From the NCBI GenBank assembly GCA_014189675.1, contig DVAE01000001.1:1-47776 (forward strand): a stretch of DNA of 47,776 nt, written 5' to 3'. The notes under the pieces were generated by a model. It worked only from the letters and a program-made list of their open reading frames with translations, had not been told where the DNA came from and made no database searches. Within the stretch, counting starts at the first letter, position 1. Every line of letters starts with the position of its first letter. This DNA comes from Candidatus Undinarchaeales archaeon SRR5007147.bin71. GTDB taxonomy: Archaea; Undinarchaeota; Undinarchaeia; Undinarchaeales; Undinarchaeaceae. Both the position numbers and the translations under genes were made by a program. Of the stretch, positions 1-47,776 are shown piece by piece.

Positions 1-434
1 ATAGTGGGGACACCATTCTTGCTTCTGCATCCTCAGGAGAATTGAATGGCCTTGGATGGAATTATGGCTGCTCCAATCTTCCAGCAGCATATCTTACAGG
101 ACTTCTTTGTGGTACAAGGTCAAAAGGGTCTAAAGTTAAAGCTGCGGTTCTTGATATAGGATTGTATCGCCCGATAGGCGGTTCAAAGATCTACGCAGCC
201 GCAAAAGGGGCGTCCGATACAGGTCTAGTAGTTCCCTATGGTGACTCAGAAAAACTTTCAGAAGAGCGCCTGTCTGGTGGCCACATAGCTGCATACGCTG
301 AGAAATTAGAAAAAGATGACAAGAAAAAATACGAGTCCCAGTTTTCAGACTATATATCTTCAAAAACAAATCCAAAAGATATTCAAACGCAATTTGAAGC
401 TACTAAGAAAAAAATAATGGAGGGCGTAAAATGA
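1..434 (+). CDS. rpl18: Ribosomal protein uL18 (L18), 5' truncated by window edge
   Basis: Large-subunit protein that binds 5S rRNA. The reading frame is open from base 3 and enters the window mid-protein, so the N-terminus lies upstream. The TTG at 42 is an internal codon, not a credible start. The visible part carries the archaeal L18 signature (SGDTILASASS, then NLPAAYLTGLL, and VLDIGLYRP further on) and a charged helical C-terminus. Its stop overlaps the uS5 start by 4 nt (ATGA), as expected in the archaeal spc operon. Identity is firm; only the missing N-terminus limits the entry. Confidence 0.95.
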   Translation, partial: SGDTILASASSGELNGLGWNYGCSNLPAAYLTGLLCGTRSKGSKVKAAVLDIGLYRPIGGSKIYAAAKGASDTGLVVPYGDSEKLSEERLSGGHIAAYAEKLEKDDKKKYESQFSDYISSKTNPKDIQTQFEATKKKIMEGVK

Positions 435-1255
435 GCGAAGAAGAAAAACCAGCAGAAAAGAAAGTAGAGCTTAAAACTGAGAAAAAATCTGAAGAGAAGA
501 AAGCTGCTGTAAAAGAGAAAAAAGCTCCTGCTAAAAAAGAGTCTACTCCTCCCTTGACAGAGGAAAAATCAAAGACTAAAAGTCAGACAAGCGGAAACAA
601 GCGCTCAAAATTCGGAAGGCCTTCAACTATAGACCTGGAAAATTGGAATCCAAAAACTGATCTTGGACGGGAAGTCCTTGATGGAAACTACGAATCACTT
701 GATTCCATCTGGGATAATAGTAAGGTTATCCGGGAGCCGGAAATTGTGGACTTTCTACTTCCTGGTCTTGAGGAAAGGATATTGAAGATTGGAAAAGGGC
801 AAAGACCCTTTAAATGGGTTCAGAGAATGACTGACTCTGGCAGAAGAAGCAAGTATTTCGTGGCAGCAGCCGTTGGAGATAAAAATGGATATGTTGGTTT
901 TGGAATAGGTAGGGCAAAAGAGTTTGGAGGCGCAATATCTCAGGCTATGCGAAGAGCAAGGCTTAACTTAACTAAAGTTGAGTTTGGAAGCGGTTCTTGG
1001 GATGAGGCTTCCTCAGAAGGCAGGCATTCTATTCCTTACAAGGTTACTGGGAAGTGCAGTAGTGTGAGTTTGGATTTACTTCCTGCTCCAAAAGGAACAG
1101 GGCTGGTTGCTAACAAGATATCAAGTGACTTAATTTCTCTTGCAGGTATCTCAGACCTATGGACCAAGTCAAGAGGACATACTAAAACAAGAGTTAATAT
1201 GGCTATGGCAACATTCAATGCCTTAAAAAAGCTAAGTAAGGATAACAATGACTGA
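431..1255 (+). CDS. rps5: Ribosomal protein uS5 (S5)
   Basis: Small-subunit protein involved in decoding fidelity. Residues about 1-65 are a low-complexity Lys/Glu/Ala/Ser extension. The S5 core follows, with the N-terminal double-stranded RNA-binding part (RILKIGKGQRPFKWVQR, VAAAVGDKNGYVGFGIGRAKE) and a C-terminal domain ending at TRVNMAMATFNALKKL. At 274 aa it is longer than typical archaeal S5 because of the tail. The ATG start overlaps the uL18 stop, and its own stop overlaps the uL30 start by 8 nt. The tail could be trimmed if a later start were used, but no better-supported start is visible. Confidence 0.96.
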   Translation: MSEEEKPAEKKVELKTEKKSEEKKAAVKEKKAPAKKESTPPLTEEKSKTKSQTSGNKRSKFGRPSTIDLENWNPKTDLGREVLDGNYESLDSIWDNSKVIREPEIVDFLLPGLEERILKIGKGQRPFKWVQRMTDSGRRSKYFVAAAVGDKNGYVGFGIGRAKEFGGAISQAMRRARLNLTKVEFGSGSWDEASSEGRHSIPYKVTGKCSSVSLDLLPAPKGTGLVANKISSDLISLAGISDLWTKSRGHTKTRVNMAMATFNALKKLSKDNND

Positions 1256-1637
1256 AGAACACAAAAGCAAAAAAGCTAAAGAGAAAAAAGGGAAGATTTG
1301 TGCAATTCTTCTTAGAGGGAGTGTTGGAGCAGGTCCTAAAATAAAGGAAACTCTTAAAACACTCAATCTAAATTCAGTCAATAATTGTGTTCTTTTGGAG
1401 GATACACCTTCTACGAAAGGTGCACTGAGGGTTTTACAGGGTTATACTACTTGGGGGGAAGCTGATGCATCTCTTGAAAAAGACATTCAAGCAGCTGGTA
1501 GGGAGAAAGTTCCCTACGGACTCCATCCTCCTCGAGGCGGTTTTGAAAGAAAAGGCAAGAGGAACTTGTTCACTAGCGGTGGATCTCTAGGTTACAGAGG
1601 ATCTGCTATAAATTCACTTGTCAGGAGGATGCTATGA
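1248..1637 (+). CDS. rpl30: Ribosomal protein uL30 (L30)
   Basis: Large-subunit protein of 129 aa. After a short basic N-terminal stretch come the L30 fold sequence ICAILLRGSVG, then the archaeal signature (LLEDTPSTKGALRVLQGYTTWGEAD) and the glycine-rich C-terminal part HPPRGGFERKGKR. The central domain typical of archaeal L30 is somewhat shortened. It overlaps uS5 upstream by 8 nt and uL15 downstream by 4 nt, so it is clearly cotranscribed and probably translationally coupled. Confidence 0.95.
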   Translation: MTEEHKSKKAKEKKGKICAILLRGSVGAGPKIKETLKTLNLNSVNNCVLLEDTPSTKGALRVLQGYTTWGEADASLEKDIQAAGREKVPYGLHPPRGGFERKGKRNLFTSGGSLGYRGSAINSLVRRML

Positions 1638-2089
1638 GTACCACAAATAAAAAAATACGAAAGTACCGTGGAAGGAAAACAGGAGGCGGCGCCAAGAAAA
1701 AAAGAAGAGGGGCAGGAAACCGTGGAGGTCGCGGAAACGCAGGTCGCTGGGATCACAAGAAGATGATTGCTCTTACAAGGGACTTGAAGAACAAAAAACT
1801 CAAGTCAATCAAAACAAAAATACCTGTTATTAATCTCAGTCAGCTTAATTCCATTGTAATAAAAGATGATTTAAAGGAGATAGATCTAAGCGGATACAAG
1901 GTCCTTGGCAAAGGAAGCTTGACAAAGGCTATATCAATAAAGGCCTCAAGCTTTTCAAAGTCAGCGGCTGAAAAAATAAAGGAAATCGGGGGAAATGCGG
2001 AAGGATCTGTGTCCGGTGAAGAGAGGACATCTGAGCCTGATGCTATAACAGAGGATGTCATTTCAGAAAATACTTCAGAATCTTCCTAG
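1634..2089 (+). CDS. rpl15: Ribosomal protein uL15 (L15)
   Basis: Large-subunit assembly protein, 151 aa. The N-terminus has the classic basic Gly/Arg stretch (KYRGRKTGGGAKKKRRG, GAGNRGGRGNAG). The C-terminal domain (SGYKVLGKGSLTKAISIKASSFS, AAEKIKEIGG) matches the L15/L18e fold. An acidic Ser/Glu-rich tail of about 30 residues follows, which is unusual and partly overlaps the secY start. It lies between uL30 (4-nt overlap) and SecY (35-nt overlap). Confidence 0.95.
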   Translation: MSTTNKKIRKYRGRKTGGGAKKKRRGAGNRGGRGNAGRWDHKKMIALTRDLKNKKLKSIKTKIPVINLSQLNSIVIKDDLKEIDLSGYKVLGKGSLTKAISIKASSFSKSAAEKIKEIGGNAEGSVSGEERTSEPDAITEDVISENTSESS

Positions 2090-3467
2090 TGTAGCAAAAC
2101 CGTCAAAGACGCTTAGCTTCAAACAGAAGCTTAAATGGACGGCTCTACCTCTTATTGCGTTTTTCATTCTTGGTGAGGTAGCACTTTTCGGCCTTGAACC
2201 TGGAGCTGCAGGCGGAGATATTTTTGGAAGCCTTAGAGCAATTCTTGCCACAAGCTTTGGAACAGTTCTTACATTAGGTATTGGTCCTCTAGTTATGGGA
2301 AGCATTATTCTTCAGCTTCTTAACGGAGCTGGTGTGTTCAAGTTTGACATGAGCACACCTGAAGGTAAGGCTACTTACCAAGGTGCTCAAAAGATACTTG
2401 CACTTGCATTTACTCTTTTTGAGGCGGCTGTTCTGGTTATTTCAGGTCAGATTGCTTCATCGGCTCTCCTGGCGGCATCAAAGGGATTATTCTTTGCTAA
2501 TTCAATTGTAATTGCGCAGATAGTCCTAGGGGGTATCATAATCATATATCTTGACGAAGTTGTCTCAAAATGGGGCTTCAGCTCTGGTATAAGTTTGTTC
2601 ATAGCTGGTGGAGTTTCTCTTGAAATAATTACAAGGTCACTTGATCCATTCAGGCTTGGACCAGGCCAGCCTATTAATGGGGCGATTCCTGCATTTATAT
2701 CCTCTTTAGTGGAGGGTTCTATACAATTTATTCGTGTCCATCCAAATGATATGCTCGCTCTTTTTGCAACTATAATTGTTTTTGTGGTTACAATGTATGC
2801 ACAGACTATGAAGGTTGAGATTCCAATATCTTATGGAAGAATTCGCGGTTTTGCCAGGCGTTATCCACTTCCTCTTGTATATGCCTCAAATATGCCTGTC
2901 ATCTTTATAGCTGCCCTCATTGCAAACTTGAATTTCTGGGTTGCTATGTTGAATAAAGCAGGAATAAACTTACTCGGATATTTTGATCCTGCAGGTGGGG
3001 CGCATGGATTCATTTTCTATATTAGTCCATACACTTCCTTTGCAAAAGATTTGATACAAACAAACGTTGGAGCTCTTGACCTTCTGCACGCTTTCACATA
3101 TTTCACTGTGGTAGTTCTAGGTTCTATCATGTTTTCAAAACTTTGGGTTGGTATTTCCGGCACAAATTCAAAAGCCCTTGCAGAAAAGCTTGTGAACTCC
3201 GGAATGCAAATTCCTGGTTTCCGAACTGATACAAGAGTAATAGAAAAAGTTCTGGATCGCTACATTCCTTCGTTGACAGTTCTCGGTGGAGCCTTTGTCG
3301 GTGCTCTTGCTGCTATTGCCGAATTTAGCGGGGCTCTAGGAGGGGGAACAGGAGTTCTTCTTACAGTAGGTATAATATATCAGCTCTATCAAGAAATAGC
3401 ATCTGAACAGCTAATGGAAATGCATCCTGCTATAAGGGGTTTCCTTGGTGAAGGAGGTTTAATATGA
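2055..3467 (+). CDS. secY: Preprotein translocase subunit SecY (Sec61 alpha)
   Basis: Channel-forming membrane subunit of the Sec translocon, 470 aa with about ten hydrophobic segments. The N-terminus (KQKLKWTALPLIAFFILGEVALFG) and the plug-region sequence (GTVLTLGIGPLVMGSIILQLL) are typical of archaeal SecY/Sec61. The cytosolic loop YGRIRGFARRYPLPLVYASNMP is also conserved. The ATG at 2055 is preceded directly by GAGG and gives the usual N-terminal amphipathic helix. The start lies inside uL15, so translation is probably coupled. It ends 4 nt into adkA. Confidence 0.97.
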   Translation: MSFQKILQNLPSVAKPSKTLSFKQKLKWTALPLIAFFILGEVALFGLEPGAAGGDIFGSLRAILATSFGTVLTLGIGPLVMGSIILQLLNGAGVFKFDMSTPEGKATYQGAQKILALAFTLFEAAVLVISGQIASSALLAASKGLFFANSIVIAQIVLGGIIIIYLDEVVSKWGFSSGISLFIAGGVSLEIITRSLDPFRLGPGQPINGAIPAFISSLVEGSIQFIRVHPNDMLALFATIIVFVVTMYAQTMKVEIPISYGRIRGFARRYPLPLVYASNMPVIFIAALIANLNFWVAMLNKAGINLLGYFDPAGGAHGFIFYISPYTSFAKDLIQTNVGALDLLHAFTYFTVVVLGSIMFSKLWVGISGTNSKALAEKLVNSGMQIPGFRTDTRVIEKVLDRYIPSLTVLGGAFVGALAAIAEFSGALGGGTGVLLTVGIIYQLYQEIASEQLMEMHPAIRGFLGEGGLI

Positions 3468-4033
3468 CAGACAAAATAATCGCAATTACTGGTGTTCCCG
3501 GTTCCGGTAAGACAACAGTTCTCAAGAAAGCTATCAGCAAGGCTCCTAATGTATCTGTTGTAAATTTTGCAGAAGTGATGCTCAGTGTTGGAACTGAACT
3601 TGGTCTTGGCTCGGATCATGATGCAATAAGGACTCAGCCTCTTGATGTTCAGAGAGATCTCCAGAAGAAGGCCGCAGAAAAAATAGCAAAAGAATCTAAA
3701 GGTGTTACTATAGTTGATACTCATGCAACAATAAAGACCAGCTCTGGTTATCTGCCTGGTCTCCCTCAGTGGGTTCTTGATGCACTTAATCCATCAACAA
3801 TAGTTATTGTTGAATCACCTCCTAAAGACATAAATTTCAGAAGGAAAATGGATAAGTCAAGGAATCGTGATGACGAAGGGGAGGCAGGAATAGAATTACA
3901 TCAAAGCTTAAACCGAGCAATATCTCTTGCCTACGCTGCTTCATCAGGTGCCACTGTCAAGATAATCGCAAATGAGCAGAACAAGCTTGAAGAGGCTTCA
4001 AAAGATCTTCTGGACTTGTTTGGGGGAGTATAA
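3464..4033 (+). CDS. adkA: Archaeal-type adenylate kinase (AdkA)
   Basis: Converts ATP + AMP to 2 ADP. The 189-aa protein starts with the P-loop GVPGSGKT (residues 10-17) and has the archaeal AdkA hallmark VVNFAEVML, rather than the bacterial LID-containing form. The segment VDTHATIKTSSGYLPGLP is the AdkA substrate loop. It occupies the canonical position downstream of secY with a 4-nt overlap. The predicted location is cytosolic. Confidence 0.94.
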   Translation: MTDKIIAITGVPGSGKTTVLKKAISKAPNVSVVNFAEVMLSVGTELGLGSDHDAIRTQPLDVQRDLQKKAAEKIAKESKGVTIVDTHATIKTSSGYLPGLPQWVLDALNPSTIVIVESPPKDINFRRKMDKSRNRDDEGEAGIELHQSLNRAISLAYAASSGATVKIIANEQNKLEEASKDLLDLFGGV

Positions 4034-4489
4034 GTGAGCATTCTTGCAAGTCCTATGTATTTCATCATGGTGGTTTCTGCAGTCCTTACTTTGATTCTTT
4101 CCCTTGTAAATAAAGTTTTTACGGATCCTGATAGAATGAAAGAAATTCAGGCTACAATGAAGTCATATAATAAGGAATTAATGGCAGCCACTCGGGCTAA
4201 GGATAATGAAAAGCTTGAAAAGCTTCAGAAGGACAAGCCGAAAATTTCTCAAATGCAGCAGGAAATGATGAAAATGCAAAAACCCATTTTTTTGTCAATG
4301 ATTCCTTTCTTGGTGGTGTTCTATTTTCTCGGAAAGCTAGCTACGGGCCAGGGGTGGGGTGAATTCATACAACTTCCTTTCACAATAAGTCTTTTTAGCG
4401 TAGGTAATGACCTAACTTGGATTGGCTGGTATATGTGGTGTTCTCTTCCCTTTACAATGCTTTTCAGGAAGGCTCTAGGAATAAGCTAA
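4034..4489 (+). CDS. EMC3/TMCO1 (DUF106) membrane insertase homologue
   Basis: A 151-aa membrane protein with about three transmembrane segments (residues ~5-23, 85-105 and 125-148). Between the first two lies a Lys/Met-rich coiled coil (KEIQATMKSYNKELMAATRAK, then QMQQEMMKMQKPI). This layout is typical of archaeal DUF106, a member of the Oxa1/YidC/EMC3 superfamily that assists membrane protein insertion. It sits next to secY and adkA in most archaea. The start is GTG, directly after the adkA stop. Family assignment is strong; the insertase role is established for relatives and inferred here. Confidence 0.9.
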   Translation: MSILASPMYFIMVVSAVLTLILSLVNKVFTDPDRMKEIQATMKSYNKELMAATRAKDNEKLEKLQKDKPKISQMQQEMMKMQKPIFLSMIPFLVVFYFLGKLATGQGWGEFIQLPFTISLFSVGNDLTWIGWYMWCSLPFTMLFRKALGIS

Positions 4490-4490
4490 A

Positions 4491-5045
4491 ATGGTAGTAA
4501 TTATTGTAGGAGGTCCCCCTGGGGCAGGAACAACCACAGTCGCAAAAGCCTTGGCAGAGCATTTTGGCCTCTCTTATGTTTCTACAGGGGATATTTTCAG
4601 GCATATTGCAAAAGAGCGTGGTATAAGTCTTAATGAGCTTAATAAGACTGCAGAGAAGGAGGTTGACGAACTTGTTGACAAAGGAAGCAAAGAGGCAGGT
4701 CTTGCTGGAGATGTTGTAATTGATGGTGATATAGCAGCGTGGATGAATCCGGACGCAGATTTTAAACTTTATTTTTCCGCATCTCCCTTGACGCGGGCAA
4801 ATAGGATTTTTGAAGATTCAAACCCAAGAATTACTGAGGAACGTCAGACTCTGGAGGAAGTTAAACGAAATATTGAGCAACGACTTGGAGATGACAAGCG
4901 CCGATATATGGAATATTATGGAATAGATCTTGATAATCTCTCAATATATGACTTAGTTATTGATACTGAAGCTCTTTCGGTCGAAGACGTTATAAAGCGG
5001 GCAATAGAGTATATAGAGCGGGAAGGACTTGGTAAAGATGATTAA
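4491..5045 (+). CDS. cmk: Cytidylate kinase
   Basis: Phosphorylates CMP/dCMP with ATP. The 184-aa protein has the N-terminal nucleotide loop GGPPGAGTTT (residues 7-16), in which the usual P-loop lysine is Thr, a variant I associate with archaeal CMKs. It also has the CMK signature (YVSTGDIFRHIAKERG) and the segment DVVIDGDIAAWM. It starts one base after the DUF106 stop. The eL34 gene commonly found here in archaea is absent. It overlaps eL14 by 8 nt. Confidence 0.92.
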   Translation: MVVIIVGGPPGAGTTTVAKALAEHFGLSYVSTGDIFRHIAKERGISLNELNKTAEKEVDELVDKGSKEAGLAGDVVIDGDIAAWMNPDADFKLYFSASPLTRANRIFEDSNPRITEERQTLEEVKRNIEQRLGDDKRRYMEYYGIDLDNLSIYDLVIDTEALSVEDVIKRAIEYIEREGLGKDD

Positions 5046-5397
5046 GGTAGGAACAGTATGCACGAAGACTGCCGGAAGAGAAAACGGTAATATTTGCATT
5101 ATTCTGGAAAATATTGACGATATTTTTGTTATTGTTGCAGGACCAAGTGTACGGAAAAAAAGGTGCAATGTGAAACACCTTTCTCAACTTCCAAGAGAGC
5201 TTGTCGTTTCAAAAGGGGCTTCTCAGGCGGATGCTTCTAAACTTCTTGCAGATGCAGGTCTTGTGGAAGAGTCTGAAGTGTCGGCTCCTAAAAAGAAGGC
5301 AGACGCAAAAACACCCGCTAAACCTGTAAAAAAATCGGAGAAGAAAAAGGATTCTAAAAAAGCGCTAAGCAAAAAGACTCTTCCCGCGAAAAAATAG
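5038..5397 (+). CDS. rpl14e: Ribosomal protein eL14 (L14e)
   Basis: Archaeal/eukaryotic large-subunit protein. The KOW-like N-terminal domain (KVGTVCTKTAGRENGNICIILE, split here by the turn) is followed by VAGPSVRKKRCNVKHLSQLP, typical of L14e. I take the ATG at 5038 (119 aa), because L14e proteins begin close to the KVG strand; an in-frame TTG at 5029 is less likely. The last ~35 residues are a Lys/Ala/Pro-rich tail not found in most short archaeal L14e proteins. Confidence 0.92.
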   Translation: MIKVGTVCTKTAGRENGNICIILENIDDIFVIVAGPSVRKKRCNVKHLSQLPRELVVSKGASQADASKLLADAGLVEESEVSAPKKKADAKTPAKPVKKSEKKKDSKKALSKKTLPAKK

Positions 5398-5403
5398 GTA
5401 GTT

Positions 5404-6384
5404 ATGAATCCTGGAAAGTTGCCCTTTGAAAAGGAGAGAGAATTATTAATTCGTCGTGAGGAGGAAACTAATCCGGATTTTGGATGTCTTCCAAACGAAA
5501 GAAGTATTGAAGACCTTCTTAAAGGCTGCATAATAAATATTGATAAGCCGGCAGGTCCTACTTCTGCGCAGGTTAGTGATTTTGTCAAGGATATCCTGGG
5601 AATACGGAAATGCGGGCACTCAGGAACTCTTGATCCTGGAGTTACTGGTGTTTTCCCAGTTGGTGTTGGAAGCGGAACTAAGGCACTCCATTCTCTTCTT
5701 ATAGCTGGGAAGGAATACCTTACTCTTATGCGTTTGCACGAAGAACTTTCTGAAAGGAAGATCAAAAAAGTTCTTAAAAAATTCACCACAAAAATATACC
5801 AGACTCCTCCAATAAAATCAAATGTCAAAAGAGTTCTCAGAGTAAGAGAAGTGTATTATACTAAACTTATTGAGTCAGAGGGAAAGGATGCACTTTTTAC
5901 TGTTGGCTCTGAAGCTGGAACTTATATCCGTAGACTTTGCCACGACATTGGAGAAGTAACTGGCTCAGGTGCTCATATGCAGCAGCTCAGGAGAACTCGT
6001 GTGGCAAACTTTAATGAAGATACGCTTTTTACATTGCAGCAACTCAAGGATGCCTTTGTTTTCTGGAAAGAAGGGGATGAAGGTGGGCTTAGAAAAGCAT
6101 TACTTCCTATGGAATCTGCATTATCACATCTTCCAAAAGTTACAATAAGTGATTCTGCAGTTCCCTCAGTAACAACTGGGGCGCAGCTGGCTGTTCCTGG
6201 TATACTTAGTGTAGAGTCAGGGATATCTCCTGGAGATTTAATTGCAGTTTTAACCCAAAAAGGTGAGGGAGTTCTCTATGGTTCAGCTCTTGTTTCTTCT
6301 GAAGATATGATTTCAATGAAGAAGGGGCTTGCAGTCAAAACAGAAAGAGTTCTTATGAATCCATCAATATATTCGCCAAAATGA
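5404..6384 (+). CDS. cbf5: tRNA/rRNA pseudouridine synthase Cbf5 (TruB family)
   Basis: Catalytic subunit of archaeal H/ACA ribonucleoproteins; it can also modify tRNA U55. The 326-aa protein has the TruB motif I region (NIDKPAGPTSAQV) and the catalytic motif GHSGTLDPGVTGVFPV with the nucleophilic Asp. It also has KEYLTLMRLHE, EAGTYIRRLCHDIG and a C-terminal PUA domain (roughly residues 245-320, ending MKKGLAVKTERVLM). It follows eL14 by 6 nt, as in many archaea, and overlaps the downstream methyltransferase by 4 nt. Confidence 0.95.
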   Translation: MNPGKLPFEKERELLIRREEETNPDFGCLPNERSIEDLLKGCIINIDKPAGPTSAQVSDFVKDILGIRKCGHSGTLDPGVTGVFPVGVGSGTKALHSLLIAGKEYLTLMRLHEELSERKIKKVLKKFTTKIYQTPPIKSNVKRVLRVREVYYTKLIESEGKDALFTVGSEAGTYIRRLCHDIGEVTGSGAHMQQLRRTRVANFNEDTLFTLQQLKDAFVFWKEGDEGGLRKALLPMESALSHLPKVTISDSAVPSVTTGAQLAVPGILSVESGISPGDLIAVLTQKGEGVLYGSALVSSEDMISMKKGLAVKTERVLMNPSIYSPK

Positions 6385-7061
6385 GCACTGAAAAACAGCA
6401 GGAGCATTATTATAAGGAAAAGACAAAGATTCCTCTTCAGCTCGGAGAAGTTTCGGCTTTAATCAAGGGCAGGGAACTAAAGTTATTTTCTTCGTCTCCT
6501 GTATTTTCCTGGAGGCAAATTGACAAAGGCAGTCTTATTATGGCTGAGAATATGCTTATTCCGGAAGGGCAGGGAAAGCTCCTGGATATGGGTTGTGGTT
6601 ATGGAGTTCTCGGTATTTTTGCAGCTCTTCAGAATCCTCTACTCGAGGTGCAGATGGTAGATTCAAGCGAGCGTGCCGTTTATCTGTCCAAGAAAAACAT
6701 TCGTAAATATGGTCTTGGTTCTCGCGTCACAGTTGTTCAGGGAGATTTGTTTGAAAAGATTGAGGATAAAGATTTTGATACTATTGTCTCAAATCCGCCA
6801 TATTCTGCTGGGAAGGATGTGGTTGAACTCTTGATTGCGGATTCTCCAGCTTATTTGGCTGAAGGGGGTACGCTTCAAATTGTCGGCCGGCATTCAAAAG
6901 GCGGAAAAATGTATCGTGACCACATTAAAGAGGCATTTACTTATGAGTTTGAGTTTGGAAAACAGAGCGGATTTCGTATATATCTCGGGAGTAAAAAAGA
7001 TATACCTGAACTAAGAGAGGATAAAGAGTCTATACTGGAGTCTTATTCCAAGGAGGAATAA
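6381..7061 (+). CDS. Class I SAM methyltransferase, RsmC/small-domain MTS type
   Basis: A 226-aa methyltransferase with motif I LLDMGCGYGVLGI, an acidic residue after the next strand (VQMVDSSERAV) and the N-methyltransferase motif IVSNPPYSAG (NPPY). NPPY indicates methylation of a planar amino group. The closest family I recognise is the RsmC-like 16S rRNA guanine N2-methyltransferase group (COG2813), which is common in archaea. The real substrate cannot be determined here. It overlaps cbf5 by 4 nt, consistent with an RNA-modification role. Confidence 0.85.
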   Translation: MSTEKQQEHYYKEKTKIPLQLGEVSALIKGRELKLFSSSPVFSWRQIDKGSLIMAENMLIPEGQGKLLDMGCGYGVLGIFAALQNPLLEVQMVDSSERAVYLSKKNIRKYGLGSRVTVVQGDLFEKIEDKDFDTIVSNPPYSAGKDVVELLIADSPAYLAEGGTLQIVGRHSKGGKMYRDHIKEAFTYEFEFGKQSGFRIYLGSKKDIPELREDKESILESYSKEE

Positions 7062-7083
7062 AGTCTGCCACTGTATCTACACT

Positions 7084-7167
7084 GCCGAGATCGCATAATC
7101 TGGTATTGCGCTACCCTGGAAAGGTAGTTTCCTTCGGGATGTGTGAGTTCAAATCTCACTCTCGGCG
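7084..7167 (+). tRNA. tRNA-Ser(GGA)
   Basis: Class II tRNA. Acceptor GCCGAGA pairs with TCTCGGC. The anticodon stem CTACC/GGTAG encloses loop CTGGAAA with anticodon GGA. A long variable arm (TTTCC-TTCG-GG) and T-arm GTGAG-TTCAAAT-CTCAC follow. The discriminator is G, normal for serine. There is no intron and no encoded CCA. It lies 22 nt after the methyltransferase stop. Confidence 0.95.
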
Positions 7168-7183
7168 TATCCTTAATCCTAAA

Positions 7184-7188
7184 TTTTT
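7184..7188 (+). terminator. T-run after tRNA-Ser
   Basis: Five consecutive T residues 17 nt after the tRNA end, the usual simple archaeal termination signal. No hairpin is visible. Confidence 0.4.
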
Positions 7189-7229
7189 CTGAAAATAAAT
7201 AAATACTCTTAACTAATTAGTATAAAATA

Positions 7230-7628
7230 ATGAAATTACTGCATCACGCTCTTGCCGGTCTCGTTTTAGGTTGGGCATTCGGCTACGATCTCTGGTTGAG
7301 CATGCTGTTTTCTATAGGTCCTGATATTCCCCAGGCTCTGATTCTTTACCCCTTACTGGCCTACAAACACAAAAGAATAATTCTTCCTCTTGATGGTGAC
7401 TGGAAAAACTTCAGTAAAAGTGCCTGGAGTCATCTATACTTCGCCCCTCATAGTCTGCTTTTTGTAGCTATTCTCAGCTTTTCTGATTTCTCAGCATTCT
7501 TTATTGGACTCTATTCTCTCCATATACTAGTAGATATTCCAACGCATACTGGTGAATGGTCTATTCGCTTACTGTGGCCTGCTTCCTGGAAACTTGAGGG
7601 CTTTTTTGACGCCTGGAAACGCTCTTGA
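7230..7628 (+). CDS. Small membrane protein, DUF457/YdjM-like His/Asp pattern
   Basis: A 132-aa protein with three or four hydrophobic segments. Conserved-looking polar residues lie at membrane boundaries: HHALAG near the N-terminus, then GPDIP, FAPHS and HILVDIPTH. This H/PD/HS/HxxxD layout resembles membrane-bound metal-dependent hydrolases of the DUF457 (YdjM) type. The assignment rests on pattern only. An A/T-rich TATA-like stretch lies about 30 nt upstream of the ATG. It is convergent with the flavin reductase gene, with a 4-nt gap. Confidence 0.6.
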   Translation: MKLLHHALAGLVLGWAFGYDLWLSMLFSIGPDIPQALILYPLLAYKHKRIILPLDGDWKNFSKSAWSHLYFAPHSLLFVAILSFSDFSAFFIGLYSLHILVDIPTHTGEWSIRLLWPASWKLEGFFDAWKRS

Positions 7629-7632
7629 TGTA

Positions 7633-8193
7633 TTATTTCTTATTTTTCTCAACAAGTTCTTTTATTCTATCAAGAACTGCTTGCTCTGGCTTTTCAATCT
7701 GATCTCCAAAATTCCAGTACTTTCCGCCACGATAAATAAGAGGCTCTTTTTCTCTTGATATTATTTCGACAACTTCTCCGACCATCATAGTGTGGTCTCC
7801 TAACTCTACCTCTTGCATAAGTTTGCACTCTGCTTGCATTACGGCATCTTCCAGCATAAGTAGATCTATTTTACTTGCATTATAAAACTTGACTCCAAGT
7901 TCCTTTAGTACAGCTATTTTGTCTACTTCTTTACCTGTACTTCCTCCAGATATGCTTGAAAGCACATTTTGGTCAAAGGCTGCCAGATGCACTCCAAATT
8001 CCCGTGTTTCTCTAATATTTTCGAGTGTCGCTTTGTTAGGTCCTATACAGACTGCCATAAGGCTTGGTGCATAAGAAACATGGTGTGTCCATTCTGCCGC
8101 CATTATATTGTTTCCATGTGCTCCCTTGCTAGTTATGAGTCCCACATTCGTTACAAATTTTCTTGTTCGTTCGTCGTCCCACTTAAGATCCAT
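7633..8193 (-). CDS. Flavin reductase-like FMN-binding protein (DIM6/NTAB family)
   Basis: A 186-aa split-barrel flavoprotein. The N-terminal sequence VGLITSKGAHGNNIMAAEW is the family hallmark in which the backbone contacts FMN (usually T-S--G--N-M---W). It continues with MAVCIGPNKATLENI and EFGVHLAAFDQNVL, as in COG1853 proteins. I place the start at the ATG at 8193, because TATATAAATA lies 20-29 nt upstream, implying a leaderless mRNA; an upstream in-frame start would add 19 unlike residues. The physiological substrate is unknown. Confidence 0.85.
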   Translation of the reverse strand: MDLKWDDERTRKFVTNVGLITSKGAHGNNIMAAEWTHHVSYAPSLMAVCIGPNKATLENIRETREFGVHLAAFDQNVLSSISGGSTGKEVDKIAVLKELGVKFYNASKIDLLMLEDAVMQAECKLMQEVELGDHTMMVGEVVEIISREKEPLIYRGGKYWNFGDQIEKPEQAVLDRIKELVEKNKK

Positions 8194-8212
8194 AATTTTC
8201 CTTAAGCTTCGG

Positions 8213-8222
8213 TATTTATATA
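8213..8222. promoter_or_regulatory. TATA box shared by divergent genes
   Basis: The stretch TATTTATATA reads as TATATAAATA on the minus strand, centred about 25 nt from the flavin reductase ATG. On the plus strand it can serve the nuclease gene. It is a likely bidirectional core promoter; the inference comes from spacing only. Confidence 0.6.
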
Positions 8223-8286
8223 CTGCGTGCATATAGCAAATAGGTGGCATTGGCTAAATAGGTCTAAAATATTCCACAGCTTCGTA

Positions 8287-8811
8287 ATGAGGCACCAATG
8301 GGTGCCCTTTTACTTTATTCCACATTCACGCAATTTTTCATCCAAGCGTGGCTTTGCTGAATCAAATCTTCGAAGGCGTCTTGAAAAACAGGGATGGTCT
8401 GTCTGGAAAGGCCTCCTGATTGGTGCCGTACGAATGCAAGATGATTATTCAACTGCCACAGAAAAGTATGAATTACTTTCTAAATTTTTAGAAAAACACA
8501 GTGCTGAGCTTCTGGAAAAACTCCAATATTACTGCTCTGTTCATTTTGGATTTCCTGATTTTATTTGCTACAAGAATGGTGAGTGGAAGTTTGTTGAATG
8601 CAAGCTAGGCTATGAGCCTCTCAGTGAAACACAGAAAAAATGTATAATGGAGCTTCAAGTTCTCGGCTTTAATGTTGAGGTTCATAAACTAGTTAGCAGT
8701 CATACGGGAACTCGGTCTGCAATGGTAAATTTGAAGGGCTCTGGGAAAATAGTAACCAGGAAACAACTTACTCTTAATAACAGGCTCTTCAGAAAGTGCC
8801 AAAACATATAA
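8287..8811 (+). CDS. Putative VRR-NUC-type nuclease
   Basis: A 174-aa protein from the ATG at 8287; earlier in-frame starts back to 8227 exist. The C-terminal half shows a PD-(D/E)XK arrangement: GFPDF (D91), then FVECKLG (E104, K106), then PLSETQ (Q116) and VLGFNVEV. This matches the VRR-NUC/Holliday-junction-resolvase-like core. The N-terminal part is basic (RRRLEKQGWSVWKG) and could contact DNA. There is no partner restriction or repair gene nearby. The family is inferred from motifs; the target is unknown. Confidence 0.65.
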   Translation: MRHQWVPFYFIPHSRNFSSKRGFAESNLRRRLEKQGWSVWKGLLIGAVRMQDDYSTATEKYELLSKFLEKHSAELLEKLQYYCSVHFGFPDFICYKNGEWKFVECKLGYEPLSETQKKCIMELQVLGFNVEVHKLVSSHTGTRSAMVNLKGSGKIVTRKQLTLNNRLFRKCQNI

Positions 8812-8813
8812 AC
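8805..8813 (+). promoter_or_regulatory. TATA box for the zinc-ribbon miniprotein
   Basis: CATATAAAC lies about 30 nt upstream of the ATG at 8840, at the very end of the nuclease gene. Spacing is consistent with a near-leaderless transcript. Confidence 0.5.
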
Positions 8814-8839
8814 AGTTCTTATCTAATTCTAGCTATCTT

Positions 8840-9001
8840 ATGTTGAAAGAAATCAGAGACAAATTGCAGAGACTTAACAAAACAAAGACCTGTCCTGTGT
8901 GTAATTCGGGTGATATTACATACGGTTCTAAAGGTAAACCGCATTTATGCAATGATTGTGGTGTAGATATTCAGGATAATATTTCTTCTAAAACAAGGTG
9001 A
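8840..9001 (+). CDS. 53-aa zinc-ribbon miniprotein
   Basis: Begins MLKEIRDKLQRLNKTKTC and contains two Cys knuckles, CPVC and LCNDCG, separated by 17 residues (GDITYGSKGKPH between them), followed by a polar tail. This is a minimal zinc ribbon preceded by an amphipathic helix. Small zinc ribbons are frequent in archaea as nucleic-acid or translation accessories, but nothing here fixes a function. Its own TATA-like box and the Cys spacing support a real gene. It ends 54 nt before the structured RNA. Confidence 0.7.
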   Translation: MLKEIRDKLQRLNKTKTCPVCNSGDITYGSKGKPHLCNDCGVDIQDNISSKTR

Positions 9002-9029
9002 TTTTTGGGGTTTTCTATATAGAAAAAGT

Positions 9030-9037
9030 ATATAAAC
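9030..9037 (+). promoter_or_regulatory. TATA box of the tandem structured RNA
   Basis: TATATAAA centred at about 9034. Archaeal transcription usually starts 24-27 nt downstream of the TATA centre, which predicts a start at about 9058. The first helix of the RNA begins at 9056. Confidence 0.7.
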
Positions 9038-9055
9038 TCATATACATTAAAGATT

Positions 9056-9270
9056 GTGCTAGGAGGTGAAGGCGGCGCAAACCTTCGGGGGTGCGCTTTG
9101 AAGTGTTTCGAAAGGGACACGGATGCTGCTGTAAAAAGCGGGTCTTCGCTTTATGGCTCCCATAAAATGCTGGGAGGTGAAGGCAGTACAATTCTTCGGA
9201 CTTGTGCTTTGAAATATCTTGAAAGAGATATGGATGCTGCTGTAAAAAGCGGGTCTTCACAACACAGCAC
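9056..9270 (+). ncRNA. Candidate novel tandem-domain structured RNA
   Basis: Two copies of one fold lie at a constant 111-nt offset without indels. Each has P1 (9066-9071/9144-9149; 9177-9182/9255-9260), P2 with a C(UUCG)G loop (9075-9096; 9186-9207), linker UUUGAA, and P3 with a GAAA loop (9103-9120; 9214-9231). An identical 23-nt segment follows (9121-9143; 9232-9254) that may form a short P4. Four pairs change on both sides between the copies (two in P2, two in P3) and several others change G-C/G-U/A-U, preserving pairing. A 7-bp hairpin (9150-9166) links the domains, and GTGCT/AGCAC (9056-9060/9266-9270) closes the whole. The wobble pairs and canonical tetraloops exist only on the plus strand. 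The 3' end abuts the gpmA stop and has no clear T-run terminator. The RNA family is unrecognised and the function unknown; a trans-acting RNA is likelier than a riboswitch, because no plus-strand gene follows. Confidence 0.8.
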
Positions 9271-10014
9271 TTAAAGTTCTGATTGCTTAGCAACCTTTTC
9301 TGCCTCTAGTCTGGCTTTTTCAGCATCTCCTAGATAGTAATTTTTTATAGGTTTCAAGTCCTTGTCAAGTTCATAAACGAGAGGGATTCCGGTTGGTATA
9401 TTTAACTTCGTTATTTCTTCGTCTGATATCTTATCCAAATATTTTACAAGAGCTCTGAGGCTGTTTCCGTGAGCGCAGATTATCAATTTCCGTTCTTCTT
9501 TTAATGCCGGAGCAATTTGCGCATTCCAATAAGGTAGCACTCTCCCAACAACGTCTTCCAAACTTTCTGTGCTTGGAATCTCAGTTTTTTCAAGATCTGC
9601 GTAAAGTTCGTCATTTTTTGGATGCCTCTCATCATCTTCGCTCAGCGAAGGCGGTCGAACATCATAACTTCTCCTCCACAGGAAAACTTTCTCTTCTCCT
9701 TCCGTTCTTGCTGTTTCTGCTTTGTTAAGTCCTTGGAGAGCTCCGTAGTGGCGTTCGTTTAGCCTCCAGCTCCTGTGAACAGGTATTTCGGAAAGCTCCA
9801 TCTCCTTTAGAACTATGTCAAGAGTTTCTGTTGAACGTTTTAAAACTGAAGTATAGGCTTCATCAAACACATAATTTCCTTCTGATAAAAGCTTGGCAGA
9901 ATCTCTGGCTTCTTCTTCACCTTTCTCAGTCAGTCCTATATCCGTCCATCCTGTAAACCTGTTTTCAAGATTCCATACACTTTCTCCGTGCCTTAGAAGT
10001 ACTAGTTTTATCAT
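9271..10014 (-). CDS. gpmA: 2,3-bisphosphoglycerate-dependent phosphoglycerate mutase
   Basis: Interconverts 3- and 2-phosphoglycerate in glycolysis/gluconeogenesis. The 247-aa protein carries the catalytic His motif [12 protein letters not shown], the sequence [19 protein letters not shown], the phosphate-binding [16 protein letters not shown], and the second catalytic motif [15 protein letters not shown]. Length and motifs match bacterial dPGM. Most archaea instead use the cofactor-independent enzyme, so this gene was probably acquired. It starts 1 nt after the VIT-like gene and is probably cotranscribed with it. Confidence 0.95.
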
Positions 10015-10015
10015 A

Positions 10016-10702
10016 TTATATTTGGAAAAGGAGCCCTAGGTTATAAGTCAAAGCAGTCGCGAATATACCAATTGCTACCATTTCAAAACCTCCAACATAC
10101 CATTTTTTAACAGTAAATTTACTTTTTGCAGCTCCTCCTGCAAAAAGAACTGCTGCTGTGAAAGAAACTGCATATGGAAGTGCTTGTGCGGATAGAGAGA
10201 ATATCATAAAAGGTATTACCGGTATTATTGCACCCAAAACAAAGGCGAGTCCTGTGAATCCTGCCGCCTTCATCGGATTCTTATTACTGACCTTTCCAAA
10301 ACCAAGCTCTTCTTCCATCATTACTCTGAGCCATACTTCTTCATCAGATGTTATTACCTCAACAACTCTTTCTAAGTCCTTCCCTTTGAATCCCTTCTTC
10401 GCATAAATGTCACGTATTTCCTGTCTCTCTACATCAGGCATATCACGTATTTCTTGCTTTTCTCGCTCAAGCTCCTTGTCATACAGTTCAGAATTGGATT
10501 TAGTTGACAAGTAGTTGCTGGACATCATAGATATGGCTCCTGCGAGAACTTCTGCTATCCCAGCTATCAATACAATGTTGCTATGTGCGACGGCACCTGC
10601 TACCCCTGCAACAAGGGCTAGGTTTGAAATAAGGCCATCATTGAGTCCAAGTACGGCGTCTGATATGTATTTTTTCTCATCAATGAAATGCTTTTCTTCC
10701 AT
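10016..10702 (-). CDS. VIT1/CCC1-family Fe2+/Mn2+ transporter
   Basis: A 228-aa membrane protein. The N-terminus [20 protein letters not shown] is the VIT family signature, followed by the second segment [20 protein letters not shown] charged cytosolic loop ([20 protein letters not shown], then [13 protein letters not shown]) corresponds to the Glu-rich metal-binding domain of VIT1. Three further hydrophobic segments complete the fold. It is expected to move ferrous iron or manganese across the cell membrane. It is the first gene of a pair with gpmA. Confidence 0.9.
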
Positions 10703-10756
10703 GCAAGAGCTTATTTAAGAGTGGCATAAATATGTTTTGAAGCAGATATTCTTAAA

Positions 10757-11455
10757 ATGATTCCAAAAAAATATGTTGCAAGTCTTAAGAGCGTAGATGC
10801 GCTTTCTGACGATGTCAGTTATTTCACTTTTAATTTGGGCTCATCAATGCTTTTTGAGCCGGGGCAGTTTGTAATGATTTCTATGGATATCGGAGGTGAG
10901 ACTGTTAAGAGAGCCTACTCTATTGCCAACAGTCCAGAATCTACAGAGGCTCTTTCTTTCTGTGTCAAGCTTTTGAAAGATGGGAAACTTTCCTCTGCTC
11001 TTGACAAACTCGAAACAGGTGATACAGTGGAGATTCAGGGTCCTTATGGAAATTTTTTACTCTCTGAGCCTGGACTTGATCAGCTTTTTATAGCGGCAGG
11101 AACTGGTGTGGCTCCCTTAATTCCTATGCTGAAATCTTATCTTGAAAATAATACTTGTGAGGTAACCCTACTATTTGGCTTCAGACACGAAAAAGATTTT
11201 CTTTTTAAAAAAGACCTGGAAAAACTCACTTCAAGCTATGCAAACTTTAAGCTAGTTCCTATAATGAGTAGTCCTCATGAAGGGTGGACTGGCCTGTCTG
11301 GACACGTTACCTCATATCTTGCAGATCATATAAATGATATAGATAGAACAATTTCCTATGTCTGTGGTCATAATGATATGGTGGTCGCTGTTAGAAAGAT
11401 CTTAATCGAGTCTGGTTTAAGTCCAGAGAGAATAAAAATTGATAACTGGGGATAA
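10757..11455 (+). CDS. Ferredoxin-NAD(P)+ reductase-like flavoprotein
   Basis: A 232-aa two-domain oxidoreductase. The FAD domain (residues ~1-100) ends with the FAD-binding motif RAYSIANSP (RxYS) and GDTVEIQGPYGNF. The NAD(P) domain begins with the FIAAGTGVAPLIPML motif and ends with SYVCGHNDMVVAVR and a C-terminal W-G. This matches the FNR/phenol-hydroxylase reductase family without a fused [2Fe-2S] domain. The electron partner is unknown; the ferredoxin at 18757 is one candidate. Its stop abuts the rtcB stop. Confidence 0.88.
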   Translation: MIPKKYVASLKSVDALSDDVSYFTFNLGSSMLFEPGQFVMISMDIGGETVKRAYSIANSPESTEALSFCVKLLKDGKLSSALDKLETGDTVEIQGPYGNFLLSEPGLDQLFIAAGTGVAPLIPMLKSYLENNTCEVTLLFGFRHEKDFLFKKDLEKLTSSYANFKLVPIMSSPHEGWTGLSGHVTSYLADHINDIDRTISYVCGHNDMVVAVRKILIESGLSPERIKIDNWG

Positions 11456-12874
11456 TTACCCCTTCAGAACTCCAAGAGGAATCAATCTTGCCACAATTTT
11501 CCCAATTCCAAGTTCGTGCGATACTTTGACGACTTCGTCAATATCCTTGTAAGCACCGGGAGCTTCCTCTGAAACACCTCTCCAGCTTGCTGATCTAACA
11601 AGTATTCCTTTTCGTTTCAAGTCTTTCTGAACTTTTTCTCCTGTATATAGTTTATTTGCCTGATGTCTGCTCATAAGACGTCCGGCTCCGTGTGGTGTGC
11701 TCCCAAAAGTTTCCTTCATCCCTTCCTCAGTCCCTACAAGTACATAGGAAGCAGTTCCCATGCTTCCAGGTATCAGAATAGGCTGTCCGACATCCCTATA
11801 TATTTCAGGTATCTCTTTCTGGCCCGGACCAAAGGCTCTTGTTGCACCTTTCCTATGTACATAGACTTTTTTCATTTTGCCGTCTATTTCATGCTCCTCA
11901 AGCTTTGCCATGTTGTGGCATACGTCGTACATCAGTTTCAAATCAGAATCAGGGAATACTTTCTTGAATGAATTTCTTGTTTCATATGTCATAACTTGCC
12001 TGTTACACCATCCAAAATTTGCTGCCGCACTCATAGCTTTATAATAATCATCAGCGATCTCAGTTCCAAGAGGCGCGTATATCAGCTCCTTATCTTCAAG
12101 ACTTTTGAATATTTTAGGCTGTTCTGTTTCCATTCTTCTCAAATAGTCTGTACAGACTTGGTGACCGAGACCTCTTGAGCCTGAGTGTATAATTATAAGG
12201 ACTTGGCCTTCTTCCTTTATTCCAAATTTTTCCGCCGTGCTTTTATCCAGTATCTTTTCAACAGCCTGAATCTCTATAAAGTGGTTTCCGGCTCCTAATG
12301 AGCCAACCTGTTTTCGTCCGCGTTTTTTCGCACGGTCTGAAACTTTTGAAGAGTCCGCCTGCGGCATCCTTCCATTTTCTTCACAACGTTCCTTGTCTTC
12401 CTCTGTTGCGTATCCCTTCTTAATTGCCCAGTCTATTCCTGTATCAAGAAGTTCTTCAAGCTCACTAGTTTCCAGCCTTATTTTGGATTCAGATCCTATT
12501 CCTGTATGAATATTTTCATAGAGAACATTGAGAATCTCCTCTAACTTTTCCTTTACTTCATCCACTCCTAGATTGGAGCTTAATATCCGTACTCCGCAGT
12601 TTATGTCGTATCCAATGCCTCCGGGACTGATAATTCCCCTTTCTGCGTCAAAGGCGGCAACACCTCCTATTGGAAAGCCGTAGCCTTGGTGGGCGTCCGG
12701 CATCATTATTGCATGCTTGCAAATTCCTGGAAGTTTTGTCATGTTAATCCCCTGTTCAAGTGCTCTGTCCTTTTCTATATCTTCCATCAGCTTTTCTGAA
12801 GCGAAGACTTTAAGGGGGACTTTCATATCCCCCTTTTTCTCAAATACATAGGTATTTTCTGATTCTTTTTTCAT
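11456..12874 (-). CDS. rtcB: RNA-splicing ligase RtcB
   Basis: GTP/Mn-dependent 3'-P/5'-OH RNA ligase that joins tRNA exons after splicing. The 472-aa protein contains the metal and guanylate motifs MPDAHQGYGFPIGGVAAF, SPGGIGYDINCGVR, GSLGAGNHFIEIQ, IHSGSRGLGHQV, HRKGATRAFGPG and HGAGRLMSR (guanylated His). The ATG at 12874 overlaps the archease stop as ATGA; longer in-frame extensions lack RtcB similarity. There is no intein, although RtcB is a known intein host. It is the last gene of the suf-archease-rtcB run. Confidence 0.97.
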   Translation of the reverse strand: MKKESENTYVFEKKGDMKVPLKVFASEKLMEDIEKDRALEQGINMTKLPGICKHAIMMPDAHQGYGFPIGGVAAFDAERGIISPGGIGYDINCGVRILSSNLGVDEVKEKLEEILNVLYENIHTGIGSESKIRLETSELEELLDTGIDWAIKKGYATEEDKERCEENGRMPQADSSKVSDRAKKRGRKQVGSLGAGNHFIEIQAVEKILDKSTAEKFGIKEEGQVLIIIHSGSRGLGHQVCTDYLRRMETEQPKIFKSLEDKELIYAPLGTEIADDYYKAMSAAANFGWCNRQVMTYETRNSFKKVFPDSDLKLMYDVCHNMAKLEEHEIDGKMKKVYVHRKGATRAFGPGQKEIPEIYRDVGQPILIPGSMGTASYVLVGTEEGMKETFGSTPHGAGRLMSRHQANKLYTGEKVQKDLKRKGILVRSASWRGVSEEAPGAYKDIDEVVKVSHELGIGKIVARLIPLGVLKG

Positions 12875-13305
12875 ATGTCTACAACCACCTGCACTATGCA
12901 CTTTTCTGGTCTGTCGTCTACTATCATTTCACTATATGTCATGGATTTTATATTTCCTGAGACTAGATACTTTTTATCTCCTCTCTTATGAAGGTCCCCA
13001 GCTGCAAGAGCCTTCAAGGTGTAGCCTGTCGCTTCCTTATTTATTTTAAGCTCCTTTATTTCATTAAGGAGGAAATTATCAGTATCTAGGAGGAAAAGGA
13101 GCTCATCTAGGTATTCATAAAGAAGTTCAGGCAAGCCATTTCCTTGCACTTCCACGGTTTTTTCAACAATTGACTGAACCTTTTCCGTGTCAGTTAGGAT
13201 TCCAAACATCGCAAGAGCTGCGTTTGAGAAAGCTTCCTCAATAGTTTTTCCAAATGCCCTGAATTTCGCGTCTGCTGTATGTTCAAGATATTCGTATTTT
13301 TTCAT
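12871..13305 (-). CDS. Archease
   Basis: Activator of RtcB that promotes guanylation and multiple turnover. The 144-aa protein has the archease opening YEYLEHTADAKFRAFGKTIEEAFSNAA (split across the first helix), the central YEYLDELLFLLDTDNFLL and the metal-binding C-terminal DDRPEKCIVQVVVDI. It overlaps rtcB by 4 nt, its usual partner. It follows sufC by 21 nt. A TATA-like ACTTATTTAG lies about 26 nt upstream, so a separate promoter is possible. Confidence 0.95.
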   Translation of the reverse strand: MKKYEYLEHTADAKFRAFGKTIEEAFSNAALAMFGILTDTEKVQSIVEKTVEVQGNGLPELLYEYLDELLFLLDTDNFLLNEIKELKINKEATGYTLKALAAGDLHKRGDKKYLVSGNIKSMTYSEMIVDDRPEKCIVQVVVDI

Positions 13306-13326
13306 TAAAAAAGGTAGATTGAATAG

Positions 13327-14079
13327 CTAAATAAGTCCTTCGTAGCCTTTCTTCTCAATCTCTTCTGCAAGTTCCGGACCACCAGATTTTACAATTTTCC
13401 CCTTGTTCATAACAATAACTCTATCCGGTTTTATATAGTTCAGAATGCGCTGGTAGTGTGTAATTATTAAGACTCCCATATTATCACTTCTTATTTTGTT
13501 AATGCCTGATGCTACTGCTTTTAGTGCATCGACATCAAGGCCTGAGTCAGTTTCATCTAAAATTGCTATTTCAGGCTTTAACACTGCCATTTGGAGTATT
13601 TCAGTAATTTTTTTCTCTCCACCAGAAAACCCCTCATTCAAATATCTGGATAAGAATGATTCATCAATATTGAGCTCATCCGCGTTTTCTTTAATTTCAT
13701 CGTAGAATTTAAGAATATCAATTTTTTCATTTTTTTCAAGTCTCGACTGCATCGCCGTTCTTAGGAAATTTGCAACGGTAACTCCTGTGATTGCAGAAGG
13801 GTACTGAAAGGACAGAAAAATTCCTAATTTTGAGCGCTTGTCTGGGCTTAGCTCAAGAATGTTCTTGCCTTTGTATGTCACTTCTCCAGAATCAACCTTG
13901 TAATTTGGATTGCCCATAATAATGTTAGCAAGCGTGCTTTTACCAGAGCCATTAGGTCCCATCAAAGCTACAACTTCCCCTTTGCCAATCTCTAGATTGA
14001 CACTTTTCAATATTTTTTCATTATCTACACTAACTTCTAGGTTTTTTACTACAAGTTTGTCTTTAGATAGGTCTTCCAT
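13327..14079 (-). CDS. sufC: Fe-S assembly ATPase SufC
   Basis: ABC-type ATPase that powers the SufBCD scaffold. The 250-aa protein has Walker A GPNGSGKSTL, the SufC-specific segment GIFLSFQYPSAITGV, signature FSGGEKKITEIL, Walker B IAILDETDSGLDVDAL and switch His in LIITHYQRILNYI. It has no membrane domain. It lies 5 nt downstream of sufU. Confidence 0.96.
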   Translation of the reverse strand: MEDLSKDKLVVKNLEVSVDNEKILKSVNLEIGKGEVVALMGPNGSGKSTLANIIMGNPNYKVDSGEVTYKGKNILELSPDKRSKLGIFLSFQYPSAITGVTVANFLRTAMQSRLEKNEKIDILKFYDEIKENADELNIDESFLSRYLNEGFSGGEKKITEILQMAVLKPEIAILDETDSGLDVDALKAVASGINKIRSDNMGVLIITHYQRILNYIKPDRVIVMNKGKIVKSGGPELAEEIEKKGYEGLI

Positions 14080-14084
14080 TTTAA

Positions 14085-14486
14085 CTATTCCTTTACCTCT
14101 ATACTTCCTTCTTCTTCACTTGAGTCTAGGGCACACTTTACTGTTACTAGACCTAGTATTGCACATTTTGTTCTTACGGGACCGACACTTATCTTAAGCA
14201 TATCTAGAATGTCTGGACGCTCAAGTGCTTTAATTTCCTCAACAGATAGGTTCTTAATCTTTTCCGTGAGCATGGATGAAGCCGCCTGGCTTATTGCACA
14301 GCCTTTTCCTTCAAACATTATATCTCTTAAGATATTATTGTCAATTTTAAGTGTATAAACAAGCTTATCTCCGCAGAGGGGGTTTTCTCCTGTGAAAGTG
14401 ATATCTGCCTTCTCAAGCCTGCCATAATTACGTGGATTCTTATAATGTTCCATTATATTCTCCCGATATATCGTGTCAGTGTTCAC
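14085..14486 (-). CDS. sufU: Fe-S scaffold / sulfur acceptor SufU (IscU-like)
   Basis: A 133-aa NifU-N/IscU-fold protein that accepts sulfur from SufS. The conserved ligands are visible: NPLCGD (Cys and Asp), GKGCAISQAASSML (Cys), and TKCAILG with a second Cys in VKCAL. The N-terminal YRENIMEHYKNPRNYG is typical. The insertion spacing between the first two Cys resembles SufU. The start overlaps the sufS stop by 4 nt. Confidence 0.93.
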   Translation of the reverse strand: MNTDTIYRENIMEHYKNPRNYGRLEKADITFTGENPLCGDKLVYTLKIDNNILRDIMFEGKGCAISQAASSMLTEKIKNLSVEEIKALERPDILDMLKISVGPVRTKCAILGLVTVKCALDSSEEEGSIEVKE

Positions 14487-15706
14487 TTAAACAAGTCCCG
14501 TGCTTTCTTTAAAGCTTCCACAAAAATATCAATTTCTTCTTTTGTATTGTAAAGATAAAAACTTGCCCTTGCACTTGCGTCTATTCCCAATAATTTCATG
14601 AGAGGCTGTGTACAATGGTGCCCTCCTCGTATCGCTACTCCTTCTTCGTCCACAAGTGCCGATATATCGTGCGGATGTATTCCTTCCATAGTGAAAGAAA
14701 TTATCCCAGCCAGTTTCTCTAAAGTAGGTGTGTACAGCCTCAGATCTTCAAAGTTTTCCAGCTCTTCAAGTGCATATTTAGTAAGTTCTTTTTCGTGCTG
14801 GTATATTTTATTCATACCTACCTTATTTAGGTAGTCAATAGCCTTTCCAAAACCAATACCTTGAGCAATATTTGCTGTTCCTGCTTCAAACTTCCATGGA
14901 CTTACATTCCATTTTGCTGAATCATATTCAACTTCAGAAATCATCCCTCCTCCAAAATTGAAGGGTTCCAGTTCTTTCATAAGTTCTTCTTTGCCATACA
15001 GAGCTCCTATCCCAGTGGGTCCGAGCATTTTATGGCCTGAAAATGCAAAAAAGTCACAGTCAATATCTTTTACATCTATTTCCATATGTGGCGCACTTTG
15101 GGCTCCGTCAACAATCATAAGGGCATTGTTATCATGGGCTATTTTTCCAAGTGTCTTAACATCATTTATAGTTCCAAGCGAGTTCGACACATGTACAGCA
15201 GAAACAAGTTTTGTTTTGCTGCTCATAAGTTCTGCAGCTTGCTCCAAATTTAATGCATAATCATCATTTATCTCAATGAATTTCATCTGTGCCCCTGTTT
15301 TATTACAAATTTGCTGCCATGGGAGTAAATTACTGTGGTGTTCCATGCGCGTTATAACAATTTCATCATTTTTCTTTAGATTGTTTAATCCCCAGGAATA
15401 TGCGAGTAAATTAAGGGATTCTGTGGTATTTTTGGTAAATGCAAGTTCAGCCATTGAGTTGGCTCCTATAAAGTTAGCAACTTTCCGGTGGGCGCCTTCA
15501 TAGAGCTCAGATGCTTCCTCACTTAAAGTAGAGGTTCCTCTGTGTACGTTAGCATTTGAATTCGTATAAAAATCCGAGATGGAATCAATAACACTCTGAG
15601 GCTTTTGGGAAGTTGAGGCATTATCAAAATACACCAATGCATTTCCATTTATCTCCCTCTTTAAAATCGGAAAATCTTTCCGTATCTTTTCAGTGTTTAA
15701 GCTCAT
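14483..15706 (-). CDS. sufS: Cysteine desulfurase SufS
   Basis: PLP enzyme that mobilises sulfur from cysteine. The 407-aa protein opens with IRKDFPILKREINGNALVYFDNASTSQKP (split across the first strand). It has LVSAVHVSNSLGTINDV, VDGAQSAPHM, the PLP lysine in FFAFSGHKMLGPTGIG, and the catalytic-loop Cys in RGGHHCTQPLM. Group II (SufS) features predominate. It overlaps sufD by 17 nt upstream. Confidence 0.96.
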   Translation of the reverse strand: MSLNTEKIRKDFPILKREINGNALVYFDNASTSQKPQSVIDSISDFYTNSNANVHRGTSTLSEEASELYEGAHRKVANFIGANSMAELAFTKNTTESLNLLAYSWGLNNLKKNDEIVITRMEHHSNLLPWQQICNKTGAQMKFIEINDDYALNLEQAAELMSSKTKLVSAVHVSNSLGTINDVKTLGKIAHDNNALMIVDGAQSAPHMEIDVKDIDCDFFAFSGHKMLGPTGIGALYGKEELMKELEPFNFGGGMISEVEYDSAKWNVSPWKFEAGTANIAQGIGFGKAIDYLNKVGMNKIYQHEKELTKYALEELENFEDLRLYTPTLEKLAGIISFTMEGIHPHDISALVDEEGVAIRGGHHCTQPLMKLLGIDASARASFYLYNTKEEIDIFVEALKKARDLFK

Positions 15707-16886
15707 TTATTCCTCCCACTCTTTCAAGAATTATTTTCTTCAAGTCGGCCTTTACTACCTCTACTGGTATTTTCTGAATAAAGGGCTCAAAAAATCCTTC
15801 CACGAGTTTTCTCTTTGCAGTAATTTCATCCATTCCGCGTGTCATCATATAAAATAACTTACTCTTGTCAATCTGTCCAATTGCAGTTCCATGGCTGCAT
15901 TTTACATCGTTGTTGTCAATTTCTAGATTGGGGACAGCCGAAGCTTCCGCATCACTACTTAACAGTAATGTTTCCTCGTTTTGATATCCGTCTGAATTTG
16001 GTGCCCCTTTTTCAATCCGCACAAGGCCACGGTATATTGCCTTTGATTTTCCATCTAAGGCGCCTTTGACATCTAAATATGATTTTGTATCCTTTGCTTT
16101 ATGATGTGCCTCCAGATAAAAATCAAAATTCTGCTCACCTCTTCCAAAGAACATACTTCTGCTACTTACATTAGAACCACGGCCTTCAAGGTTTGTAATA
16201 AGGGTAACCCCTCCAAACCTCGCTCCAATATCACATGCTATCCAATCGATAGTGGCATCTTTTTGTACATGGGCAATTTTCTTTGAGAAGTAATTTGTCT
16301 TTTCACTAAGATTTTGGAATTCACCATATTGAATTCTTGCTGAATCTTGAACATGAATCTCAATATTACTTGTTTTGAATTGCGGGTTCCCGGTGCTCTT
16401 CTGGAGAACTGTCATCTTGCTTCTAGGCTCTGCAACAAGTAAATTATGCTCAGCAATTGCAATTGCTTTTGCATCACTTGTAATATTAACAGGAGTTTTA
16501 ACTTCGCTTCCCTCTGTAATTTTTACAAACAGTCCTTCACTCCAAACAGCCTGGTGAAGTGCTTCAATTTTATTTACTGGGCTTGTCTTGAATAAGTAGT
16601 CTTTCAAATCCTCGTCTTTAACCGCATCTGAAAGCTTCTTAACAATAATTTTATCGTCTGCAGTGCTTCTTATCTCTGAAGGTAGGCTCCAAAGGTTTTT
16701 CGGAACTGCAATTTCCAAATCAAGCGTATCAGTGTTTAGATTTATCCCCAGCCCGTAACTGAAGTTCGGGTCTTCAAATTTTTCAAATTGCTTCAATCCA
16801 TCTAGCCGTTTCTTTAGTAGCCATTTTGGCTCGTCTCTGCCTGCAGAGAATACCCTAATTGCTTCAGTACTCAATTCAGAAGACAT
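15690..16886 (-). CDS. sufD: Fe-S assembly scaffold subunit SufD
   Basis: A 398-aa beta-helix protein paralogous to SufB. The N-terminus has the Suf-type RDEPKWLLKKRLDGLKQF helix, and the C-terminal half contains the repeats leading to AVPNLEIDNNDVKCSHGTAIGQID and LFYMMTRGMDEITAKRKLVEGFFEP. The KCSHG segment carries the His normally conserved in SufD. It follows sufB by 2 nt and partners with SufB and SufC. Confidence 0.95.
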   Translation of the reverse strand: MSSELSTEAIRVFSAGRDEPKWLLKKRLDGLKQFEKFEDPNFSYGLGINLNTDTLDLEIAVPKNLWSLPSEIRSTADDKIIVKKLSDAVKDEDLKDYLFKTSPVNKIEALHQAVWSEGLFVKITEGSEVKTPVNITSDAKAIAIAEHNLLVAEPRSKMTVLQKSTGNPQFKTSNIEIHVQDSARIQYGEFQNLSEKTNYFSKKIAHVQKDATIDWIACDIGARFGGVTLITNLEGRGSNVSSRSMFFGRGEQNFDFYLEAHHKAKDTKSYLDVKGALDGKSKAIYRGLVRIEKGAPNSDGYQNEETLLLSSDAEASAVPNLEIDNNDVKCSHGTAIGQIDKSKLFYMMTRGMDEITAKRKLVEGFFEPFIQKIPVEVVKADLKKIILERVGGINELKH

Positions 16887-16888
16887 AT

Positions 16889-18316
16889 TTAACCTATAGA
16901 GCCCTCCATCTCCATTTCAATAAGTCGATTTAATTCAACAGCGTATTCCAGGGGCAGTTCTTTCACTATTGGTTCGATAAATCCTGAAACAATCATTTTT
17001 TTTGCCTCTTCTTCGTTGAGCCCACGGGACATTAAGTAAAATATATCATCTGAGCTTATTTTTCCTACACTTGCTTCATGTGAAACGTCAACTGCGTCTT
17101 CATTTATTTTCATGTAAGGATATGTGTTTGAAACTGAGATGTCATCAACTAAAAGGGCGTCACACTGTACACTTGCTTTGCTATCTACAGCTCCCTTATT
17201 AATCCCAAGGTAGCCTCTGTAAGAAGTTACTCCCCCTCCTTTGCTTATACTCTTGGCTGTGATTGTTGAGCTTGTGTTCGGGGCAAGGTGGTACATCTTA
17301 CTTCCTGTGTCCTGATTCTGTTCCCCAGAAGCAAATGCAATTCCAAGGTAATCTGAGCGAGCACCTCTTCCAATGAGCAGACTTGATGGATAAAGCATTG
17401 TTACACAGCTTCCCATATTACCATTAACCCATTCAAGTGTTCCGTTCTTTTCAACAAGCCCTCTTTTGGTGTTTAGGTTGAATGTGGTTTTGCTCCAATT
17501 CTCCACGGAGCTATATCTTCCCTTAGCACCTTCATTGATGAATATTTCAACTCCACCTGCATGTAGGGAATATTCGTTATATTTTGGAGCTGAACAGCCC
17601 TCAATGTAATGGAATTCTGAATTTTTGTCAGCAATTAATAGTGTATGTTCAAATTGTCCTCCAGCTTCCGCATTCATTCTGAAGTAGGCCTGTAGAGGCA
17701 TGTCTACTTTCACACCTTCCGGAATATAGAGGAAAGTTCCTCCTGACCAGACCGCTCCATGCAGAGCTGCGAATTTATGCAGACTTGGTGGGATGCATTT
17801 AGTCATAAAGTGTTTTTTAACAAGTTCAGGATATTCCTGTACGCCTACATCCATATCTAAGAATACGACACCTTGGGTTTCCCACTCCTTCTTTAAATTG
17901 TGATATACAACATCACTTTCATACTGAGCTCCTACTCCTGCGAGAGATTTTTGTTCAGCTTCAGGTATTCCAAGTTTTTCAAATGTATTCTTGATATCGT
18001 CAGGAACCTCATCCCATGTTTTTGTATTTCGTTCAGCGTCGGGTGACATATAGAAATGAATCTTATTCAAATCGAGTTTCTCCAGTCTTGGGCCCCATGT
18101 TGGCATTGGCATTTTCTCAAAAATGTTCAGGCATTTTAATCTGTGTTCAAGCATCCAATCTGGTTCGTTCTTCTCTGAAGAAATTAATCTTACGACATCT
18201 TCACTCAGTCCGGGTTCAGGTTTTAAGCGATGCCGTTCCTCGTTTGCATGATCAAATCTCTCCCTATTAATTTTAGTGGCGAGTTTCTGCTTTTCCAGTA
18301 TTTGTGAATCAGTCAT
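16889..18316 (-). CDS. sufB: Fe-S assembly scaffold subunit SufB
   Basis: Core scaffold on which the cluster is built, 475 aa. It has the N-terminal EPDWMLEHRLKCLNIFEKMP helix, the segments YIEGCSAPKYNEYSLHAGGVEIF and GSCVTMLYPSSLLIGRGA, the conserved Cys in SVQCDALLVDD, and the C-terminal EASVGKISSDDIFYLMSRGL. It overlaps the upstream HTH regulator by 8 nt, so regulator and scaffold are translated from one message. Confidence 0.97.
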   Translation of the reverse strand: MTDSQILEKQKLATKINRERFDHANEERHRLKPEPGLSEDVVRLISSEKNEPDWMLEHRLKCLNIFEKMPMPTWGPRLEKLDLNKIHFYMSPDAERNTKTWDEVPDDIKNTFEKLGIPEAEQKSLAGVGAQYESDVVYHNLKKEWETQGVVFLDMDVGVQEYPELVKKHFMTKCIPPSLHKFAALHGAVWSGGTFLYIPEGVKVDMPLQAYFRMNAEAGGQFEHTLLIADKNSEFHYIEGCSAPKYNEYSLHAGGVEIFINEGAKGRYSSVENWSKTTFNLNTKRGLVEKNGTLEWVNGNMGSCVTMLYPSSLLIGRGARSDYLGIAFASGEQNQDTGSKMYHLAPNTSSTITAKSISKGGGVTSYRGYLGINKGAVDSKASVQCDALLVDDISVSNTYPYMKINEDAVDVSHEASVGKISSDDIFYLMSRGLNEEEAKKMIVSGFIEPIVKELPLEYAVELNRLIEMEMEGSIG

Positions 18317-18710
18317 TATTTTCCCCCTGGGGCCTGTTCTCAGGCGCTATATGGCATCCTGCACATGCATTTTCTGCTTCTGGATCGTCTTTTTTATGTA
18401 TATTACAAACTATGTCAAAAGCCCTGGGTAAATTAAGCAATCGTAAAAGTTCCTGAAGGGGCTCTGATGTACCATTTTTCAGTCTTTGTGAAGAAATACG
18501 AATTTCCTCAAGCATTTCATCCCCAAATTTGAGCCTTCCGCCTCTTTTCGCACTTCTATATTGTGAAATAGCGCTTGAAGTAACACCTAGAAGAGCTGCA
18601 GCATCACTTTGCTTGAGTTTTTGTTGGTCTATAAGTGAAAGTGCTAATTCGCGCCGTAGAGCTGGTAATACATAATTTGCTTGGATCTCTTGAGGTAATA
18701 GTGTTTTCAT
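18309..18710 (-). CDS. HTH regulator with Cys cluster, probable suf operon regulator
   Basis: A 133-aa protein. Residues ~25-60 form a helix-turn-helix (LKQSDAAALLGVTSSAISQYRSAKRGG), similar to archaeal COG2522 regulators. The C-terminal part has FDIVCNIHKK and ACAGCHI, three Cys and nearby His that could hold an Fe-S cluster. It is the first gene of the suf run and overlaps sufB by 8 nt. A TTAAC-AGCC-GTTAA palindrome lies 13-26 nt upstream of its ATG. An Fe-S-sensing autorepressor role, analogous to IscR/SufR but non-homologous, is my inference. Confidence 0.75.
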   Translation of the reverse strand: MKTLLPQEIQANYVLPALRRELALSLIDQQKLKQSDAAALLGVTSSAISQYRSAKRGGRLKFGDEMLEEIRISSQRLKNGTSEPLQELLRLLNLPRAFDIVCNIHKKDDPEAENACAGCHIAPENRPQGENND

Positions 18711-18722
18711 ACAATAATTAAG

Positions 18723-18736
18723 TTAACAGCCGTTAA
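18723..18736. promoter_or_regulatory. Palindromic operator candidate upstream of the suf run
   Basis: TTAAC-AGCC-GTTAA is a perfect 5-bp inverted repeat. It lies between the start codon of the HTH gene (18710) and a TATA-like GTTTTATTAAC (18734-18744, minus sense), overlapping the edge of the latter. A repressor bound here would block TBP/TFB or RNA polymerase. Confidence 0.5.
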
Positions 18737-18756
18737 TAAAACTTGTTATTTAAAAA

Positions 18757-18978
18757 TTATTCCTCTTCTGATATAGCATCAACTGGGCAATACTCTATAG
18801 ATTCCTCTATCATTTTTTTATTGTATTTTTTCTTTTTGATGACTTCTGCCTTTTCTCCCTGCTCTGTTTGCACCATTTTGAAATCAGGATCTTCAAAATT
18901 CACAGTTGGGCAAAGGCAACATCCTATACATTTTTCCTTGTCTACAATTGGCTTTTTCTCAGTAAATTCTTCACTCAT
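18757..18978 (-). CDS. [4Fe-4S] ferredoxin, single cluster
   Basis: A 73-aa ferredoxin. Cluster ligands are C17, C20 and C23 (CIGCCLCP), with a fourth C64 in the YCPVDAI motif. An additional Cys (C21) lies inside the first motif. The long insertion between motifs is Lys-rich. The ATG at 18978 is chosen because a TATA box (GTTTATAA, minus sense, 19001-19008) lies about 27 nt upstream; an earlier in-frame TTG is unlikely. It probably serves as an electron carrier and lies next to the suf genes. Confidence 0.88.
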   Translation of the reverse strand: MSEEFTEKKPIVDKEKCIGCCLCPTVNFEDPDFKMVQTEQGEKAEVIKKKKYNKKMIEESIEYCPVDAISEEE

Positions 18979-19000
18979 ATAAAACAAGTCATTTTTCGGC

Positions 19001-19008
19001 TTATAAAC
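19001..19008 (-). promoter_or_regulatory. TATA box of the ferredoxin gene
   Basis: GTTTATAA on the minus strand, centred about 27 nt from the ferredoxin ATG, which implies a leaderless transcript. Confidence 0.55.
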
Positions 19009-19022
19009 TCTTTCACTTAGCC

Positions 19023-19715
19023 CTAAACAGGTGCAACGGACATTAAATAATTCAGGAAGTCAATCAGTACATAGTGGTATAATATCCAGTTAAACATGTA
19101 GATTAGTGCAATTTGTATCATAACTTCTGGAACTGGCCTTGCCGTTAAAATAAGTGTCAAAATCACGAAGAAGACCATATAAACGGTAAGGCTCAGGAAA
19201 TAATAGAATCCAATGTTGATGAGGATACCACTTGTTCCAACAAGCTCAAATATAACACTTATAATTAAAGTCCAGATGCTCAAGTAGATTAACTGGGTGA
19301 TAGCTATTTGAGAGTCCTTGATTATTGCAAAATCAATAAGCCGAGGCTTTGAGTTTATTCTCACCATTATAAGTGTGGTTACAACAATTATTGAGAGGAC
19401 CAGCCATAGGCTGAAGTAAAGCATCAATCCAAAAAGTATTATGTGTACGAAGGCTATGCCTATCTGATTTAAAATGGACATCCTTGATAAAAGGAAAATC
19501 ACAGACAGCAACAAAATGGCGTTTATTGCTTCGTTTTCACCGCCAACATTTGCCGCCCACGCAAGAGTTATTATTAAACCAACTAGGAATACCATTACAA
19601 TTGTTGCAATAAATTTTCCTGGGTTAGGACTTCCTGAAGAATATTGTCTACCTTTTGTCACGGCACCCTTCATGCCGATTCCTCCTCCTAATTTTGAGGC
19701 TAAATCTTTCCGCAT
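19023..19715 (-). CDS. Polytopic membrane protein, unknown function
   Basis: A 230-aa protein. A basic cytosolic N-terminus (~35 residues, Gly-rich) is followed by about six hydrophobic segments. I do not recognise a family: no catalytic or transport motif is apparent. It follows another small membrane protein by 20 nt on the same strand and is probably cotranscribed with it. It ends 44 nt upstream of the ferredoxin start. Confidence 0.7.
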   Translation of the reverse strand: MRKDLASKLGGGIGMKGAVTKGRQYSSGSPNPGKFIATIVMVFLVGLIITLAWAANVGGENEAINAILLLSVIFLLSRMSILNQIGIAFVHIILFGLMLYFSLWLVLSIIVVTTLIMVRINSKPRLIDFAIIKDSQIAITQLIYLSIWTLIISVIFELVGTSGILINIGFYYFLSLTVYMVFFVILTLILTARPVPEVMIQIALIYMFNWILYHYVLIDFLNYLMSVAPV

Positions 19716-19735
19716 AGTCCACCACTGTTCTAGTA

Positions 19736-20194
19736 CTATTGCTTTGCCGTTTTATCTATCTTTGTATATCCAAAATAAAGCAATGCTGCGAGTGCAAAGC
19801 CTATCAAGCTCAGCCTGAGGTATTTATTCAGGAATCCCCAATATCTTAGTGTGGTGTAAATAAACAGGAATATTCCTCCACTTAGAAGCCCAGATCCGAC
19901 TGCGTCAAGGCTTGTAAGTAGTATCCCTGCCGCAATTGCTAGTGTTGCTATAGTTCCAAGCGCTATGAAACCAACTCTTGCGTGTTTTTCACTTTCTATG
20001 TCATATATCTCTTCGCAAGCTCGATAGTTAGGGTCATTATTTGGGTTAAAATAAGAGTCTCTTGTCTCATTTTTGTCTAAAAGATCCCAACAGTCATGAT
20101 CAGGACTTTCATAGAAAACGTCCATTCCATATGCAAAGAATATAGTGAATATCAGACCAATACCGATAATGACAAAGAATTTTTTGAAACCCAT
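19736..20194 (-). CDS. Small membrane protein with an extracytoplasmic Cys pair
   Basis: A 152-aa protein from the ATG at 20194. One N-terminal transmembrane helix is followed by an acidic, Asn/Asp-rich external loop with two Cys (DHDCWDLLDKNET and YRACEEIYDIE). Three more hydrophobic segments follow. The two Cys could form a disulfide outside the cell. No known family is recognised. An in-frame start at 20248 would add 18 residues that overlap the divergent RNase Z promoter, so I reject it. Confidence 0.65.
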   Translation of the reverse strand: MGFKKFFVIIGIGLIFTIFFAYGMDVFYESPDHDCWDLLDKNETRDSYFNPNNDPNYRACEEIYDIESEKHARVGFIALGTIATLAIAAGILLTSLDAVGSGLLSGGIFLFIYTTLRYWGFLNKYLRLSLIGFALAALLYFGYTKIDKTAKQ

Positions 20195-20258
20195 GTTATA
20201 GTTTAGTGGGAAATTTGTATATAAAGCTTTATTTAGTCTTATGTTCAATTATCAAACT

Positions 20259-21158
20259 ATGTTCAGAATAACTTTTCTCGGAACAAGCTCAGGCACGCCT
20301 ACCGTAGCGAGGGCTCATTCAGCAATAGCTCTTCACTTGGGTGGGGAGATACTTCTTTTCGACTGCGGAGAAGGAACTCAGAGGCAGATGATGAAGGCGA
20401 AAACATCTATGATGAAAGTCCGCAGAATTTTTATTACACACTGGCATGCTGACCATTCTCTTGGTCTTGGAGGTCTTATTCAGACAATGTCCTTGCTCGG
20501 AAGGACTGATGCTCTTGAGATATATGGTCCAAGTGGGACGAAAAAATATATGAAAAGCCTTCTTGATGTTGGTCACTTCAGTCCAAAATATCAGCTTCGC
20601 GTAAACGAGCTTAAGGATGGAGAAAAAGTTGAAACAAAGGACTACACTGTCTTGGCAATAGACGCTAAACATTCTGTTCCTGCCCTAAGTTATCGCATGG
20701 ATGAGCCCCAGAAACCTGGAAAATTTGACAGGAAAAAGGCAGAGTCTTTTGGGCTAAAACCACCTCAATTCGGTGAGCTTCAGCGCGGAAATACTCAAAA
20801 GGTTGGAAGAAAAACCATTAAGCCCTCAGATGTCATGGGTCCGCTCAGAGAGGGCGCTTCTTTTGTTTATTCAGGGGACACAGCGTATAATGAGTCTCTT
20901 GTAAAATTGTCGAAGAAGGCCACAGTCTTGGTCCACGAATCAAGCTTTGCTAATGATAAAAAAGACTTTGCAAAGGAAGTCCTACATTCAACAGCAGAAG
21001 ACGCTGCGACCGTCGCAAAAAAAGCAGGAGTCAAAAATCTTGTGCTGACTCATATAAGTCCAAGGTATCTGGAGACTGATGTTCTTTTGAAAGAAGCTAG
21101 TAAAATTTTCAAAAATACCACTCTTGTGAAAGATTTTGATAAGCTAGAATTTAAGTAG
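20259..21158 (+). CDS. rnz: Ribonuclease Z (tRNA 3' processing)
   Basis: Endonuclease that removes tRNA 3' trailers. The 299-aa protein begins ITFLGTSSGTPTVARAHS and has the metal motif FITHWHADHSLGLGG, then VYSGDTAYNESL and the C-terminal LTHISPRY, which supply the remaining ligands. Length is in the range of short-form RNase Z. Two in-frame ATGs (20241, 20259) follow a TATATAAAG box at 20219-20227. The later one matches the family N-terminus and is used here. Its stop abuts that of the Yip1-like gene. Confidence 0.94.
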   Translation: MFRITFLGTSSGTPTVARAHSAIALHLGGEILLFDCGEGTQRQMMKAKTSMMKVRRIFITHWHADHSLGLGGLIQTMSLLGRTDALEIYGPSGTKKYMKSLLDVGHFSPKYQLRVNELKDGEKVETKDYTVLAIDAKHSVPALSYRMDEPQKPGKFDRKKAESFGLKPPQFGELQRGNTQKVGRKTIKPSDVMGPLREGASFVYSGDTAYNESLVKLSKKATVLVHESSFANDKKDFAKEVLHSTAEDAATVAKKAGVKNLVLTHISPRYLETDVLLKEASKIFKNTTLVKDFDKLEFK

Positions 21159-22013
21159 TTAGCAGGCAGCTGCGATTGTAGTAAATACTGACACTATATA
21201 CGGTGCTGTATATGCAAAAATAACGATCATGGGTATTGCCCAGGCTAAAATAGCTTTCACTGTATCAAATCCATGGGAGACCTTTGTTGCAATCGTCAAA
21301 GGATAAAACCACAACATTCCAGCTATTAAATATGCTATAAATATTACGCAAGTATTAGGTATTGCCGAAACCATCGCCAGTAGGAGTACTATTGGCGACA
21401 TAGAAATTGCGATTAAGTGTGAGTGAGTTCTGAAACTTTTCTTTCCACCTATCGCCAGGGAGAAGAAATGTAGTAATGCGCTGAATGAAATCCACAGAAG
21501 TATTGCTACAAGAGGGTACACAAGAATATGTGAAAAGGATTTCAGTGCTCCTGCTTTTCCAAAAATACTTGAAATTCCAATTCCTGAAGCAAGAGCTTCA
21601 GTAGAAGCTCCTGTAAAAATTGTCGAAATCACCGTTATTAAGCCACCAATAAGTCCTCCTAAAACACCTGCAATGGCAATATGTGCCATTGAGTTTGGAA
21701 GTCTTGCTGCTTTTCTCTCTTTTGTAAAGATGGCAGTAGGCGACACAAAAACTCTTACCCACATCGTGAGATAATCAGCTATACTAAGTTCTCTCTCTTT
21801 CAGAGTTTTCGTTGCTGTCTTCCTTGGTCCGACTTGGACTTGCGTTGGTTTAGGTTTTGTTATTCCTTCTATGGAAGTATCTATTTTTCTAATGTCATGA
21901 CCAAAGCTTACAAGGTGCTGGCGAATATTCTCTTCACTGTGACCCAAAGCAATCTGTTGCTTTATGTACTCTTCCAGCCCTTCTTTAGTCATACTCTGCC
22001 TAAAGTTTTCCAT
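21159..22013 (-). CDS. Yip1-like membrane protein with N-terminal helical domain
   Basis: A 284-aa protein. Residues ~12-45 form a short helical domain with the pattern YIKQQIALGHSEENIRQHL followed by SFGHDIRKID. A linker and a YIP1-type domain with five or six transmembrane helices follow (VFVSPTAIF, ALLHFFSLAIGG). The helical domain reappears at the C-terminus of the surface protein at 40875-42527. Archaeal Yip1-like proteins have no settled function. The promoter region (22014-22101) is shared with the divergent AAA gene and contains TGCTATGTTTT twice in tandem. Confidence 0.75.
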   Translation of the reverse strand: MENFRQSMTKEGLEEYIKQQIALGHSEENIRQHLVSFGHDIRKIDTSIEGITKPKPTQVQVGPRKTATKTLKERELSIADYLTMWVRVFVSPTAIFTKERKAARLPNSMAHIAIAGVLGGLIGGLITVISTIFTGASTEALASGIGISSIFGKAGALKSFSHILVYPLVAILLWISFSALLHFFSLAIGGKKSFRTHSHLIAISMSPIVLLLAMVSAIPNTCVIFIAYLIAGMLWFYPLTIATKVSHGFDTVKAILAWAIPMIVIFAYTAPYIVSVFTTIAAAC

Positions 22014-22070
22014 TATATATCTCTTGCTTCTGCTATGTTTTGCTATGTTTTTGTTTGAAAATTGGTCAAA

Positions 22071-22080
22071 TATTTAAACT
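22071..22080 (+). promoter_or_regulatory. TATA box of the AAA ATPase gene
   Basis: TATTTAAACT centred about 26 nt upstream of the ATG at 22102, consistent with a leaderless message. Confidence 0.5.
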
Positions 22081-22101
22081 CGCTGCCACAGAGCTTAGTT
22101 T

Positions 22102-23265
22102 ATGCAGGAAAATCCCTTCAGCGATTCCGTCCCATCCCATCTTGCCATAGCGGCAACAGTTTACACCAAACCCCTTTCTGACCTTGAAAAACTATCTGAT
22201 ACCAATCGGTCAAAGCTTTTTCTTGTTATTGGGGACTATGGAAACGGAAAATCTCATGCATTAGAAAAGCTGAAGAATGATTTAAACATCAAGAAAAAGG
22301 ATACTCTTGCTGTGTACACCTCAGCCTTTGCCACAAAAAGCTTGAGAAGAATTTACGAACAGGTTTGCGCTGAGCTTATTACAGGGAAAATCGAAAAGTT
22401 TGAAAAAGGCAGTGAAGTTCGTCTAGCAATGGTCTCTAAAGGTATTCCTTCCAAAATAATTGAAATTTTTTATGAGGGCAATCATCTCAAAAATCTTGAC
22501 GGGATTTCTGAGTGTCTTCCTTTCGGCAAAGTGGTTAACTCTTCAGCTGATGCGGTTGATTTCATCTGTGCAATAAGTCTTCTTGTAGACCAGCTTGTAC
22601 TTTTAATAGATGATATTGAAGAAGCAAGTGTTCTTGAGAGGGCGGAACGCAAGGCATTTTTCGGTCACATAAGAGCTCTCTACGACCAGGCAGTGAGAAA
22701 GGACTTGAATCTTACTGTAATTTTGGCTATGACTTACAAAAAAGTTGAGCTTCTTGAGGCAGATCGCCCGGATTTGCTGGAAAGAACAGACCATTTTATT
22801 GATTTTGTCAAGCCTAGCAAGAAGGAGTTTTCTGAAATGGTTAAAAGGCGACTGGAGGTAAGTGGGCTTGGAAATTATTCTTTCACAGATGATACACTTG
22901 AAGCCACGTGGGAAGGCTTCCCTTCAATAAGGTCCATGTTTAATCTTCTCCGTGATAGTCTTGACAAGGCAGAGAAAGAAGGACTTGAGGAAATTAAATC
23001 TATAACTGTTCCTCAAAAGAAAAAATCGGAGATGGCAAGTGCTCTAAAAAGGGCAGCATATAAGCCGGCAGACGATGAAATTGTTACAGCTCTGAGAAAA
23101 AATGATGGTATGTATGTTGAAGAAATTGTGAGCAGAACTAAGATGAGCGCGTCATGGATACGTCACAGGCTCGCAGATTTGGTAAGAGGGAATATCCTAA
23201 GGAAGGAACAGGAGGCAAGAAATAAACCTGCCAAATACTATTTGGTAAAGGGTAAGAGTCGCTGA
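22102..23265 (+). CDS. AAA-type ATPase with C-terminal winged helix, Cdc6-like layout
   Basis: A 387-aa protein. The P-loop is GDYGNGKS (residues 44-51), Walker B is LVLLIDDIEEA (D170, D171), and a sensor-like segment VILAMTYKKVELLEADRPDLLER follows. The C-terminus (~325-385) is a winged helix (EEIVSRTKMSASWIRHRLADLV, with a basic tail). The layout resembles Orc1/Cdc6 and MoxR/STAND-like archaeal ATPases, but the canonical Cdc6 N-terminal signature is missing. I see no origin repeats upstream. DNA binding is likely; the precise role is unknown. Confidence 0.7.
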   Translation: MQENPFSDSVPSHLAIAATVYTKPLSDLEKLSDTNRSKLFLVIGDYGNGKSHALEKLKNDLNIKKKDTLAVYTSAFATKSLRRIYEQVCAELITGKIEKFEKGSEVRLAMVSKGIPSKIIEIFYEGNHLKNLDGISECLPFGKVVNSSADAVDFICAISLLVDQLVLLIDDIEEASVLERAERKAFFGHIRALYDQAVRKDLNLTVILAMTYKKVELLEADRPDLLERTDHFIDFVKPSKKEFSEMVKRRLEVSGLGNYSFTDDTLEATWEGFPSIRSMFNLLRDSLDKAEKEGLEEIKSITVPQKKKSEMASALKRAAYKPADDEIVTALRKNDGMYVEEIVSRTKMSASWIRHRLADLVRGNILRKEQEARNKPAKYYLVKGKSR

Positions 23266-23270
23266 ATTAT

Positions 23271-23990
23271 ATGAGAATTGGAGCCCGAGTTTTTTCAATT
23301 TCTGTAGATGAAGATGAATATCTCACTATACTAAATAGACTTGAAAAGAACTATTCGCTTATTGTAGATCCCAGGAAATTTGACACCCCTCTCAAAATAA
23401 ATGCGCGTTTCAAGACTCGGGACTCAAAAACCAGGTATATAGAATTAAATTCTAGCGGGATGGCTTATATTGAACACAGTGGATTGAAAAAAGAGGCCGA
23501 AAAAATTCTTGATTCCTTTAAATTTCTTATTTCATCTATGATGAGTGAGATGCAGGTAAAAGAGGAGGATTTTGAGATTGTTACAATGGAGCTCCTTTCC
23601 AGAAAAAAACCACTACTAATGCCAAATGACAAAGAGGAACTTCAAACATTCAGGCGTCTTGAAACCAAGAATATTCTCTCCCGGGCCCAGCCAGTGAAAT
23701 GTCCTCGATGCAGCCAGTCATTTCTCTTGCTCTATGAAAATTTAATTAATCCTGAACACAGGGTGCTTTGTTCTGATTGTATGTTCTGGTTTTCTCCTAA
23801 AAATAAAAAGGAAGTTTACGTGGTAAATGAGGAGTATATGAAGGTTATGAGTGGCGTATGGAACAAGGTTCAAAAGATAATAAATGCTAGCTGGAGGGAA
23901 GTTACAAGGCATGGCCTGCCAATGATAGGCCGTGGGAGTACTCTAGATGAAAAAAAACCTGAGAAAAAAACACCTTCTAAAAAGAAGTGA
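23271..23990 (+). CDS. Zinc-ribbon protein of unknown function
   Basis: A 239-aa protein. The N-terminal ~135 residues show no recognised family. A zinc ribbon lies at C144/C147 and C167/C170 (KCPRCSQSF and VLCSDCMFWFSP). The C-terminal ~25 residues are Lys-rich. It starts 5 nt after the AAA ATPase gene and overlaps the MTHFS gene by 44 nt. The tight pairing with the ATPase suggests a shared role, perhaps on nucleic acid; this is inference. Confidence 0.65.
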   Translation: MRIGARVFSISVDEDEYLTILNRLEKNYSLIVDPRKFDTPLKINARFKTRDSKTRYIELNSSGMAYIEHSGLKKEAEKILDSFKFLISSMMSEMQVKEEDFEIVTMELLSRKKPLLMPNDKEELQTFRRLETKNILSRAQPVKCPRCSQSFLLLYENLINPEHRVLCSDCMFWFSPKNKKEVYVVNEEYMKVMSGVWNKVQKIINASWREVTRHGLPMIGRGSTLDEKKPEKKTPSKKK

Positions 23991-24519
23991 AATCCCAATC
24001 CCTTCAGTTTTGAAAAAAAGCGAAGTCATTGGGGAAAAATTATTGCAGCTTCAGGAGATTTCTGAGTCTTCAAAAATAATGCTTTATTCCTCTCTGGAAT
24101 CTGAGGTAGATACTGCGGTGATTATACGCTTCTGTCTCAAAAGTGGGAAAGAAGTCTACCTCCCTCGGACTGACATCAAAACACGAAAAATGGAGGCAGT
24201 TCGTATAAAGAAGTTCCCAGATGAGGTCGAAAGTGCTTCCTTTGGAATACTTGAACCCAAAAAAGAACTGCCTGCCTGTGAAAGCATCAGGGAAATAGAC
24301 TTGGTTATTGTTCCTGGTGTGGCATTTGACGAAAGTGGAAATAGACTTGGTTATGGCTTTGGTTTTTACGACAGGTTCTTAGCGGAAATCAGAGCCCCAA
24401 AAATAGGGCTATCATTTGAATCACACATTCTTGATATAGTTCCTACTGAGTCACATGATATAAAGGTGGACAAAATAGTGACAGAACTCCGTGTTATAGA
24501 CTGTTCTAATTTTTCTTGA
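23947..24519 (+). CDS. 5-formyltetrahydrofolate cyclo-ligase (MTHFS)
   Basis: Converts 5-formyl-THF to 5,10-methenyl-THF. The 190-aa protein begins KKNLRKKHLLKR, matching the family N-terminal KxxLR pattern, which fixes the start despite a 44-nt overlap with the preceding gene. Further motifs are YSSLESEVDT, the nucleotide/folate loop VPGVAFDESGNRLGYGFGFYDRFL (GYGxGFYDR) and the C-terminal HDIKVDKIVTE. It stands directly upstream of glyA, which has its own TATA box. Confidence 0.9.
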   Translation: MKKNLRKKHLLKRSEIPIPSVLKKSEVIGEKLLQLQEISESSKIMLYSSLESEVDTAVIIRFCLKSGKEVYLPRTDIKTRKMEAVRIKKFPDEVESASFGILEPKKELPACESIREIDLVIVPGVAFDESGNRLGYGFGFYDRFLAEIRAPKIGLSFESHILDIVPTESHDIKVDKIVTELRVIDCSNFS

Positions 24520-24523
24520 AATT

Positions 24524-24530
24524 ATATAAA
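24524..24530 (+). promoter_or_regulatory. TATA box of glyA
   Basis: TATATAA centred about 26 nt upstream of the ATG at 24553. This supports the internal ATG as the true start of a leaderless glyA-folD message. Confidence 0.6.
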
Positions 24531-24552
24531 TGACTTGATACTATTTTGTTTT

Positions 24553-25800
24553 ATGGTCAATTTAGAGCCCTTAAAACAAGGAGATCCTGAATTGTATAAT
24601 CTCATTGTGAAAGAGACCTCGCGACAGAATTCCGGTCTCGAGCTTATACCTTCAGAGAATTTTGTCAGCAAGGCAGTTCTTGAAGCAATGGGTTCCGTCC
24701 TGACAAACAAGTATGCTGAAGGTTATCCGGGAAAACGGTATTATGGTGGAAACCAGTATATTGACCAGATAGAGCAAATTGCAATAGATCGTGCAAAGAG
24801 CCTTTTTGGTGCAGAATACGCAAATGTTCAGCCAAATTCCGGTTCTCCTGCTAACATGGCTGTCTATTTTGCCCTCATGGAGGCAGGAGACAAGCTTATG
24901 GGTCTTGAACTCTCACAGGGAGGCCATCTAACCCACGGGAGCCCTGTTAATTTTTCCGGAAAATTATACGAAGCTTCTTCTTACAGTGTTGATAAAGAAA
25001 CTGAAATGATTGATATGGATGTTGTCAGGAAGTATGCAGAAAAGGAAAAACCAAAAATTCTCCTGTCCAGTACCACTGCATACCCCCGAGAGCTGGATTT
25101 CAAGGAATTTTCCGAAATTGCCAAGGATATCGGAGCCATATCGCTGGCAGATATAGCGCATATTGCAGGTCTGGTAATTGGAAAGGTGCATCAGGATCCA
25201 TTTCCCTTTACTGATGTTGTTACAACGACTACTCACAAGACTCTCCGTGGACCAAGGAGCGGTCTTATACTCTGCAAGGAAGAATATGGGAAGGCAATTG
25301 ATAAGGCAGTATTTCCTGGAATGCAAGGTGGGCCCCACGAGCATATAATAGCTGCAAAAGCAGTATGTTTTAAGGAAGCAGCAAGTCCAGAGTTCTCTGA
25401 ATACGCAAAACAAATAGTCAAAAACGCAAAAAAACTTTCCGAATCGCTCATAGAGCACGGCTTTAGGCTTGTAACAGGTGGTACTGACAATCATCTCATG
25501 TTGATAGACCTTACAAACAAAGGAATAACTGGTAAGGAGGCCCAAAATTCCTTGGATGAGGCTGGAATAACAACAAACAGGAATACAATCCCCTTTGAAC
25601 CAAGATCTCCATTTGATCCCTCTGGTCTAAGACTTGGAACACCTGCAATAACTAGCCGTGGTATGAAAGAGTCTGAAATGGAGCAGGTTGCCGGCTGGAT
25701 AAATAGAGTTATAGAAAATCACGGGGATTCATCACTTAAGGAAAAAATCAGAGAGGAAATACGAGAATTTTGCACGGAATTTCCATTATATCCTAAATAA
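24553..25800 (+). CDS. glyA: Serine hydroxymethyltransferase
   Basis: PLP enzyme making glycine and 5,10-methylene-THF from serine. The 415-aa protein contains [19 protein letters not shown], the YPGKRYYGG motif, [25 protein letters not shown] and the PLP lysine in [14 protein letters not shown]. The TATA position and homology favour the ATG at 24553 over an in-frame TTG at 24535. Its stop overlaps the folD ATG by 1 nt (TAATG). Confidence 0.97.
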
Positions 25801-26630
25801 TGCCTGCACAACTTATTGATGGTCAAAAAATAGCTAAGGATAAATACATAGCTTTGCAGCTTGCAATAGCTAAACTTGATTTTCAGCCAGGTATAGCTAC
25901 AATTGTTACAGAGGATAATGCGGCCTCAAAACTTTATGCTTCAAAAAGAGGAGAAATAGCAAAGAGTATTGGCATGTATTCTGAAGTTCATGATTTAGGA
26001 GGATCTTCCAAAGATAAAGATATTATCAGACTTATCTCAGATCTTAACAAGGATGTAAAAATTCACGGGATAATTGTTCAGATGCCCCTCCCAAAAAATG
26101 CAGACATCAGTGCTGTTCTGGGATCTCTCAATCCTAAAAAAGACGCGGATGGGATGCACCCCTCTAACCTTGGAAATTTATTTTTAGGCACTCCTGTTAT
26201 AATTCCTGCTACAAGTAAAGCTATACTTGAGTTAATAAATTCAACAGGACTTAGCCTTCCAGGCACGAAGGTTACTGTTATAGGGAATGGTCTTGCATCA
26301 GGAAAACCAACTGCGCTTCTTCTTCAAAATGCGGGAGCTGTAGTCACAGTATGCAATTCCAAAACAAAAAATTTAAAGAGCCACACTCTTGATGCAGACA
26401 TAGTTATTGCTTCTGCGGGAAAAGCAAAAATTCTTACTGAAGATATGATAAAAGAAGGAGCAATCATTATAGATGCAGGTATAAACATCCTTGATGGAAA
26501 GATTGTCGGGGATCTTGACTTTAAAGGAGTGTCTAAAAAAGCGGCGTATATTACACAAGTCCCAGGTGGACTTGGCCCTCTTACTTCTGCAAGTCTCCTC
26601 GAGAATGTAATTTCCCTTGCATTACGATAA
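25800..26630 (+). CDS. folD: Bifunctional methylene-THF dehydrogenase / methenyl-THF cyclohydrolase FolD
   Basis: Interconverts methylene-, methenyl- and 10-formyl-THF. The 276-aa protein has the catalytic Tyr/Lys region KLYASKRGEIAKSIG, HGIIVQMPLPK, KDADGMHPSNLG, the Rossmann motif VIGNGLASGKPTALLL and the signature QVPGGLGPLTSASLLEN. Several positions deviate from the common form: PATSKA instead of PCTPxG, and IGNGLASGKP instead of IGRSxIVGKP. The fold and catalytic Lys are retained, so it is probably active. It ends exactly at the stop of the convergent CDF gene. Confidence 0.92.
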   Translation: MPAQLIDGQKIAKDKYIALQLAIAKLDFQPGIATIVTEDNAASKLYASKRGEIAKSIGMYSEVHDLGGSSKDKDIIRLISDLNKDVKIHGIIVQMPLPKNADISAVLGSLNPKKDADGMHPSNLGNLFLGTPVIIPATSKAILELINSTGLSLPGTKVTVIGNGLASGKPTALLLQNAGAVVTVCNSKTKNLKSHTLDADIVIASAGKAKILTEDMIKEGAIIIDAGINILDGKIVGDLDFKGVSKKAAYITQVPGGLGPLTSASLLENVISLALR

Positions 26631-27479
26631 TTACCTTGGGACAATGTGGACGAATGCTTCCTCTATCCCTTCCAGATCCTCAATATCATCCCTTACTTCT
26701 TCCTGTATTTTATGAACAAGAGTCACTGTGTCTTTCTCATCCACATAAATTTCAATTTCAACGTGGACTTGATTTCCAACATAATGAGGTCTTACTGCTC
26801 CAATACCGATAACTCCTCTTACTTCTTTAGCAGTGTTTCGTATAGCTTTCACCATCTCAGGATCAGGTGTTCCACCCATTAAATAATTCATATTCTCACT
26901 GGCTATTCTATATCCTGCCCACAAAATAAAGAGGGCAACCATGCCTGCCGCGATGCTGTCAGCCAGAGGGAAATATTTTATTCCTATAACTCCTATAAGC
27001 GCAACAGCAGAAGAAATAGAGTCATATCTCCCGTCAATTGCAATCGCTTTGATAGAGGGACTCCTTAATTTTTCAGAGACTTTTGTGTGATATATAGACA
27101 TAATAGCTTTAACAATAACACTCATTGCCAGAACTCCTATTGCCAGCCAGCTGAAAATCACATCAGTCGGATTTAAGATTCTTGAAACTGCCGCTGTGAT
27201 AATTTCATATGCTGCAAGTCCTGCAAAAAGTGCCACTATGAGCCCGGCAACTGGCTCTGCCCTCGTATAGCCATACATATGCCCTGGGTCTGCTTTCTTC
27301 CTAGATATTCTGAAAGATATTGCTACTGCAAAGGAAGTTAGTACATCTGTCAGTGAGTTAATTGCATCAGATATTACCGCGAGACTGCCTGTGCTAATTC
27401 CAACAACAAGTTTTAAAACAAATAATATAGTGTTTACTACAACTCCAACGGTAGTTGCAATACTTCCAGCCTTTTCCAT
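26631..27479 (-). CDS. Cation diffusion facilitator (CDF) transporter
   Basis: A 282-aa metal/proton antiporter with six transmembrane segments. The metal site motifs are SDAINSLTDVLTS (DxxxD-type, TM2) and IDGRYDSISSAVALIG (TM5). A DPGHMYGYTRAEPVAGLIV segment is typical of MntE/FieF-like members. The C-terminal ~80 residues form the cytosolic ferredoxin-like domain (IGAVRPHYVGNQVHVEIEIYVD). Likely substrates are Mn, Fe or Zn; sequence alone does not decide. Confidence 0.92.
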   Translation of the reverse strand: MEKAGSIATTVGVVVNTILFVLKLVVGISTGSLAVISDAINSLTDVLTSFAVAISFRISRKKADPGHMYGYTRAEPVAGLIVALFAGLAAYEIITAAVSRILNPTDVIFSWLAIGVLAMSVIVKAIMSIYHTKVSEKLRSPSIKAIAIDGRYDSISSAVALIGVIGIKYFPLADSIAAGMVALFILWAGYRIASENMNYLMGGTPDPEMVKAIRNTAKEVRGVIGIGAVRPHYVGNQVHVEIEIYVDEKDTVTLVHKIQEEVRDDIEDLEGIEEAFVHIVPR

Positions 27480-27540
27480 GAACTGACTTTGATATTACAT
27501 GGAGCTTAATTAATCTTTCTGTCCTGCTCAGCCCCAAACC

Positions 27541-27548
27541 TTATAAAA
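27541..27548 (+). promoter_or_regulatory. TATA box of the CPA2 antiporter gene
   Basis: TTATAAAA centred about 25 nt upstream of the ATG at 27570, which indicates a leaderless mRNA. Confidence 0.6.
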
Positions 27549-27569
27549 ACAAATTCTTTAGAGTGAAAT

Positions 27570-28733
27570 ATGATTGATCTCTTGGTAAGCGTTATAATTT
27601 TGCTTTTTCTGGCAAGGCTTTGCGGCGCTCTTGCTGAAATTCTTGGTCTTAGTGCAATAGTTGGGGAGGTATTTGCAGGAGTTTCTGTTGGTTCCACACT
27701 CTTCCCTCAGCTCACATATTTTTTTACTGAATCAGTTCTTCTAGAGGGAATGGCAGATATAGGAATTATTTTTCTTATTTTTTTAGTTGGTCTAAAAATA
27801 AATCTTAAATCCTTTGAGAAATTTCTTAGAGCTGGTGCAATTATAGCTATGTTTGGGGCCTTTATACCTTTCTTTGCAGGAACTTATCTGGGTTTTGCAT
27901 ATTTTTCATGGAATCCTGTGCAATCATTGTTTTTAGGTGGAATAATGATGGCCTCCAGTATGGCAATCGCAGGCAGGATGCTGTATGATTGCCGGCTTCT
28001 GAATAAAAGAGTGGGGACTTTGGCTATTGATGCTGTTCTGGTGGGAGAGCTTCTGTCCCTCTTGATGCTCATATTCCTTGTCCAGCTTGTAAACACTTCT
28101 ACTTTTAGTTTGCAGAATCTTGCAAAATCAACAGTTTATGTCGCAGTGTTTTTTGCATCAGTAATTCTCTTAGGGAAATATATCAGCAGATACATAGAAA
28201 TCCTCGGAAGATTCCTTAACTTGCGTGTTAAGGAAGGACTCCTTTCGATGGTGATTATACTTATATTTACATTATCCTTAATTGCTGAAGCAATAGGTGT
28301 TTCCATGGTTATAGGTGCTTTTCTTGCAGGTCTGGTTTTGCATGAGAGACATCTGAAAAAAATAGAGCATGAAATCTACAGTATGGCGTATGGTCTGTTT
28401 ATCCCCTTATTTTTCGCTCTCCTTGGGGTCTATGTTAATCTTTTTGAGATGATAGCCCTGTGGCCTCTTTTGCTTAGTATATTTTCTGTTGCAGTTATAT
28501 CAAGATTGTTTAGTGCATACTTAGGTGCAAGAGTTTCTGGGATGAACAGCAAGAATTCTCTTATTGTATCTCTTGCAATGACTCCACGTGCTGAAGTGGC
28601 TTTCATAATATCCAGTGTTGCACTTCTTAATGGTGTCTTCAGCAGTTCTATTTATTCTGCTGTAATTGGAGCCTTGATTCTTAGTATTGTTGTTGTTCCG
28701 CCTGTTTTTAGGAGAGTTGTCTGGACAAAATGA
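27570..28733 (+). CDS. CPA2-family Na+(K+)/H+ antiporter
   Basis: A 387-aa polytopic protein with about twelve helices. The N-terminal LCGALAEILGLSAIVGEVFAG and the GIIFLIFLVGLKINLKSF segment are typical of KefB/NapA-like exchangers. The later segment MVIGAFLAGLVLHERHL and the C-terminal TPRAEVAFIISS (TPRxE/A) are also characteristic. No RCK/TrkA-N domain is fused. It overlaps the Ca2+ exchanger gene by 4 nt. Confidence 0.9.
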   Translation: MIDLLVSVIILLFLARLCGALAEILGLSAIVGEVFAGVSVGSTLFPQLTYFFTESVLLEGMADIGIIFLIFLVGLKINLKSFEKFLRAGAIIAMFGAFIPFFAGTYLGFAYFSWNPVQSLFLGGIMMASSMAIAGRMLYDCRLLNKRVGTLAIDAVLVGELLSLLMLIFLVQLVNTSTFSLQNLAKSTVYVAVFFASVILLGKYISRYIEILGRFLNLRVKEGLLSMVIILIFTLSLIAEAIGVSMVIGAFLAGLVLHERHLKKIEHEIYSMAYGLFIPLFFALLGVYVNLFEMIALWPLLLSIFSVAVISRLFSAYLGARVSGMNSKNSLIVSLAMTPRAEVAFIISSVALLNGVFSSSIYSAVIGALILSIVVVPPVFRRVVWTK

Positions 28734-29665
28734 TTGCAGCTTTCCCTTTAGAAAGTATGGGTGTTTTTATTATATCTATTGCAATTTTGTTGAAAGGGGC
28801 ATCTGTGTTTACACGAAGGTCTGTGTATATAGCAAGACAAATTGGGGTATCTGAATTTGCAATAGGTCTTACACTCGTTGCATTTTCAACTTCTCTTCCT
28901 GAGCTGGCTATATCTCTGACTGCATCTTTGTCCGGGTCTGACGGAATAGCTATTGGCAACATAATTGGCTCAAATATAGCAAATATTGGTCTTATAGTAG
29001 GTATTGCTGCTATTTTTATGCCTCTTGTGCTTAAGAAAGAAGACTTTAAACAGGTGCTTTTAATGATAGCAGTTCTCTTTCTTGGTTCAATTTTCATGTA
29101 CAATGGACTGTCACGAATAGAAGGCCTCATATTGGTTTCAATTCTTATTGCCTATGTAATAAATGCACTTAAGCAGGGAAAAGTTGGAACAGCAAAAGCT
29201 TCAAAAGGCCAATCTCTGTCCTCAAATCTATTCTTCGCGCTTGTTGGAGCTGGAGCAGTCGTCGTAGGAGGTAAATTTGTTGTTGATTCTGCAGTAGTAA
29301 TTGCTAGGTGGGCAGGGATATCTGAAGTACTCATAGGAATCACCATAATTGCAATAGGGACTTCTCTTCCTGAACTTGTTACATCTCTTATTGCGGCAAA
29401 AAATAATATGCCAGGAATGGCTATTGGTAATATTATAGGAAGTAATATCTTCAATATTGCAGCAGTTCTGGGACTAACTTCGTTGATATCTCCGATATCA
29501 GTATCTCTTGATGTATTTCTCTTCGATATACCAGCAATGATGCTCTTCTCCATCATTTTAGCTTCATTCATGTATTTTGGAGCCAATAGAATTAGTAAAA
29601 AAAGTGGAATTTATCTTCTAACGCTTTATGTAATATATTTGGGGGCCCATGTATTCTTCTTCTGA
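28730..29665 (+). CDS. CaCA-family Ca2+/Na+ antiporter (YrbG-like)
   Basis: A 311-aa membrane protein with two inverted alpha repeats. The first is LVAFSTSLPELAIS with GNIIGSNIANIGLIVG; the second is IAIGTSLPELVTS with GNIIGSNIFNIAAVLG. These repeats form the ion-binding core of K-independent Ca2+/cation exchangers. It is translationally coupled to the upstream CPA2 antiporter through an ATGA overlap, so the two probably act together in ion homeostasis. Confidence 0.94.
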   Translation: MIAAFPLESMGVFIISIAILLKGASVFTRRSVYIARQIGVSEFAIGLTLVAFSTSLPELAISLTASLSGSDGIAIGNIIGSNIANIGLIVGIAAIFMPLVLKKEDFKQVLLMIAVLFLGSIFMYNGLSRIEGLILVSILIAYVINALKQGKVGTAKASKGQSLSSNLFFALVGAGAVVVGGKFVVDSAVVIARWAGISEVLIGITIIAIGTSLPELVTSLIAAKNNMPGMAIGNIIGSNIFNIAAVLGLTSLISPISVSLDVFLFDIPAMMLFSIILASFMYFGANRISKKSGIYLLTLYVIYLGAHVFFF

Positions 29666-29713
29666 CAGAAAATCCTTAAATATAAGAACCTTTAACTCAA
29701 TTTATTCTTTAAT

Positions 29714-30154
29714 ATGACAACAAGTTCTGTAATAGCAACACGATTAAAACAAGGAGATCTCTTTCTTCTAGATGGTCAGGGGGATGAAATCTTTAAAGTA
29801 AAAAAACTAAGTACTTCTTCTCCTGGTAAACATGGCCATGCCAAAGTTCGTATAATGTATGTTAATTTTTTCACAGGCTCGGGAGGAGAAGTAACATATA
29901 GCGGTCACAAAGAGATTGATAAACCTGTTATTGAAAAAGAAAGATCCCAAATAATTTCAATTACACCTGGGAAGATCTCAAATGACCCTAATGTCCCTCC
30001 TGTTCCTGCGGAGCTTCAGCTTATGCATCTGGAAACTTTTGAGACTTACGAACTTCCTTGCCCTAGTGGAATTCCAGAGCCGGATTTGGAAGTTGGTAAA
30101 GAGGTTGAAGTCCGAAAATTTGAAAGCAAGAAGTGGATTGAGAAGATCATCTAA
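29714..30154 (+). CDS. Translation factor aIF5A
   Basis: Archaeal IF5A, which helps ribosomes through difficult peptide bonds after (deoxy)hypusine modification. The 146-aa protein has the N-terminal SH3-like domain with the modified lysine in SSPGKHGHAK (K39), then an OB-fold C-terminal domain. A TATA-like AAATATAAG lies about 30 nt upstream. The agmatinase gene follows 5 nt downstream; its polyamine product feeds the modification. Confidence 0.93.
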   Translation: MTTSSVIATRLKQGDLFLLDGQGDEIFKVKKLSTSSPGKHGHAKVRIMYVNFFTGSGGEVTYSGHKEIDKPVIEKERSQIISITPGKISNDPNVPPVPAELQLMHLETFETYELPCPSGIPEPDLEVGKEVEVRKFESKKWIEKII

Positions 30155-30159
30155 TTTCG

Positions 30160-31041
30160 ATGGACTTTTATTTGAATAAATTTTGCAGACTATCTGGGGC
30201 AAGAAATTCTGTCAAGGATAGCAAGGTAATTTTTCTTGGAGTACCTTATGATTGGTCAACTATAGATAGGCCAGGTTCCCGATATGGTCCTTTGCATATA
30301 CGAAAATCTTTTGAGCAGTTCCTAGGTTATGATTCGACGAGTGAGAAGGACCTCTATGAAAGTCTCCTCCCTTGTGATTTAGGTGATATTGCAGTAGTTC
30401 CTGGAGATTACACTGAGACTCATAAAAGGACTGAAGAAACACTTGGAAAAATTCTCTCTGAGAATAGCAAAGCCTTCCTGGTGGGGTTGGGAGGAGAGCA
30501 TTCAATTAGCTATTCCTTCCTCAAATCTCTCAGGAAAGTGAATGAGGACTTTGCAGTTGTCAGTTTTGACGCACATCCTGACTTAAAAGAAGACTACATG
30601 GGGAATAAAGAGACTAATGTAACTTATCTCAGGAGGGTTTGTGACTTTGTAGAGCCTTCTTCTATAACTCTTGTTGGAATCCGTGATGCAGACCGTGATG
30701 AGATGGACTATGTAAACAAGAATAATATTAATCTTTTTCATGGGAAATCTATAAAAGAAGACTTGGAAGCTTCACTTTCGGCCTTCAAAAAGGCAATAAG
30801 GGGGAAGAAACTTTATGTCACAATAGATATTGATGTTCTTGACACAGCTATAGCTCCAGGTACTTCAAGTCCCTCCCCTGGTGGTTTGAGCATGGATGAA
30901 ATAAAGGCATTTCTTGATATATGTATCCCGCAGGCTATTGGAATGGATATAGTTGAAGTTTCACCTCCTTTTGATGTAGGTGAAACGACAAGTTTTACTG
31001 CTGCGAAACTTATTTATTATGCACTGAGTTTAAAAGCATGA
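30160..31041 (+). CDS. speB: Agmatinase-like ureohydrolase
   Basis: A 293-aa member of the arginase/agmatinase family, binuclear Mn enzymes. Metal motifs are GLGGEHS, SFDAHPDL and the second site DIDVLDTAIAPGTSSPSPGG; VEVSPPFD also matches. The His that normally follows the DAHxD strand (in an SHAT- or HGT-like motif) is replaced by Asn in KETNVTYLRR, which may affect substrate choice. Agmatine-to-putrescine conversion is likely, given cotranscription with aIF5A. Confidence 0.87.
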   Translation: MDFYLNKFCRLSGARNSVKDSKVIFLGVPYDWSTIDRPGSRYGPLHIRKSFEQFLGYDSTSEKDLYESLLPCDLGDIAVVPGDYTETHKRTEETLGKILSENSKAFLVGLGGEHSISYSFLKSLRKVNEDFAVVSFDAHPDLKEDYMGNKETNVTYLRRVCDFVEPSSITLVGIRDADRDEMDYVNKNNINLFHGKSIKEDLEASLSAFKKAIRGKKLYVTIDIDVLDTAIAPGTSSPSPGGLSMDEIKAFLDICIPQAIGMDIVEVSPPFDVGETTSFTAAKLIYYALSLKA

Positions 31042-31042
31042 T

Positions 31043-31189
31043 ATGGCTATAGAAACTTCTCTTCTTTTGCTGGTAATTCTCATAGTCATTGGCTTCATTG
31101 TGTACAGAATGGTCAGGGGAATTTGGACTGTTCTCCTGTGGGTTCTCATAGCTGGAGGGGTATTGTTCGTAGTATATTACCTATTATAA
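31043..31189 (+). CDS. 48-aa two-helix membrane miniprotein
   Basis: MAIETSLLLLVILIVIGFIV is followed by a short basic turn (YRMVRGIW) and a second hydrophobic stretch. The codon run is open and in tight register between the agmatinase stop (1-nt gap) and the SpoIIM-family start (1-nt gap). Its position and strongly hydrophobic composition support a real gene. Function is unknown. Confidence 0.6.
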   Translation: MAIETSLLLLVILIVIGFIVYRMVRGIWTVLLWVLIAGGVLFVVYYLL

Positions 31190-31190
31190 G

Positions 31191-31946
31191 ATGGTACTTG
31201 AATCATTATTTACTGTGGAAGAAGCCAAACAGGACCCTTCTAATCTCTTTCTTCTTGGAGTAGTAATATCTACAGTTGCACTTTGGCTGTCATTTTATAT
31301 ATTTCCACAGGGAGCCAGCACATGGATGCTTTTTATTATAACTCTAGCAATTGTGCCTCTTATGCACAAGGCTTTCATGGGGGAGGAGGCACGGGATATG
31401 GCTCACAGCAAGAAACTATTGAGAGGTCACCTTCCAATCATAAAAATGTATCTCTACCTATTTTTAGGAATCTTTGTATCTCTTTTATTCTGGTATATTT
31501 TTCTGCCTACTCATTTACTTGAGATAATCTTTTCTGTTCAAATGAATGTTGCAAGCACAATTCTCACAGACGGTGCAATTCTCATAATGAGTCTAAAGGT
31601 TCTTACTTTGTTCATGCTTCTAACTTTTATATATGGGGCAGGCGGTATTCTTATACTTGCATGGGATGCAGCCCTGACTTCAGTGATTGTTGGGAACCTT
31701 CTTAAGCATGTTCTTCTTGGAAGCTATGTTCCTGGAATGGCCGCAATTTTGCTTCCTGCTGTATTTCAAATTATAGCTTACTCAATAGCAGCAGTTGCTG
31801 CAGGAATATTGTCGGTTGCTTTTTACAAAGGTCATTTGAAAGGAAAGTTAGCAAAATATATACTGATTGATTTTACAGTCCTCAGTTTAGTCGCTCTAGT
31901 TATGCTTGCAGTAGGGGCACTAATTGCACAAGGAGTTGTAGCATAG
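31191..31946 (+). CDS. SpoIIM/DUF95-family membrane protein (copy 1)
   Basis: A 251-aa protein with about six transmembrane helices. It has the SpoIIM-type central region (FIYGAGGILILAWDAALTSVIVGN) and the C-terminal PAVFQIIAYSIAAVAAGILS. It is a tandem paralogue of the next gene. Bacterial SpoIIM takes part in sporulation engulfment; archaeal members have no established role. It sits in an apparent operon with agmatinase upstream and Nob1 downstream. Confidence 0.82.
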   Translation: MVLESLFTVEEAKQDPSNLFLLGVVISTVALWLSFYIFPQGASTWMLFIITLAIVPLMHKAFMGEEARDMAHSKKLLRGHLPIIKMYLYLFLGIFVSLLFWYIFLPTHLLEIIFSVQMNVASTILTDGAILIMSLKVLTLFMLLTFIYGAGGILILAWDAALTSVIVGNLLKHVLLGSYVPGMAAILLPAVFQIIAYSIAAVAAGILSVAFYKGHLKGKLAKYILIDFTVLSLVALVMLAVGALIAQGVVA

Positions 31947-32879
31947 ATGGTTCTAGAGATGATTATGAAGCCGGAATATGCACAAAAAAGTCCAATTAAA
32001 ACTCTACTTCTTGGCTTTGGTGTATCGTCTCTTGCTTTATGGATTTCATATCTAGCTACTCTGTGGCTACCAAGCTATATTTTCCCTGAACATGCGAATT
32101 CCTGGTTCTTGTTTCTAACAGCCGTGGCTCTTATACCTTTTCTTAATAAAATATATTTGATTGAGGAAAGAGAAGCTGAACGAATTTATGAAAAAAATAT
32201 ATTAAGGCGTCACGAGGACCTTCTCTTTATTTACATATTTCTTTTCCTTGGCATGATTCTTTCATTCTCATTTTGGTTTACAATACTTCCATTAAAAATT
32301 TCTCAGATAGTATTCTCAGGTCAAGTTGCGGAGATTTACAGAATCCAAGGTCTTAAAACAAGCTTGTCAGGAGCTCTTATAGCTACTGGAGCAGGGGCTA
32401 TTACAGGAAATATTTTAGCAAAAATAACTGGATATGCAACCTCAAGAGTAGCGTTTTTGAAGCTTATAATGTTCAATAATGTGAGGCTTCTCTTACTTTT
32501 CATGGTCTTTTCCTTTGTATTTGGAGCAGGAGCAATCTTACTTCTTACTTGGAATGCTGCAGTTGTCGGCGTTGCCATGGGCTTCATAATTAGGGACAGT
32601 ATACTTGTGTCTGCTAACGTTCTTCTAAAAAGCGCCTTCTATCTAAAAGAACTTCCATTTAGTTTTATGTCATTTTTCCTTCACGGTATTTTTGAGATAG
32701 TTGGATATTTTGCTGGTGCGATTTCCGGAGGAATTTTTTCAGTTGCAATACTCAGAGGTATGCATAAGACCAAACATTTCAAAACTATACTAAAGGACGT
32801 TATATTTTTCCTAGTTCTGGCTCTTGCTCTTGTCGGCATTGGGGCTGTTCTGGAGGTCTATGTAACTCCTCTTCTCTGA
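31947..32879 (+). CDS. SpoIIM/DUF95-family membrane protein (copy 2)
   Basis: A 310-aa paralogue of the preceding gene, starting immediately after its stop. The conserved core FVFGAGAILLLTWNAAVVGVAMG and the C-terminal HGIFEIVGYFAGAISGGIFS align with copy 1. This copy contains an extra ~50-residue insertion (GLKTSLSGALIATGAGAITG region). Tandem copies suggest a heteromeric membrane complex. It overlaps nob1 by 1 nt (TGATG). Confidence 0.82.
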   Translation: MVLEMIMKPEYAQKSPIKTLLLGFGVSSLALWISYLATLWLPSYIFPEHANSWFLFLTAVALIPFLNKIYLIEEREAERIYEKNILRRHEDLLFIYIFLFLGMILSFSFWFTILPLKISQIVFSGQVAEIYRIQGLKTSLSGALIATGAGAITGNILAKITGYATSRVAFLKLIMFNNVRLLLLFMVFSFVFGAGAILLLTWNAAVVGVAMGFIIRDSILVSANVLLKSAFYLKELPFSFMSFFLHGIFEIVGYFAGAISGGIFSVAILRGMHKTKHFKTILKDVIFFLVLALALVGIGAVLEVYVTPLL

Positions 32880-33364
32880 TGACAACATATGTTCTGGATG
32901 CCTCTGCAATTCAAAGCGGTTTTGAAGCCCTCGGATTTGCCGAAGATTTATTTTCAACACCGAGTGTTATTGAAGAAGTCCGAAACAAAGTTCTTGCATA
33001 CAATTTGAGCCTTGCAGTTTCTCTGGATAAAATAAAATTGGAAATTCCTGCTGAAAACTACATAAATCATGTTTCTGAAACCGCAAGGGAGAGCGGGGAC
33101 AGACTATCTGATAATGATGTTGGTTTAATTGCTCTTGCCCTTAAGAGAAAGTCTGAGGGTCGTGTCAGGATTGTTACGGACGATTACGGAATTCAAAATG
33201 TGTCTTCAATTCTAGGAATAGACTTTCTTCCTATAAGTACTGAGGGAATAAGAGAAATAATAGAATGGCTTTACTATTGTCCAGCCTGTTTTAAAAAACA
33301 CAGCCCGCAAGTAGATATTTGTGATGTTTGCGGAACAAAAATAAAACGTAAAAAACGTGCCTAA
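32879..33364 (+). CDS. nob1: rRNA maturation endonuclease Nob1
   Basis: PIN-domain nuclease that cuts the 3' end of pre-16S rRNA. The 161-aa protein opens with TTYVLDASAIQSG, continues with LSDNDVGLIALAL and IVTDDYGIQNV, which provide the acidic active site, and ends with a zinc ribbon (YYCPACFKK and CDVCGTKIKR). Size and order match archaeal Nob1. Its stop overlaps the convergent permease gene by 4 nt. Confidence 0.92.
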   Translation: MTTYVLDASAIQSGFEALGFAEDLFSTPSVIEEVRNKVLAYNLSLAVSLDKIKLEIPAENYINHVSETARESGDRLSDNDVGLIALALKRKSEGRVRIVTDDYGIQNVSSILGIDFLPISTEGIREIIEWLYYCPACFKKHSPQVDICDVCGTKIKRKKRA

Positions 33365-34419
33365 AGTCGTTTGAATAAATCCTCAAGAATGTGTCTTTTT
33401 TCAATATAAAGCATCACTATTGCCTGAGCAAGTCCCAAAACAAGAGGACCAATAATTATTCCCTTGAAGCCCATCACAAAGGGTCCTCCAAAGAAACCAA
33501 GCAATATCAGTAGAGGGTGGATATCTGCATCTCTTCTCACAAGTTTTGGTCTTATATAGAAATCAGGAACTATTGTTAGCATAAGAGATCCATATATTAA
33601 AATCAGGATTCCCGGCATAGTTCCTCCTGGTAAAAGGGCCATATACCAAAGACCCATTGGAACATACATCAGCCAAGGACCTATCAGAGGTAGGAAGGAT
33701 ACAACAAACATCATTCCTACAAGGAAACCGAGTGTTATCAGAGGAGGTCTTAAAATAGCCCAGAAACCAACAGCTGCCAGGCCTGCTATAATTACAGATG
33801 TAAGTAAGTGACCTATGAAAAGTCCATAAAATATTTTGTCAATTGTTGACATAAGTTCATGGAGGAATTTTTCTCTTGTTGGAATGTGCTTCTTTATGAG
33901 TTCCATAAGTCTTGGACCCTCATAGAGGAAGTAGAAAGTTGCTACAAAGAACAATGCAAGACTTATCGAGGTCTCAAGGAACCATGTAGGCTGTGTCACT
34001 TGGGTCCACAAGGCGTCAGTTGCAGAACTTATAAGCCTCCCTAACTCTGAGCCCAGGCGTTCACTCACAACACCGAAGCCTGCAGAATCCAGACCACTTT
34101 TCAGTCCCTCAGTAAAACTACCTGACTGTATCATACCGAAGTTTTCAATCAGCCACTGAAGAATAACATTCAGGCTGTATATCATAATATAGATTACCGG
34201 AAGTGCAACCAAAAGAACTGATGAAAGACAGGCAGTGAGATATTTTCTGCCGGCTTTTCTGTTTCCCCCGCTAAAATAACCAGCCAGAGGGTAAATAATG
34301 TAAGCCATTGCAAAGCTGACAAGAAGGAGCCCTATAAAATTCCACATAACCATCGCCGCTCCTCCCAGTATTGCCAAGAGAATAAAAATACCTACAAATC
34401 TCCATCTGTGTATTGCCAT
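33361..34419 (-). CDS. AI-2E/PerM-family permease
   Basis: A 352-aa membrane protein with about eight helices. The N-terminal LLLVSFAMAYIIYPLAG, the large loop (GLISSATDALWTQ region) and the C-terminal FYIRPKLVRRDADIHPLLILLGFFGG are diagnostic of the AI-2 exporter-like family. Substrate is unknown; relatives include ion antiporters and autoinducer exporters. I use the ATG at 34419 because a TATA-like element lies ~22 nt upstream; longer in-frame starts would overlap the divergent gene. Confidence 0.85.
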   Translation of the reverse strand: MAIHRWRFVGIFILLAILGGAAMVMWNFIGLLLVSFAMAYIIYPLAGYFSGGNRKAGRKYLTACLSSVLLVALPVIYIMIYSLNVILQWLIENFGMIQSGSFTEGLKSGLDSAGFGVVSERLGSELGRLISSATDALWTQVTQPTWFLETSISLALFFVATFYFLYEGPRLMELIKKHIPTREKFLHELMSTIDKIFYGLFIGHLLTSVIIAGLAAVGFWAILRPPLITLGFLVGMMFVVSFLPLIGPWLMYVPMGLWYMALLPGGTMPGILILIYGSLMLTIVPDFYIRPKLVRRDADIHPLLILLGFFGGPFVMGFKGIIIGPLVLGLAQAIVMLYIEKRHILEDLFKRL

Positions 34420-34435
34420 AAACATCAATAAGTAC

Positions 34436-34446
34436 ATATATTTAAA
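34436..34446. promoter_or_regulatory. Bidirectional TATA element between permease and transglutaminase genes
   Basis: ACATATATTTAAAAG contains the near-palindromic TATTTAAA. Its centre (~34441) lies about 22 nt from each of the two divergent ATGs (34419 minus, 34463 plus). Both transcripts would be leaderless. Confidence 0.55.
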
Positions 34447-34462
34447 AGCCTTTTTATTGTAC

Positions 34463-35473
34463 ATGCGAAGAGAGAAAACACTGTTTAGTGCTAAAACCAT
34501 CATTCCTCTTGTCCTAGTTATTGTAGCTGCCGTATTTCTCTTCTGGAATTTTTACACACCAGATGTACATAGGAATGATCTTGTACTAAGTATGACGGCA
34601 AACATTAGCTATTCAAACACAATCCCTATATTAGAAGATGGAGATTCTCCGCTTCCGGCAAATCTGTCAATTATAACGTATAATATACCCTCTGATTTTG
34701 AAGCTCAGACAGTTCTTTTGTCAGGAATTAGTGAGCCCTACTCATTCCATACAGATAAATTTGGGAACAGGTATAAGAAATTGATATTTCAAAATCCAGA
34801 ACTTGGGATTAACTCTTATGAATTGTGGGCAATCGTAGAAGTATTGCCAATAAGTTTTGAAATAGCACCCTCATCTGTCGGAAATGTCAATGAAGTTCTT
34901 TCTGAATATAAAGAAGCTAGCGAAATGGTTCAGAGCGATTCTTCTTCAATAATTTTGCTTGCAGAGGAAATAACAACACATGCAGAAACACAATTTGAGG
35001 AAGCAGTGGCTATCAATCACTGGGTTTATACTAATATAACTTATGATAGCGCGTACATAAACGTGACAAAGGATGCACTGTGGACCTATGAAAATAGAGT
35101 AGGTGTCTGCACAGAATACGCTCACCTAGCCAGCGCTCTTATGCGAGCTAGAGGAATCCCTGCCAGAATAGCATATGGAGCTGCACCATATGACTACCCA
35201 GACGGATGGCTGCCACATACATGGGTCGAAGCCTACTTTAATGGGACTTGGTATCCTTTTGACCCGACTTGGGACCTGTCAGGACGTCTGGATGCAACTC
35301 ACATAAAAATGGCATCTCTACCAGACCAATCTTATGTCTTCATAAATGTTACTTTAAGTGGAATAAATATCGATCTCGGAAGTCTTGAGCAGTCAGAGTT
35401 AAAAGTTGAAATTATGGATTCAAATGAAGAAAGCCCTAAACTTGACTGGGAAATCCTGAGGAAACTAGCCTGA
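34463..35473 (+). CDS. Membrane-anchored transglutaminase-like protein
   Basis: A 336-aa protein. An N-terminal signal anchor (IIPLVLVIVAAVFLFWNF) places the rest outside the cell. The transglutaminase core shows the triad in VGVCTEYAHLASALMRARGIPARI (C216), PHTWVEAYF (H252) and WYPFDPTWD (D267). Such proteins in prokaryotes act as cysteine proteases or cross-linkers. No substrate is indicated. Start chosen at the ATG preceding the anchor. Confidence 0.88.
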   Translation: MRREKTLFSAKTIIPLVLVIVAAVFLFWNFYTPDVHRNDLVLSMTANISYSNTIPILEDGDSPLPANLSIITYNIPSDFEAQTVLLSGISEPYSFHTDKFGNRYKKLIFQNPELGINSYELWAIVEVLPISFEIAPSSVGNVNEVLSEYKEASEMVQSDSSSIILLAEEITTHAETQFEEAVAINHWVYTNITYDSAYINVTKDALWTYENRVGVCTEYAHLASALMRARGIPARIAYGAAPYDYPDGWLPHTWVEAYFNGTWYPFDPTWDLSGRLDATHIKMASLPDQSYVFINVTLSGINIDLGSLEQSELKVEIMDSNEESPKLDWEILRKLA

Positions 35474-36667
35474 TTATTTAGGTCTATATCTCAAAAAAGC
35501 TCCAATCCCTACACCCATACTGTAGAATTGAATTCCAAGTTGAGTAGAAGTTCCGATTATTTCCACTGAGCTACCCAGTGTATTGGCAAGTTCCGTCAAC
35601 TCATCAGCAATATCAATATTCTTTGTTTCAGGTTCTAGAGCCATTTCACATCTACTGCAACTTTTTACATCAACATACTCCTTTCCGCATTGCTCACATA
35701 CATATATTGATACTGGCTTGTCAAGTTTTTCAGAGATTAACAAGGTTTCAACAGCACCTTGCTGCAGAAGATCTTTTACATGAAGATATCCACTTGTTGC
35801 TAGTCCCTTCTTTTTTGATATTTCCTCAAAATACTTTTCAAGAAGTTTCTTCTCCTGAATTATCTCAGATTCTGCTATTATTTCATCTGACTTGTGTAGC
35901 ATTTCATCAATTCCGGATTTTCCCGTGTATCCTGTATCCACAACTCCAAGGATTTTTTTGGAAAGTTCTGGACGAAGATGGCCTGCGTCAAGAAAATCAT
36001 TTTTCGTCGGTCCAGGACCTCCGAGTACAATTCCCTTAAGATTTTCTATATTTCCGAGTTCTTTATTCGCAGCTTCTGATACTTTTTTATAGAAATCCTG
36101 TGCCATCCCCTCAATGACGCGCTCAAACCTCTGTGCAGACTGACCTCCTGCCCTAAATTTCCCGGGAACGAGAGAATCAAGAGAAGTTAGTATTTCAATT
36201 CTCTTCCCCTTGAGAGTCCCTATGTCTGCATCGCGTCTGTCTACAAGAATTATTCCATAAGTATCATGGTGCTCAAGTAGGTCAAGTAAAGGTTCTAAAA
36301 CAAATGTTTTTGAGCACCTGTAGAGGTTGATACTAAGTTTTTCAGGTGGGATTATTGTTTCAATAAGATAGTCTGTTTGACCTTCTCCTTCTGCCACATT
36401 TCCACAGAAAACTGCAAGACCATTATCTGGTGTTTTCTTGAACAATCTTAATTCCCCAATTATTTTTTCAAGGGAATTTGTCACGTGTTTTTTTGTTGCC
36501 TTGGACTTAATATTGGAGGCAGTTCCTATCTCTTCTGAAAGAAGTCCTACAGTCTTGTTTATGTCATAACCTGCAGAAATATAAACTGTAATGAACTCAG
36601 TGTGCCGTCCTCTAAGTGCGCCGAGATGCTTCAGCTTCTTTTTCATTTCAAAGTCTTCATGTGCCAT
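35474..36667 (-). CDS. prf1: Peptide chain release factor aRF1
   Basis: Recognises stop codons and triggers hydrolysis. The 397-aa protein has the stop-codon motif ASNIKSKATKKHV (NIKS), the catalytic GGQ in KFRAGGQSAQRF, and the C-terminal CEQCGKEYVDVKSCSRCE mini-domain. The ATG at 36667 overlaps the valS stop by 1 nt (TAATG); the extra upstream residues are not part of the family. Confidence 0.96.
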   Translation of the reverse strand: MAHEDFEMKKKLKHLGALRGRHTEFITVYISAGYDINKTVGLLSEEIGTASNIKSKATKKHVTNSLEKIIGELRLFKKTPDNGLAVFCGNVAEGEGQTDYLIETIIPPEKLSINLYRCSKTFVLEPLLDLLEHHDTYGIILVDRRDADIGTLKGKRIEILTSLDSLVPGKFRAGGQSAQRFERVIEGMAQDFYKKVSEAANKELGNIENLKGIVLGGPGPTKNDFLDAGHLRPELSKKILGVVDTGYTGKSGIDEMLHKSDEIIAESEIIQEKKLLEKYFEEISKKKGLATSGYLHVKDLLQQGAVETLLISEKLDKPVSIYVCEQCGKEYVDVKSCSRCEMALEPETKNIDIADELTELANTLGSSVEIIGTSTQLGIQFYSMGVGIGAFLRYRPK

Positions 36668-39075
36668 TATTCTATCCACACTCCTATTTTCTCGCCGACA
36701 ATTATAGATTCTCCTTTTCCTTTACCTGCTTCAACAGAATCTGCACGGGCTGCTCCTTTTAAATCCAAAAGAATGGGTTCCAAAAGCTTATTGTCGCAAT
36801 CAACTATGACTCTACTTATCTCCTTCCCTAAAGATAATCCTTTCCCCTGTTTATGCTGTCTTACAGCGGCAACTATGGAAATCAGCAAATCACCAGATGC
36901 TTCAGCTTCTTCATCTATTAGTGACTTGTCAAATTCAGGCCAGCTTTCAAGATGTATGCTTGGGCTCCCTCCCTTCTTGAAAAAGATTTGATACAATTCC
37001 TCTGTAATATGTGGCATGAAGGGAGCCATCATCTTTATACACTGAAGGGATGCCTCTCCAAGGGTGTATTGAGCCCCTGTACGCTCGTCTTTTCCGTATT
37101 TATCGGGATTATACAACCTATCCTTTGCAATTTCAAGGTAGTTGTCGCAAAAGGTGCCAAGATAGAAGGATTCTACCGCACTCTTTGCCTTTGAATACGC
37201 GTAGACATCAAAAGACTCTGTAGATTCCTTCACAAGTTTTGCAAGTTTAGAGAGGAGCCATTTATCAAGAACTCTAGTTCTTTTCCGTTCTTCATTATAA
37301 TCCTCAAGATGCATATTGGAGAATTTTGTAGCATTCCACATTTTGTTAATAAATTTAAGCCCTGTAACAAGGTCCTTCTCCTGGAAGGGCATATCATCCC
37401 CTAGTTTTGAGCCAGCGGCCCAGAAACGAATTGCATCTGCGCTATATTTTTCAATCATATCCTGCGGCCTGATGACATTCCCTCGAGACTTGCTCATTTT
37501 TCTTCCACGTGGGTCAAGCGCCCATCCAGATATTGTAACATCTTTCCAAGGAATACTATCTTCATGGAAATGGCTTTTCACAACAGTGTTAAACAACCAA
37601 AATGCAATAATATCATGAGCTTGTGGTCTCAAATCCATTGGGAAGAGCCTGTCTTTAAGTTTTGGATGAAGTCCAATCGCTATCTGTGGAGTCAGGGAAG
37701 AAGTAGCCCATGTGTCAAGAGTATCTTTTTCCGGAATGAATTTCTTACTTCCACATTTGCATGGTTTTTTAGGAGAATCCTTTAAAGGATCTATTGGTAG
37801 GTCTTTTTCACTAGGGAGTAAAACTTCCTCACATTCAGTGCAGTACCACACAGGGATTGGAATTCCAAAGTAACGTTGCCGTGAAATGCACCAGTCCCAT
37901 TGCAGACCCCCAACCCAATTATCATATCGGTTTTTCATAAACTCAGGAGTCCAGTTAAGCTCTTTGCCAAGCTCAATGAATTTGTCTTTTAAATGCAGAT
38001 ATTTTATGAACCACTGTACAGAATTTATTATTTCAATAGTGGTTCCACAGCGTTCATGGGTGTTTACTGCATGAGTAATTGCTTTCTGACTCCGTATGAG
38101 CTTAGAAGCCTTCAAGTCAGAAAGGATGGCCTTTCTGGCTTCATCTATTTTCATTCCGGCGTATTTTCCGGCAGATTCAGTCATTTTTCCGTCCTTTCCT
38201 ATAGATTCTATAAGTTCCAGATTGTGCGCAAGGTACCACTCTATGTCAGTAAGATCTCCAAATGTGCAGCACATTACAAGACCTGTCCCTTTCTCAAGTT
38301 CTACACGACTATCTTCACGGATTTCAACTTCCTGATTGAAGAGGGGGACTCTTACCTTCTTCCCAACAAGTTTCTTGGCTTTTTTGTCATCAGGATGAAT
38401 AAAAATAGAAACGCAGGAAGAAAGAAGCTCAGGTCTTGTTGTAGATATCACAATATCTGAACCATCTTCAAGCTTGAAGATAATATCACTAAATGTACTC
38501 TCAAAGTCTTTGTCGTCCATTTCGACCTGAGAAACCGCCATAGTACATTTAGGACACCAGGTTATTGGGGCCTCTTTTCTGTATTCATGACCTGCAAGAT
38601 ACAGGTCAATAAAAGACTTCTGTGATATTCTTCTGGAATGCTCATCAATCGTTGAATAGAACAATGACCAGTCACAGCTTATTCCAATTTTTTTCCAGTC
38701 CTGAATATATTTTGGTCTTAAATCTTCTAAAACATTCAGACACATTTTGATAAATTTCTCTCTCCCTATTTTTTCAGCCTTGACACCTTTTATTTTCTCT
38801 ACAAGAAGATTTGTTGCAATCCCATTATCGTCTGTTCCAAAGGGATAAAACAAATTATAGCCCCTCATTCTTTTATATCTGGCAATGAAGTCCATTTGAG
38901 AATAAGAAAATGTATGGCCAATATGCATTTCTCCTGAAACGGTTGGAGGAGGTGTATCTATAGAAAAGATTGGCTTTTTGCTCTTGGGGTTAAATTTGTA
39001 AATTTTTTCTGAATCCCAGAACTCCTGTAGCCTTTGTTCGGCTTCTTTTGGGTCGTATATTTTTTTCTCTGCCAT
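36667..39075 (-). CDS. valS: Valyl-tRNA synthetase
   Basis: Class I synthetase with editing. The 802-aa protein has the HIGH motif in GEMHIGHTFSYSQMD and the KMSKS motif in GRKMSKSRGNVI. The CP1 editing domain (STTRPELLSSC) and zinc-binding CSKCT-like knuckles (WCPKCTMA, CKCGSKKF) are present. The length is the short archaeal form lacking the bacterial C-terminal coiled coil. It is coupled to aRF1. Confidence 0.97.
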   Translation of the reverse strand: MAEKKIYDPKEAEQRLQEFWDSEKIYKFNPKSKKPIFSIDTPPPTVSGEMHIGHTFSYSQMDFIARYKRMRGYNLFYPFGTDDNGIATNLLVEKIKGVKAEKIGREKFIKMCLNVLEDLRPKYIQDWKKIGISCDWSLFYSTIDEHSRRISQKSFIDLYLAGHEYRKEAPITWCPKCTMAVSQVEMDDKDFESTFSDIIFKLEDGSDIVISTTRPELLSSCVSIFIHPDDKKAKKLVGKKVRVPLFNQEVEIREDSRVELEKGTGLVMCCTFGDLTDIEWYLAHNLELIESIGKDGKMTESAGKYAGMKIDEARKAILSDLKASKLIRSQKAITHAVNTHERCGTTIEIINSVQWFIKYLHLKDKFIELGKELNWTPEFMKNRYDNWVGGLQWDWCISRQRYFGIPIPVWYCTECEEVLLPSEKDLPIDPLKDSPKKPCKCGSKKFIPEKDTLDTWATSSLTPQIAIGLHPKLKDRLFPMDLRPQAHDIIAFWLFNTVVKSHFHEDSIPWKDVTISGWALDPRGRKMSKSRGNVIRPQDMIEKYSADAIRFWAAGSKLGDDMPFQEKDLVTGLKFINKMWNATKFSNMHLEDYNEERKRTRVLDKWLLSKLAKLVKESTESFDVYAYSKAKSAVESFYLGTFCDNYLEIAKDRLYNPDKYGKDERTGAQYTLGEASLQCIKMMAPFMPHITEELYQIFFKKGGSPSIHLESWPEFDKSLIDEEAEASGDLLISIVAAVRQHKQGKGLSLGKEISRVIVDCDNKLLEPILLDLKGAARADSVEAGKGKGESIIVGEKIGVWIE

Positions 39076-39115
39076 TCTGAAACAAATAGATAAGATGATA
39101 TAAAAACTTAGCAGG

Positions 39116-39946
39116 TCAGACCCCAGTTATTCTTATTGGTTTTGGGCTTCCAAATGTCTTCAGAGTTGACTGGTCATGATCTTTCATTGATATGACCATA
39201 CCATCTTCGGCTGCTATGGTTCTTATACCAGTAGTGTCGTTAACTCTTTTCGCTTCTCCAATAGGACCGATTTTTAAAATTCTGAGGCCGAAATAACTCA
39301 TTATTGCAAGTTTCGGCTTAACAGCATCAACAAGCTTTATTATGTCGTCAGAGCAGAGATGATAAGGAATACGTTCATTTCCAGGGCGTGTTGCATTCAT
39401 AATCAAGACATCCGTCCCTTTAAATTGCTCTGAAAGTCCATCAAAATATGAAGTGTCAGAAGTGTAGGAAATTGTTCCGCATTTTGCCTTCATTTTAAAA
39501 CCAATTGTAGTAGAATCTTTATGCTCAGCTCCAGTAAAAAGAAAATCAACACCATTAACAACAGCAAGATCTTCCCTTGCCATATTTAGGCACTCAAAAA
39601 CCTGTCTTTTGTGGAAATCTGATACAATTGGTCCATTTTCCTCAACTTTCTCAAAAACAGATTTTGAACCAATTACAGATCCCCTCTTCTCTGTAAGCCC
39701 GCGAGTCATTGCTTCGATTGCAACATTTGTTTCAGTGGAATGATCAACATGAGCGTGACTTACAAATATTGCATCAACTTTTTGAGGATCTTGTCCATAT
39801 TGTTTTGACCTTGCAAGGTATCCAGGACCAGGATCAACTGCAAGATTCATCTCCTCAAGATTTAGCCTAAATCCTCCAGTTGCACGTTTCTGAGTTATGG
39901 TTGACCATCGTCCTCCACCAGTTCCAAGAAAAACAATCTCATTCAT
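39116..39946 (-). CDS. Metallo-beta-lactamase-fold hydrolase
   Basis: A 276-aa protein. The metal motif is FVSHAHVDHSTETN, with SYTSDTSYFDG and a preceding EHKD for further ligands. The N-terminus (IVFLGTGGGRW) resembles RNase Z and phosphonate PhnP-like hydrolases. The family is clear, the substrate is not. It stands alone between valS and tRNA-Ala with short flanks. Confidence 0.85.
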   Translation of the reverse strand: MNEIVFLGTGGGRWSTITQKRATGGFRLNLEEMNLAVDPGPGYLARSKQYGQDPQKVDAIFVSHAHVDHSTETNVAIEAMTRGLTEKRGSVIGSKSVFEKVEENGPIVSDFHKRQVFECLNMAREDLAVVNGVDFLFTGAEHKDSTTIGFKMKAKCGTISYTSDTSYFDGLSEQFKGTDVLIMNATRPGNERIPYHLCSDDIIKLVDAVKPKLAIMSYFGLRILKIGPIGEAKRVNDTTGIRTIAAEDGMVISMKDHDQSTLKTFGSPKPIRITGV

Positions 39947-40026
39947 GCAAAAACTTTGTAAAAGCGTCTTTATTAGAGTTTGTATAGAAGCTTTTATTTA
40001 TCATTGGCAAGATTTTGAGGTATTAT

Positions 40027-40100
40027 GGGCCCTTAGCTCAGATCGATAGAGTGCCGCTTTCGCATGGTGGAGGCCACGAGTTCAAATCTCGCAGGGTCCA
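40027..40100 (+). tRNA. tRNA-Ala(CGC)
   Basis: Acceptor GGGCCCT/AGGGTCC includes the G3-U70 identity pair. D-stem is GCTC/GAGT. Anticodon stem CCGCT/GGTGG encloses TTCGCAT with anticodon CGC. T-arm is ACGAG-TTCAAAT-CTCGC with one A-C mismatch. The discriminator is A. No intron and no encoded CCA. It ends 1 nt before the stop of the convergent phosphatase gene. Confidence 0.95.
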
Positions 40101-40101
40101 C

Positions 40102-40878
40102 TTATATCTTTTCTAGAACAAGATTGTGCAATTTATCATTTGCACTCGCAAGAACATTTGTAGTATTCACTTGAAAATTTCTAAAATCAAAATCTTTGTT
40201 TTCAAAATCACTTACAGGGCAACCGGCCTGTCTGCATATGTATATGGCTGCAGAAACATCAATAAGTCTTGGAACTCCAGAGTGCATAAGAAAATCAAAG
40301 CTTCCGTCAGCAACTCTGCAAAATTCCAGAGCAAGAGAGCCATAAGTCCTGTAATTTTTTGTGGACATACAAATTTTTGAGACAGTGTCGCGTCCTTTTT
40401 TGGAAGAATCCGGAGATCTGTGCAATAGGGAAGACCTCAACTCAGTAGAACTATTCCCTTTTATTTTATTTCCATTTTTGAAGGCTCCTTTTTCAGATGC
40501 AAAATATGTATTGTCGCTAACGACATTGTGAACGTATCCTGCAATTGGCTTGAAGTTCAGGTCGAGAATTCCTAAAGATACTGAAAAGTAGCCAACTCCT
40601 TTCTTAAAATTGAAAGAACCATCAAGAGGGTCAACAACAGCATAATATTCTGGATTTTCTACTTCGAGAAGTCCCTGTTCTTCAGTAAGTATGGAAAATT
40701 TTCCGGCATTGTTAAAAGAATCTACAATAGCTTTTTCAGCTTCAATGTCAGCAAGCATTGTAATATCACCGCCTGCTCCAGCCATTACCTCCCGCTTTCC
40801 GTCTTCAGTAAGATAATATGATTTCAGAACACCAGAGGCTTTCTCTCCAATTTCAGTCAGTAGTTTTTCCCAGTTCAT
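40102..40878 (-). CDS. Inositol monophosphatase/fructose-1,6-bisphosphatase family protein
   Basis: A 258-aa lithium-sensitive phosphatase-fold enzyme. Metal ligands lie in FSILTEEQG (Glu), YYAVVDPLDGSFNFKKGVG (DPLDGS) and the C-terminal LIDVSAAIYICRQAG. Archaeal members often have both IMPase and FBPase activity, linking to inositol lipids or gluconeogenesis. It overlaps the surface protein gene by 4 nt. Confidence 0.88.
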   Translation of the reverse strand: MNWEKLLTEIGEKASGVLKSYYLTEDGKREVMAGAGGDITMLADIEAEKAIVDSFNNAGKFSILTEEQGLLEVENPEYYAVVDPLDGSFNFKKGVGYFSVSLGILDLNFKPIAGYVHNVVSDNTYFASEKGAFKNGNKIKGNSSTELRSSLLHRSPDSSKKGRDTVSKICMSTKNYRTYGSLALEFCRVADGSFDFLMHSGVPRLIDVSAAIYICRQAGCPVSDFENKDFDFRNFQVNTTNVLASANDKLHNLVLEKI

Positions 40879-42527
40879 TTTTTATCTGTCTTCCGAGTAA
40901 GTTTTTTCCCCTCATATTCAATGTCTTCAAGAAGATCTCTTATATGGTTCTCCTTCCAACCATAAGATTTTAAATGCTCAGTTATGTAGTGTGTATCATG
41001 ACCTTGTTTTATGGCTACTTTAACATAATTTTTCATTTTAGTATGAGTTTTCTTCTTTAAGGACTTTCCAATCATTCTGAAAAAAACTTTACGATATTTC
41101 CTTGCTTCTTCATCATTAAGAATAACATATGTTATGTAAGAACCGAACAATATAAGGAGGGCCAAACCAAGAGTCCACGAAATACTTGGATACTCGTCAG
41201 AAAGAAGAAATTCATCAAATTCCCAGTCAGATTCATTGATAGTAGGAATATCTCCACTTATGGAGCTTGGCCGTTCTATATCAGATCTAAAATCAGGTGC
41301 AAAGATGGTAAGAGACCTTGTAGAAGGAGAGTATGTAGCTCCTTGCTCATTCGTGCACTTCACAGTCCAGGACAATAAACCAGGAGAAATCACTACATCA
41401 GAAAAGCGATTTGACTGATTTGTGAAAAAAATGCTTGATTTTTCTCTTGCAACCCCATTAATTAACAATGTGCATGCGTCCAATTCTCCAGCATATGACA
41501 AGTCATAGACAAATGTCACATTTGAGGTAATAAGCTCACTCATGTGAGCAGGAGACTTAAGACTCACAGAAAGGTGTGTAGTCAGTGGTATGAACTCTAC
41601 AGTCAAATTCATCGCCCCTTTTGATCTTGCACTGTAACCATTTGAATTTACGCAACGGACATACCAGGTCCAGTTTCCTCTTTTAAGGACTACATCAAAG
41701 GAATTATTGGCGTTTGCATCTACACTCGTTGATTGATTCTCGAATGTATCGTTAGTGAAAAGAGAGCAACCTACAACAGGACTTGAGCTGGAAACATAAT
41801 ATTTGAATGTGATATCATTTATCAAAAGTTTGGAATTATTTTCAGGAGAAAGTGCTGTCACATTTATTTGAGTCGGCTCAGATTCTGATTCGTGGCTCAA
41901 AATACCTGACCACTCTGTATAATTATTACGATCAGTACAGCTAGCATTCCAAAGCCAGTCTCCCTTTGCGAGATAAAATTGGAAGGATAGTTTAGAATTG
42001 TTCTGGACGTTTGTAGACTTAGATGTATATTCTCCGCTTCCGATGTCTATACTACACTCCCGGAGTCCGGAATGTAAATCATATGGTACGAAAGAGAATG
42101 TTGAAAGACCGCTACTGTTGTCACTTGTTTCGTTAAAGCTTCCCAGGACTGGCTTTGTTACATCCTCCTCTACAATAAGGGTACGAGGAGTACTTGAGTT
42201 TCTACGATTAGTGAATGTATCCATACATTCAACTTTCCAAGTATAAGTCCCGTTTGTAATATTGATATCTCTAAAGTAGTTGTCAGTATTGTTGTTTATA
42301 TTCTGATTTATTTTCGCTACGGAACTATTGAGCCACAGCTTGCACCATAATATTTCGGAGGCATCAATTGCTTTGAATGTGAAATTAACATACTCGAAAT
42401 AGGATTTATAACCCTGAACAGGGGAAGACACACTTATCTCTGGGCTATTGCTTTCAAGAGCATATGCAGAATTCACAAAGAGAAATAAAGCAAACAAACA
42501 CCCAAACATAAGTCCTGCCTTTTTCAT
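40875..42527 (-). CDS. Surface protein with four Ig-like Cys-pair domains and a cytosolic helical tail
   Basis: A 550-aa protein. It has an N-terminal signal peptide (KKAGLMFGCLFALFLFVNSAYA). Four domains of ~90-100 residues follow, each with two Cys and a Trp near the second (TYTWKVECMD, DWLWNASCTD, TWYVRCVN, SWTVKCTNE), typical of Ig-like folds. Many NxS/T sequons suit N-glycosylation. One transmembrane helix (SWTLGLALLILFGSYITYVIL) precedes a basic cytosolic tail with the YVKVAIKQGHDTHYITEHL motif also found in the Yip1-like protein. No enzyme motif. Confidence 0.75.
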   Translation of the reverse strand: MKKAGLMFGCLFALFLFVNSAYALESNSPEISVSSPVQGYKSYFEYVNFTFKAIDASEILWCKLWLNSSVAKINQNINNNTDNYFRDINITNGTYTWKVECMDTFTNRRNSSTPRTLIVEEDVTKPVLGSFNETSDNSSGLSTFSFVPYDLHSGLRECSIDIGSGEYTSKSTNVQNNSKLSFQFYLAKGDWLWNASCTDRNNYTEWSGILSHESESEPTQINVTALSPENNSKLLINDITFKYYVSSSSPVVGCSLFTNDTFENQSTSVDANANNSFDVVLKRGNWTWYVRCVNSNGYSARSKGAMNLTVEFIPLTTHLSVSLKSPAHMSELITSNVTFVYDLSYAGELDACTLLINGVAREKSSIFFTNQSNRFSDVVISPGLLSWTVKCTNEQGATYSPSTRSLTIFAPDFRSDIERPSSISGDIPTINESDWEFDEFLLSDEYPSISWTLGLALLILFGSYITYVILNDEEARKYRKVFFRMIGKSLKKKTHTKMKNYVKVAIKQGHDTHYITEHLKSYGWKENHIRDLLEDIEYEGKKLTRKTDKK

Positions 42528-42608
42528 AATGCGTTTAAAGCGACCGCCGTTAAAAGCATTTCTGTCCAATCAAAACTTTTAAATGCAGATGAATACACAA
42601 TATTGCTT

Positions 42609-43358
42609 ATGAATATAACAGCGAGAGGTAGTGCGTATTTCATATTGTTAGCTTTCTTTTTATTAAGTGCAGGAATGCTTGCCTCTGAATCTGAGCTGAC
42701 TGCGAAACTTACAGGAAAGGTGGTTGGAGCCCCTGACTGTATTTCTACCTTAAAAATGACACCCGGACATGCTGAGATTGTCCTTGCCCCAGGAAGTTCT
42801 GCGGAAACAACACTCACAATCAGTGATGTTCAGTGCGGAGCATCATATATACGGCTTGATGTAGAAGATCTTCCATCAGAATATTTTGAGTTTGCCCCAT
42901 CATACTTAAGAACATTGACACCAGGAGATACTGGAAGATTCATAATCTATCTTGACATACCACTTGATGCTGAATACAAGGCCTATACAGCAACATACAA
43001 GCTTTACACCAGTGAGGGACGATATGCAGGACCTGAACTCACTCTATCAATAGAGGATGTGGAAAAACCTCAGCTTAGAGCCAGAACAGAGTCTATTACA
43101 GAAGGAAGTCCTTCAGAGAAAGAGTCAATGGATAACAGTCAGTTTTGGTGGCTGATTATGCTAGGAGCTGTAGTCTTTGTGGCTGCAATATATGCATCAG
43201 AGTATTTTGAGAAGAAACTTCACGAAAACGAAGAAAAAAGAAAAAGACCATCACACGGGAAAACCACACTCAGATCCCTCGTAAAAAAGGACCGGAAAAA
43301 GGAAGAACTCAACATAAAAAGAGTCTCAAAAGCTCTGAAGAAAGGAAAGAAGAGATAA
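42609..43358 (+). CDS. Secreted/anchored single-pass membrane protein
   Basis: A 249-aa protein. An N-terminal signal peptide is followed by a beta-rich external domain (~25-160) with two Cys (PDCISTLKM and VQCGASYIRL). A transmembrane helix (FWWLIMLGAVVFVAAIYAS) leads to a highly basic cytosolic tail of ~70 residues (KKDRKKEELNIKR). The topology mirrors that of the divergent surface protein, so both may belong to the cell envelope. No family recognised. Confidence 0.7.
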   Translation: MNITARGSAYFILLAFFLLSAGMLASESELTAKLTGKVVGAPDCISTLKMTPGHAEIVLAPGSSAETTLTISDVQCGASYIRLDVEDLPSEYFEFAPSYLRTLTPGDTGRFIIYLDIPLDAEYKAYTATYKLYTSEGRYAGPELTLSIEDVEKPQLRARTESITEGSPSEKESMDNSQFWWLIMLGAVVFVAAIYASEYFEKKLHENEEKRKRPSHGKTTLRSLVKKDRKKEELNIKRVSKALKKGKKR

Positions 43359-43402
43359 ACAAAAGCTTTTTAAGCAAGGTGAAAGAAAGAGGGTAATCTA
43401 TT

Positions 43403-43750
43403 ATGAAAGACAGCTTTGCTACAGCAATTATGGGCGAACTGGAGAGAGCAGGACGTGGAAAGGACGAGAAATTCCTGGGGAATATATCCCGACTAATGGG
43501 AAAACCGCGAAAAAATCTTGCCACTGTCAACCTTTCAAAACTTGACAGAATTACAAAAAAAGGGGAAGTTATTGTAGTCCCGGGGAAACTATTGGGAACA
43601 GGTTCACTAGATCACAAACTAGAGATATACTCATTTGGAGCATCCAAAGCGGCTGTGGTAGGTGTGGAAAAGTCAGGGGGAAGCATTTCCCCTATACTTG
43701 AAATTGCAAAGAAACATCCAAAAGGGACTGGAGTAAGGATAATAAAATGA
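43403..43750 (+). CDS. rpl18e: Ribosomal protein eL18 (L18e)
   Basis: A 115-aa archaeal large-subunit protein. It has TVNLSKLDRITKKGEVIVVPGKLLGTGSL (split at the turn) and the SFGASKAAVVGVEKSGG motif. It opens the eL18-uL13-uS9-rpoN operon. A TATA-like GCTTTTTAAGC lies about 30-35 nt upstream of the ATG. It overlaps uL13 by 4 nt. Confidence 0.95.
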   Translation: MKDSFATAIMGELERAGRGKDEKFLGNISRLMGKPRKNLATVNLSKLDRITKKGEVIVVPGKLLGTGSLDHKLEIYSFGASKAAVVGVEKSGGSISPILEIAKKHPKGTGVRIIK

Positions 43751-44169
43751 CAATCATAGACGGAACAAATTTGAGACTTGGGCGTCTTGCAAGTAATGTT
43801 GCAAAACGAGCCCTAAGTGGAGAAGAAATTATAATATTAAATTCTGAAAAGTGTGTTATAACAGGAGAAAAAAAGAGTGTGATTAAAGATAAAAGGGTGA
43901 TGAGACAGATAGGAAGTAGATACAAAGGGCCCTTTCTGCCAAAAAGAGCAGACAGGATAGTCAAAAGAGCTATAAGAGGAATGCTGCCTTATAAAAAGAA
44001 AAGAGGGCGAGAAGCTATGGGAAGAATCAGGACCTATATTGGTATACCGGACGAATTTGCAGAACAGGTAAAGGACTTAGAGACTGTAGAAAACGCAGAA
44101 CTAGGAGCTGTAATGAAGAAAAACTACATAACGGTTGAAACTCTCTCTAAGGAGGCAGGATACACATAA
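43747..44169 (+). CDS. rpl13: Ribosomal protein uL13 (L13)
   Basis: Large-subunit protein, 140 aa. It begins TIIDGTNLRLGRLASNVAKRAL and has the signature VKRAIRGMLPYKKKRGREAM, as in archaeal L13. It overlaps eL18 upstream by 4 nt and shares one base with the start of uS9, consistent with the classic operon. Confidence 0.96.
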   Translation: MTIIDGTNLRLGRLASNVAKRALSGEEIIILNSEKCVITGEKKSVIKDKRVMRQIGSRYKGPFLPKRADRIVKRAIRGMLPYKKKRGREAMGRIRTYIGIPDEFAEQVKDLETVENAELGAVMKKNYITVETLSKEAGYT

Positions 44170-44585
44170 TGGCAAAGAAAGCTGAGACAGGTGTAATAGC
44201 AACTGGAAAGAAAAAAACAGCAACAGCAAGAGCGAGTTTTAAAGAAGGAAGAGGGAATATAATAATAAATTCACAACCTCTTGAGCAGTGGGGATCTGAT
44301 TATGAGAGGGGAATGATAACAGAGCCACTTCAAATAGCTCAGAGCTACATTTCAAACTGTGATATAAGTATAAATGTTGCAGGAGGGGGCCGTGTGGGCC
44401 AGGCAGTGGCAACACGAACAGCTGTAGCAAGAGGAATTTATAAATGGTCAAAGAATAATGAAAAGTTAAGGCAAGCTTTTCTAGAGTATGATAACAAACT
44501 TCTAGCAGGAGACTCCAGACTAAAAGAAGCTTGCAAACCAGGTCGTTCAAAGGCTCGTGCAAGGAGGCAAAAGTCGTACAGGTGA
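44169..44585 (+). CDS. rps9: Ribosomal protein uS9 (S9)
   Basis: Small-subunit protein that contacts P-site tRNA, 138 aa. It contains [44 protein letters not shown]-like segments, and the basic C-terminal tail ending RARRQKSYR, whose last Arg reaches the P site. It is located between uL13 and rpoN. Confidence 0.96.
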
Positions 44586-44589
44586 TACT

Positions 44590-44784
44590 ATGATAATTCC
44601 AATTCGTTGTTTTACATGTGGAAAACCAATTGCCTCAGAGTATGAGGAATACAAAAAAAGAGTGGAAGCTGGAGAGAAAGCACAGGAAGTAATGGACTCC
44701 CTTAAGCTCAGCAGATACTGCTGCAGGAGAATGTTGGTTTCACAAGTTGACCTTATAGATGAAGTTGCTCAGTTCAAATACTGA
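44590..44784 (+). CDS. rpoN: RNA polymerase subunit Rpo10 (RpoN)
   Basis: A 64-aa assembly subunit homologous to eukaryotic Rpb10. It begins [14 protein letters not shown] and binds zinc with CFTCG and the paired Cys in [19 protein letters not shown]. The ATG at 44590 gives the invariant N-terminus and lies 4 nt after uS9. An earlier in-frame start overlapping uS9 is rejected. RpoK, enolase and uS2, which often follow, are absent here. Confidence 0.96.
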
Positions 44785-46230
44785 TTAATAACTTTTAGAA
44801 AAATAAGCTCTATGTTGAGACTTTTTACCACATAGAACACATTTGCCACTTCCTTTTCCTTTATTAAAAGGTATACAGCGTACTGTCGCGGTCGTCTCCT
44901 CCTGTATCTTTATCTCGCAGTCTTCAGAACCGCACCATTGTGCGATAATGAAACCTCTGGAACTGTCCATTACTTTTTTGAATTCAGTATAGGACTTTAC
45001 TTCATGTGTATTATTTTTGAGGAATTTCCGTGCTGAGGAAAGCATATCTTTCTGCATTTTTTCAAGCTCAGTAGTAACAAATGTCCTGAGTTCTGAAAGT
45101 TTTACAAATGATTTCGTACCTGTGTCCCGACGGACAACAACGGCTTGTTTCTTTTCGACATCTTTAGGACCAATCTCTATTCTGAGAGGGACACCTACAA
45201 GCTCCCATTCATTGAATTTCCAGCCTGCTGAATAATTCTCGCGGTCATCGAAATGAACTGCGATATCTTTTGAAAGCTTATCTACAATTTTTCTGGACGC
45301 AGCCAGCACCTTCTTTTTTGAATCCTCAAATAATATAGGAACCACCACAGCCTTTGTATCTGCAATTTTTGGAGGAAGAACCAGACCTTTATCATCTCCG
45401 TGCACCATAATGAGAGCTCCAATAAGCCGTGTACTGACCCCCCATGAAGTTTGCCAAGCGAACTTTTCTTTTTCATCTTTGTCTATAAATTTAATTCCGA
45501 ATGCCTTGGAGAAATTCTGGCCAAGATTGTGTGAAGTTCCCATTTGAAGGGCCTTTCCATCAGGCATAAGGGCTTCTATAGCCGTCGTTGTCAGTGCACC
45601 TGCAAACCTTTCACGGTCTGTCTTAAGCCCTTGAATAACAGGAATAGCGAGAAGAGTCTCACAGAGATCCTTATAGGTATCGAGCTGCTGCCTCACTTCG
45701 ATATCTGCCTCCTCTCTTGTTGCGTGAACAGTATGACCTTCCTGCCAGAGAAATTCTCTGGTCCTCAGAAATAGTTTTGTCATTTTTGTTTCGTATCTGA
45801 ATACAGAGCACCAGACATTGAGAAGAAGTGGAAGCTCGCGCCAGCTCTTAATCCATTTTGAATAGGAATCATACATTATTGTCTCTGAAGTCGGGCGAAG
45901 TGCTAGGCGCTCTTCAAGATCATTTTCGCCCTCCTGTGTTACCCAGAAAGCTTCTGGGGCAAAGCCTTCAATGTGCTGAGCCTCTTTAGTTAAAAAATTT
46001 TCAGGAATAAGAGCAGGGAAATATGAATTTCGGTGACCTGTTTCCTTAAAACGGGCATCAAGATAGGACTGAATTTTTTCCCAGATATTATAGCCATTTG
46101 GCCTTATTGCCATAAAGCCCTTGATTGCTGTGAAATCTGCCAGCTCTGCCTTCAGAACAAGTTGGTTGTACCACTCACCAAAGTCATCGTCCTTCTTGAC
46201 TGTTATTCCAGCTGTCTGATCTTCTGCCAT
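44785..46230 (-). CDS. proS: Prolyl-tRNA synthetase, archaeal/eukaryotic type
   Basis: Class II synthetase, 481 aa. The active site includes SYFPALIPENFL, RPTSETIMYDSYSKWI, FRYETKMTKLFLRTREFLWQEGHT (motif 2 region) and QTSWGVSTRLIGALIMVHGDD. The C-terminal zinc domain (CGSEDCEIKI, KCVLCGKKSQ) and terminal Tyr mark the archaeal/eukaryal form. It lies downstream of tRNA-Pro on the same strand. Confidence 0.97.
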   Translation of the reverse strand: MAEDQTAGITVKKDDDFGEWYNQLVLKAELADFTAIKGFMAIRPNGYNIWEKIQSYLDARFKETGHRNSYFPALIPENFLTKEAQHIEGFAPEAFWVTQEGENDLEERLALRPTSETIMYDSYSKWIKSWRELPLLLNVWCSVFRYETKMTKLFLRTREFLWQEGHTVHATREEADIEVRQQLDTYKDLCETLLAIPVIQGLKTDRERFAGALTTTAIEALMPDGKALQMGTSHNLGQNFSKAFGIKFIDKDEKEKFAWQTSWGVSTRLIGALIMVHGDDKGLVLPPKIADTKAVVVPILFEDSKKKVLAASRKIVDKLSKDIAVHFDDRENYSAGWKFNEWELVGVPLRIEIGPKDVEKKQAVVVRRDTGTKSFVKLSELRTFVTTELEKMQKDMLSSARKFLKNNTHEVKSYTEFKKVMDSSRGFIIAQWCGSEDCEIKIQEETTATVRCIPFNKGKGSGKCVLCGKKSQHRAYFSKSY

Positions 46231-46265
46231 GCTTTTCCTAAAGCCTTGTTCTTTAATAAGTTTAA

Positions 46266-46433
46266 TGGGGCTGGAGAGATTTATAACCCACCTTTTTCCA
46301 GAGGAAAAAGTTGGACCAAAAAGCCTCGCCCTGCTCGGCTATTCTTGAGTGGGGCTGGAGAGATTTATAACCCACCTTTTTCCAGAGGAAAAAGTTGGAC
46401 CAAAAAGCCTCGCCCTGCTCGGCTATTCTTGAG
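46266..46433. repeat. Two identical 84-bp tandem repeats carrying the tRNA-Pro 3' end
   Basis: Copies at 46266-46349 and 46350-46433 are identical by eye. Each begins TGGGGCTGGAGAGATTT, which is the reverse complement of the last 17 nt of the adjacent tRNA-Pro(GGG) including discriminator; the tRNA supplies a third copy at 46434-46450. Read on the minus strand, each unit also has a T5 run, an 8-bp hairpin (CTTTTTCC-TCT-GGAAAAAG) and a TATA-like TTATAAAT formed at the junction. The copy nearest proS could supply its promoter. Confidence 0.9.
46281..46286 (-). promoter_or_regulatory. Candidate TATA box of proS inside the repeat
   Basis: TTATAA within GGTTATAAATCTC on the minus strand. It would start transcription near 46258, leaving a ~28-nt leader before the proS ATG. 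The same element recurs in the second repeat copy at 46365-46370. Confidence 0.4.
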
Positions 46434-46507
46434 TGGGGCTGGAGAGATTTGAACTCCCGACCACGTGACCCCCAGCCACGCATCATACCAAGCTAGACCA
46501 CAGCCCC
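46434..46507 (-). tRNA. tRNA-Pro(GGG)
   Basis: On the minus strand, acceptor GGGGCTG pairs with CAGCCCC. Anticodon stem CGTGG/TCACG encloses CTGGGGG with anticodon GGG. T-arm is GGGAG-TTCAAAT-CTCTC, discriminator A. No intron or CCA. It stands directly upstream of proS, separated by the 84-bp repeats. A TATA-like CTTATATCTC lies ~34 nt upstream. Confidence 0.94.
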
Positions 46508-46568
46508 TTTTTTTAGAAGCTTTTAATGAATCGTAAGAGATATAAGCACTTCTCCCCCCTATAAAAAT

Positions 46569-47141
46569 ATGGCAAGAAAGAAGATTGATTTGGGAGAACA
46601 TTTTTCCAAGCACTTGCATGACATCCTTCTTTATCCGAAGGCAGCAATAAGAAAAATACTCAAAGAAGACCGTAGCACCATAGGGCTATGGGTTCCGGCC
46701 TTTGTTGTAGTGGGAGCTGCCATACTGACTTCGCTAGGAAGCGCTATCTGGAGTATAATAATAACTGATTCAACTTTGATTGGTCTCATGGAGGTAGCGA
46801 AGTTCTATCTGAGCTTCGTAGTTCTTCCTTTCTGGTATCTGAGCTTGTGGATAGTCTGGGCGCTTGCAATACATTTTATGGCTTCAGTATTCACAGGAAA
46901 GGACATAACGAACTGGGATGTCTTCTATAGAACTATGAAAGTAGTAGGAATTGCATGGGCACCACTTTTCCTGAATATATTGCCTTTCTTTGTAAGAATA
47001 ACATGGTTCTGGTGGATTTATCTGGTCTTTTGGGGTGTAAAATACAACTACGGCACATCCAAAAAGACTGCATTCATGGTTGTAGTTCCAGCGCTATTTA
47101 TTGAAGTTCTAAAACTTTACACTTTATTAGCCTCATTATAG
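46569..47141 (+). CDS. Yip1-domain membrane protein
   Basis: A 190-aa protein. The N-terminal amphipathic segment (HLHDILLYPKAAIRKILKED) and five hydrophobic segments, with MASVFTGKDITNWDVFYRTMKVVGIAWAP (split by a turn), fit the YIP1 family. It lacks the helical N-terminal domain of the other Yip1-like protein here. Function in archaea is unknown. A TATAAAAA box lies directly upstream of the ATG. Confidence 0.8.
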   Translation: MARKKIDLGEHFSKHLHDILLYPKAAIRKILKEDRSTIGLWVPAFVVVGAAILTSLGSAIWSIIITDSTLIGLMEVAKFYLSFVVLPFWYLSLWIVWALAIHFMASVFTGKDITNWDVFYRTMKVVGIAWAPLFLNILPFFVRITWFWWIYLVFWGVKYNYGTSKKTAFMVVVPALFIEVLKLYTLLASL

Positions 47142-47179
47142 GCAGATTTTTAACTCTGCTGATTTATTAATCATCTATT

Positions 47180-47263
47180 GCGGGGATTCCAGAGCGGCCA
47201 AATGGGCAGGATTTAAGCTCCTGTGGCTTAGTGCCTTCGTGGGTTCGAATCCCCCTCCCCGCA
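47180..47263 (+). tRNA. tRNA-Leu(UAA)
   Basis: Class II tRNA. Acceptor GCGGGGA pairs with TCCCCGC. Anticodon stem CAGGA/TCCTG encloses TTTAAGC with anticodon TAA. A long variable arm (TGGCTTAGTGCC) and T-loop TTCGAAT follow. Discriminator A. No intron or encoded CCA. Confidence 0.95.
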
Positions 47264-47264
47264 C

Positions 47265-47269
47265 TTTTT
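47265..47269 (+). terminator. T-run after tRNA-Leu
   Basis: Five T residues starting 2 nt after the tRNA, a simple archaeal terminator. Confidence 0.45.
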
Positions 47270-47311
47270 ACTTTGTTATTATATAACACTTAATCTTATG
47301 GAATAATATAT

Positions 47312-47632
47312 ATGAAGAAAAATATTTTTGAGGGTGTTCCAGAGAATCTTGAGCTCAGTGAAGAATTTATTGATAAAATTATCAATACTGAGAATCTTAT
47401 CATTAAGAGAATTATCTCAAAGGGGCACAAATCTCCTAAAGGTGAGTGGTATGACCAGGATAAAAACGAGTGGGTATTGTTAATTAAGGGGAGTGCAAGA
47501 CTTGCCTATGAAGATGGTGAGAAAATAAGCCTTAGCGAAGGAGACCATATTAATATTCCAGCACATACAAAACACCGGCTTGACTGGACTGACCCTGAAC
47601 AAGATACTGTATGGTTACTTGTGTATTATTAA
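47312..47632 (+). CDS. Cupin-domain protein
   Basis: A 106-aa single-domain cupin. The first motif region is GEWYDQDKNEWVLLIKGSARLAYEDG (split across strands) and the second is LSEGDHINIPAHTKHRLDWTD, with His residues suited to bind metal. The first motif has Asp/Asn in place of some usual His. Substrate is unknown. An ATATATAT stretch precedes the ATG. Confidence 0.8.
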   Translation: MKKNIFEGVPENLELSEEFIDKIINTENLIIKRIISKGHKSPKGEWYDQDKNEWVLLIKGSARLAYEDGEKISLSEGDHINIPAHTKHRLDWTDPEQDTVWLLVYY

Positions 47633-47639
47633 ATAAAAT

Positions 47640-47776
47640 CTAAATTTCCAAGTCGTCGATTTTGGCAGCCATTATAAAATCATTTACGCTGAGACCGCCA
47701 ATAGCATGTGTCCAGAATGTTATCTTGACTTTTCCCCAGGTAAAATCTATATTCGGATGATGCCCCTGCTCTTCCG
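47640..47776 (-). CDS. Pterin-4a-carbinolamine dehydratase, partial
   Basis: Only the C-terminal 44 residues are inside the window; the 5' part continues beyond the end. The visible sequence has the family motif EEQGHHPNIDFTWGKV and then WTHAIGGLSVNDFIMAAKID. In other organisms it dehydrates 4a-hydroxytetrahydrobiopterin; archaeal homologues may serve molybdopterin or other pterin chemistry. Confidence 0.88.
   Translation of the reverse strand, partial: EEQGHHPNIDFTWGKVKITFWTHAIGGLSVNDFIMAAKIDDLEI

Follow-up and report, generated by a model that had tools for sequence, protein, structure and literature searches.

Positions 9056–9270 on the plus strand of the window, as we call the whole 47,776-nt stretch of DNA analyzed here, hold a real structured RNA made of two domains. 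The locus is almost certainly a structured noncoding RNA gene without a known family, with a predicted length of ~215 nt, and it very probably stands alone and acts in trans. The best explanation as a whole, an independent two-domain RNA gene that pairs with the 3′ end of 16S rRNA, is put forward tentatively and falls short of probable. The genome concerned comprises 623,718 bases in 39 contigs, and SRR5007147.bin71 is among the marine Undinarchaeales MAGs of Dombrowski et al. 2020 (0.62 Mb; PMC7414124).

Fold of the two domains

The tandem arrangement described in the earlier note, two copies at a constant 111-nt offset and free of indels in the core, was recovered at 9057–9147 and 9168–9258 (81% identity), in agreement with TRF. 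Numbering each domain from 9056 (A) or 9167 (B) as position 1, domain A (9056..9157, +) forms a four-way junction built from the short closing helix P0 (3–6/99–102), P1 (11–18/87–94), P2 (19–24/37–42 plus 27–28/33–34, with a UUCG loop), P3 (48–54/59–65, capped by a GAAA loop), and P4 (71–75/82–86, capped by a GUAAAA loop); domain B (9167..9268, +) has the same five helices. The interdomain linker UCCCAUAAA (9158..9166, +) is the same in both species known to carry the RNA, and together with C9157 it supplies a CUCCC that can pair with GGGAG of domain B. Each copy folded alone gave the same four-way junction. Folding z-scores were −3.8 and −4.4 for the single domains and −5.3 for the whole RNA, with no shuffled sequence folding as well.

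The four double changes reported previously, in P2 (9077/9094 vs. 9188/9205 and 9082/9089 vs. 9193/9200) and in P3 (9103/9120 vs. 9214/9231 and 9105/9118 vs. 9216/9229), are real, and a fifth lies in P0, a helix absent from that account (domain positions 6/99, A-U to G-C). Twenty-five differences separate A from B, and they break 0 of 32 pairs; random replay of the changes broke 6.6 pairs on average, and none of 20,000 simulations reached zero. Because the structure was derived in part from the two copies themselves, the second species serves as an independent test of the fold. Only one pair was broken between species against 4.9 expected (P = 0.008), 10 of the 11 changes at paired sites were compatible with pairing, and helices received 11 of all 13 changes; the helices, whose conservation elsewhere had been left as a question, are thus retained in this homologue. 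Standard pairs fill 99.2% of pair cells across the four sequences, and double changes occur at seven pairs, vs. 37–54% and zero to two, respectively, in slid-partner controls.

P2 and P3 are variable in sequence with pairing kept; hardly any change is seen in P1, P4, or the junction strands. Two details of the earlier description needed amendment: the unchanging 3′ segment spans 27 nt (GGATG...GTCTTC) rather than 23 nt, and one of the four copies has UCUGAA in place of the supposedly invariant linker UUUGAA. Function of the plus strand, also claimed there, holds up, since the 18 G-U pairs would read A.C on the other strand; the minus strand folds much more weakly. A domain-swapped topology, in which the 5′ strand of A pairs with the 3′ strand of B, is predicted to be 2.6–3.6 kcal/mol better than separate halves. 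Pairs 1-104 and 2-103 favor the swapped outer helix and pair 6-99 favors pairing within domains; the separate-domain fold is preferred.

Gene context, distribution, and known RNA classes

An archaeal promoter is predicted at 9023..9036 (+), consisting of a purine-rich, BRE-like AAAAAG followed by the TATA box TATATAAA at 9029–9036. The distance from the first T of the box to the start of the RNA is exactly 27 nt, the spacing expected for an archaeal promoter; box and distance are equal in the second species, and AAAGTATATAAA occurs once in the window. The predicted 3′ end, ACUUAAA (9269..9275, +), is approximate and abuts the stop codon of a convergent gpmA-like gene (His_Phos_1; 9271–10014, −). 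Upstream, a zinc-ribbon-like ORF of 53 aa with two CxxC motifs (8840–9001, +) terminates before the promoter and is syntenic in the sister species. A family search with this protein gave no match above the cut-off; it is a possible partner protein for the RNA.

In the sister species (G002), the tandem RNA is present with unchanged gene order and 94% identity, whereas gpmA is 80% identical, the VRR-NUC gene 89%, and the intergenic DNA on the 5′ side 72%. A strict pattern search of 84,980 species' genomes matched only this species. Covariance-model searches of all six genomes of the phylum, and then directly of the larger part of G005 and of G004, a Naiadarchaeum-like genome that is 98% complete, returned chance hits only (E 0.4–6). 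Searches of phages and plasmids yielded no homologue, and pattern matches in IMG/VR were rejected by the covariance model, which found nothing in them or only local, weak matches. The lack of the RNA in G001, the genus's third genome, carries no information, since the contig there breaks off within the upstream gene. Within the collections searched, the RNA appears confined to one genus. Its two flanking genes (8227–10014), VRR-NUC upstream and gpmA-like downstream, are likewise restricted to this genus among the six phylum genomes, and the RNA may therefore sit in a genus-specific island. A tie between the VRR-NUC protein and mobile elements was rejected, as a search yielded no viral relatives.

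Comparison with Rfam agrees with the earlier claim that the class had not been described: even at E ≤ 10 nothing beyond chance was found, the covariance models (including archaeal Hgc RNAs, riboswitches, and ribozymes) gave only chance hits below the gathering threshold (E 1.5–7.9), and the scan of the window brought only tRNAs to threshold. A divergent RNase P or SRP RNA was rejected, given that the sister genome holds normal copies of both besides this RNA. Likewise rejected were an H/ACA sRNA, as P0 is followed by UCCCAUAAA (A) or ACUUAAAGU (B) instead of an ACA box, and a box C/D sRNA, as RUGAUGA is missing from both domains.

Two further features of the window are recorded here. At 46266–46450, a perfect 84-bp tandem repeat (2.2 copies) begins inside the 3′ end of a tRNA-Pro gene (46433–46507, −), and the last ~17 bases of the tRNA (AAATCTCTCCAGCCCCA) are present three times through the repeat, a pattern suggestive of repeated attachment-site remnants left by an element targeting tRNA-Pro. 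At 11456–13305 (−), an RtcB ligase gene stands beside an archease-like gene, identified from its translation only; beyond them, what appears to be a SUF gene block extends to 18316 (translations only).

Complementarity to 16S rRNA, a kink-turn-like core, and alternative roles

The invariant GGAGGUGA strand is complementary to the final nucleotides of 16S rRNA. In domain A, AGGAGGUGA (9061..9069, +) complements the last 9 nt, its GGAG (9062–9065) lying in the P0/P1 internal loop; in domain B, GGGAGGUGA (9172..9180, +) forms eight Watson-Crick pairs and one G-U pair with the same end. We used the 16S rRNA of the sister species (1464 nt, 3′ end ...GAUCACCUCCU) because that of the window's genome was hit in pieces, with its 3′ end beyond the contig end. 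Across this 16S rRNA, the window's RNA has its longest Watson-Crick match in AGGAGGUGA, which falls on 1456–1464, the extreme 3′ end; for the sister-species RNA, another 9-nt match elsewhere in 16S rRNA equals it in length. Only 24/2000 and 14/2000 dinucleotide shuffles reached −15.8 kcal/mol with the 16S tail, SRP RNAs, RNase P RNAs, and tRNAs of the group gave −6 to −12 kcal/mol, and none of the 41 gene starts examined pairs as strongly. No start codon lies within reach of AGGAGGUGA or GGGAGGUGA. Since GGAG is invariant and the opposite loop strand varies freely (UUUA/AACA/AAAA), the constraint on GGAG seems to be on its sequence rather than on any pairing with that strand. With the RNA known from just two species and its tandem copies paralogous, the anti-SD match amounts in effect to a single observation (p ~0.01, post hoc).

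Opening the 9 nt costs 9–11 kcal/mol vs. 15.1 gained; the GUGA half of the 9-mer is buried in P1, which full nine-base binding would open. In the predicted fold, GGAG of domain A is mostly open and GGGAG of domain B is masked by the linker CUCCC, so the domains may differ in role.

The stretch joining P2 and P3 resembles a kink-turn. In domain A (9097..9125, +) it comprises UUU as L1–3 (9097–9099), GAA (9100–9102), P3, GGA (9121–9123), and UG, and domain B has the same core (9208..9236, +). All four copies contain U-U/C-U, GAA, P3, and GGA, which match the exact Kt-7 core (GAA/GGA), as well as the pairs G45.A68, A46.G67, and A47.G66; this arrangement requires pair 19-42 to be open, so that L1 competes with P2 for it. 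In Kt-7 of H. marismortui, GAA-GAA and GGA occupy the same places, and A.G at 3b.3n gives the best metal-ion folding (PMC4382518). Related genomes totaling 1.02 Mb contain 3291 hairpins of seven base pairs, and just 4 of these carry the GAA/GGA combination, a background against which the match, itself spotted post hoc, is unlikely to arise by chance. The invariant C41-G20 supplies the Watson-Crick pair at −1b.−1n that ends a C-helix. In this reading the C-helix would be P2 and the NC-helix P3, and the non-bulged strand would carry two insertions, P4 and P1. The k-junctions known so far carry a single helix at that place (PMC10573300); having two, this junction does not fit the three-way arrangement, and it may work like a k-junction without being a standard member.

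We propose that the TATA promoter would drive plus-strand transcription of the ~215-nt RNA as an independent gene and that the RNA would fold into the two repeated four-way-junction domains supported by the comparisons above. The Kt-7-type core between P2 and P3, recognized as a sequence match, would then bend each junction and leave the invariant purine strand (A/G)GGAGGUGA accessible at the domain base. Acting in trans, one or both domains might pair with the CACCUCCU 3′ end of the small-subunit 16S rRNA and so compete with mRNA leaders or hold free subunits, the second domain perhaps contributing avidity or regulation. Binding to the small subunit through the 16S 3′ end is, on this reasoning from sequence, possible but somewhat doubtful. 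The fuller proposal is more doubtful again: that this is a dedicated Undinarchaeota RNA class in which each four-way k-junction domain presents a complete Shine-Dalgarno strand lacking a start codon, captures the 16S 3′ end, and regulates translation or ribosome storage.

A protein-binding scaffold, in which the two kink-turn or GA-rich junctions recruit L7Ae or the upstream zinc-ribbon protein and GGAG forms part of the binding site or of a tertiary fold, is a possibility that we regard with similar reserve; it is nearly as likely as the 16S pairing, and the two could combine. UUU-GAA-P3-GGA is the Kt-7 core, including A.G at 3b.3n, L7Ae-family proteins are described as kink-turn binders (PMC5061560), and the zinc-ribbon ORF keeps its place in both species, yet the protein it encodes lacks a family match above the cut-off. 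Moreover, neither of two k-junctions assayed with L7Ae was folded by it, the additional helix being the probable obstacle on the C-helix side (PMC10573300), which lowers the standing of an L7Ae RNP, our first reading of the kink-turn.

That the GGAGGUGA or CUCCC segments instead make this a trans-acting sRNA aimed at mRNAs, not rRNA, we consider unlikely. Archaeal sRNA154 and sRNA41 do act on ribosome-binding sites (PMC5867862) and the linker CUCCC looks like an anti-SD, but the conserved strand is SD-like and not anti-SD-like, and typical base-pairing sRNAs are simpler than two rigid junctions. Self-cleavage or another catalytic activity is very improbable: the conserved core nucleotides at a four-way junction would speak for it, but Rfam ribozyme families are unmatched and the sequence gives no hint of a cleavage site. 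The earlier note leaned toward a tandem aptamer, and the conserved loops and junctions and the tandem layout would suit a cis-acting riboswitch; such a role has almost nothing left to recommend it, because the RNA has its own TATA promoter and is no gene's 5′ leader, the next gene, gpmA, being convergent on the opposite strand. Finally, a short coding repeat can be dismissed, for although a 72-aa frame is open at 9056–9274 and 111 = 3 × 37, 9 of the 12 codons changed between species are non-synonymous, the stop is lost in the relative, changes cluster at paired sites, and a Pfam search gave no match.

Relation to known systems

The result is a well-supported RNA gene in a ~0.62-Mb Undinarchaeota genome, whose tandem four-way kink-turn fold and rRNA match give direct predictions; if the 16S contact is true, it would be an archaeal ribosome-targeting RNA with a dedicated gene. 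A search of a review of archaeal regulatory RNAs found no mention of any DPANN lineage. What is new is the fold variant and its narrow phylogenetic home; stand-alone structured RNAs are already known as a kind.

Archaeal H/ACA guide RNAs consist of repeated domains with a kink-turn, as does this RNA, which differs from them in its four-way junction and in lacking both an ACA box and a single-hairpin pseudouridylation pocket. With Kt-7 and the k-junctions of the TPP riboswitch and DUF-3268 RNA it shares a three-nucleotide bulge followed by G.A and then A.G pairs, a C-G pair ending the C-helix, A.G at 3b.3n as in Kt-7, and extra helix on the non-bulged strand; the known k-junctions are three-way, whereas here P4 and P1 make the junction four-way and two such domains stand in tandem. 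Stand-alone structured RNAs were found by comparative genomics in Weinberg et al. 2010 (PMC2864571), and the pan and STAXI motifs described there, in tandem units, resemble the present RNA in being supported by covariation and without an assigned function; unlike those motifs, it matches the covariance model of no Rfam family.

Among ribosome-associated ncRNAs, the purine-rich 5′ segment of Staphylococcus SprF1 binds ribosomes and competes with mRNA, and Haloferax Val-tRF binds 16S rRNA near the mRNA channel (PMC8938821). These and Haloferax s194 are an antitoxin RNA, a tRNA fragment, and a small RNA, respectively, whereas the RNA described here is a two-domain structured gene with a complement to the 16S 3′ end, this complementarity being the one element of ribosome association seen here.
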